Source of the DNA: Oscillospiraceae bacterium
GTDB taxonomy: Bacteria; Bacillota; Clostridia; Oscillospirales; Oscillospiraceae
Reading direction: 5' to 3'
DNA length: 41,428 nucleotides
NCBI GenBank assembly: GCA_015068065.1
Contig: SVLE01000012.1
Location: forward strand, 1 to 41,428
Part shown: positions 1 to 41,428 of the stretch, in pieces
How positions within the stretch are numbered: position 1 is the stretch's first letter
Layout of the letters: each line of letters starts with the position of its first letter
Translations under genes and position numbers: made by a program
Notes under the pieces: model-generated
Databases searched by the model: none
Seen by the model: only the letters and a program-made list of their open reading frames with translations
What the model was told of the DNA's origin: nothing

Positions 1-2412
1 CAGACGGGCGAAGGGATCGCTCTCGTAGATCTTGTTGGCGTAGTAAGCATCCAGGAACTTGCCGGCGTCGTCGCGGGAGAAGCCGAAGGTCATCTGGGTC
101 AGGTCGTTGGTGCCGAAGGAGAAGAAGGCAGCCTCCTTGGCGATCTCGTCGGCGGTCAGAGCCGCGCGGGGGATCTCGATCATGGTACCGACCATGTATT
201 TCATGTCGGAACCGGCGGCAGCGATCAGCTCGTCAGCGGTGTCGGTGACGACCTTCTTCACGAAGGCCAGCTCCTTGATCTCGCCAACCAGGGGAATCAT
301 GATCTCGGGAACCATGTTCCAGTCGGCATGACGGGCCTGAACGGCCAGAGCAGCCTTGATAACGGCGCGGGTCTGCATGGCAGCGATCTCGGGATAGGTG
401 ACAGACAGACGGCAGCCGCGGTGACCCATCATGGGGTTGAACTCGTGCAGGCCGGAGATGATGGCCTTGATGTCGGCAACGGACTTGCCCATGGTCTTGG
501 CCAGATCAGCGATATCGGCCTCGTCGGTGGGCACGAACTCGTGCAGGGGGGGATCCAGGAAGCGGATGGTCATGGGACGGCCCTCGAGAGCCTCGTACAT
601 GGCCTCGAAGTCACCCTGCTGCATGGGCTCCAGCTTGGCCAGAGCCTTCTCGCGCTGCTCCACGGTGTCGGAGCAGATCATCTCGCGGATGGCGGGGATA
701 CGGTCAGCCTCGAAGAACATATGCTCGGTACGGCACAGACCGATGCCCTCAGCGCCGAACTTCACGGCCTGAGCGGTGTCGCGGGGGTTGTCGGCGTTGG
801 TGCGGACCTTCAGGCGGCGGAACTGGTCAGCCCAAGCCATGATGCGGCCAAACTCGCCGGAAATGGAAGCGTCAACGGTGGGAATAGCCTCGCCGTAGAT
901 ATTACCGGTGGAGCCGTCCAGGCTCATCCAGTCGCCCTCAACGTAGGTGCGGCCGGCCAGCTCGAACTTCTTGTTCTCCTCATCCATCTTGATGGCGCCG
1001 CAGCCGGACACGCAGCAGGTGCCCATGCCGCGGGCAACGACAGCGGCGTGAGAGGTCATACCGCCGCGCACGGTCAGGATGCCCTGAGCGGCGACCATGC
1101 CCTCGATATCCTCGGGAGAGGTCTCCAGACGGACCAGCAGCACCTTCTCACCGCGCTCGGCCCACTCCTTGGCGTCCTCAGCGGTGAAGACGATCTTACC
1201 GCAGGCAGCGCCGGGAGAGGCGGGCAGGGCGGAAGCCACGGGGGTGGCCTTCTTCAGAGCAGCGGGGTCGAACTGGGGGTGCAGCAGGGTGTCCAGGTTG
1301 CGGGGGTCGATCATGGACACGGCCTTCTTCTCGTCGATCATGCCCTCGTCCACCAGGTCGCAGGCGATCTTCAGAGCGGCAGCGGCGGTACGCTTGCCGT
1401 TACGGGTCTGCAGCATGTAGAGCTTGCCGTTCTCAACGGTGAACTCCATATCCTGCATATCGCGGTAGTGATTCTCCAGAATGCCGCACACCTCGACGAA
1501 CTGGGCGTAGGCCTCGGGGAACTTCTGCTCCATCTCCTGAATGGGCATGGGGGTACGCACGCCGGCGACCACGTCCTCGCCCTGAGCGTTGGTCAGGAAC
1601 TCGCCCATCAGCTTCTTCTCGCCGGTGGCGGGGTTACGGGTAAAGGCAACGCCGGTGCCGCAGTCATCGCCCATGTTGCCGAAGGCCATGGACTGCACGT
1701 TGACGGCGGTGCCCCAGGAACCGGGGATGTCGTTCATGCGGCGGTAGATGATGGCGCGGGGGTTGTTCCAGGAACGGAACACGGCCTTGACGGCGCCCAT
1801 GAGCTGCTCCTTGGGGTCGGCGGGGAAGTCGGAGCCGATCTTGGACTTGTACTCAGCCTTGAACTGCTCGGCCAGCTCCTTCAGGTCGTCGGCGGTCAGC
1901 TCCACGTCCTGAGTGACGCCGCGCTTCTCCTTCATCTCGTCGATGAGCTCCTCGAAGTACTTCTTGCCGACCTCCATAACGACGTCGGAGTACATCTGGA
2001 TAAAGCGGCGGTAGCAGTCGTAAGCCCAACGGGGGTTGCCGGACTTCTTGGCAATGACCTCAACGACCTGCTCGTTCAGGCCCAGGTTCAGGATGGTATC
2101 CATCATGCCGGGCATGGAGGCGCGGGCGCCGGAACGCACGGAAACCAGCAGGGGGTTCTCCAGATCGCCGAACTTCTTGCCGGTGATCTCCTCCAGCTTG
2201 ACGATGTACTCCATGATCTGAGCCTGGATCTCGTCGTTGATCTTCTCGCCGTCCTCATAATACTGGGTGCAGGCCTCGGTGGAGATGGTGAATCCCTGGG
2301 GAACGGGCATGCCCAGACCGGTCATTTCGGCCAGATTGGCGCCCTTGCCGCCCAGCAGCTCACGCATGGAACCATTGCCCTCGGAGAAAAGGTACAGATA
2401 CTTGTGTGCCAT
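1..2412 (-). CDS. ppdK: Pyruvate, phosphate dikinase (C-terminus cut off by window start)
   Basis: Reverse-strand translation from ATG at 2412: MAHKYLYLFSEGNGSMRELLGGKGANLAEMTGLGMPVPQGFTISTEAC..., with GGMTSHAAVVARGMGTCCVSGC (phospho-His domain) and GIGLCRTEHMFF (PEP/pyruvate domain). Open to the window edge, so absent from the ORF track. Confidence 0.97.
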   Translation of the reverse strand, partial: MAHKYLYLFSEGNGSMRELLGGKGANLAEMTGLGMPVPQGFTISTEACTQYYEDGEKINDEIQAQIMEYIVKLEEITGKKFGDLENPLLVSVRSGARASMPGMMDTILNLGLNEQVVEVIAKKSGNPRWAYDCYRRFIQMYSDVVMEVGKKYFEELIDEMKEKRGVTQDVELTADDLKELAEQFKAEYKSKIGSDFPADPKEQLMGAVKAVFRSWNNPRAIIYRRMNDIPGSWGTAVNVQSMAFGNMGDDCGTGVAFTRNPATGEKKLMGEFLTNAQGEDVVAGVRTPMPIQEMEQKFPEAYAQFVEVCGILENHYRDMQDMEFTVENGKLYMLQTRNGKRTAAAALKIACDLVDEGMIDEKKAVSMIDPRNLDTLLHPQFDPAALKKATPVASALPASPGAACGKIVFTAEDAKEWAERGEKVLLVRLETSPEDIEGMVAAQGILTVRGGMTSHAAVVARGMGTCCVSGCGAIKMDEENKKFELAGRTYVEGDWMSLDGSTGNIYGEAIPTVDASISGEFGRIMAWADQFRRLKVRTNADNPRDTAQAVKFGAEGIGLCRTEHMFFEADRIPAIREMICSDTVEQREKALAKLEPMQQGDFEAMYEALEGRPMTIRFLDPPLHEFVPTDEADIADLAKTMGKSVADIKAIISGLHEFNPMMGHRGCRLSVTYPEIAAMQTRAVIKAALAVQARHADWNMVPEIMIPLVGEIKELAFVKKVVTDTADELIAAAGSDMKYMVGTMIEIPRAALTADEIAKEAAFFSFGTNDLTQMTFGFSRDDAGKFLDAYYANKIYESDPFARL

Positions 2413-2441
2413 TGTACGAATCATTCCTTTCTTATTCTTTG

Positions 2442-2510
2442 AATACGCATCTGAAAAACCCACCGCCCCGGGCGCCGCGCCCTTGCGGCGGCTCTTTTCA
2501 GATGCGTATT
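2442..2510. repeat. Perfect 16-bp inverted repeat around a GC-rich 37-nt centre in the ppdK leader
   Basis: AATACGCATCTGAAAA (2442-2457) and its exact reverse complement TTTTCAGATGCGTATT (2495-2510); the centre contains GCCGC..GCGGC. Adjacent hairpin CGGCGG-cttgt-CCGCCG follows. Confidence 0.9.
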
Positions 2511-2608
2511 ACCGGCGGCTTGTCCGCCGTTGTTTTGCTTCCTTATTGCAGGGCGTAGCCCTCCGATAATAAAACTTGCGCAGATATTATATCCGTTTGC
2601 AGGAAATA

Positions 2609-2614
2609 TTGCAA
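2609..2614 (-). promoter_or_regulatory. Putative sigma70 -35 box of ppdK (TTGCAA); -10 TATAAT at 2586-2591, 17-bp spacer
   Basis: Reverse strand reads TTGCAA-N17-TATAAT upstream of ppdK. Confidence 0.6.
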
Positions 2615-2664
2615 CCGCTATTAAACCGATTTTACATTATTTTTTTCTTTTTTCATGGTCAAAT

Positions 2665-3168
2665 TCACCATTCGACCCCCTTGCGGGCCTCTATCCCCCG
2701 GTCAAAGGGATGCTTTTCTTTCTCCATCCGGGTCACATAGTCGGCCCGGGCCAGCAGTTCCCGCTGTCCTCTGCGGCCGGTGAGCACCACTTCTCCTGAA
2801 AAGCGGTCCAGCAGGGCCAGCACTGCCTCAAGGTCCACAAGGCCGCAGTCAACGGCATCACATAGCTCGTCCAGCACCATAAGTTCTGTCCGGGGAGCAA
2901 GTGCAACCAATCGAGCCATCATATCCACATACCGCGCCCGTTCCTCCTCCCGCTGCTGTTCGGTCAGCTGAAAGGTAAAGGGCAAACAGTCCGGCAGGGG
3001 CAGCAGTTCCACACCCGCCAGACCTTCCAGCGCAAGCCGTTCTCCGCTGTCCTCACACTTCAGAAACTGGGCGATCACCACCCGTTTCCCCCGCCCTGCC
3101 ATACGCAGAGCAAGGCCCATGGCGGCCGTGGTTTTCCCTTTTCCGTCGCCGTGATAGATGTGCAGCAT
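2665..3168 (-). CDS. cobO: Cob(I)alamin/corrinoid adenosyltransferase (CobO/BtuR type)
   Basis: MLHIYHGDGKGKTTAAMGLALRMAGRGKRVVIAQFLK: P-loop GDGKGKTTAAMG typical of CobA/CobO/BtuR; MVLDELCDAVDCGLV. Confidence 0.85.
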   Translation of the reverse strand: MLHIYHGDGKGKTTAAMGLALRMAGRGKRVVIAQFLKCEDSGERLALEGLAGVELLPLPDCLPFTFQLTEQQREEERARYVDMMARLVALAPRTELMVLDELCDAVDCGLVDLEAVLALLDRFSGEVVLTGRRGQRELLARADYVTRMEKEKHPFDRGIEARKGVEW

Positions 3169-3218
3169 ACGATCACCTCATTTTTATTGTATCATTCTTT
3201 TCCCGCCGGGTACAGAAC

Positions 3219-3253
3219 AAAAACGGTGCTTTCTCACGAAAGCACCGTTTTTA
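3219..3253 (-). terminator. Rho-independent terminator after the DUF1294 gene
   Basis: AAAAACGGTGCTTTC-tcac-GAAAGCACCGTTTTT, 15-bp stem. Confidence 0.85.
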
Positions 3254-3532
3254 TCACAGTTTATTCATCAGCCATGCCGCCGCCCCAAGCTGTACAGCCA
3301 TCAGGACGGGCAGACCGTATTTGAACTGGCCGTGTCTGGTCTTGTGGTGAAAGGTCTTCATTCCGGCAATAACGCCCACCGTTCCGCCCAGCAGTGCAGC
3401 GGTAAACAGGGTCTTTTCCGGAATACGCCAAGCGCCGCGCTTGGCCTTCCACTTATCCAGTCCCATGAGCAGAAAACCCGCCGCATTTATGGCCGCCAGC
3501 CACAGCAAAACCGTCTGGGGCAGCTCATTCAT
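3254..3532 (-). CDS. DUF1294 family small membrane protein
   Basis: MNELPQTVLLWLAAINAAGFLLMGLDKWKAKRGAWRIPEKTLFTAALLGGTVGVIAGMKTFHHKTRH; 'DKWxAKxxxWRIPExTL' and 'HKTxH' fit DUF1294. Start moved to internal ATG 3532, overlapping the ftsH stop. Confidence 0.8.
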   Translation of the reverse strand: MNELPQTVLLWLAAINAAGFLLMGLDKWKAKRGAWRIPEKTLFTAALLGGTVGVIAGMKTFHHKTRHGQFKYGLPVLMAVQLGAAAWLMNKL

Positions 3533-5603
3533 CGCTCTTCTCCTGTTCGGCAGGCTCTTCCGCCCCGGCCTCTGCCCCGGTTTTGGGTTCGGGGGCGGCC
3601 ACAGGCTCACTGACCATGTGGATGTTGCGGGCAGGAGGCTCGATATCCCCGGTCAGTCTGCCCTTGGAACGGGTGGATGCGTAGGCATCCTCCACCAAGG
3701 CAGGGTCCCGCCCCTCAATGATGGCAACCATTTCGCCGCCGGTGATGGTCTCCTTATCCAGCAGGTATTCCACCACCTTGTGCATATCCTTCAGGTTTTC
3801 CTGAATGACCTTGACCGCATCGGCATAGCAGGCGTCCAGAATGACCTTGACTTCCTTGTCCATAGCCGCGGCGGTGTCCTGGGCGCAGTCCAGCCCGTAG
3901 CCGCCGTCCAGATACTGGTTGCGGACGGAGGCCAGTGCCATCATGCCGAACTCCTCGCTCATGCCGAACATGGCCACCATCTTCCGGGCAATGTCGGTGG
4001 CCTCCTGAATATCCTGAGAGGCACCGTTGGTCATGGTGTTCAGCACCACCTGCTCGGCGGCACGGCCGCCCATAGACACGGCGATCTTGGCCATGAGCTC
4101 TTCCTTGGTGCGCAGGTTGGTCTTATCCTCCTCAGGCATGAGCAGGGTATAGCCCAGAGAGCCCTCGGTGTGAGGTACGATGGTGATTTTCTGCACGGGT
4201 TCGGCATTTTTCTGCTTGTAGGCCACCATGGCGTGCCCCACCTCGTGATAGGCCACCAGCTTGCGTTCAAAGGGGGTGAGCACGGAATTTTTCTTCTCGC
4301 TGCCGGCGATGACAAATTCAAAGGAGGCCAGCAGATCTTCCTGATTGACAAAGCGTCGGCCCTGACGCACCGCACGCAGGGCGGCCTCGTTGGCCAGATT
4401 GGCCAGATCCGCACCCACACAGCCCGCCGTGGCAAGGGCGATCTTCTTCAGATCCACATCCTCAGCCAACTTGATCTTGCGGGTATGCACCTGCAGGGTG
4501 GCAAGCCGTCCGGCCAGATTGGGACGATCAATGGTAATGCGCCGGTCAAAGCGGCCGGGACGCAGCAGAGCGCTGTCCAGTACTTCGGGCCGGTTGGTGG
4601 CGGCCAGAACGATGACGCCCTTGGTGGGGTCAAAGCCGTCCAGTTCCGCCAACAGCTGGTTCAGGGTCTGCTCCCGCTCGTCATTGCCGCCCATGCGGTT
4701 GTCACGGGATTTACCGATGGTGTCGATCTCATCGATAAAGATGATACAGGGAGCCATCTTGGCCGCCTCTTTAAACAAGTCACGCACACGGCTGGCACCC
4801 ACGCCCACGAACATCTCCACGAAGTCGGAACCGCTGATGGAGAAGAAGGGAACTCCCGCCTCACCGGCCACAGCCTTGGCCAGCAGGGTCTTACCAGTAC
4901 CCGGAGGGCCCACCAGCAGCGCGCCCTTAGGCAGCTTGGCGCCAATTTCGGTGTATTTGCCGGGATTGTGGAGAATGTCGATGATCTCCTGCAGGGACTC
5001 CTTGGCCTCGTCCTGCCCGGCCACATCGGCAAAGGTGACTCCGGTGGACTTTTCCACATAGACCTTGGCGTTGGCCTTACCCACGCCGCCGATACCGCCC
5101 ATGCCGCCGCCCTTGCTCATGCTGCGCATGAGGAAGAAGAACAGGGCCACCATGACCACCATGGGCAGGAAACTGAGCAGCACGTCAAACACAGAGATGC
5201 CCTCTGCCTCGTCGCTGCCGTACCCCACGTCATGCGCTTCCAGCAGCAGGATCAGTTCCGGGTCATACTGGGGAAGAACAGGAGAATAATACTCCACTTC
5301 GATCCCCTCTTTGCCCAGAATGGAGATGAGGGTGTTCTCTTTCTCGTTCTCCTCCCCCAGATCCACCGTTACACCCTCTTTCAGGGTGATGGTGTAGCGG
5401 GTGGGCCCCATGTGGACATACTCCACTTTATCCTCCTCTACCCACGTGCGGAAGGTAGAGTAGTCCACCTGCACACTGTTGGCATCGGAAAACATGGCAG
5501 TGCAGCTGTTGAATATCAGGGCCAGAAACAGCGCCCAGCCCACGATATTTATGATGCCGACGATCTTCGGCTTGTTTCCGTTTCCTTTTTTCTGCGGTCT
5601 CAT
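3525..5603 (-). CDS. ftsH: ATP-dependent zinc metalloprotease FtsH
   Basis: Walker A GPPGTGKT, SRH region, HEVGH zinc motif, two N-terminal TM segments. Confidence 0.97.
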   Translation of the reverse strand: MRPQKKGNGNKPKIVGIINIVGWALFLALIFNSCTAMFSDANSVQVDYSTFRTWVEEDKVEYVHMGPTRYTITLKEGVTVDLGEENEKENTLISILGKEGIEVEYYSPVLPQYDPELILLLEAHDVGYGSDEAEGISVFDVLLSFLPMVVMVALFFFLMRSMSKGGGMGGIGGVGKANAKVYVEKSTGVTFADVAGQDEAKESLQEIIDILHNPGKYTEIGAKLPKGALLVGPPGTGKTLLAKAVAGEAGVPFFSISGSDFVEMFVGVGASRVRDLFKEAAKMAPCIIFIDEIDTIGKSRDNRMGGNDEREQTLNQLLAELDGFDPTKGVIVLAATNRPEVLDSALLRPGRFDRRITIDRPNLAGRLATLQVHTRKIKLAEDVDLKKIALATAGCVGADLANLANEAALRAVRQGRRFVNQEDLLASFEFVIAGSEKKNSVLTPFERKLVAYHEVGHAMVAYKQKNAEPVQKITIVPHTEGSLGYTLLMPEEDKTNLRTKEELMAKIAVSMGGRAAEQVVLNTMTNGASQDIQEATDIARKMVAMFGMSEEFGMMALASVRNQYLDGGYGLDCAQDTAAAMDKEVKVILDACYADAVKVIQENLKDMHKVVEYLLDKETITGGEMVAIIEGRDPALVEDAYASTRSKGRLTGDIEPPARNIHMVSEPVAAPEPKTGAEAGAEEPAEQEKSDE

Positions 5604-5841
5604 ACCCGGCAGTTCCTCCTGTTATTTCTCTTCTGCACCGAAGCCGGCGCAGTCCTTCTTTTTGATATTGTGTGCATCATACCATAGCCGCCGCACAAAT
5701 ACAAGGAAAGGCAGTGTAAACTTTTTATTAAAACTTCCCCCGCATGGTACATTTTGTACTTTTCCCCCGGCTTGCAGTGTGCTATAATATATTAACTGTC
5801 TACTCTGCCGCCGTTTCCCGGCGGTATTCCGGAGGTATTCT

Positions 5842-6624
5842 ATGAAAGAACGCACTCCCCTGCGCCGCTCCGCTCCCATCGAAGCGGAAAATGACGGTGT
5901 GATCGAGGGCCGCAATGCCGTAATAGAGGCACTGCGTGCCGGCGTGACCATTGACAAAATTTTTATTATGAAGGGCGAAACTGATGCCACGCTGGGGCAC
6001 ATCGCCTCCTCCGCCCGGGAAAGGGGCATCGTGGTGGTGGACGCCGACCGGCGCAAGCTGGACGGCATGAGCCGCACCCACTCTCATCAGGGCGTGATCG
6101 CTCTGGCCGCCGTGCGGGAATATGCCAGTGTAGAGGATATCCTCAATGCCGCCCGTGAAAAAGGTGAAGCACCTCTGATCGTGGTGTGTGACGAGCTCAG
6201 CGACCCCCACAATCTGGGCGCTGTCATCCGTACCGCTGAGTGTGCCGGTGCACATGGTGTCATCATTCCCAAGCGTCGCTCCGCGGGTCTGACCGCCATT
6301 GTAGGAAAAACTTCCGCCGGCGCGGTGGCCCATCTGCCCGTGGCCCGGGTCCCCAATATCCCCGCTCTGCTCAAGCAACTCAAGCAGGAGGGTGTGTGGG
6401 TGTTCGGCACCGCCGCCGATGCCGACACCACCCTTTACAAGGCTGACCTGAAGGGTCCTGCCGCCATCGTCATTGGAAGCGAGGGGGACGGTATGGGCCG
6501 TTTGGTGGCCGAGAACTGCGATTTCAAGGTCAGTATTCCCATGAAGGGACATATCAACTCCCTGAATGCCTCCGCCGCCGCCGCCATTATGCTCTACGAG
6601 GCGGTTCGGCAGCGGCAACTCTAA
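5842..6624 (+). CDS. rlmB: 23S rRNA (guanosine-2'-O-)-methyltransferase RlmB / TrmH-family SPOUT methyltransferase
   Basis: VIEGRNAVIEALRAG...LSDPHNLGAVIRTAECAGAHGVIIPKRRSAGLT...IPMKGHINSLNASAAAAIMLYE: SPOUT motifs. Confidence 0.93.
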   Translation: MKERTPLRRSAPIEAENDGVIEGRNAVIEALRAGVTIDKIFIMKGETDATLGHIASSARERGIVVVDADRRKLDGMSRTHSHQGVIALAAVREYASVEDILNAAREKGEAPLIVVCDELSDPHNLGAVIRTAECAGAHGVIIPKRRSAGLTAIVGKTSAGAVAHLPVARVPNIPALLKQLKQEGVWVFGTAADADTTLYKADLKGPAAIVIGSEGDGMGRLVAENCDFKVSIPMKGHINSLNASAAAAIMLYEAVRQRQL

Positions 6625-6630
6625 GCATTT

Positions 6631-6745
6631 GAGCCGTAACGAGCCGCGCGGATGAACCGGAGCGAGGGCAAGAAACCGAAGCCGCAATGCGACTGTTTCG
6701 CGCCCGAATTGCAGGCAAGCCGCGCGTCGCGAGCAGGTGAAACGT
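6631..6745. repeat. GC-rich structured intergenic element after rlmB (candidate interspersed repeat or small RNA)
   Basis: Direct repeats GAGCCG (6631, 6641) and GCCGCGCG (6643, 6719); nested hairpin GCCGCAAT-GCGA-ctgtt-TCGC-gcccga-ATTGCAGGC (6681-6716). Confidence 0.4.
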
Positions 6746-6791
6746 GATAAGCCTCTCCCCCCAATCAAACGCAATTTTTAAGGAGCCGTAT

Positions 6792-9041
6792 ATGGTCGAC
6801 CATGATGAGAAAAAACTGAATCAGGACAAAGAGCTTGCTCAGCTGCGCTCCATGGTTGGCGATGCGGACGGGGGTGATTTCTCTCTGGACGATATTCTGG
6901 CCGAGTATTCCCAACGCAAGTCCCCGGGGAGTGTGGTCAATATGACTGCCGAAGAGGAAGATGACGATAATCTGCTCCTGTTCCCCGGGATTCTGCCCGA
7001 TCCTCCCCCGCCCATTGAGGATTCCTCTGTGGACGATAATGCGTCTGATGTGGAGGACGAGCAAAACGAGCACTGCCTTCCGGAGGAAGAAGAACCCGCA
7101 GAAGCGGTGCAGCCCGCTCCCGATGAACCGGAGCCTTCCCCCCAGTCTCATACACCGTCCGCGGACAACGTAATCTCTTTCCCGGAAAAGGAAGGCCGCC
7201 TGTCGGCTTTGCTTCACGATTTGTCCCGGAAGGCGGATGACTACGCCGAGCAGATGTTTCAGGACGAGGACATGCCCTCCAGCCCGGAGACCCGCCGCAT
7301 GGAGGAACTGATCCCGGGCGTGGATGTAGAGAACGCCCCTACGCGGGAGCGCCGCCCCCGCCGGGAGGACCCACCCGAACCAGACCTCTCCCCCCAGGAG
7401 CTGGCCCAGCAGTATGCCAAAGGTCTCGGTAGCCTGCGTACCCGCATGCTGTTGGTCTTTTTGCTGCTGCTCCCTGCCCTGTATCTGATGGTGGAACATC
7501 TACTCCCTATCCCCTCTATCCCCCACCCTGCCGATTTGAGTCAGCCTCTGCTCACGCTGCCCCTGAAAGCCTGGATCTGCGCCGGTCTGCTGGGGGTATG
7601 TATGTTGCTCTCCTTTGACGTATTGAAAAACGCCGTATCCCGTCTGCGCCGCGGCCGTTTCGGCATGGACACCGTCCTGTTGCTTGCGTGCGCCGCCTCC
7701 CTGCTGGACGGTCTGACCATGCCCCTGCTGCTTCCCAGACAGGAACTGCCCTACTGCGCGCTGAACATACTTGCCCTGTGGCTGTCCATGCGGGGAGAAT
7801 TTCACCGTCGCCGGGGTCTGCGCCTTGCCTGCCGCGGAGCGGCCGCCAGTGCCGAGCCCTATCTGGTCACTCTGGACGAAGGCAAGTGGAACGGGCGCGA
7901 TACCTACACCAAGCATTCCGGCACCCCGGACGGCTTCGGCAGTCAGATTCAGGCCGATGACGGAGCGCAACGCATCTTCCGTGTGTTCTGCCCTGTCATT
8001 CTGATCGGCTGCGGCGTTCTGTCCGTGCTCTCCTCGGTGGGTGCCGGGGAGCCCCACCGCATTCTCTGGGCTTTGTCCGCCACGCTGACCGCTTCCTGTA
8101 CCCTGTGCGCTCCACTGATTTTCAGCCGCCCCTTCCACATGCTGGCCCGCCGTCTGGTCCAGAGCGGTGCTGCTCTGGCCGGTTGGCCCGGAGCAGCCAA
8201 TGCCCGCAAGGGTGACGGCATTCTGCTTACCGATTTGGACCTTTTCCCTCCCGGCGCCGTTTCCCTGAACGGGATCAAGGTGTTCGGCGACTGGTCTACC
8301 GAGCGGGTGATTGGCTACACCGCCACCCTGATCCACGCCTCGGGCAGCGGTTTGGACAAGCTGTTCCATGATCTGCTGCGCACACAGGGCGCAATCTACC
8401 GGCAGGCAGAGCGTCTGTGCTGTTATGAGGGCGGTGGTCTGTCCGCCAATATCCGGGGCAATCAGGTCCTTGTGGGCTCCGCTGCATTCATGAATCTGAT
8501 GGAGGTGGAACTGCCTCAGGGTCTGAATGTAAAAAATGCCGTATTCTGTTCCATCGACGGAGAGCTGGCCGGTATTTTTGCATTGAACTACTCCCTGCCT
8601 GACGTAGTATTCCCCTCCGTGGCCGCCCTGCTACAGGAAAAGCTATCCCCCGTGCTGGCCACCCGGGACTTCAATCTGATCCCCGCCATGCTGCGTCAGC
8701 GGTTTAAGCTGGCCTCCAACCGCATGGACTTCCCTCCGGTGGAGCGCCGCCGGGAGCTGTCCGATCCGGAGCAGCCCCACAACGCCACCCTCACCGCCGT
8801 GCTGTGCCGGGAGGGCATCTATCCATTCTCAGAGGCAGTGGTCGCTTCCCGCCGCCTGCGTGTGTCCGTGCGCGCAAATGCCATCCTGGCCTGTATCGCA
8901 TCAGTTCTGGGTCTGCTGCTGGCAGCCTATCTGACCGGTGTGGGCGCAGTGGCCTCCATCTCCCCCATCAGCCTGCTGGTTTACCTGAGCCTGTGGTTTG
9001 TTCCCGCGTGGCTCATTACCGGCTGGGTGAATCAATACTGA
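6792..9041 (+). CDS. Membrane protein resembling a degenerate P-type (P1B-like) ATPase with a long acidic N-terminal extension; predicted pseudoenzyme
   Basis: RBS aaggag before ATG 6792. Colinear echoes of P-type ATPase: HSGTPDGFGSQI, LTASCTLCAPLIFSRPF (CPC region), ARKGDGILLTDLDLFPPGAVSLNGIKVF (DKTGT region), YEGGGLSANIRGNQVLVGSAAFM (N-domain), FSEAVVASRRLRVSVRANAILACIASVLGLLLAAYLTGVGAVASISPISLLV (last TM pair). Catalytic residues are missing. Confidence 0.65.
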   Translation: MVDHDEKKLNQDKELAQLRSMVGDADGGDFSLDDILAEYSQRKSPGSVVNMTAEEEDDDNLLLFPGILPDPPPPIEDSSVDDNASDVEDEQNEHCLPEEEEPAEAVQPAPDEPEPSPQSHTPSADNVISFPEKEGRLSALLHDLSRKADDYAEQMFQDEDMPSSPETRRMEELIPGVDVENAPTRERRPRREDPPEPDLSPQELAQQYAKGLGSLRTRMLLVFLLLLPALYLMVEHLLPIPSIPHPADLSQPLLTLPLKAWICAGLLGVCMLLSFDVLKNAVSRLRRGRFGMDTVLLLACAASLLDGLTMPLLLPRQELPYCALNILALWLSMRGEFHRRRGLRLACRGAAASAEPYLVTLDEGKWNGRDTYTKHSGTPDGFGSQIQADDGAQRIFRVFCPVILIGCGVLSVLSSVGAGEPHRILWALSATLTASCTLCAPLIFSRPFHMLARRLVQSGAALAGWPGAANARKGDGILLTDLDLFPPGAVSLNGIKVFGDWSTERVIGYTATLIHASGSGLDKLFHDLLRTQGAIYRQAERLCCYEGGGLSANIRGNQVLVGSAAFMNLMEVELPQGLNVKNAVFCSIDGELAGIFALNYSLPDVVFPSVAALLQEKLSPVLATRDFNLIPAMLRQRFKLASNRMDFPPVERRRELSDPEQPHNATLTAVLCREGIYPFSEAVVASRRLRVSVRANAILACIASVLGLLLAAYLTGVGAVASISPISLLVYLSLWFVPAWLITGWVNQY

Positions 9042-9045
9042 TTGA

Positions 9046-9086
9046 CAAAGAACTCTGCACCCTAAGCGCAGAGTTCTTTGCTTTTT
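9046..9086 (+). terminator. Rho-independent terminator
   Basis: CAAAGAACTCTGC (9046-9058) / GCAGAGTTCTTTG (9068-9080), 13-bp perfect stem, then CTTTTTA. Confidence 0.85.
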
Positions 9087-9123
9087 ATCAAGGAAATTTA
9101 TCCTTTTAATTTCCATTTTTCTC

Positions 9124-9154
9124 TTGACTGTAAACCTACTTGATGGCTTATTGT
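9124..9154 (+). promoter_or_regulatory. Putative MerR-type promoter with long spacer (TTGACT-N19-TATTGT)
   Basis: TTGACT 9124-9129, TATTGT 9149-9154; imperfect dyad GTAAACC...GGCTTAT in the spacer. Confidence 0.45.
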
Positions 9155-9186
9155 ATAGGCAGAAACCGCCGAAGGGAGGCATACAT

Positions 9187-10701
9187 ATGACCATTAAAGA
9201 GATCGAACAGACCACCGGCCTGCCCCGGGCCAGTGTGCGCTTTTACGAGAGCGAGGGCTTCATTTCCCCCACCCGTGGCGAGAACGGCTACCGGAACTAC
9301 GCCCAATCCGATTTGGACACCCTATTAAAAATCAAGCTCCTGCGTAGGCTGGACATCCCGCTGGAGGACATCCACGCTCTGCAAAAGGACCAGCTTTCTC
9401 TGGACAGTGTGCTGTCCTGCGCCCTGACCCGTCTGGAGCAAGAGACGGCCCATTTGGAGCAGGCCCGGGAGTTGTGCCGCGCCCTGCGGCAGGAGCAGTC
9501 CAGCTACGCAACCCTGAATCCCCGTCCCTACTTACAGCGGCTGGACACCCCCGCCCCCACCGCGGAGGAGGCCGTCCCCCAGCCCACCTACGACCGCCTG
9601 CCCGAGGCACACTGTCCCTTCCGCCGGTACTTTGCCCGCAACTTCGACCTGTTTCTTTACAATGTCCTGTTTCTGCTGTTCTGTGATCTGGTTCTGCGGA
9701 TCAACACCGCCAGCGGTCACCCGGCACTACGTCTTTGCATAGGGCTGGTTTCCATGGGTCTGACCCTGCTGCTGGAGCCACTGATGCTCCACTTCTTCTG
9801 CACCACCCCCGGCAAATACCTCTTTGGTCTGAAGATCACTCGTGGCGACGGCAGCCCCCTTGGGCTGGGCGAGGCCTTTTCCCGCACCATGGGCGTTCTG
9901 GTCCGGGGCATGGGTCTGGGCCTGCCCATCATCGCCACCATTACCCACGGCTACTCCCTGTACCAGATCTACAAGGGGCACCGCCTGGGCTGGGACTATG
10001 ATCTGGACGCGGTGGCCTACTGGGACGGCAGCCGTCCACATCAGTCCTACTGGGAGTCCTCCAAAAGCTATCTGAAGCTCGTCGCCGCCGCTGTGCTGAC
10101 GGCAGGTTGCTTTTTTGCCCTGTTCCAAAGCCAGACACAGGCTATGGCCCCCATCCATCAAGGGGATATGACCGTGTCCCAGTTCGTGGAAAACTACAAC
10201 GACACCCGCCGTTTCCGGTTGCAGGCTGATCAGCGGCTGGACAGTCTGCTCACCGACAGCGGAGCCTTTGAGAACCTGCCCGCCCCCAACAATGTCATCA
10301 TCGTTGATCCCTTTGAAGATGCACCCCCGCTGAAATTCGACTTCCGGACAGACCCCTCAGACGGCCTGCTCAAAGAAGTGTCCTTCTCCTATTATGCTGA
10401 GAACGTCACCACCTCCATCCCCGTAGAGGAGATGGCCGCGGTGGTATGGTCTCTTCTCTACGGGCGGGAGGACATTTCCAAGGGCGAGCTGAATCAGGTG
10501 CATAATGCGATCATCAAGCTGTCCGACACATCTGTGCCTTCGGATCGCATTTCCTATCATCACGATTTTGAGGGGGCGAAAGTGGACTTCACCATGACCA
10601 CCAGTCAAGGTTACGCCTTTACCTCCTGGGGCACGCTTTTCCCGCTCCCAGGTACTCAGGCCACCTGTCAGATGGAGTTTTCTGTTTCCCTCACAAACTG
10701 A
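9187..10701 (+). CDS. MerR-family HTH regulator fused to an RDD membrane domain and a C-terminal probable extracytoplasmic domain
   Basis: N-terminus MTIKEIEQTTGLPRASVRFYESEGFISPTRGENGYRNYAQSDLDTLLKIKLLRRLDIPLEDI is MerR wHTH; RYFARNFDLFLYNVLFLLF...GKYLFGLKITRGDGSPLGLGEAFSRTMGVLV is RDD-like; final TM (LVAAAVLTAGCFFALF) and ~180-aa tail. Confidence 0.85.
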   Translation: MTIKEIEQTTGLPRASVRFYESEGFISPTRGENGYRNYAQSDLDTLLKIKLLRRLDIPLEDIHALQKDQLSLDSVLSCALTRLEQETAHLEQARELCRALRQEQSSYATLNPRPYLQRLDTPAPTAEEAVPQPTYDRLPEAHCPFRRYFARNFDLFLYNVLFLLFCDLVLRINTASGHPALRLCIGLVSMGLTLLLEPLMLHFFCTTPGKYLFGLKITRGDGSPLGLGEAFSRTMGVLVRGMGLGLPIIATITHGYSLYQIYKGHRLGWDYDLDAVAYWDGSRPHQSYWESSKSYLKLVAAAVLTAGCFFALFQSQTQAMAPIHQGDMTVSQFVENYNDTRRFRLQADQRLDSLLTDSGAFENLPAPNNVIIVDPFEDAPPLKFDFRTDPSDGLLKEVSFSYYAENVTTSIPVEEMAAVVWSLLYGREDISKGELNQVHNAIIKLSDTSVPSDRISYHHDFEGAKVDFTMTTSQGYAFTSWGTLFPLPGTQATCQMEFSVSLTN

Positions 10702-10717
10702 CCCCCCACATTACGTC

Positions 10718-10747
10718 AAAAACAGCCGCCTTTGGCGGCTGTTTTTT
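10718..10747 (+). terminator. Rho-independent terminator
   Basis: AAAAACAGCCGCC-ttt-GGCGGCTGTTTTTT. Confidence 0.9.
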
Positions 10748-10760
10748 GGCTGTTACGGCA

Positions 10761-10789
10761 TTGACACTCCACCGCCGCTTTCGTATAAT
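10761..10789 (+). promoter_or_regulatory. Consensus sigma70 promoter of serC-serA (TTGACA-N17-TATAAT)
   Basis: TTGACA 10761-10766; TATAAT 10784-10789; 17-bp spacer. Confidence 0.85.
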
Positions 10790-10855
10790 AAAGTAGTTCT
10801 ATTTTATTATAGAGTATTATCCTATCCGATCATACTTTGAAAGGGGATTCATCTC

Positions 10856-11941
10856 ATGAGCAACGATCGTGTCTACAACTTTTCCGCCGGCCCCTCCATG
10901 CTTCCGCTGTCTGTACTTCAGCGCGCGGGCGCGGAGATCACCAACTATGGCGGCTCAGGCATGTCAGTGATGGAGATGAGTCACCGATCTAAAGTGTTCC
11001 AAACTATTTTTGACGACACACAGGAGAAGTTCCGCCGTCTTCTGGGCGTACCCGAGGGGTACAAGGTCCTGTTCCTGCAGACCGGCGCCACCGGCCAGTT
11101 CTCCATGATCCCCCTGAACCTGATGAGCCTGACGGGCAAAGCGGACTACGCCGTGACCGGCAACTTCTCCACCCTCGCCGCCAAAGAGGCCAAAAAGTAC
11201 GGCACCGTCAACATTGCCGCTGACACCTCCGACTGCAACCACACCCGCATCCCCGTCCAGTCCGAACTGAAGCTGGACTCGGACGCTTCCTATTTCTACT
11301 ACTGTGCCAACAACACCATCTACGGTACCGAGTGGCAGTACGTTCCGGAAACTGGCAAGGTGCCGTTGGTGTGCGATATGTCCTCCGACATCATGTCCCG
11401 CCCCGTGGATGTGTCCAAGTACGGCATCATCTACGCCGGTGCTCAGAAGAACATGGCTCCCGCCGGTCTGACCGTGGTGGTCATCCGGGAGGATCTGGCC
11501 GGCCACGAGCTGCCCTACACCCCCATCATGATGAACTACAAGACCATGATCGACAAGGACTCCATGTACAACACCCCTCCCTGCTGGTGCATCTACATGC
11601 TGGGCCTCATGCTGGACTGGGTGGACGAACAGGGCGGTGTCGCCGGAATCGAGAAGATCAAGGGTGCCAAAGCCGCTATGCTGTACGACACGCTGGACAA
11701 CTCCAAGCTGTTTACTTGCCCCGCTCAGCCCGGGTCCCGCTCCGATATGAACGTGGCCTTCCGCACCGAGTCCGCCGAGCTGGACGCCAAGTTCATCGAC
11801 CAGGCCTCCGCCGCCGGATTTGTCAACCTGAAGGGTCACCGTAACGTGGGCGGCATGCGTGCCTCCATCTATAATGCCATGCCCACCGACGGTGTGGAGA
11901 AGCTGTGCGACTTTATCAAGACCTTTGATAAGAACAATTAA
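10856..11941 (+). CDS. serC: Phosphoserine aminotransferase
   Basis: VYNFSAGPSMLPLSVLQRAGAEI...GMSVMEMSHRS...YAGAQKNMAPAGLTVVVIREDL. Confidence 0.97.
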   Translation: MSNDRVYNFSAGPSMLPLSVLQRAGAEITNYGGSGMSVMEMSHRSKVFQTIFDDTQEKFRRLLGVPEGYKVLFLQTGATGQFSMIPLNLMSLTGKADYAVTGNFSTLAAKEAKKYGTVNIAADTSDCNHTRIPVQSELKLDSDASYFYYCANNTIYGTEWQYVPETGKVPLVCDMSSDIMSRPVDVSKYGIIYAGAQKNMAPAGLTVVVIREDLAGHELPYTPIMMNYKTMIDKDSMYNTPPCWCIYMLGLMLDWVDEQGGVAGIEKIKGAKAAMLYDTLDNSKLFTCPAQPGSRSDMNVAFRTESAELDAKFIDQASAAGFVNLKGHRNVGGMRASIYNAMPTDGVEKLCDFIKTFDKNN

Positions 11942-11955
11942 AAGAGGGTATTGCC

Positions 11956-13128
11956 ATGTATCGCATTAAAACGCTGAATAAGATCTCCTCCTCCGGTCTG
12001 AGCCATCTGGATAAAAGCCGTTTTCAGGTTGGCAACGATGTGGAGAACGAGGACGGCATTCTGGTGCGTTCTGCCCAGATGCATGATTATGAGTTCCCCG
12101 AGGCGCTGCGCGCCATCGCCCGCGCCGGTGCCGGCACCAACAACATCCCCATTGACCGCTGTTCCGAGGCGGGCATTGTGGTCTTCAACACCCCCGGTGC
12201 CAACGCAAACGCCGTAAAGGAGCTGGTGCTGGCTGCTCTGCTCATCTCCTCCCGTGATATTCTGGGCGGTGCCGAATGGGTGCAGGAGCAGGCTCACACC
12301 CCCAATGTGGAGCTTCCCGCCGCCGTGGAGAAGGGCAAATCCGCTTTCGCCGGTCCCGAGGTGTACCACAAGACCCTGGGCGTGATTGGTCTGGGTGCCA
12401 TCGGTGCTCTGGTGGCCAACGACGCTTTGAAGCTGGGCATGGACGTGTACGGCTACGATCCCTATCTGTCTGTGGATGCCGCCCTGCGTCTGGACCGCCA
12501 CGTACATGTAGTCAAGGACGTGAACGAGCTGTTCAAGGTGTGCGACTATATCACCCTGCACATCCCCTACCTCCCCTCCACCAAGGACTTTATCAACGAG
12601 GAATCCATCTCCAAGATGAAGGGCAACGTGCGCATTCTCAATCTGGCCCGTGGCGAGCTGGTATGCGACGACGATATGATCGCTGCGCTGGAGTCCGGCC
12701 GTGTGGGCAAGTATGTCACCGACTTCCCCAACGACAAGATCGCCACGGCGAAGAATGTCATCGCCCTGCCCCATCTGGGCGCTTCCACTCCGGAGAGCGA
12801 GGAGAACTGCGCCGTCATGGCGGTGCGGGAGCTGGAGGATTATCTGGTCAACGGCAACATCCGCAACAGCGTCAACCTTCCCGACCTGTCTCAGGAGCGC
12901 AGCGGCATTGCCCGTCTGTGCCTGATCCACAAGAATGTGCCCGCCATGCTGACCAGCATCATGACCACGCTGTCCGATGACGGTATCAACGTGGAGAACA
13001 TGATTAACAAATCCAAAAAGGACTACGCTTACACCATGGTGGATGTGAACACCCGCATCACCGACGAAGTAGCCAACGAGCTGCGGGCCATCCCCGGTGT
13101 GATCCGGGTGAGAGTTCTCAATCACTGA
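11956..13128 (+). CDS. serA: D-3-phosphoglycerate dehydrogenase (short form with C-terminal ACT-like domain)
   Basis: RAGAGTNNIP, GVIGLGAIGALVANDA, NLARGELVCDDDM, HLGASTPESEENCA; C-terminal ACT-like segment; 14 nt after serC. Confidence 0.93.
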   Translation: MYRIKTLNKISSSGLSHLDKSRFQVGNDVENEDGILVRSAQMHDYEFPEALRAIARAGAGTNNIPIDRCSEAGIVVFNTPGANANAVKELVLAALLISSRDILGGAEWVQEQAHTPNVELPAAVEKGKSAFAGPEVYHKTLGVIGLGAIGALVANDALKLGMDVYGYDPYLSVDAALRLDRHVHVVKDVNELFKVCDYITLHIPYLPSTKDFINEESISKMKGNVRILNLARGELVCDDDMIAALESGRVGKYVTDFPNDKIATAKNVIALPHLGASTPESEENCAVMAVRELEDYLVNGNIRNSVNLPDLSQERSGIARLCLIHKNVPAMLTSIMTTLSDDGINVENMINKSKKDYAYTMVDVNTRITDEVANELRAIPGVIRVRVLNH

Positions 13129-13130
13129 CA

Positions 13131-13166
13131 AAAAATCCCTCTGCCTACAGGCAGAGGGATTTTTAT
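13131..13166. terminator. Bidirectional terminator between serA and the convergent SGNH hydrolase gene
   Basis: AAAAATCCCTCTGCCT-aca-GGCAGAGGGATTTTTAT. Confidence 0.9.
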
Positions 13167-13171
13167 GTTCA

Positions 13172-13861
13172 TTACAGCAGTTCGTCCAAAGCCTCACGGA
13201 AGATGGGGCCGAGAATGTCGTAGCCCGCCTGATTGGGGTGGACCTTGTCATCCACAAAAATATCCTCGCGGACCTTGCGGAAGTTACCCACATCCTCCGA
13301 AGTCTCAAAGAATTCCGGACGATTCCACAGCTCGATAACCTTGGTATCCTCATGGGTCTGTGCGTAAATATGAACCATCTCATTGTAAACTCTGTGCCTG
13401 CGCAGGAAGTGGTTCCAACTGTCGGGTTCGGGATCGTTTTTGTGGTTGGGACGGGGATGATCCTCCACGATATACAGCTTGATGCCGGGGAAGTCGGCAC
13501 GGGCCCAGGCCAGTATACGTGCCAGCGCGTTCATCACTTCCTCAGGACTGTAGCCATATGCAACATCGTTGGCAAAGGTGGCCACCACCAGAGCACGGGG
13601 TTCCCAGGGGCGCACCATACGATCATAGTAGTAGAGCAGTTCCTCAGAAGTAGAGCTACCAAAGCCGTGGTTGACCACCGCCAGAGAGCCGTCCTTCATG
13701 CGGATATCCTCATCCATGCGGCGGAAGCCGTACTCGGTAGCACCCCAGCGGGTGAACAGGGAGTGTCCATAGAACAGGATCTTCCCCTTTTCAACGGGCT
13801 CCTGCTCATAGGCGACAATGGATTTTTCCAACGATTTCAGATCCATGGGAATATCAAACAT
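13172..13861 (-). CDS. SGNH/GDSL-type hydrolase family protein
   Basis: ILFYGHSLFTRWG (block I, Ser), NHGFGSST, FANDVAYG (Asn block), DDKVHPNQAGYDIL (Asp/His block). Confidence 0.75.
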   Translation of the reverse strand: MFDIPMDLKSLEKSIVAYEQEPVEKGKILFYGHSLFTRWGATEYGFRRMDEDIRMKDGSLAVVNHGFGSSTSEELLYYYDRMVRPWEPRALVVATFANDVAYGYSPEEVMNALARILAWARADFPGIKLYIVEDHPRPNHKNDPEPDSWNHFLRRHRVYNEMVHIYAQTHEDTKVIELWNRPEFFETSEDVGNFRKVREDIFVDDKVHPNQAGYDILGPIFREALDELL

Positions 13862-13975
13862 TTCTTTTTCCTCCTGCCGTTTCAGCTTGCTTGCAGTCTA
13901 CCACAAGCATTCGGAAAAGGAAATGGTCACCCCAACCAAAATTCGCCTGTTTTTTTGTGCGTTCCGCCACTCCCC

Positions 13976-14632
13976 TTACATTTGTTCCAGCAGGCTGCGG
14001 ATCATCCGGGCGTGGGCCTGTTCCTCCCGTGCAATTTCCTGATACAGCTGACGCAGACATGGGTCCCCGCTCTCCTGCGCCGCCCCCTGATAGGCCGCCG
14101 CCCCCCGCTGTTCCTGAATGAACTGCTCCCGCAGGCCGGTCATCAGATCCATGGGCGGGCGGGTGCCGTTCATATTGGGTGACTGGTAGCGGTCCCCGGT
14201 AATGAGGAAATACGCAGTTCCAAGTCGCTTGGCGTGTCTGCGCTCATCGGCAGCTATAGCTCCCAGCACTTTACTCCCATTTCCTCCCGCCTTGCGTGAC
14301 AGCATCTGATAAGTACGCATATCCTCCGTCTCGCCGTCGATCATCTCTTTCAGCAGGTCCCCATACTGTTTTGATCCGTGCCCCAGACACATCACGTCAT
14401 GCCCCGGCCGCATCTCTTCCCTACGGGGCAGAGCAAGCCCCATTTCCGGCATGCTTTCCACGTCCTGCTGTGTGCGCCGCATATCCCGCGCCTGCTCGTC
14501 GGCGGGCGGATCAATCTGAATGGGGCTGTTGTTGCCGTCAGGCATGACCCGCCGCCACACCCGTTCAAAGGTCTCCCGGTCACAGGAGCACATCTCCTCC
14601 GGCATAGCCGGTGTCATCATATTCTCTTCCAT
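13976..14632 (-). CDS. Ferritin-like (four-helix, di-iron type) domain protein
   Basis: Start moved to ATG 14632 behind GAGGAGGA. Two ExxH motifs: ADERRHAKRLG and REEQAHARMI, with paired helices EMIDGETEDMRTYQ and EQFIQEQRGAAAYQ. Confidence 0.7.
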   Translation of the reverse strand: MEENMMTPAMPEEMCSCDRETFERVWRRVMPDGNNSPIQIDPPADEQARDMRRTQQDVESMPEMGLALPRREEMRPGHDVMCLGHGSKQYGDLLKEMIDGETEDMRTYQMLSRKAGGNGSKVLGAIAADERRHAKRLGTAYFLITGDRYQSPNMNGTRPPMDLMTGLREQFIQEQRGAAAYQGAAQESGDPCLRQLYQEIAREEQAHARMIRSLLEQM

Positions 14633-14757
14633 GAATGTTCCTCCTCCTCGGTCTGCACGCCACCCGGGCGTGTATTTTATCCTATGCCACCGGCTTGCCT
14701 TTTGGCCCAAAACGTGGTAATTTAGATGAGCAAATCACAAAAAGGAGTTCTTCTCTT

Positions 14758-15177
14758 ATGTCACAGGCCTCTCATCTCGCGTCCGACCTGTCCCGCATCA
14801 TCAACCGTTCGGGACAATTCGCTTATGAAAATGGCATCACCGTCACCGACGCCCGTCCCGGCTATGCCGAGGGTGTTCTGGAGGTACGTCCCACTAGTTC
14901 CAATCCCCACGGCACTGTCCACGGCGGCTGTCTGTACACCCTGGCCGACACCGTGGCCGGCACCGCCGCCTGCGCCCACGGCGCCTCCTGCGTCACCGTC
15001 AGCGGCACGATGGAGTTCCTGCGCCCCGCCACCGGCCCAACCATCCGCTGCGTGGCCACCCCCAAGAAGCAGGGACGAACCCTGTCCGTCATGCAGGTGG
15101 TACTGACCGACGATGCAGGCAAGAATGTGGCTACCGGCACCTTCACTTTTTTCATGAGTCAGCCAGAAAAACAGTAA
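14758..15177 (+). CDS. PaaI-type hotdog-fold acyl-CoA thioesterase
   Basis: MSQASHLASDLSRIINRSGQFAYENGITV...NPHGTVHGGCLYTLADTVAGTAA: HGG motif of PaaI thioesterases; RBS aaaggag. Confidence 0.85.
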   Translation: MSQASHLASDLSRIINRSGQFAYENGITVTDARPGYAEGVLEVRPTSSNPHGTVHGGCLYTLADTVAGTAACAHGASCVTVSGTMEFLRPATGPTIRCVATPKKQGRTLSVMQVVLTDDAGKNVATGTFTFFMSQPEKQ

Positions 15178-15202
15178 AACCCTCCTTTTTTCTTGTTTTT
15201 CC

Positions 15203-15231
15203 TTGACATCTGCGCAGGACAGTGATAGGAT
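15203..15231 (+). promoter_or_regulatory. Promoter for the lysine-riboswitch transcript (TTGACA-N17-TAGGAT)
   Basis: TTGACA 15203-15208; TAGGAT 15226-15231. Confidence 0.7.
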
Positions 15232-15246
15232 ACTTGCAATTGAATC

Positions 15247-15465
15247 TGGTTGATAGAGGTGCGGATCCCATGCGTACCCCGGAACAAGGCCAGGCAGCCG
15301 TTCCGGGCGAGAGGGGGCTCCGCCGAAGAAGGCACCGCCTGCCTGGGCGCTGCGTTCTGGGTCGTGGGAGAACATCCCCCGGACTGTCACGAGTTTCGTG
15401 GAGCGCTGTCGTTTCCCCTTTTGGGGATAGTATGTCTGTGGGCGCTCCGTGGGAGCGTCCTTTTT
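15247..15465 (+). promoter_or_regulatory. Lysine riboswitch (L-box) with transcription-terminator expression platform
   Basis: Core GATAGAGGTGCGGATCCCATGCGTA..., GGGGGCTCCGCCGAAG, ACTGTCACGAGTTTCGTGGAGCGCTGTC. Terminator GGGCGCTCC-gtg-GGAGCGTCC-TTTTT (15440-15465). Antiterminator possible: GGAGCGC 15400-15406 with GCGCTCC 15442-15448. Confidence 0.9.
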
Positions 15466-15513
15466 GTTTGTAAAACCCGCGCAAGTGCGCGATAATTATT
15501 GGAGGGAAAAGAA

Positions 15514-17130
15514 ATGAGAACAAGAAACCGTTGGCTCAGCCGTGTAGCCGTCATCATGATGATGGTACTGGCTCTGGCCACCACCGTCTTCGCCACCGGC
15601 GAGGAAGCTGAAGCTGTCAGCAGCTTCTACAACAGCGCCTGGTCCCTGCTGCCCCCGGTCATCGCCATCGTGCTGGCCCTGATCACCAAGGAGGTCTACT
15701 CCTCCCTGTTCATCGGTATCCTGGCCGGTGGTCTGATGTATGCCAACTTCAACTTTGAGGGCACCATCCTGCACGTGTTCAACGATGGTATTATCGCCTC
15801 TGTCACCGACAGCTGGAACATGGGCATCATTGTGTTCCTGATCATTCTGGGTGCTATGGTATGCCTGATGAACAAGGCCGGCGGTTCCGCCGCCTTCGGC
15901 CGCTGGGCCGAGACCCACATCAAGTCCCGCGTGGGTGCGCAGTTGGCCTCCATCCTGCTGGGCTGCCTGATCTTCATTGACGACTACTTCAACTGCCTGA
16001 CCGTGGGCAGCGTAATGCGTCCCGTGACCGACAAGCACAACGTGTCCCGCGCCAAGCTGTCCTACATCATCGACGCCACCGCCGCCCCCGTGTGCATCAT
16101 CGCCCCCATCTCCTCCTGGGCCGCTGCTGTGGCTGGCTTTGCTGAGGATGGTCAGGGCTTCAACCTGTTCCTGCGCGCCATCCCCTATAACTTCTATGCC
16201 CTGCTGACCATCGTGATGATGGTGGGTCTGGTGGTCATGAATGTGGACTTCGGCCCCATGTCCAAGTATGAGAAAAACGCCATCGAGAACGGTGATTTGT
16301 TCTCCGGCTCCAACCCCTACGCCAACGATGAGAACGATGCTGCTTCCGGCAAGGGTATCGTGCTGGATCTGGTCTTCCCCGTGATTTCCCTGATCGTAGC
16401 CTGCGTCATCGGCATGATCTACACCGGCGGTTTCTTCTCCGGTGAGAACTTCATCGACTCCTTCGCCAACTCCGACGCCTCTGTGGGTCTGATGCTTGGC
16501 TCTGCCGTGGCTCTGGTCATCACCATTGCCTACTACATGATTCGCCGTTCCATGAAGTTTAAGGAAATGATGAGCTGCATCCCCGAGGGCTTCAAGGCCA
16601 TGGTGCCCGCCATCCTGATCCTGACCTTCGCCTGGACCCTGAAGGCCATGACCGATTCTCTGGGTGCCAAGGAATATGTTGCCGCTCTGGTTGACAGCGC
16701 CAAGGGCATCACCGTGCTGCTGCCCGTTATCGTGTTCGCCGTGGGTTGCGTACTGGCCTTTGCCACCGGTACCAGTTGGGGCACCTTCGGTATCCTGATC
16801 CCCATCGTGCAGAGCGCTCTGGATATGAGCGAGCCTCTGGCCATCGTGTGCATCTCCGCCTGTATGGCCGGTGCCGTGTGCGGTGACCACTGCTCCCCCA
16901 TCTCCGACACCACCATCATGGCTTCTGCCGGTGCTCAGTGCGACCACGTCAACCACGTGTCCACTCAGCTGCCCTACGCCATCTCCTGTGCTGTCATCTC
17001 CGGTATCGCTTACCTGCTGGCCGGTGTGCTGGGTGTGATGGGTGCCCCCGTCATCATCGCCCTGCCTGTGGGCGTGGTGCTGATGCTGGGCTTCCTGTTT
17101 GTAATGAAGTCCCGCCAGCCTAAGGTGTAA
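15514..17130 (+). CDS. NhaC-family transporter; riboswitch context suggests lysine transport (LysW-like)
   Basis: Start moved to ATG 15514 behind ggaggg. SSLFIGILAGGLMYANFNFEGT...CLIFIDDYFNCLTVGSVMRPVTDKHNVSRAKLSYIIDATAAPVCIIAPISSWAA...FATGTSWGTFGILIPI...CGDHCSPISDTTIMASAGAQCDHVNHV: NhaC superfamily. Confidence 0.88.
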   Translation: MRTRNRWLSRVAVIMMMVLALATTVFATGEEAEAVSSFYNSAWSLLPPVIAIVLALITKEVYSSLFIGILAGGLMYANFNFEGTILHVFNDGIIASVTDSWNMGIIVFLIILGAMVCLMNKAGGSAAFGRWAETHIKSRVGAQLASILLGCLIFIDDYFNCLTVGSVMRPVTDKHNVSRAKLSYIIDATAAPVCIIAPISSWAAAVAGFAEDGQGFNLFLRAIPYNFYALLTIVMMVGLVVMNVDFGPMSKYEKNAIENGDLFSGSNPYANDENDAASGKGIVLDLVFPVISLIVACVIGMIYTGGFFSGENFIDSFANSDASVGLMLGSAVALVITIAYYMIRRSMKFKEMMSCIPEGFKAMVPAILILTFAWTLKAMTDSLGAKEYVAALVDSAKGITVLLPVIVFAVGCVLAFATGTSWGTFGILIPIVQSALDMSEPLAIVCISACMAGAVCGDHCSPISDTTIMASAGAQCDHVNHVSTQLPYAISCAVISGIAYLLAGVLGVMGAPVIIALPVGVVLMLGFLFVMKSRQPKV

Positions 17131-17145
17131 TCCTCTTACTCATTT

Positions 17146-17180
17146 AAAAGGACACGACTGCTCTCAGTCGTGTCCTTTTT
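17146..17180 (+). terminator. Rho-independent terminator
   Basis: AAAAGGACACGACTG-ctct-CAGTCGTGTCCTTTTT. Confidence 0.92.
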
Positions 17181-17280
17181 CTATGGGCAAATTATGATTT
17201 TATACTGGACAAGCCGCCTTTCACGAGATATGATTATAGCACTCGTTTGATGCTTTTATTTTCTGAAAGGGATTTGTGAT

Positions 17281-19359
17281 ATGATGCGCCGTTACTCCAC
17301 ATGGGATATTCTTCGTCCGCTGGAACTGTTCCTGTGCTCTTTCCTGTGGCTGGAACTGATCTATCGGCTGTTCTGCGTTGAGCGCTTCTTCGACCGGGGG
17401 TTACTGTACATTCTTCTGTTCAGCATTCCCGCTGCCCTGCTGTACACCATACTCAGCTCGGTCTGGAATAAAAAGGGAAACCTCATTGCGGCAGGCATTC
17501 TTCTGAGCCTGACCACCCTGTGGTATATGATCCAGTCAGTGTATTTTACCATCTTCCGCACCGTCTTGGTCACCAAGTCCTTTGGGATGGCCGGTGACGC
17601 GCTGAGCAACTATTGGCGGGAAACGCTGGCAGGTATCGGAAAGACCATTCCCTGTCTGCTGCTGTTGGCCCTGCCGCTGATCCTGTTTTTCCTCCTGCGC
17701 GGCCGTCTCACCCTTCCCGTGCGCGTGGATGCACCGGAGCTTCTGTCGCTGGTCGGGGGGATCGCCGTGTTCCATCTGCTTGCGGTGTTGTGCCTCAACC
17801 TGCCCTCTACTGATCTGCTGACCACAAAGGATTTGTATCGCGGTATCCTGCTGCCCGATGTAGCTGCATCCCGCTTTGGCGTGATGACCACCCTGCGACT
17901 GGACGTAAGCCAGTCCCTGTTTGGAGCGGATATCCCCGATGACGATGTATTTCTCCCGGACGACGACCGCAGCAGTTCTGCCTCTGGAGATTCCTCTGAG
18001 GATATCCCCCCTGAGACTGTCTATCAGCCCAACATACTGGACATTGACTTCGAGACCCTGATTACCAAGGAAACCAACTCGACACTGAAGGGCATGCACC
18101 AGTATTTTGCCTCCAGAGAGCCTACCCTGCAAAATGAATATACTGGCATGTTCAAGGGTAAAAACCTCATCATGCTCACCGGTGAGGCTTTCTGGATCGG
18201 TGCCATCCACCCCACCTATACCCCCACCCTCTACAAACTGGCCAACGAGGGATTTGTGTTCAAGAACTTCTACAACCCCCTGTGGTGGTACTCCACCATT
18301 GACGGCGAGTACGCTCACTGCACTGGCCTGATTCCCTCCAATCAGAGCAAGAATTCTTCCTTCAAGATCACCGGCATGAATAAAAACTCCATGTACTTCT
18401 GCATGGGCAACATGCTGGCCATGGAGGGCTACCCCACCACCGCCTACCACAACCACACCCACTCCTATTACAGCCGCCATCTGTCCCATCCCAATATGGG
18501 CTACGACTACTACGGTGTGGGTGCGGGACTGGACGTGAAAAAGAGCTGGCCGGAGTCCGATCTGGAGATGATGGAGAAGACCATTCCTCAGGCTCTGGCC
18601 GGACAAAAACCCTTCCACAACTACTACATGACTGTCAGTGGCCACATGAACTACAACTTCATTGGCAACGCCATGTCCATGAAGCACAAGGCAGAGGTTG
18701 CCGACTCCGGGCTGAGCGAGGCGGCACAGGCCTATCTGGCCTGCAATATGGAGCTGGACAAGGCACTGGAATACGTTCTGGCCGAGTTGGAAGCGGCGGG
18801 CGAACTGGAAAACACTGTCATCTGCATGTCCGGTGATCACTACCCCTATGGTCTGGACGGTACCGGTGCCATTGACGAGCTGACTTCCCCCGGCACCGAG
18901 AATGACCTGATTGAAAAGTACCGTTCCTCCCTGATCCTGTGGTGCGGCGGAATGAACGAGCCTGTCGTGGTAGAGAAGCCCTGCTCCAGCATCGACGTGA
19001 TCCCCACCCTGTGCAATCTGTTTGGTCTGGAATACGACTCCCGTCTCATCATCGGTCGGGACATCCTGTCCACCGCCCCCGGTCTGGTGCCCACCAACAA
19101 GTTCTGCTATGTGTCCGAGCTGGGCAAGTATTACAGCAATACCAGTACGTTCGTGCCCAACGAGGGTGTCACCGTCCCTGATGGCTACGTGGAGCAGACT
19201 TACAAGGAAGTTCAGCGCATGGTCAGCTATTCTTCCCGCATCCTGTTCAACGACTACTACCGTAAAATCGGCCTTCTGCCGGGGCAGAAATTTGTCCCCG
19301 TCCCCAAGGCCAAAACATCTGTAGAAACCGCCCCCGCAGCAAGTTCCCCTCAAGAATGA
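17281..19359 (+). CDS. LTA synthase-like sulfatase family membrane protein
   Basis: N-terminal TM helices, then sulfatase-fold domain: NLIMLTGEAF, WWYSTIDGEYAHCTGLIPS (catalytic Thr region), MTVSGHMNYNF, CMSGDHYPYG. Confidence 0.85.
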   Translation: MMRRYSTWDILRPLELFLCSFLWLELIYRLFCVERFFDRGLLYILLFSIPAALLYTILSSVWNKKGNLIAAGILLSLTTLWYMIQSVYFTIFRTVLVTKSFGMAGDALSNYWRETLAGIGKTIPCLLLLALPLILFFLLRGRLTLPVRVDAPELLSLVGGIAVFHLLAVLCLNLPSTDLLTTKDLYRGILLPDVAASRFGVMTTLRLDVSQSLFGADIPDDDVFLPDDDRSSSASGDSSEDIPPETVYQPNILDIDFETLITKETNSTLKGMHQYFASREPTLQNEYTGMFKGKNLIMLTGEAFWIGAIHPTYTPTLYKLANEGFVFKNFYNPLWWYSTIDGEYAHCTGLIPSNQSKNSSFKITGMNKNSMYFCMGNMLAMEGYPTTAYHNHTHSYYSRHLSHPNMGYDYYGVGAGLDVKKSWPESDLEMMEKTIPQALAGQKPFHNYYMTVSGHMNYNFIGNAMSMKHKAEVADSGLSEAAQAYLACNMELDKALEYVLAELEAAGELENTVICMSGDHYPYGLDGTGAIDELTSPGTENDLIEKYRSSLILWCGGMNEPVVVEKPCSSIDVIPTLCNLFGLEYDSRLIIGRDILSTAPGLVPTNKFCYVSELGKYYSNTSTFVPNEGVTVPDGYVEQTYKEVQRMVSYSSRILFNDYYRKIGLLPGQKFVPVPKAKTSVETAPAASSPQE

Positions 19360-19399
19360 CAAAGGAGCCGCGCATCCAACGGATGTGCGGCTCCTTTTG
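19360..19399. terminator. Bidirectional terminator between convergent genes
   Basis: AAAGGAGCCGCGCATCC-aac-GGATGTGCGGCTCCTTTT. Confidence 0.9.
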
Positions 19400-19405
19400 T
19401 CTCAT

Positions 19406-20743
19406 TTACTTATTGGTTCTTCTCCAGATACCCATCTTTTCCGCGTCCTTGATAAGCTGCTCACGGAAATCGGGGTGGGCGATATTAATGATCTGCTCGG
19501 CCCGCTCCCAGGTGGACAGGCCCTTCATGTTGACCATGCCGTACTCGGTGACGATATAGTGCACACAGGTGCGGGGGTCGGTGGCAATGGAGCCGGGAGT
19601 CAGGGTGGGAACGATGCGGCTCTTCAGCGTGCCGTCCTTTCCGGCGACAGTGGAGGACATACAGATAAAGCTCTTGCCGCCCTTGGACAGATAAGCGCCC
19701 AGAGCAAAGTCCAGCTGGCCACCGGTACCGGAGATATGCTTGATGCCGGCGGACTCGGCGTTAACCTGACCGAACAGGTCCATGTCGATGGCGTTGTTGA
19801 TGGAGATGAAGTTGTCGATCTGGCTGATGACGTGGACATCGTTGGTGTAGTCTACGGGAGCGCCCATGACCTCAGGGTTGTGGTCCATGTAGTCGTACAG
19901 CTTCTGGCTGCCGGCTGCGAAGGCAAATACCTGACGGCCCTTGTCCAGGGTCTTGTACTTGCCGGTGATCTTGCCGGCCATGGCCATGTCAACAAAACCG
20001 TCCACGTACATCTCGGTGTGCACGGCCAGATCCTTCAGGTCGGACTGGGCGATCATGGATCCGATGGTGTTTGGCATGCCGCCGATACCCAGCTGCAGGC
20101 AGGCTCCGTTGGGAATCTGAGGCACCACCAGATTAGCCACGGCACGGTCCACCTCGGTGGGCTCACCGCCGCCGCCCAGCTGAGCAACGGGAGGATTGTC
20201 CCCCTCCACAACCATATCAACGTCCTTGATATTGATTTCACAGCCGTTCAGACCGTTGACCCAGGGCAGGTTCTCATTGACTTCCAGGATAATCACCTTG
20301 GCCTTGTCCAACAGGTCGGCGATGTGGGAGCAGGCCAGCGCATAGCTGAAGTTACCATGCTTGTCCATGGGGGTAACCTGGATCATGGCCACGTCCACGG
20401 TAAGGTTATCGCGGTAGAATCGAGGCAGTTCGGAATAGCGCATGGGGCTAAAATAGCCCATACCTTTGGCGATGATCTTGCGATCAATGCCGCTGCAGTG
20501 CCAGCTGTTCCACGTGAAGTGCTCGCCGGCGTCCTCCGCCTTGGCGATCTCGGGCATCCACATGGTAACGCCGCCGCGGACCTTCACATCGTACAGCTCA
20601 TTCTGACGGGCGGCCAGGGCCTTGTCCAGGGCAATGGGGTGGTTGGTACACCAACCGTAGTCCACCCAGTCACCGGACTTGATAACCTTGACGGCTTCGG
20701 CGGGGGTAGTCAGCTTCTGCTGGTACATAGCTTTGTAATCCAT
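19406..20743 (-). CDS. Acetyl-CoA hydrolase/transferase family; probable butyryl-CoA:acetate (or 4-hydroxybutyrate) CoA-transferase
   Basis: Start moved to ATG 20743 behind [49 protein letters not shown]...[14 protein letters not shown]...[18 protein letters not shown]...[21 protein letters not shown]...[56 protein letters not shown]; closely resembles remembered Faecalibacterium/Roseburia But proteins. Confidence 0.8.
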
Positions 20744-20762
20744 GATCGTTTCCTCCATATCT

Positions 20763-22619
20763 TTATCTGTCATCACTTAAATAGTAAGGCTTCATCAGGC
20801 TCTGCTGCTCGGTAGAGTCCTTGGTGCGGCTGCGGGTGGGTTGCTCCTGCCGGCGCTGAGGCCGCAACTTCTTTTTGGGGTCAGACTGTTCCTGCCTTTT
20901 CGGTGCGGGTTGCTCCTGCTTTGGCCCGGGAAGATTCGTTTTCTTGACAGGCACCTGCTTTTTCTCCTGCCTGGACTGCGGTGTGGGGCCGGCAGGTTTT
21001 TTCTTCCTGCGGCGGCGATTTTTACCCTTACCCTGCTCCGCCTCGGGCGGAGCGGTCACTACCGTGGGCTGAACTGGTCTGCGGGGTGCCAACAGCCGAG
21101 CCGTGGCATCCATAATGCGGTCACCTGCCAGCGGATCAGGCCGGTCAAATTCAACCACGGGCATTTGATTTCCGGTATCCAATCGGATACCGGGCCGGGT
21201 AAGCTTGGGGCGCTCGGTACGCGGGGTGACGGTCTTGGGCTCAACCGTTTTGAGCTGCGGTGCGCTTGCCTTCTCTACCGTCTGCGTGCTTTTTTTCTTT
21301 CTGCGACGGCGCTTCTTTTTGTCCGTCTCCTCCGGCTCCACCGAAGTTGCCACAGGCATCGTCGCCTGCTCCTGTTTCAGGCGCTCTGACTCCCGGCGTT
21401 CCCGGCTGCGTTCCCGGGCAGCCTGCCGGGCTTCGGCATCCTCGGCGTTGACGATTTTGCCCTGCTTATCCCGAACCGGAGCTTCAAAATTCTCCATGGG
21501 CCAGGGATGGTTTTCCATCACCGGAATCTTTTTCCCGGTCAGTTTCTCAATATCCCGCAGCAAGGGTTTTTCACTGAACTCGCAAAGGGCTATGGTTACG
21601 CCTCCCTTGCCCGCGCGTCCGGTGCGGCCGATGCGATGGACATAGGTCTCCGGCACCTCGGGCAGGTTATAATTAAACACGTGGGACAAATCTTCAATGT
21701 CAAGGCCCCGGGCCGCGATATCCGTTGCCACAAGGCAACGCAGTTTTCCCGCCTTAAAATCAGCCAGTGCCTGCTGCCGGGCGGTCTGAGACTTGTTTCC
21801 ATGAATGGCCGCGGAGGGGATGCCGCTCTTTTCAAGATCTCGCGCCACCTTGTTCGCCCCGTGCTTGGTACGGGTGAACACAAGGGCACTGCGCACCTTC
21901 AGTTCCTCCACCAGATGGGCCAGCAGCTTGGTCTTATTGCCCCGGTCCACAAAGCACACGCTCTGCCGGATGACCTCCACCGGGGAGGAGATGGGATCCA
22001 CCGCCACCCGGGCAGGATTGTGAAGCAGAGAGTTGACCAGATCGGTGATCTCCGGCGGCATGGTTGCGGAGAAAAACAGGGTCTGCTTCTTTTGAGGCAG
22101 CCACTTCAAAATCTTCTTCACGTCGTGGATAAAGCCCATATCCAGCATACGGTCGGCCTCGTCCAGCACGAAGATCTCCAGTTTGGACACATCCACAAAG
22201 CCCTGCTGATGCAGGTCCTCCAGCCGTCCGGGGGTGGCGACCAGAATGTCTACCCCCTTTTTCAGTTTATCCACCTGCGGGCCCTGACCCACGCCGCCGA
22301 AAATGACCGCGGTACGCAGGGGCAGGTTTCTGCCGTAGGCCTCAAAGCTCTCCCCGATCTGGATGGCCAGTTCCCGGGTGGGGGTGAGGATGAGCGAGCG
22401 GATGGGATGTCCGTCCGTTTTTCTGCTGTGCAGCCGCTGAAGGATGGGGGTAGCAAAGGCGCAGGTCTTTCCTGTGCCCGTCTGGGCACAGCCCAACACA
22501 TCCCGTCCGATCAAAGCCGGCGGGATGGCCTTGGCCTGAATGGGCGAGGGCTGCTTGTAACCCTGCTCCTCCAGCGCCTTGAGAATGGGGGCGATCAGCC
22601 CCAGATCACGAAATGTCAT
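20763..22619 (-). CDS. DEAD-box ATP-dependent RNA helicase (RhlE-like) with long basic low-complexity C-terminal tail
   Basis: [69 protein letters not shown]; Lys/Arg/Pro-rich tail. Confidence 0.93.
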
Positions 22620-22769
22620 GCGGTTCTTCCTTTACTCGTGCGGTGTCTGCTCCCGGCAGCACCGGCCCCCTGCTCCCCGGAGGCTGGGGTCAGTATGCAT
22701 TCGCACACCAATACAGTTTGTATTTTAGCATAAATAATCCCAAAAAGAAAGTCTGATTTGGGGCGAAAA

Positions 22770-22803
22770 CCGCCTGTCGGTTACCGAGGTACCCGACAGG
22801 CGG
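22770..22803 (-). terminator. Terminator downstream of the MATE pair
   Basis: CCGCCTGTCGG...CCGACAGGCGG 11-bp perfect stem with inner ACCgagGGT pairing; reverse strand continues into GTTTTCG. Confidence 0.75.
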
Positions 22804-22808
22804 AAAGA

Positions 22809-24173
22809 TTAAGCCACAATTTGTTCCCGTTCGGCCGACATGCGGCGCAGAAGCCAATGCAGGCGGATCTGCTGCACCACACCGGTCACTCCCCAGCCCA
22901 CGGGGAAGCAGAACACGATTACGGCATGGGTGGGGAACATGGGGAACACAAGGAACACCCACAAGAGCCGCAGGCCACAGGTGCCGATTACGGTGATCAA
23001 TGAGCATACGCCCGCATGGCCCAGTCCCTGCTGGGCCCCCTGAGCACAGGCCATCAACGAGTTCAGAACATAAAACGGGGCCACACTGCGTATGCGCACC
23101 AATCCCTCTTTAATTACCTGCGGATCATTGGTAAACATCCGCAGCAGGATGGGGCCGGTCCCGATCAGCAACAGACCAAGCACAGCTGCACATCCCATAG
23201 ATATCCCCAGACACAGGCGCTGACCGCGCTTTACCCGGTCCAGCCTGTTCGCCCCCAGATTCTGAGCGGCCAGAATGAGACAGGTAGAACCAAAAGCGCT
23301 GCACACAGAGTTGATATAGGTACCCAGATTTCCTGCCGCACCGGAAGCCGTAACTACCACGTCACCCAGGGAATTGATGGAGGACTGGATCAGAATACCG
23401 GACAGGGCATATGCTGAATTCGTTATGGCACCCGGCACGCCGATTCGGGCAATCTCTTTCAGCGTGGGCAGATGGATGCGCAGCTTTTTCAGTGCCAGAT
23501 GGAACAGGTCCCCGTCATGGTTCATGCACCGAATGGTCAGCCATGCCGCTACGGCATTGGAGGCCACCGTAGCCCATGCCACGCCGGACACACCCATGCC
23601 GAATATCAGCACCATAATCAGATTGAGACCCACATTGACCACGCCGCCCAGGGTCAGGAAATACATGGGCCGCTGGCTGTCTCCCTGAGCCCGCAGCGCA
23701 GCGGCGGCACAGTTGTAAATCAGCTGTATGGGTAGGCCGGCGAAGCAGATATACATATAGATTCGGGCCTGTTCCATAATGTTTGGAGGATACTTCATCC
23801 ACTGCAGGGCATAGGGCGTGATTATGATACACACAATGCCCAGCGCTGTACCTGCGCTTAGAGCGGTGGCAAAGGCCGTATGGGCCACCCGGTCCGCCTG
23901 CTCTCGATCTTTTGCACCCACACTCTGTGCCACAAGCACGTTGACTCCCTGGGAGAGGCCAACCAGCAGGGTGATCATCAGCGACCTCAGCATGCCGGTG
24001 GAAGATACCGCCGCCTGAGCTGCGTCACCCACGAACTTGCCTACCACCACCATATCCGCCGTGCCAAACAGATGCTGCAAAAAGACCGTCAGAATCATTG
24101 TAGCCGCGTAAGTGATTATACTTTTTGTCATGGATCCGGAAGTAAAGTCCGTTCTATTTCTAGCTGACATCAT
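22809..24173 (-). CDS. MATE family efflux transporter
   Basis: FTSGSMTKSIITYAATMILTVFLQHLFGTADMVVVGKFVGDAAQAAVSSTGMLRSLMITLLVGLSQGVNVLVAQSVGAKD. Confidence 0.9.
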   Translation of the reverse strand: MMSARNRTDFTSGSMTKSIITYAATMILTVFLQHLFGTADMVVVGKFVGDAAQAAVSSTGMLRSLMITLLVGLSQGVNVLVAQSVGAKDREQADRVAHTAFATALSAGTALGIVCIIITPYALQWMKYPPNIMEQARIYMYICFAGLPIQLIYNCAAAALRAQGDSQRPMYFLTLGGVVNVGLNLIMVLIFGMGVSGVAWATVASNAVAAWLTIRCMNHDGDLFHLALKKLRIHLPTLKEIARIGVPGAITNSAYALSGILIQSSINSLGDVVVTASGAAGNLGTYINSVCSAFGSTCLILAAQNLGANRLDRVKRGQRLCLGISMGCAAVLGLLLIGTGPILLRMFTNDPQVIKEGLVRIRSVAPFYVLNSLMACAQGAQQGLGHAGVCSLITVIGTCGLRLLWVFLVFPMFPTHAVIVFCFPVGWGVTGVVQQIRLHWLLRRMSAEREQIVA

Positions 24174-25540
24174 TCTCCGCTCCTTTCAGCCTCCGTTTTT
24201 GCTCTCACCCGGCTGCGCACGAAGCACCAGCACAGCAGATTCACGGCCAGGACCAGCCCCCATGAGATAGGGTAGCACATATAGAGCATTGGCTGGGTGG
24301 GGTTCTGGCGAAACACCGTTTCCATCCAAACCAGGCGGAATGCACACAAACAGGCCAGACAGCTGATTGTCGGCGGCACAGACCAACCCATGCCGCGCAT
24401 ACTGCCCAGCACCGCATCGGCCATTCCATACAGGAAATAGGGCAGACATATCATGTACATGCGCAACAAGCCGTACTCCACCGCCTGCACAGATCCCGTA
24501 TAGATCCCCAGCAGCTGTTTTCCGAACAGGCAGGCGCCACCGCCGGCAATCATCCCAACCGCTCCGGCCATCCACATGCAGTGTGCCATCACCTTGTCCA
24601 CCCGGTCCAACTGCTTTGCTCCCAAGTTACTGCCGGTAAAGGTAAGGCAGGCCTGATAAAAGGAATTCATAGCCGTCCAGACAAACCCCTCAATGTTGCC
24701 CGATGCGCCGGAGCCGGCCATAACCACCTCACCAAAGGAATTGATGCCGGACTGGGTAACCACATTGGATACCGACATCAGCACCGACTGCAGGCTGGCC
24801 GGAACACCGATGCGCACCACCTGACCAAGCACCTGCCTGTCCATGCGCAACCGACGTAGGTCCAGATGGCGACAGTCGTTCTCCCCTGTCATGCAGCGTA
24901 TAACCAACAGACAGGCCAGGCAGTTGGCGGCGGTGGTAGCCCATGCCACACCGGCCACACCCATATTAAATCCAATGACAAACAGAAGGTTGAGCAACAC
25001 ATTCACCACGCCGCTCACAAGCAGAAAGTTCATTGGCCGGCGGGTATCGCCGCTGCCGCGCAGAACGGCAGCGCCGAAATTGTACACGGTTAGGGCTGGC
25101 ACGCCAAGAAAATAAATCCGCAAGTAGACCACCGCCTCGCCCACCACGGTTTCCGGTGTGTCCATAAACCGGAGCAGAGCGGTTGCGGAAATGAATCCAA
25201 CAGCCCCAACGGTCACGCCCAGCAAAATGCCCAGCAGAACACAGGCGTGCACCGCCCGCTCCACATGATCCTCATCCCGCCGTCCCAACGCCTGAGCTAC
25301 CACCACGTTGGTCCCCATGGAAAATCCGATAAAGGTGTTGATGAGCAGATTAATCAGCGGGCTGGAGGAAGTCACCGCCGCCAGCGCGGCATCGCCGGCG
25401 TATCGGCCCACCACAATCACATCCGCGGCATTAAATGCAAGCTGCAACAGGCCGGACAACATCACCGGGATCGCAAATCGCAGAAGATTGACAGGCAGAG
25501 AACCCTGAAGCATATCAACGCGCTTGCCTTTTATCCCCAT
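24170..25540 (-). CDS. MATE family efflux transporter
   Basis: MLQGSLPVNLLRFAIPVMLSGLLQLAFNAADVIVVGRYAGDAALAAVTSSSPLINLLINTFIGFSMGTNVVVAQALGRRD; stop overlaps next start by 4 nt (ATGA). Confidence 0.9.
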   Translation of the reverse strand: MGIKGKRVDMLQGSLPVNLLRFAIPVMLSGLLQLAFNAADVIVVGRYAGDAALAAVTSSSPLINLLINTFIGFSMGTNVVVAQALGRRDEDHVERAVHACVLLGILLGVTVGAVGFISATALLRFMDTPETVVGEAVVYLRIYFLGVPALTVYNFGAAVLRGSGDTRRPMNFLLVSGVVNVLLNLLFVIGFNMGVAGVAWATTAANCLACLLVIRCMTGENDCRHLDLRRLRMDRQVLGQVVRIGVPASLQSVLMSVSNVVTQSGINSFGEVVMAGSGASGNIEGFVWTAMNSFYQACLTFTGSNLGAKQLDRVDKVMAHCMWMAGAVGMIAGGGACLFGKQLLGIYTGSVQAVEYGLLRMYMICLPYFLYGMADAVLGSMRGMGWSVPPTISCLACLCAFRLVWMETVFRQNPTQPMLYMCYPISWGLVLAVNLLCWCFVRSRVRAKTEAERSGE

Positions 25541-25581
25541 GCGTGCACCTCCTCACAAATTTCTGCTCCTTTTTAACGCAG

Positions 25582-25616
25582 CAAATGCGAAGACCGCCGT
25601 GCGGTCTTCGCATTTG
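25582..25616. repeat. Perfect 16-bp hairpin (3-nt loop) in the MATE leader
   Basis: CAAATGCGAAGACCGC-cgt-GCGGTCTTCGCATTTG. Confidence 0.92.
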
Positions 25617-25754
25617 AATGTATCAATATCGGAAATGTCGGAACAAGCCCAGACTCATGTTCTGGACGGTTCTGTTGTGTGTGAAAAAATGTTCTCGCCG
25701 TTCCATCGTCAAGCACACCTTCCGCCGTCGATTCCTGCCGACCTTTGTACCGCA

Positions 25755-25783
25755 AGAATACCACACATCGCCACCCAGAACAA
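25755..25783 (-). promoter_or_regulatory. Putative promoter of the MATE operon (TTGTTC-N17-TATTCT)
   Basis: Reverse strand: -35 at 25778-25783, -10 at 25755-25760. Confidence 0.45.
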
Positions 25784-25920
25784 TGGCATTTCCCACGAAT
25801 TTACTCGCAATTTTTTGTACGATTTATCACACGGCCAGACGTAGTACCCAGTACAGTACCGGGATAGTGACCACAGACAAGGCGATAACAATATTGGTAG
25901 GCAGGTGTCTGCCGCTAAAA

Positions 25921-26325
25921 TCAGCAGTTCAGCCCTTTGACCATGGCTCTTCCGTTTAGCGTTTGATAGCCGAATTTCTCATAGAGCGCATGGGCATCCC
26001 TTGTAATCAGAACACCTCTTAACCCTTGATATTCCGGCAAATTCTCGATGTATGAAACCAATGCACTCCCCAAGCCCTTATGCTGACAAGCTGCATCTAC
26101 AATGACATCGCACAGATAATAGGTCGTGGCAAAGTCCGAGATCACCCGGGCAAAGCCAACAAGTTTCTGTTCCTCTTCCAAATATACACCGTAGCAGTGG
26201 GAATGCTCCATAGAACGCCGAACCTGCTCCAGCGGGCGCTGATCAGCCCAATAAGTCTGCTTCAGCAGGGCCATGACCTCTGATATGTTCATCTTATCGG
26301 CGCCGTCGAGAATGGAGTAGTTCAT
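25921..26325 (-). CDS. GNAT family N-acetyltransferase
   Basis: LVGFARVISDFATTYYLCDVIVDAACQHKGLGSALVSYIE: GNAT acetyl-CoA motif (QHKGLGSAL); 1-nt overlap with upstream gene stop. Confidence 0.88.
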   Translation of the reverse strand: MNYSILDGADKMNISEVMALLKQTYWADQRPLEQVRRSMEHSHCYGVYLEEEQKLVGFARVISDFATTYYLCDVIVDAACQHKGLGSALVSYIENLPEYQGLRGVLITRDAHALYEKFGYQTLNGRAMVKGLNC

Positions 26326-27713
26326 CAGGTTCCCTTCCTTTCGTTGCCGCTCATCCGTTCTAACAGAACCACAGATTCAACGTGCTGCGTCCGCGGGAAC
26401 AGATCCACCGCCTCGGCCTTCTTCACCAAATATCCCCGCTGGGCAAGCAGCTTTACATCCCGCGCCAGGGTTGCCGGGTCACAGGAGACGTAGACGATGC
26501 GCTCCGGGGCCATATCTGCCAGAATATCCGTCACCCCGGGGACAAGGCCCTTTCGGGGCGGGTCCACGCAAATCACAGCGGGCCGCACCCCATCGATGGC
26601 CAGTTTATATGCGATTTCCCCCGCGTCACCACAGAAGAATTCTACATTTTCAATCCCGTTGCGCTTGGCATTCTCCTTGGCATCCTCAATGGCCTCTGAC
26701 ACGATCTCCGCGCCGATGACCTTGCCCGCCTTTTTGGCCATGGTCAGGCTGATGGTACCAATGCCGCAGTAGAGGTCCAGCACCGTCTCTTTGCCGGTCA
26801 GACCCGCAAAGTCCAGCGCCCGACTATAGAGCACTTCAGTCTGCTCCCGGTTGATCTGAAAAAACGACGGAACGGACAGGCGGAACATCAGACCGCACAG
26901 CTCCTCCTCCAGCCAGTCCCGACCCCAGAGGGTACGGTAACTGTCGCCCAGAATGACGTTAGTATCCATTTCGTTTCGGTTGAGCACCACACCTACAAGA
27001 CCGGGATCGCAGGCCCGCAGGGCGTTCACCAGTCCCGGTTCGTCCGGCAATTTTTTGCCGTTGACCACCAGACACACAAGGCTCTCCCCCGCCCGGTTGG
27101 TGCGCACATACAGGTGGCGCACAAGGCCCTTGCCCGTTTTTTCATCATAGGCGGGAACACTCCCCCGCTCCATCCATCTCTTCAGTTCCCGGCCCAGTCG
27201 GTTGGCAGCCTCGGACTGGAGCAGGCAGTCGGCCACATCAATCACATCGTGGCTGCGGGCACGGAACAGGCCCACGCGGACACCGTCTTTTCCCCGGGCT
27301 ACAGGGAACTGAACTTTGTTGCGGTAGCGGTGGGTCTCCTGTGCCCCGTGGATGGTGTCCACGGCAATGTCAACTCCGCCGATGCGGCGCAGGGCGTCCT
27401 CCACCCGCTGGCGCTTGGCCTCCAGTTCCTCCTTATAGTCCATATGCCGGAACTGACATCCCCCGCAGGGGCCGGAGTGGGGACAGTCGGAGGGCACACG
27501 ACAGGGGGACTCCATTACGGGCTTCACCCCTCTGCCCCAGGCTACATTCTTATTGATCTTGAGCAGCTGTACCTGCCACCGCTCATCACGAATGGTATTG
27601 GGTATGAAAATCACCCGGCCGTCCAGTCGGGCCACGCCAAGTCCCTCGGCGGTGTAGCCGGTGATATCCAGTTCATATACGCCGTTCTTTTTCGGTTCTG
27701 TCATGGGGCACAC
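26325..27713 (-). CDS. rlmD: 23S rRNA (uracil-5-)-methyltransferase (RlmD/RumA/TrmA family)
   Basis: TRAM-like N-terminus, CRVPSDCPHSGPCGGCQFRHMDYKEELEAKRQRVEDALRRIGG (Fe-S cysteines), DLYCGIGTISL, CVDPPRKGL, YVSCDPATLARD. Start may be Met at 27704. Confidence 0.9.
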   Translation of the reverse strand: MCPMTEPKKNGVYELDITGYTAEGLGVARLDGRVIFIPNTIRDERWQVQLLKINKNVAWGRGVKPVMESPCRVPSDCPHSGPCGGCQFRHMDYKEELEAKRQRVEDALRRIGGVDIAVDTIHGAQETHRYRNKVQFPVARGKDGVRVGLFRARSHDVIDVADCLLQSEAANRLGRELKRWMERGSVPAYDEKTGKGLVRHLYVRTNRAGESLVCLVVNGKKLPDEPGLVNALRACDPGLVGVVLNRNEMDTNVILGDSYRTLWGRDWLEEELCGLMFRLSVPSFFQINREQTEVLYSRALDFAGLTGKETVLDLYCGIGTISLTMAKKAGKVIGAEIVSEAIEDAKENAKRNGIENVEFFCGDAGEIAYKLAIDGVRPAVICVDPPRKGLVPGVTDILADMAPERIVYVSCDPATLARDVKLLAQRGYLVKKAEAVDLFPRTQHVESVVLLERMSGNERKGT

Positions 27714-27749
27714 CCTCTTTGCCGTTTTTCTCCTATATTAAAACAGAAA

Positions 27750-27779
27750 ACCGCCCGGATGACAAGCACCCGGACGGCT
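27750..27779 (-). terminator. Terminator after the second AGCS symporter gene
   Basis: Reverse strand GCCGTCCGGGT-gcttgtc-ATCCGGGCGGT (G-U wobbles) followed by TTTCTGTTTT. Confidence 0.7.
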
Positions 27780-27792
27780 TTGAATTTATATT

Positions 27793-29190
27793 TTACTTCT
27801 TGATTTTGTCGGAGTAGAAGTAGTCCTTGGTAATCTTGGTTACAACACCGGACAACAGCAGCAATGCTACCAGGTTGGGCAGAGCCATCAGGCCGTTCAG
27901 GGTGTCGGAGATGTCCCACATCAGAGTGCCGGACCCGGTAGCGCCCACGATACAGACCAGCACGAAGATGACCTTGTAGCATAGGTCGAAGACCTTGTTG
28001 TTGTTAGTCAGGTAGCCCCAGCAGCGCTCGCCGTAGTAGCTCCAGCTCAGGATGGTAGACAGAGCGAAGAACACAAGGCTGATCTGGATAATGGTACCAC
28101 CAATGGTGCCGGGCAGGATCGCGTTGAAGGCAGCCACGGCGGCGGCACCCTTGGTGCCGAAAGTGGACATATCCTGCATATACAGGCCGGAGAGGACCAC
28201 GGTCAGAGCGGTAATGGTGCAGATGACGATGGTGTCAAAGAACACCTCGAACACGCCCCACATGGCCTGTTCGGCAGGTTCTTCGGTCTCACTGGCGGCG
28301 TGGGCGATGGGAGCGGAGCCCATACCGGCCTCGTTGGAGAACACGCCGCGGGCAAAGCCCTGACGCATGGCAACCATGATGGCATAGCCAAACACGCCGC
28401 CGCCAACAGCCTCAAAGCTGAAGGCGCTCTTGAAGATGGTAACGAACGCGGCGGGAACCTCGGTAATCTTCAGCACCACAACGGCAATACCGGCCAGCAC
28501 GTAGAAGATGGACATGAAGGGAACCATGTAGGAGGTCACCTGACCCACGCGCTTCACGCCACCCAGCACCACCATAGCCACCACGATGGCCAGGATGATA
28601 CCGGCCGCCAGCAGGGAGATGTTGCCACCGGACAGATTATTGATCGCGCCAGCGATTTCGCTGGACTGAGCGATGTTGCCGATGCCGAAGGAGGTCAGAC
28701 CGCCCAGAACAGCGAAGATCACGGCCAGCCACTTCCAGTTCTTGCCCAGACCGTTTTCAATGGAGTACATGGGGCCGCCCTTGTACACGCCGTCTTCCTT
28801 GACGCGGTACTTCATAGCCAGCGCGATTTCGGCGTACTTGGTGCACATGCCGAAGAAGGCGGACACCCACATCCAGAACACAGCGCCGGGGCCGCCAACA
28901 AAGATGGCGCCGGTGACGCCGGCGATGTTACCGGTACCCACAGTACCCGCCATAGCGGTGCTGACGGCCTGGAAGGCAGTCAGGTTCTTGCCGGAGTTCT
29001 TGTCTTTCTTGGCAAACAGGGAGCCCACGGTGTTCTTCATGATGTAACCGAACTTGGTCACCTGAATGCAACGGGTGCGGATGGTCAGATACACGCCGGT
29101 GCCGATGAGCAGGGCCAGCATGATGGGACCCCAGGCGAACGCATTGAGCTTGCCGTTGACAAGCGTCACGATTTCAAGAAACTTTTCCAT
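27793..29190 (-). CDS. Alanine/glycine:cation symporter family protein (AGCS)
   Basis: FAWGPIMLALLIGTGVYLTIRTRCIQ...KNLTAFQAVSTAMAGTVGTGNIAGVTGAIFVGGPGAVFWMWVSAFFGM: AGCS signature; RBS aaaggaag before ATG 29190. Confidence 0.93.
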   Translation of the reverse strand: MEKFLEIVTLVNGKLNAFAWGPIMLALLIGTGVYLTIRTRCIQVTKFGYIMKNTVGSLFAKKDKNSGKNLTAFQAVSTAMAGTVGTGNIAGVTGAIFVGGPGAVFWMWVSAFFGMCTKYAEIALAMKYRVKEDGVYKGGPMYSIENGLGKNWKWLAVIFAVLGGLTSFGIGNIAQSSEIAGAINNLSGGNISLLAAGIILAIVVAMVVLGGVKRVGQVTSYMVPFMSIFYVLAGIAVVVLKITEVPAAFVTIFKSAFSFEAVGGGVFGYAIMVAMRQGFARGVFSNEAGMGSAPIAHAASETEEPAEQAMWGVFEVFFDTIVICTITALTVVLSGLYMQDMSTFGTKGAAAVAAFNAILPGTIGGTIIQISLVFFALSTILSWSYYGERCWGYLTNNNKVFDLCYKVIFVLVCIVGATGSGTLMWDISDTLNGLMALPNLVALLLLSGVVTKITKDYFYSDKIKK

Positions 29191-29214
29191 GTACAACACT
29201 TCCTTTTTTAATTA

Positions 29215-29268
29215 CCCACGATTTCCCATCGTCATTCCAGAGAAAACCGTTTGGCCGATGGATTTGGG
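29215..29268. repeat. Intercistronic stem-loop between the two AGCS genes
   Basis: CCATCG 29226-29231 / CGATGG 29256-29261 with outer CCCA/TGGG pairing. Confidence 0.45.
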
Positions 29269-29273
29269 TTTAC

Positions 29274-30683
29274 TTACTTTTTCAAGCCAGGGGTTTGATC
29301 TTTGACCACCTTGGTCAGTGCAAACAGAGCCAGAGCATTGGGCAACACCATAAGGTAGTTGAACGCATCGGTCAGTTCCCACACCAAATCGTTGGAGACC
29401 ATGGTGCCCAGGAAGATGAACACCAGCGCCAGCACAGAGTAGACCTTAACACCCTTCTTGCCGAAGAGATACTGCACATTGACCTTGCCGAACATATTCC
29501 AGCTCAGCACAGTGGAGAAGGCGAAGAAGAACAGGCAGATAGCCACGAAGGCGGAGCCAACATTGCCGCCCAGTACAGAACCAAAGGCAGTCTGAGCCAG
29601 ATTGGTCTTGCTGATCGTCTCGCTGGCGGCTGCGGCACCACACTCAGCCAAGGGGCCGTCAGCGGTATACAGAGTGGAGATAATAACCAGAGCATTCAGG
29701 GTCAGCACAATGAAGGTGTCGATAAATACACCGATCATAGCCACAACGCCCTGCTCGTGAGGGGTCTTAACGTTAGCCAGCGCGTGGGCATGGGGGGTGG
29801 AACCCATACCGGCCTCATTGGAGAACAGGCCTCGCTTGGCACCCTGAGAAATGGCCTCCTTCAACGCAACACCGAAGGCGCCGCCGATAATGGCCTGGGG
29901 CTGGAAGGCATACTTGAAAATCATAGCGAATGTGGCGGGGAGGTAGGTGATGCGGCAGGCCAGAATGACCAAACCGCCCAGCAGGAAAATACCGGCCATA
30001 ACGGGAACCAGCTTTTCAGTCACGGAGGCCAAGCGCTGTACACCACCCACAAAAATGATGGCGCAGATCACAGTCAGCACAAGGCCGATCACCCAAGTGG
30101 GAACGCCAAAGGCAGTGTGAAAGGTCTCACCGATGGAGTTGGACTGCACCATGCAGCCCATAAAGCCCAGTGCCAAAATGATGGCTACCGCGAAGAAGCC
30201 AGCCAGGAACTTGCCGAAACCGCCCTTGAACGCGGCAGTAATATAATAGACAGGGCCGCCGGCCACATTTCCGTCCGCATCGGTCTTTCGGGTCTTGATA
30301 GCCAACGTAGCCTCGGCATAGATCGTAGCCATGCCCAAGAAAGCAATGACCCACATCCAGAAGATAGCACCGGGGCCACCGGCCAGAATAGCACCGGACG
30401 CACCCACAATGTTGCCGGTACCCACCTGAGCCGCGATAGCAGTGGCCAAAGCCTGGAAGGATGTCATACCGCTCTTCTGCTTTCCGCCCCGCAGGGACAG
30501 GTTGCCAAAGACCTTCTTCATACCCTCGCCAAAGCAACGCACCTGTACAAATTTGGTCTGGATGGAATACCACAGGCCAACACCCACCAGAAGGAACACC
30601 AGCACATAATTGGACAGATAGGTGTTGATGTCGCACACAATGGGATAAAGTGCCGCTTCAACGGTTTGGATCGCTTCTAACAT
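29274..30683 (-). CDS. Alanine/glycine:cation symporter family protein (AGCS), glycine-riboswitch-linked
   Basis: MLEAIQTVEAALYPIVCDINTYLSNYVLVFLLVGVGLWYSIQTKFVQVRCFGEGMK...MTSFQALATAIAAQVGTGNIVGASGAILAGGPGAIFWMW; RBS GAGGAGG before ATG 30683. Confidence 0.93.
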   Translation of the reverse strand: MLEAIQTVEAALYPIVCDINTYLSNYVLVFLLVGVGLWYSIQTKFVQVRCFGEGMKKVFGNLSLRGGKQKSGMTSFQALATAIAAQVGTGNIVGASGAILAGGPGAIFWMWVIAFLGMATIYAEATLAIKTRKTDADGNVAGGPVYYITAAFKGGFGKFLAGFFAVAIILALGFMGCMVQSNSIGETFHTAFGVPTWVIGLVLTVICAIIFVGGVQRLASVTEKLVPVMAGIFLLGGLVILACRITYLPATFAMIFKYAFQPQAIIGGAFGVALKEAISQGAKRGLFSNEAGMGSTPHAHALANVKTPHEQGVVAMIGVFIDTFIVLTLNALVIISTLYTADGPLAECGAAAASETISKTNLAQTAFGSVLGGNVGSAFVAICLFFFAFSTVLSWNMFGKVNVQYLFGKKGVKVYSVLALVFIFLGTMVSNDLVWELTDAFNYLMVLPNALALFALTKVVKDQTPGLKK

Positions 30684-30696
30684 TTCTTTTTCCTCC

Positions 30697-30786
30697 TCAA
30701 AATAACAAAACGGACCAGCCAAAGGCCGCCCCGAAGAAGAAAGAACACAAACACACGAGCATAATCATACCCGGTCCTGTAATCAT
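30697..30786 (-). CDS. Candidate 29-aa single-TM mini-protein or leader peptide MITGPGMIMLVCLCSFFFGAAFGWSVLLF
   Basis: ATG 30786 preceded by AAAAGGACAGAG (AGGA, 5-nt spacing) from the riboswitch 3' core; the stop TGA overlaps the GAGGAGG SD of the AGCS gene. Confidence 0.3.
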   Translation of the reverse strand: MITGPGMIMLVCLCSFFFGAAFGWSVLLF

Positions 30787-30866
30787 CTCTGTCCTTTTGC
30801 CTGAGAGATTGGCGATTTCAACACCGCTTTGCCCCTTCGGCCCCCGCATTACGAGCTTCTCCAGAG
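30787..30866 (-). promoter_or_regulatory. Glycine riboswitch (gcvT element), apparently one aptamer
   Basis: Reverse strand CTCTGGAGAAGCTCGTAATGCGGGGGCCGAAGGGGCAAAGCGGTGTTGAAATCGCCAATCTCTCAGGCAAAAGGACAGAG: conserved CCGAAGGRGCAA and CUCUCAGGCAAAAGGACAGAG. Confidence 0.92.
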
Positions 30867-31130
30867 TTACATCCACGCACAGTTCGCCAAAATCGGTGTT
30901 CTGCACGCTTCGTCTGTCCTGTTCAGTTGTGAACACACTTTACCACACTACATCGGTCTTGTCAACATCCGGTGGACACTTATTCGTCTGCGACGGATTT
31001 TTTGGCTGTATGCACAGAAAAACTCCTTTTTTTTCGCCGGAAGTTTACAAATTATTCTTTCTTCCCTGCCCGTTATGTGTTATACTAAATTGATTTATTA
31101 TGGAGACTTGTGACCGTGAGGTGTTTTGAT

Positions 31131-33887
31131 ATGAGTCTGATCACAAAACTGTTCGGCACCCGCTCCCAGCGGGAGCTGAAGTCCATCGAACCTATGGTGG
31201 CCAAGATCGAGGCACTGGAAGAGGAGTACAAGACCCTGTCCGACGCTCAGCTTCAGGCCAAGACCCCAGAGCTGAAGGCCCGCCTTGCTCAGGGCGAGAC
31301 GCTGGACGACATCCTGCCCGAGGCCTTTGCCGCCTGCCGGGAGGCCGCCTGGCGCGTGCTGGGTATGCGTCATTACCGGGTCCAGCTCATCGGCGGCATT
31401 ATCCTCCATCAGGGCCGCATCGCCGAAATGAAGACCGGCGAAGGCAAGACCCTTGTTGCTACTCTGCCCGCCTACCTGAACGCCCTGTCCGGCAACGGTG
31501 TACACATCGTCACCGTCAACGATTATCTGGCCAAGCGCGACTCGGAGTGGATGGGTAAAATCTTCCGTTTCATGGGCCTTACCGTAGGCCTTATCATCCA
31601 TGGCGTGACCGGTCAGGCCAAGAAGGACGCCTATCTTGCCGACATCACCTACGGTACCAACAACGAGTTTGGCTTTGACTATCTGCGCGACAACATGGCC
31701 CTGTACTCCTCGGAGCTGGTTCAGCGTGGACATTCCTTTGCCATCGTGGACGAGGTGGACTCCATCCTCATCGACGAGGCCCGCACTCCCCTCATCATCT
31801 CCGGCCAGGGCGAAAAGTCCACTCAGCTTTACACCGTGGTGGATCAGTTCGTCCGCCGTTTGAAGTGCGTACGCATCGCCAAGGTGGACAACAAGCAGGA
31901 GGAAGACACCTCTCTGGATGCGGACTATATCGTGGACGAAAAGGCCAAGACGGCCACCCTCACCGCCCGGGGCATCGCTAAGGCGGAGCAGGCCTTCAAC
32001 ATCGAAAATCTGGGCGACCCTCAGAACACCACCCTCTCCCACCACATCAATCAGGCCATTAAGGCCCACGGTGTGATGAAGCGGGACATTGATTACGTGG
32101 TCAAGGATGGTCAGGTCATCATTGTGGACGAGTTCACCGGACGTCTGATGTTTGGCCGCCGTTACAATGAAGGTCTACATCAGGCCATCGAAGCCAAGGA
32201 GCACGTGGAGGTGGCCAACGAGTCCAAGACCCTCGCCACCATTACCTTCCAGAACTACTTCCGCCTGTACGACAAGCTGTCCGGCATGACGGGTACCGCC
32301 ATGACCGAGGAGGAGGAGTTCGGCACCATCTACGAGCTGGACATTGTGGAGATCCCCACCAACCGTCCTCTGGCCCGCAAGGACCTGCCCGACACCGTAT
32401 ACAAGAACGAGCGGGGCAAGTACCGTGCCATCATCGATCAGATTGAGGAGTGCCACAAGAAGGGCCAGCCCGTTCTGGTGGGTACCATCTCTATCGAAAA
32501 ATCCGAACTGCTCAGCGACATGCTCCGCCGCCGGGGCATCAAGCACAACGTGCTCAACGCCAAGAACCACGAGAAGGAAGCTGAGATCGTAGCTCAAGCC
32601 GGCAAGTTCGGTTCCGTCACCGTTGCCACCAATATGGCCGGCCGCGGCACCGACATTATGCTGGGCGGCAACGCAGAGTTTCTGGCCAAGGCCGATCTGC
32701 GCAAGGCCGGCATGTCCGATGAGCTGATTGCCGAAGCCACCGGCTTTGCTGAAACGGATAACGAAGATATCCTCAACGCCCGCAGAATGTTCACCGAGGC
32801 CGAAGCAAAATACAAGGACGCCATCCGTGAAGAGGCCGACCGGGTACGGGAAGTAGGCGGTCTGTTCATTCTGGGCACCGAGCGGCACGAGTCCCGCCGC
32901 ATTGACAACCAGCTGCGCGGCCGCGCCGGCCGTCAGGGCGATCCGGGCGAGACCCGGTTCTACCTGTCTCTGGAGGACGACATCATGCGTCTGTTCGGCT
33001 CTGAGCGGGTGATGAACATGATGGAGCGTCTGGGTCTGGACGAGGACACCCCCATCGACGCCAAGATCCTCTCCGGAGCCATTGAAAATGCCCAGCGCCA
33101 GGTGGAGTCCCGCAACTTCCAGACCCGTAAGAGCGTGCTGGAATACGATGACGTAATGAATACCCAACGCAAGGTCATCTATGAACAGCGTGCACAGGTG
33201 CTGGACGGTCAGGACCTGCAGGACAGTATCAGCAACATGCTGCGCAACACAGTGGAGAGCGCTGTCCGCGGCCATATGGGCGAGCTGAAGCACATGGACG
33301 CGGAAACCTTCCAGGAGGCGATTTCCCTGTTCCGCACCATGTTCCTCTCCCCCGATGATCTGAACCTGACCGACGAAGAGCTGGCCGGATACGACGCGGA
33401 TGCTCTGGTGGACCTGGTGTCTGACAAGGCCCGGGAAGTCTACGCCGCCAAAGAAGAGGAAATTGGTTCCCAGCTCATGCGTGAATTGGAGCGGGTCATT
33501 ATGCTCCGAGTGGTGGACGAGTACTGGATGGACCAGATCGACGCCATGAACGAGCTGAAACAGGGCATTGGATTGCGCGCCTATGGCCAGAGCGACCCTG
33601 TGGTGGAGTACAAGCGCGAGGGCTTTGAAATGTTCGAGCAGATGATCGCCGCCATTCAGGAGGAGACCCTGCGCCGCCTGTTCCTGGTCCGCCTGCGCAA
33701 GAACGAAGAGGTCAAGCGCGAGCGTGTGGCAAAGATCACCGCCGAGTCTGCCGGCGGAGACGGTTCTGTTTCCAAACAACCGGTGAAAAAGGTGATTAAA
33801 ATCGGCCGCAACGACCCCTGTCCCTGCGGAAGCGGTCTGAAGTGGAAGAAGTGCACCTGTGATACCTATCATAAGGACGCTCAATAA
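31131..33887 (+). CDS. secA: Preprotein translocase ATPase SecA
   Basis: [17 protein letters not shown]...[23 protein letters not shown]...[19 protein letters not shown]...[13 protein letters not shown]...[19 protein letters not shown]. Confidence 0.98.
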
Positions 33888-33894
33888 GATACAG

Positions 33895-33930
33895 AAATCC
33901 CGCCGGCTACATTAGTCGGCGGGATTTCTT
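33895..33930 (+). terminator. Rho-independent terminator after secA
   Basis: AAATCCCGCCGGCT-acatt-AGTCGGCGGGATTTCTT. Confidence 0.85.
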
Positions 33931-34022
33931 ATGCTGCATATGCCCCGGGCTTGCATACGCAAAAAACTCAATCAAACAAGTTCAAGTCCCGTTTCGAAAA
34001 AGGCAAACTTTTTTGTATAAAG

Positions 34023-34054
34023 AAACCTGCTCCCCCGAATGGGGGAGCAGGTTT
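34023..34054. terminator. Terminator after the EF-G paralogue gene
   Basis: AAACCTGCTCCCCC-gaat-GGGGGAGCAGGTTT. Confidence 0.8.
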
Positions 34055-34064
34055 AGATGAAAGA

Positions 34065-36137
34065 TTATTCCTCTTCCATGGCCTTGGCCGCCTCAATTGC
34101 CTTCTGCTGAGCGGCAGGGGGGCAATCCTCGTAGCGGGCAAAGTGGAAAGTAAAGGAACCGCGGGCCTGGGTCATAGCACGCAGGTCGATGGTGTAGGAC
34201 ATCATCTCGGCCATGGGAACCTCGGCCTCGATGATCTGCTCGCCGCCGTCGGTGGGGGTCATACCCATAACACGGCCGCGGCGCTTGTTCAGGTCGCCGA
34301 TCACGTCGCCCATGTAGGCGTCGGGCACGGTAACCTTCAGCTCACCAACAGGCTCCATGAGGACGGGGTTTGCCTCGGGCATAGCAGCCTTATAGGCCAG
34401 CTGAGCGGCGGTCTTGAAGGCGATTTCGGAGGAGTCAACGGGATGGTAGGAACCATCGTACAGGACGGCCTTCAGGTTGACTACGGGATAGCCGGCCAAC
34501 GGACCGTGGACACAGGCCTCGCGCAGGCCCTTTTCCACCGCGGGGAAGTAGTTCTTGGGCACGGAGCCGCCGAAAACTTCCTCGGCAAAGACCAGCTGCT
34601 CTTCGTCGAAGTTGGGCTCGAAGCGGATCCACACGTCACCGAACTGGCCGGAACCGCCGGTCTGCTTCTTATGACGGCCCTGCTTGGAGACGGTCTTGCG
34701 AATCTTCTCACGGTAGGGCACGCGAGGCTCTTTCAGCTCTACATCCACATTGAAACGGGACTTCAGTTTGGCAACGAGCACGTCCACATGGATATCACCG
34801 GCCGCGGTGAGGACCATCTGACGGGTCTCGGCGTTGTTGACCACGGTGAAGGTGGGATCTTCTTCATTCAGGCGGGCCAGACCCTGAGCGACCTTGTCTT
34901 CCTGACCACGGGTCTTGGGAGAGATGGCCACCTGATAGCAGGGTTCGGCAAAGGGCAGGGCCTTGAGGGAGACGACCTTACGGGTGTCGCACAGAGTATC
35001 GCCGGTCTTGACCTTGTCCATCTTGCCGATGGCACCGATGTCACCGCAGGAGAGGGTCTTGACTTCGGTTGCCTTCTTGCCGCGCATCTCGTACAGACGG
35101 CCCAGCTTCTCGCTGTCGCCGGTGCGGGCGTTGACCAGAGGCATATCGGAAGTGATCTCACCGGACAGCACCTTGACAAAGGAGAACTTGCCGTACTGAT
35201 CGGCAACGGTCTTGAATACGAATGCGGTGGGCACGCCGCCGGGGGAAACGACGAACTCTTCGCTCTCGCCGTCCTGACGGGTAGCCTTGTGGTAGTTGCC
35301 CTCCATGGGGTTGGGGAGCAGGTCCACAATGTAGTCCATGAGCATCAGGGAACCCATGCAGTTGACCGCGGAGCCGCACAGCACGGGGAACAGGGACAGC
35401 TCGCGCACGCCCTGACGCAGACCGGTGATCATCTCGGCATAGGTGAAGTCCTCGCCGGAGAAGAACTTGTCCATAAATTCCTCGCTGGTCTCGGCCACGG
35501 ACTCCTTCAGCGCGTCGTTGAATTCGGTGATAACCTCGTCCTTGCCGGCGGGCACGTCGATCTCCACGCGCTTGAGGTTCTGCATCTCGTAGGCGCGCTT
35601 GTTCAGCACGTCGATAATGCCGGTGACCTTCTTGTTTTCATCCCAGATGGGAACGACCACGGGAGCAATCTTGTTGCCGTAGCGCTCACGCAGGGCATTG
35701 AACGTGGCGTTATAATCGGAGTTGTCCTCGTCCGTTTTGGAGATGTAAATGAAGCGAGGCATATTGCGCTCTTCGCAGTACTTCCACGCCTTTTCCAAAC
35801 CGACGGATACACCGTCCTTGGCAGAGCAGACGATGATGGCGGCATCGGCGGCACGCAGTGCGGCAACCACTTCACCGGCAAAACCAGCACTGCCCGGAGT
35901 GTCCAGAATATTGATCTTACAGCCCTTGTACTCCAGAGGGGCAACGGCGGTGGTGATGGAAATCTGACGCTTGGTCTCCTCAGGATCGTAGTCGCACACG
36001 GTGTTGCCGTCCACGGCCTTGCCCATACGGTCCAGCGCACCGGTCATATAAAGCAGACTCTCCGCCAGGGCGGTCTTTCCGTTACCACCGTGACCCAGAA
36101 GGCAGACGTTGCGGATGTTTTGAACAGAATAACTCAT
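34065..36137 (-). CDS. Elongation factor G-like translational GTPase paralogue (EF-G2 type)
   Basis: MSYSVQNIRNVCLLGHGGNGKTALAESLLYMTGALDRMG...DTPGSAGFAGEVVAALRAADAAIIVCSAKDGVSVG; domain IV KKQTGGSGQFGDVWIRFEP. SD AAGGAG upstream of ATG 36137. Confidence 0.9.
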   Translation of the reverse strand: MSYSVQNIRNVCLLGHGGNGKTALAESLLYMTGALDRMGKAVDGNTVCDYDPEETKRQISITTAVAPLEYKGCKINILDTPGSAGFAGEVVAALRAADAAIIVCSAKDGVSVGLEKAWKYCEERNMPRFIYISKTDEDNSDYNATFNALRERYGNKIAPVVVPIWDENKKVTGIIDVLNKRAYEMQNLKRVEIDVPAGKDEVITEFNDALKESVAETSEEFMDKFFSGEDFTYAEMITGLRQGVRELSLFPVLCGSAVNCMGSLMLMDYIVDLLPNPMEGNYHKATRQDGESEEFVVSPGGVPTAFVFKTVADQYGKFSFVKVLSGEITSDMPLVNARTGDSEKLGRLYEMRGKKATEVKTLSCGDIGAIGKMDKVKTGDTLCDTRKVVSLKALPFAEPCYQVAISPKTRGQEDKVAQGLARLNEEDPTFTVVNNAETRQMVLTAAGDIHVDVLVAKLKSRFNVDVELKEPRVPYREKIRKTVSKQGRHKKQTGGSGQFGDVWIRFEPNFDEEQLVFAEEVFGGSVPKNYFPAVEKGLREACVHGPLAGYPVVNLKAVLYDGSYHPVDSSEIAFKTAAQLAYKAAMPEANPVLMEPVGELKVTVPDAYMGDVIGDLNKRRGRVMGMTPTDGGEQIIEAEVPMAEMMSYTIDLRAMTQARGSFTFHFARYEDCPPAAQQKAIEAAKAMEEE

Positions 36138-36215
36138 ACTTGTTTCCACTCCTTACAATTGGGCTTTTCTGAGACAAGCTTCGGCTTTGGCCAAAGCAAT
36201 ATCATGCTGTTGGCT

Positions 36216-36257
36216 ATTATATAACAAAACGTCAAAAAACACAACAGTTTTTTGACG
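36216..36257 (-). promoter_or_regulatory. Putative promoter with overlapping operator-like dyad upstream of the EF-G paralogue
   Basis: -10 TATAAT (36216-36221), -35 TTGTGT (36239-36244), 17-bp spacer; perfect 11-bp inverted repeat CGTCAAAAAAC-acaaca-GTTTTTTGACG (36230-36257) covers the -35. Confidence 0.5.
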
Positions 36258-36340
36258 AAAATGTAAATGAGCGATTTAGTGCGGCAAAGTGCTGGGAAAT
36301 AAAGAACGGGACGCGGTATGCGTCCCGTTTGATTGAATTT

Positions 36341-37108
36341 TCAGTTGGTAATCAGTTCCACAGCCAGAGGCTTTTCCGGACCGATCCCCTCCACTTCGGC
36401 CAGAATGAGCCACAACGCCATATCGCAGTCGCCCGCTTCCGGAACATTGCGCAGGACGGTGACACTGTCTGCCGTCAACCCGGAAATCGTATGGGAGATG
36501 GAACTGCTGGGTTCCTGCACCACCACAGCCAGCAGTCGGCGGGCATGGAAGTATTCTTCATCATAAGTGTCTGCCACGGTGGACAGGTCATTGTCAGAAA
36601 GGCTGCTGAGGAAGCGCGAGAGTGCCTGCGTGCTGTCCAGCAGGACGGCGGAGGGATCAGAAGAAATGCCCGTGTCACTCAGGCGAAGGCGCTGCTCATT
36701 GGAGACGGGCTGCGTCTCATCAGTCAGGGCAACAGGCTGAGTGGCAGCGCGCCAGGCCGCGGAGAGCTGCTGTGGGTCGGGGTTGGCGTTAGGGTTAGGC
36801 AGAGCCACATACCAGGCCGTTACGCACAGCACAAGGCAGGCGGCAAGACCGGTAAGCTGACGAACAAAGCGACGGCGGGAGCGGGTGCGCTCCGCCTTAA
36901 TGCTCGCCATGACGGAGCGGGACAGTTCCGGGGGCACGTCCACTTCGCCCAGTCCGGCGAGGGCGCTGTGCATTCCCTTCATCTCGTCGGCGATGGCCCG
37001 GCAGACGGGACATTCCTGTAGATGGGCGGTCAGTTCCGCTTCTTCCTGCGCCGTCAGCTCGCCGTCCAAGCGGGCGCTGATGAGGTCGAGATACAATTCA
37101 CAATTCAT
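36341..37108 (-). CDS. Membrane anti-sigma factor with N-terminal zinc-finger (ZAS/zf-HC2) domain
   Basis: MNCELYLDLISARLDGELTAQEEAELTAHLQECPVCRAIADEM (HxxxCxxC), TM LTGLAACLVLCVTAWYVAL, C-terminal probable extracytoplasmic domain; follows the ECF sigma gene. Confidence 0.85.
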   Translation of the reverse strand: MNCELYLDLISARLDGELTAQEEAELTAHLQECPVCRAIADEMKGMHSALAGLGEVDVPPELSRSVMASIKAERTRSRRRFVRQLTGLAACLVLCVTAWYVALPNPNANPDPQQLSAAWRAATQPVALTDETQPVSNEQRLRLSDTGISSDPSAVLLDSTQALSRFLSSLSDNDLSTVADTYDEEYFHARRLLAVVVQEPSSSISHTISGLTADSVTVLRNVPEAGDCDMALWLILAEVEGIGPEKPLAVELITN

Positions 37109-37142
37109 GCCGGGTCACCTCCAATTCAAATGGTTTCGATGG

Positions 37143-37727
37143 TTAAGACGATGGTGGGCTGGAAAAGTTCCCGCTTTCCACCAAAATTTTTCGCAGGGAA
37201 TTTCTGGCTCGGGCAATGCGTGATTTTACCGTTCCCGCCTCCAGATCCAGAATATCTCCGATCTCCTGATAGGACAGTCCATTGATCTCACGCATAACCA
37301 GTACCTGACGGTGCTCGTCCGAGAGCTGTTCCAGTCCTCTGGCCACGGCTCTTCGCAGTTCCTGCCGTTCCAGCTCCTGTTCCGGTTGGAATCGCTCATC
37401 GGGGATGTCGGGTGTACTGTCGTCCTCCTCATTTACAGGCATGGGAGCGGAGACGTCCTGTCGCCGCTTCTGACGACGCAGATGGTCAATACAGGCGTTG
37501 GAGGCCAGACGGTACACCCAGGTGGAGAAGGCGCTGTCGCCCTTGAAAAATTTCAGCCCACGCCAGGCGTTGAGAAATGCCTCCTGTGCCAGATCCATGG
37601 CATCCTCCGGGTTTCCCGTCATGCGCAGGGTCAAATTGTAAATGCGCTTTTCGTTGTCACGCATAAGCTGGGCAAAGGCCTCGTCATCCCCGGCTTTGGC
37701 CCGGGTCACAAGTTCCTGTTCGGTCAA
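37143..37727 (-). CDS. ECF-type RNA polymerase sigma factor (sigma-70 family)
   Basis: GNPEDAMDLAQEAFLNAWRGLKFFKGDSAFSTWVYRLASNACIDHLRRQKRR (region 2), LEQLSDEHRQVLVMREINGLSYQEIGDILDLEAGTVKSRIARARNSLRKIL (region 4). Confidence 0.95.
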   Translation of the reverse strand: MTEQELVTRAKAGDDEAFAQLMRDNEKRIYNLTLRMTGNPEDAMDLAQEAFLNAWRGLKFFKGDSAFSTWVYRLASNACIDHLRRQKRRQDVSAPMPVNEEDDSTPDIPDERFQPEQELERQELRRAVARGLEQLSDEHRQVLVMREINGLSYQEIGDILDLEAGTVKSRIARARNSLRKILVESGNFSSPPSS

Positions 37728-37763
37728 GACATTCTCACCGCCTTTCCAGTGTCAATTAGTTTG

Positions 37764-38735
37764 TCAGCACAAGTCCCGTTTGATGCCCGCAGTCACGCGG
37801 TATACATCCTCAAGTGTGGTAATTTTACAGATCTGTTCCTTATAATAACCCGCATGGGACACGCCCTTCAGATACCAGGCGTACTGCTTGCGGGCCTCCA
37901 GGCAGGCAACCTTCTCCCCCTTGTTGGCGGCGGCCATCTCAAACTGGCGTACAGCGGTATCGCACCGCTCTGACAGGGGTGGGATCGGCGGGATCTCGCG
38001 TCCCTCCAACGCCGCTTTACACTGAGCAAAAATCCACGGATTGCCAAATACACCCCGGCCGATCATGGCCATGTCTGCTCCGGTGTATTTTAAAATGCGT
38101 ATGGCATCCTTTGCATCAAACACATCGCCGTTTGCGATAACGGGGATTTGCACGGCATGCTTGACCTCACGGATCCAGTCCCAGTTGGCAGTGCCGGCAT
38201 ACATCTGAGTGCGGGTACGGCCATGAACGGCTACGGCTGCAACTCCTGCCTGCTCCATGGCTTTGGCAAATTCCACGCAGTTGATATTGCCCTTGTCCCA
38301 TCCAAGTCGCATTTTCACCGTGACCGGACAGCCCGCGCCCCGGATGACCGCCTCGGCTACCCTTACGGCAAGATCAGGAGTGCGCATCAATCCGGAGCCA
38401 TCCCCGCTGTTGGCAATTTTAGGAACGGGACAGCCCATGTTGATGTCGATGATATCCGCACCGGAGATCTCACGGGCGATGGCAGCGGCCTCCTGCATAC
38501 AAACAGGGTCGCTGCCGAAGATCTGGGCGGCGGAAGGGTGTTCATCCTCCCCAAGCTGGAGCAGGGGGATGGATTTTTTATCCTGATAGCACAGGGCCTT
38601 GGCACTGACCATTTCGGTAATGGTCAGCCCCGCCCCCTGTTCCCGGCAGATGGTGCGAAAGGCCATATCGGTCACACCGGCCATGGGGCCGAGAGCCAGA
38701 CGGCTGTTGATCTTCACGCCACCGATATCCACCAT
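37764..38735 (-). CDS. dusB: tRNA-dihydrouridine synthase (DusB-like)
   Basis: SRLALGPMAGVTDMAFRTICREQGAGLTITEMVSAKAL...IDINMGCPVPKIANSGDGSGLMR...VHGRTRTQMY...VIANGDVFDAKDA...MIGRGVFGNPWIF. Confidence 0.94.
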   Translation of the reverse strand: MVDIGGVKINSRLALGPMAGVTDMAFRTICREQGAGLTITEMVSAKALCYQDKKSIPLLQLGEDEHPSAAQIFGSDPVCMQEAAAIAREISGADIIDINMGCPVPKIANSGDGSGLMRTPDLAVRVAEAVIRGAGCPVTVKMRLGWDKGNINCVEFAKAMEQAGVAAVAVHGRTRTQMYAGTANWDWIREVKHAVQIPVIANGDVFDAKDAIRILKYTGADMAMIGRGVFGNPWIFAQCKAALEGREIPPIPPLSERCDTAVRQFEMAAANKGEKVACLEARKQYAWYLKGVSHAGYYKEQICKITTLEDVYRVTAGIKRDLC

Positions 38736-38790
38736 GTCAGCCCCTCCTTATCCTTGTAATATCAATGTATTGTAACATAGCCGGGAGCGG

Positions 38791-38820
38791 TTGACAAGGG
38801 CAACACCATTGCCGTACAAT
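38791..38820 (+). promoter_or_regulatory. Putative promoter of the DUF815 ATPase gene (TTGACA-N18-TACAAT)
   Basis: TTGACA 38791-38796; TACAAT 38815-38820. Confidence 0.6.
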
Positions 38821-38857
38821 GAGACATGCTGTTTTGAAAAGAAAGGTGAATTCTGAT

Positions 38858-40060
38858 ATGGATATCCAGAAACTGCGCGGAGCGCTGAAGGGCGTGTGTG
38901 CCTATAAAAACGTGATGGACAAGCCCGTGATGCGGGAACTGACCCGGCTGGTGGATCAGCTGTGCACCGGCCAGGGCGAGTGGGCGCTGGAAGGGTACAC
39001 AAACCTGTTTTTCACCCTGCGGCAGGAGGGCGCTCTTGGACTAGGCGCCTGGCTGGATAAGGCTGTGCGCTACGAGGAGAATCCCTATGCTGACCTGATC
39101 GCCCATAGTGGTGACGACCCCGCTCTGGTGCAGGCTGCACAGCAGGATGTAACGCTGTTCAACACGCTGGCCCGGAGTGAGGGCAGTGAATTTATCACCT
39201 CTCTGGGTGAGCTGTTGGGCAAAGAATATGCCGAAACGGTTGCCGCGCTACCCCGATGGACGGCAGGTAAAGCCATTGATTTTGAAGAACTGACGGAGTT
39301 TTACCGCCTGCACGGCGCGGGACTGTTTGCCCGCTATCGTGCCTTTTTGTGGGAGGACGGACAGCTGTTCCCGGTGGAACAGCCGGACAGCCCCAAGCCG
39401 GAGGAGCTGCTGGGCTATGAGATGCAGCGCCAACAGGTCATCGCCAACACCCGCGCCCTTGTTGCGGGTCATTCAGTGAACAATGTGCTGCTGTTCGGCG
39501 ACAGCGGCACGGGCAAGTCCGCAACCGTCAAGTCCCTGCTCACCCAGCCGGGTTTGGAGGCCCTGCGGCTGATCGAGGTGCAGAAGGACGGACTCTCCGA
39601 CATGACCCGTCTGATCCGCACCCTGCGCAGCAAGCCCCAGAAGTTCATTTTGTTCATTGACGATCTGGCCTTCGATCAGGACGACAAGGTGTTCTCCGCA
39701 CTGAAAACCATTCTGGAAGGCGGTCTGGAACCCCGCCCAGCCAACGTGGCCGTCTATGCCACCTCCAACCGCCGGCATCTGGTACGCCAGACCTTCAGTG
39801 AGCGGGCAGGCGAGGAAATAGACACCTTTGAGACCATCGCGGAAAAAACTGCTCTGTCCGAGCGGTTCGGTCTGCGTATCCTCTATCAGAACATGGACAA
39901 GAAGGGCTATCTGGCGCTGGTTGACCATCTGGCCGCCCGGGAGGGCATTGAGATGGACTCCGAGAAACTCCACTCCCTTGCCATGACGTGGGATATCCGC
40001 CACGGCGGCAGAACACCCCGTTCGGCGCGGCAGTTTATTGCCAGTCTGAGCGTGGAATAA
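38858..40060 (+). CDS. DUF815 family AAA+ ATPase
   Basis: NNVLLFGDSGTGKSATVKSLL (Walker A), KFILFIDDLAFDQDD (Walker B), VYATSNRRHLV (sensor 1). Start moved to ATG 38858 (MDIQKLRGALK). Confidence 0.85.
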   Translation: MDIQKLRGALKGVCAYKNVMDKPVMRELTRLVDQLCTGQGEWALEGYTNLFFTLRQEGALGLGAWLDKAVRYEENPYADLIAHSGDDPALVQAAQQDVTLFNTLARSEGSEFITSLGELLGKEYAETVAALPRWTAGKAIDFEELTEFYRLHGAGLFARYRAFLWEDGQLFPVEQPDSPKPEELLGYEMQRQQVIANTRALVAGHSVNNVLLFGDSGTGKSATVKSLLTQPGLEALRLIEVQKDGLSDMTRLIRTLRSKPQKFILFIDDLAFDQDDKVFSALKTILEGGLEPRPANVAVYATSNRRHLVRQTFSERAGEEIDTFETIAEKTALSERFGLRILYQNMDKKGYLALVDHLAAREGIEMDSEKLHSLAMTWDIRHGGRTPRSARQFIASLSVE

Positions 40061-40065
40061 CAGAC

Positions 40066-40100
40066 AAAAAAGGTGCCTCCCTGACGAGAGACACCTTTTT
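40066..40100. terminator. Bidirectional terminator between convergent genes
   Basis: AAAAAGGTG...CACCTTTTT stem with internal CTC/GAG pairing. Confidence 0.75.
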
Positions 40101-40103
40101 GTA

Positions 40104-41428
40104 TCAGTTTTTCAGGGTTTCGGCCCAGGCAGAGTATTTCTCTACCTTGGCATCGCATTCAGCCTTTGTCGCGCCGTTGGCAAGGATATAGACCTTGACC
40201 TTGGGCTCAGTACCGGAGGGGCGGACAATGACGCTGGTGCCGTCCTCCATCTCGTAGCGCAGGACATTGGACCCGGTCAGCTCCATGGTGCTCTTTTTGC
40301 CGCAGGAGACGCAGACCACGCTGCCGTCCTTGTAGTCCTTCTGCTCGGCCACAGCCACACCGGCAAGTTCCACAGGAGGATTTTTGCGCAGGTTGGCCAT
40401 GAGGTCTGCCATCTTTTTCAGCCCGTCCAGGCCGGGCATGACCAGATTCATGGTGCGCTCGCCGTAATAGCCGTACTTTTTGTACAGAGCCTGCAGGGCA
40501 TCATACAGGGTCATGCCCTGAGCATGATACCAGGCAGCCATTTCGGTGAGCAGGAGAGATGCGCTGACTGCGTCCTTATCCCGGACGAAGCTACCCAGCA
40601 TATAACCATAGGATTCCTCATAGGAGAAAATGACGTTCCCTTGTCCGGATTCCTCCAGCTGGTCTTTCTTCTGAGCAAGAAATTTAAAGCCGGTGAAGGT
40701 GTCGTAGGCCTGCAGGCCGTTGACTTCTGCCACTTTACGGGCCATTTCGGTGGTAACGATGGTCTTGAGGGCTACGGGATTTTCCGGAAGTTTTCCCGAC
40801 CGCTTCATAGCACCGATAAGGTAGTCCAGCAGCAGAACGCCGGTCTGGTTGCCGGAGATGACCTTGAACTCGCCATCGGCGGTGCGGACCATGATGCCCA
40901 CACGGTCAGCATCGGGGTCGGAGCCGAGGATAAAGTCAGCCCCCTCCTTCTTTGCAATATCCACCGCCAGATAGAATCCCTCGGGATTTTCCGGGTTGGG
41001 AGAGACTACGGTGGGGAAATCGCCATCGATGACCATCTGCTCGGGCACGCAAATCACATTCTTGATACCAAGACGCTTGAGTGCCTCGGGGATGAGCTTG
41101 TAACCGGTGCCGTGGAAAGGAGTATAAACCATTTTGAAATCGTCGGCCACCTTGGCCACCACTTCTTTGTCGTTGGCCTGGGCCATGACGTTGGCAAGGA
41201 ACTTTTCGTCCGTTTCCGCCCCCATGAGGGTGATTTTACCCTGAGCGAGTGCATCTTCGTAAGCCATGGTTTTTACGCAGTCAAACACGTCCAGTTCGCG
41301 CATCTTGCGGGCCACTTCATCCGCGTGATGAGGGGGCAGCTGGGCGCCGTCCTCCCAATAGACCTTGTAGCCGTTATATTCCTTGGGGTTGTGGCTGGCG
41401 GTGACGTTGATGCCGGCGATACATCCGT
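40104..41428 (-). CDS. Phosphoglucomutase/phosphomannomutase (alpha-D-phosphohexomutase), N-terminus beyond the window
   Basis: Reverse translation continues to the edge: GCIAGINVTASHNPKEYNGYKVYWEDGAQLPPHHADEVARK (phosphoserine TASHNP); then GSDPDADRVGIMV (metal loop), FSYEESYGYMLG, VRPSGTEPKVKVY. Confidence 0.95.
   Translation of the reverse strand, partial: GCIAGINVTASHNPKEYNGYKVYWEDGAQLPPHHADEVARKMRELDVFDCVKTMAYEDALAQGKITLMGAETDEKFLANVMAQANDKEVVAKVADDFKMVYTPFHGTGYKLIPEALKRLGIKNVICVPEQMVIDGDFPTVVSPNPENPEGFYLAVDIAKKEGADFILGSDPDADRVGIMVRTADGEFKVISGNQTGVLLLDYLIGAMKRSGKLPENPVALKTIVTTEMARKVAEVNGLQAYDTFTGFKFLAQKKDQLEESGQGNVIFSYEESYGYMLGSFVRDKDAVSASLLLTEMAAWYHAQGMTLYDALQALYKKYGYYGERTMNLVMPGLDGLKKMADLMANLRKNPPVELAGVAVAEQKDYKDGSVVCVSCGKKSTMELTGSNVLRYEMEDGTSVIVRPSGTEPKVKVYILANGATKAECDAKVEKYSAWAETLKN

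Follow-up and report, generated by a model that had tools for sequence, protein, structure and literature searches.

The Oscillospirales, a major order of gut bacteria, carry a family of membrane proteins that descend from P1B (CopA-like) ATPases and are without the catalytic machinery of these pumps. The gene is a marker of the order and is probably important to it. The member described here lies at 6792..9041 on the + strand of the window, i.e., the whole stretch of 41,428 nucleotides that was analysed, which corresponds to contig C45 of a fragmented 1.68 Mb genome. It encodes a protein of 749 aa with an ATG at 6792 and a stop at 9041, and a Shine-Dalgarno sequence AAGGAG (6780..6785, +) is located 6 nt 5' of the ATG. 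The open reading frame is thus real, and the peptides quoted from it in an earlier sequence-only reading were found at their places. Pseudoenzymes are well known among kinases and proteases. Relative to the papers searched, an engine-less P-type branch that forms a near-universal, single-copy, and synteny-locked gene of a bacterial order is new, and no account of the family was found in searches of the non-subscription literature on bacterial pseudo-P-type ATPases, the rlmB link, FUPA, and transposon essentiality in Faecalibacterium. Whether the P-type fold can perform useful non-pumping work is disputed for human TMEM94/ERMA, and the present family makes this question directly testable. If the reading proposed below is true, a heavy-metal pump stripped of its engine would have become a receptor or scaffold in a bacterial group that ranks among the commonest of the gut.

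Descent from P1B ATPases and loss of catalytic motifs

Single-sequence searches with the 749-aa protein gave no match in Pfam, no match in the PDB (phmmer), and a weak match in NCBIfam (TIGR01525, E=0.0027). As these searches were blank or weak, profile searches were needed. With hhalign, the family profile matched 16 genuine P1B ATPases of relatives at E 5.5e-9 with a score of 79, compared with 20.7 for the reversed control and 32.9 for the best of 15 column-shuffles. The soluble P/N segment alone reached E 3e-8 against P1B ATPases, and the TM1-2 segment reached E 2.4e-4. Moreover, a profile of 44 members matched solely P1B ATPases in the PDB (best 3rfu, E 1.8e-33), and genuine P1B pumps of Clostridia score up to 192 bits with the 44-sequence alignment A4. 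The AF2 model of the core (pLDDT 91.4, pTM 0.86) contains eight long membrane helices arranged as in P1B ATPases. A Foldseek search of this model against the PDB returned LpCopA (4bbj, E 1.7e-17) as the top match, followed by ATP7B, CopA, ZntA, and KdpB. Similarity of both sequence and fold to the P-type superfamily and its P1B group is therefore significant across the M, P, and N domains. The P1B-type order read earlier from the letters of the sequence, and the high-probability structural match named there as support, were borne out by the profile, hhalign, and Foldseek results.

Helix topology was derived from AF2 secondary structure together with alignment. The first four membrane helices (residues 212-351; 7425..7844, +) correspond to MA, MB, M1, and M2 according to the AF2 helices and hhalign. 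They lead into a vestigial actuator domain (residues 352-390; 7845..7961, +) that has lost TGES and is shrunk to a two-strand hairpin in the AF2 model, so the earlier claim that most of the A domain is deleted holds. The following helices M3 and M4 (residues 391-458; 7962..8165, +) contain CTL at 436-438 as a replacement for CPC. The joint alignment with 36 P1B ATPases places the first part of the P domain at 8211..8291 (+), with TDLDLFPPG (residues 480-488; 8229-8255, +) standing in place of DKTGTLTxG. As judged from AF2 and alignments, the N domain (residues 501-600; 8292..8591, +) has kept its GGG loop and lost the His of SEHP. In the second part of the P domain (residues 601-640; 8592..8711, +), the alignments show ATRDFN replacing LTGDN and then a deletion of GDGxND. 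The last two membrane helices, M5 and M6 (residues 677-749; 8820..9038, +), were assigned by AF2 and conservation and include the conserved W735 and P738.

The same losses are found across the order when the motif columns are read from a joint alignment of 44 order-wide members (A4) with 36 genuine P1B ATPases. All 44 members have gaps in place of TGES and GDGxND, the GDGxND segment being deleted rather than mutated. CPC is present in 0/44 members, with its Pro retained in 25/44; DKTGT, the Lys of DKTGT, and the His of SEHP are likewise each found in 0/44, and 43/44 members retain the second Gly in the GxG of the N domain. The DKTGTLTxG region reads x-D-x-[DE]-[LI]-F-P across the family. In the ungapped register, the position of the phosphorylated Asp is occupied by T480 in the window protein, not by D481 or D483, and among the 44 members it is T in 19, D in 11, and S in 5, with the remainder among R, K, and Q. 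LTGD has turned into TRD, its Asp being retained in 41/44. Since some families keep the Asp of the phosphorylation site and most keep that of TGD, residual phosphoryl chemistry is conceivable.

Additionally, the set of DKTGT, TGES, and GDGxND is absent from the ORFs of 40 further loci of Oscillospirales. A single 'DKTGS', in L137, sits in a disordered tail. Conservation across the order is highest in the P1 segment, the N domain, and M6 (W735), and no universally conserved charged residue was noticed in the membrane helices of alignment A4. The sequence-only reading had reported the phospho-Asp motif, CPx, TGES, and GDGxND as absent from this one protein; the absence extends to all 44 members, and catalytic residues are missing in all orthologues tested, among which none with intact DKTGT/TGES was found. 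Its view of the protein as a pseudoenzyme is well supported by sequence, and canonical pumping is very unlikely.

Conservation and distribution in Oscillospirales

With one genome scanned per species, 57 orthologous loci were found at 44-74% identity, with taxon names including Oscillospiraceae, Flavonifractor, Pseudoflavonifractor, Lawsonibacter, and similar. The core (residues 197-749) aligns nearly gap-free with about 80 invariant columns. In 40 close pairs, omega (Nei-Gojobori) ranges from 0.06 to 0.23 for the core and from 0.16 to 0.48 for the tail, and the window protein compared with its two nearest relatives gives core values of 0.13-0.15. These low values in core and tail exclude decay and agree with the purifying selection expected earlier for a genuine pseudoenzyme. 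In a tree with a P1B sample as the sole outgroup, the family is monophyletic against that sample (UFBoot 100) with a long stem, and one origin is the simplest reading. The family is covered by no existing Pfam or NCBIfam entry. Pfam returned nothing for the window protein and a lone weak DUF6594 match among 44 members; NCBIfam returned weak P1B matches only, with a score of 16.6 for the window protein against a cut-off of 346.

A narrow profile matches 377/401 genomes of the taxonomic family. At E 1e-45, the A4 profile matches 227/245 Oscillospirales genomes and 178/184 of the high-quality ones, in a sample of unequal completeness with many metagenome-assembled genomes. Each matching genome holds one copy, one of which is split across two contigs. 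Six high-quality genomes are without an A4 match. Four of them (G469, G494, G507, G534) also have no confident rlmB, an indication that part of the assembly is missing. G435 is a case of truncation: after rlmB comes an ORF with MEFSVEDILAEF, and there the contig breaks off. G610 possesses a very divergent member (E 7.8e-37) that directly adjoins rlmB and has lost even DLFP. In other orders of the class, the family was found in 0/236 genomes. A spread beyond Oscillospirales was considered and rejected, as the matches there are conventional P1B pumps in which every motif is intact, reaching at most 125 bits per match in the class-wide search versus at least 278 for Oscillospirales members.

The N-terminal tail and the rlmB neighbourhood

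The core is preceded by an N-terminal extension containing the short linear motif FSLDDILAEY (residues 30-39; 6879..6908, +). Its presence had been correctly noted before, but its length is about 200 rather than about 220 residues, and it is not uniform. In the full-length AF2 model, residues 1-134 are disordered with a low-confidence helix at 32-39 over the motif (pLDDT around 50), and a better-ordered helix follows at 136-159. The latter belongs to a conserved juxtamembrane helical segment (residues 136-171; 7197..7304, +) with AF2 helices at 136-159 and 165-171 and pLDDT up to 84, in which D149, Y151, A152, and M155 are invariant in alignment A2. Across the order, the tails are acidic and Pro/Ala-rich and range in length from 0 to about 900 aa; no Pfam domains were found in those of 400-900 aa. 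The motif recurs in most families of the order, usually at the start of the tail, with the consensus [FY]x[LVI][DE][DE]I[LI]xE. Two DNA-pattern scans of the genomes of 20 relatives found this pattern mostly in the pseudo-ATPase gene, the rest being unrelated chance matches. Members of about 545 aa without tail or motif exist at L136:1960-3618 and L140:1879-3537 (genomes G418 and G460). They are still directly downstream of rlmB and represent natural core-only variants, which means that the motif is not required everywhere. A second conserved tail element, approximately D(I/D/M/P)YYGLxLKxxEEY, was observed in the long-tailed L128, L133, L134, L137, and L138.

The rlmB gene of the window (5842..6624, +) encodes a SpoU-family 23S rRNA 2'-O-methyltransferase (Pfam SpoU_methylase, 3.2e-43, and SpoU_sub_bind). 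Wherever rlmB was found (84/84 loci), it precedes the pseudo-ATPase gene on the same strand; the gap between the two has a median of roughly 34 nt and measures 167 nt in the window. Upstream of rlmB is ftsH (3525-5603) on the opposite strand. Directly downstream of the pseudo-ATPase is a gene (9124-10701, +) whose product joins a MerR-type DNA-binding domain to an RDD membrane domain, and serC (10856-11941) comes next. An EF-G-like translational GTPase is found downstream in 11 of the 32 loci scanned among L128-L167. Besides rlmB, no constant neighbour was found in the loci examined, and none of these loci has a P-type ATPase gene beside the pseudo-ATPase.

Some further genes may be mentioned. 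The MerR-RDD fusion is possibly a membrane-tethered regulator; a relative occurs further downstream in L011 (6165-7682), and it is not a constant neighbour. An ORF of 704 aa (328-2442, +) matches neither Pfam nor NCBIfam; in several relatives (e.g., L032, L040, L050, and L061), its homologues are found downstream of the pseudo-ATPase, at a distance of a few kb and on the other strand. A butyryl-CoA:acetate CoA-transferase is encoded at 19406-20776 (-) (TIGR03948, E 5e-232), and thus the genome probably makes butyrate. An NhaC-like transporter at 15499-17127 (+) resembles Tet(35) in part, with a match (E 4.9e-57) that stays far under the cut-off.

Proposed function and comparison with known systems

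Since the reduced fold is preserved by selection, a function other than pumping must exist. Most likely, the protein serves in the membrane as a scaffold or sensor rather than as a pump and uses the tail motif to recruit a cytosolic partner, which is in line with the sensing or scaffolding role suggested earlier. The best explanation overall, to which we give about an even chance, is that a gutted CopA-like copy now acts as a membrane platform with a docking tail. A CopA-like P1B copy ancestral to Oscillospirales has lost the A domain, GDGxND, the Lys of DKTGT, the N-domain His, and CPC. It kept its membrane body along with the P and N domains, and the single-copy gene has been retained directly downstream of rlmB. 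With ATP-driven ion pumping presumably abandoned by the family, a re-specialised P/N head may bind a ligand or protein in the old active-site cleft, where the alignments point to D-x-[DE]-[LI]-F-P and T-R-D-F-N as conserved cleft motifs. The acidic disordered tail would recruit the cytosolic partner via the amphipathic F-[ST]-L-[DE]-[DE]-I-L-A-E-[FY], which probably folds to a short helix upon binding. Because the rlmB linkage is fixed, a reasonable first guess is that the protein is connected with growth, translation, or the control of ribosomes. An order-defining receptor or scaffold whose head binds a cytosolic ligand and whose tail docks a soluble factor, so that the membrane state is tied to ribosome or growth control, is a tentative extension of rather low probability.

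Non-canonical transport might instead persist, either as a passive or gated channel or as an unconventional ATP-coupled cycle of the kind claimed for ERMA/TMEM94. This is unlikely. The eight-helix P1B membrane body is retained under selection, as are the Asp of LTGD in 41/44 and the Pro of CPC in 25/44 members, and ERMA, with the motifs DKQGI and GSSANL and an altered TGES, has been reported to move Mg2+ in dependence on its Asp (PMC13322241). However, CPC, TGES, and GDGxND are missing in all members, the membrane helices of A4 offer no universally conserved charged residue that was noticed, and TMEM94 itself showed neither ATPase activity nor Mg2+ binding in the hands of another group (PMC12134183). 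The case also cautions that activity can be claimed for P-type-like proteins whose motifs are broken. A direct role in ribosome assembly or translation, for example as a membrane anchor or co-regulated partner of RlmB or of the EF-G-like factor, seems quite unlikely despite the invariable rlmB upstream (84/84 loci) and the EF-G-like GTPase downstream in 11/32. Operon position alone is no proof of function, the remaining downstream genes differ between loci, and the EF-G-like one is itself inconstant. Furthermore, the family is missing from other orders of the class, and thus RlmB has no general need of the pseudo-ATPase.

Pseudoenzymes often pair with active relatives, and genuine P-type ATPases are present in 20/20 relatives searched, both of which would suit a protein that regulates a genuine P-type ATPase of its own cell, as a heterodimer or dominant-negative subunit. 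Against this, P1B ATPases are usually held to act as monomers, and the constant neighbour in the loci examined is rlmB and not a P-type ATPase, so such a partnership appears distinctly improbable. A sporulation protein is hardly to be expected. Although spoIVA occurs in 172/184 high-quality genomes and most carriers of the gene also have it, many other orders of the class sporulate yet lack the family, and 9/10 listed high-quality genomes without spoIVA keep the gene, for which reason confinement to spore-formers was rejected. The missing catalytic motifs could also be taken to mean that the gene is a pump copy in decay (a pseudogene) or that the ORF arose by chance. The chance of this is close to nil: it is refuted by the orthologue scan (57 loci, 44-74% identity), the near-universal presence in Oscillospirales, and core omega values of 0.06-0.23 with about 80 invariant columns.

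The preferred platform with a docking tail can be set beside known systems. P1B ATPases (CopA, CopB, ZntA) share with the pseudo-family the helix order MA-MB-M1-M2-A-M3-M4-P/N-M5-M6, the P and N folds, and the GxG loop. They own a full A domain, TGES, CPC, DKTGT, SEHP, and GDGxND, whereas the pseudo-family has lost all of these and keeps A as a hairpin; in place of a Cys-x-x-Cys metal-binding domain, it has the disordered acidic tail. The nearest precedent is eukaryotic TMEM94/ERMA, which combines a P-type fold with altered catalytic motifs and disputed activity. TMEM94/ERMA is an ER protein with 10 helices, a full A-like domain, and the phosphorylation-site Asp, whereas the window protein has eight helices, no A domain, and T480, and kinship is indicated at the superfamily level only. 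The pseudo-family has lost more, namely the A domain, the GDGxND strand, and, in the window protein, the Asp too. FUPA, the functionally uncharacterised bacterial P-type ATPases, resemble the family as P-type relatives of initially unknown role; they include CtpE, later shown to serve Ca2+ uptake (PMC5615198, PMC3573892). In these papers, CtpE is described as a transporting P-type ATPase, in which it differs from the pseudo-family.
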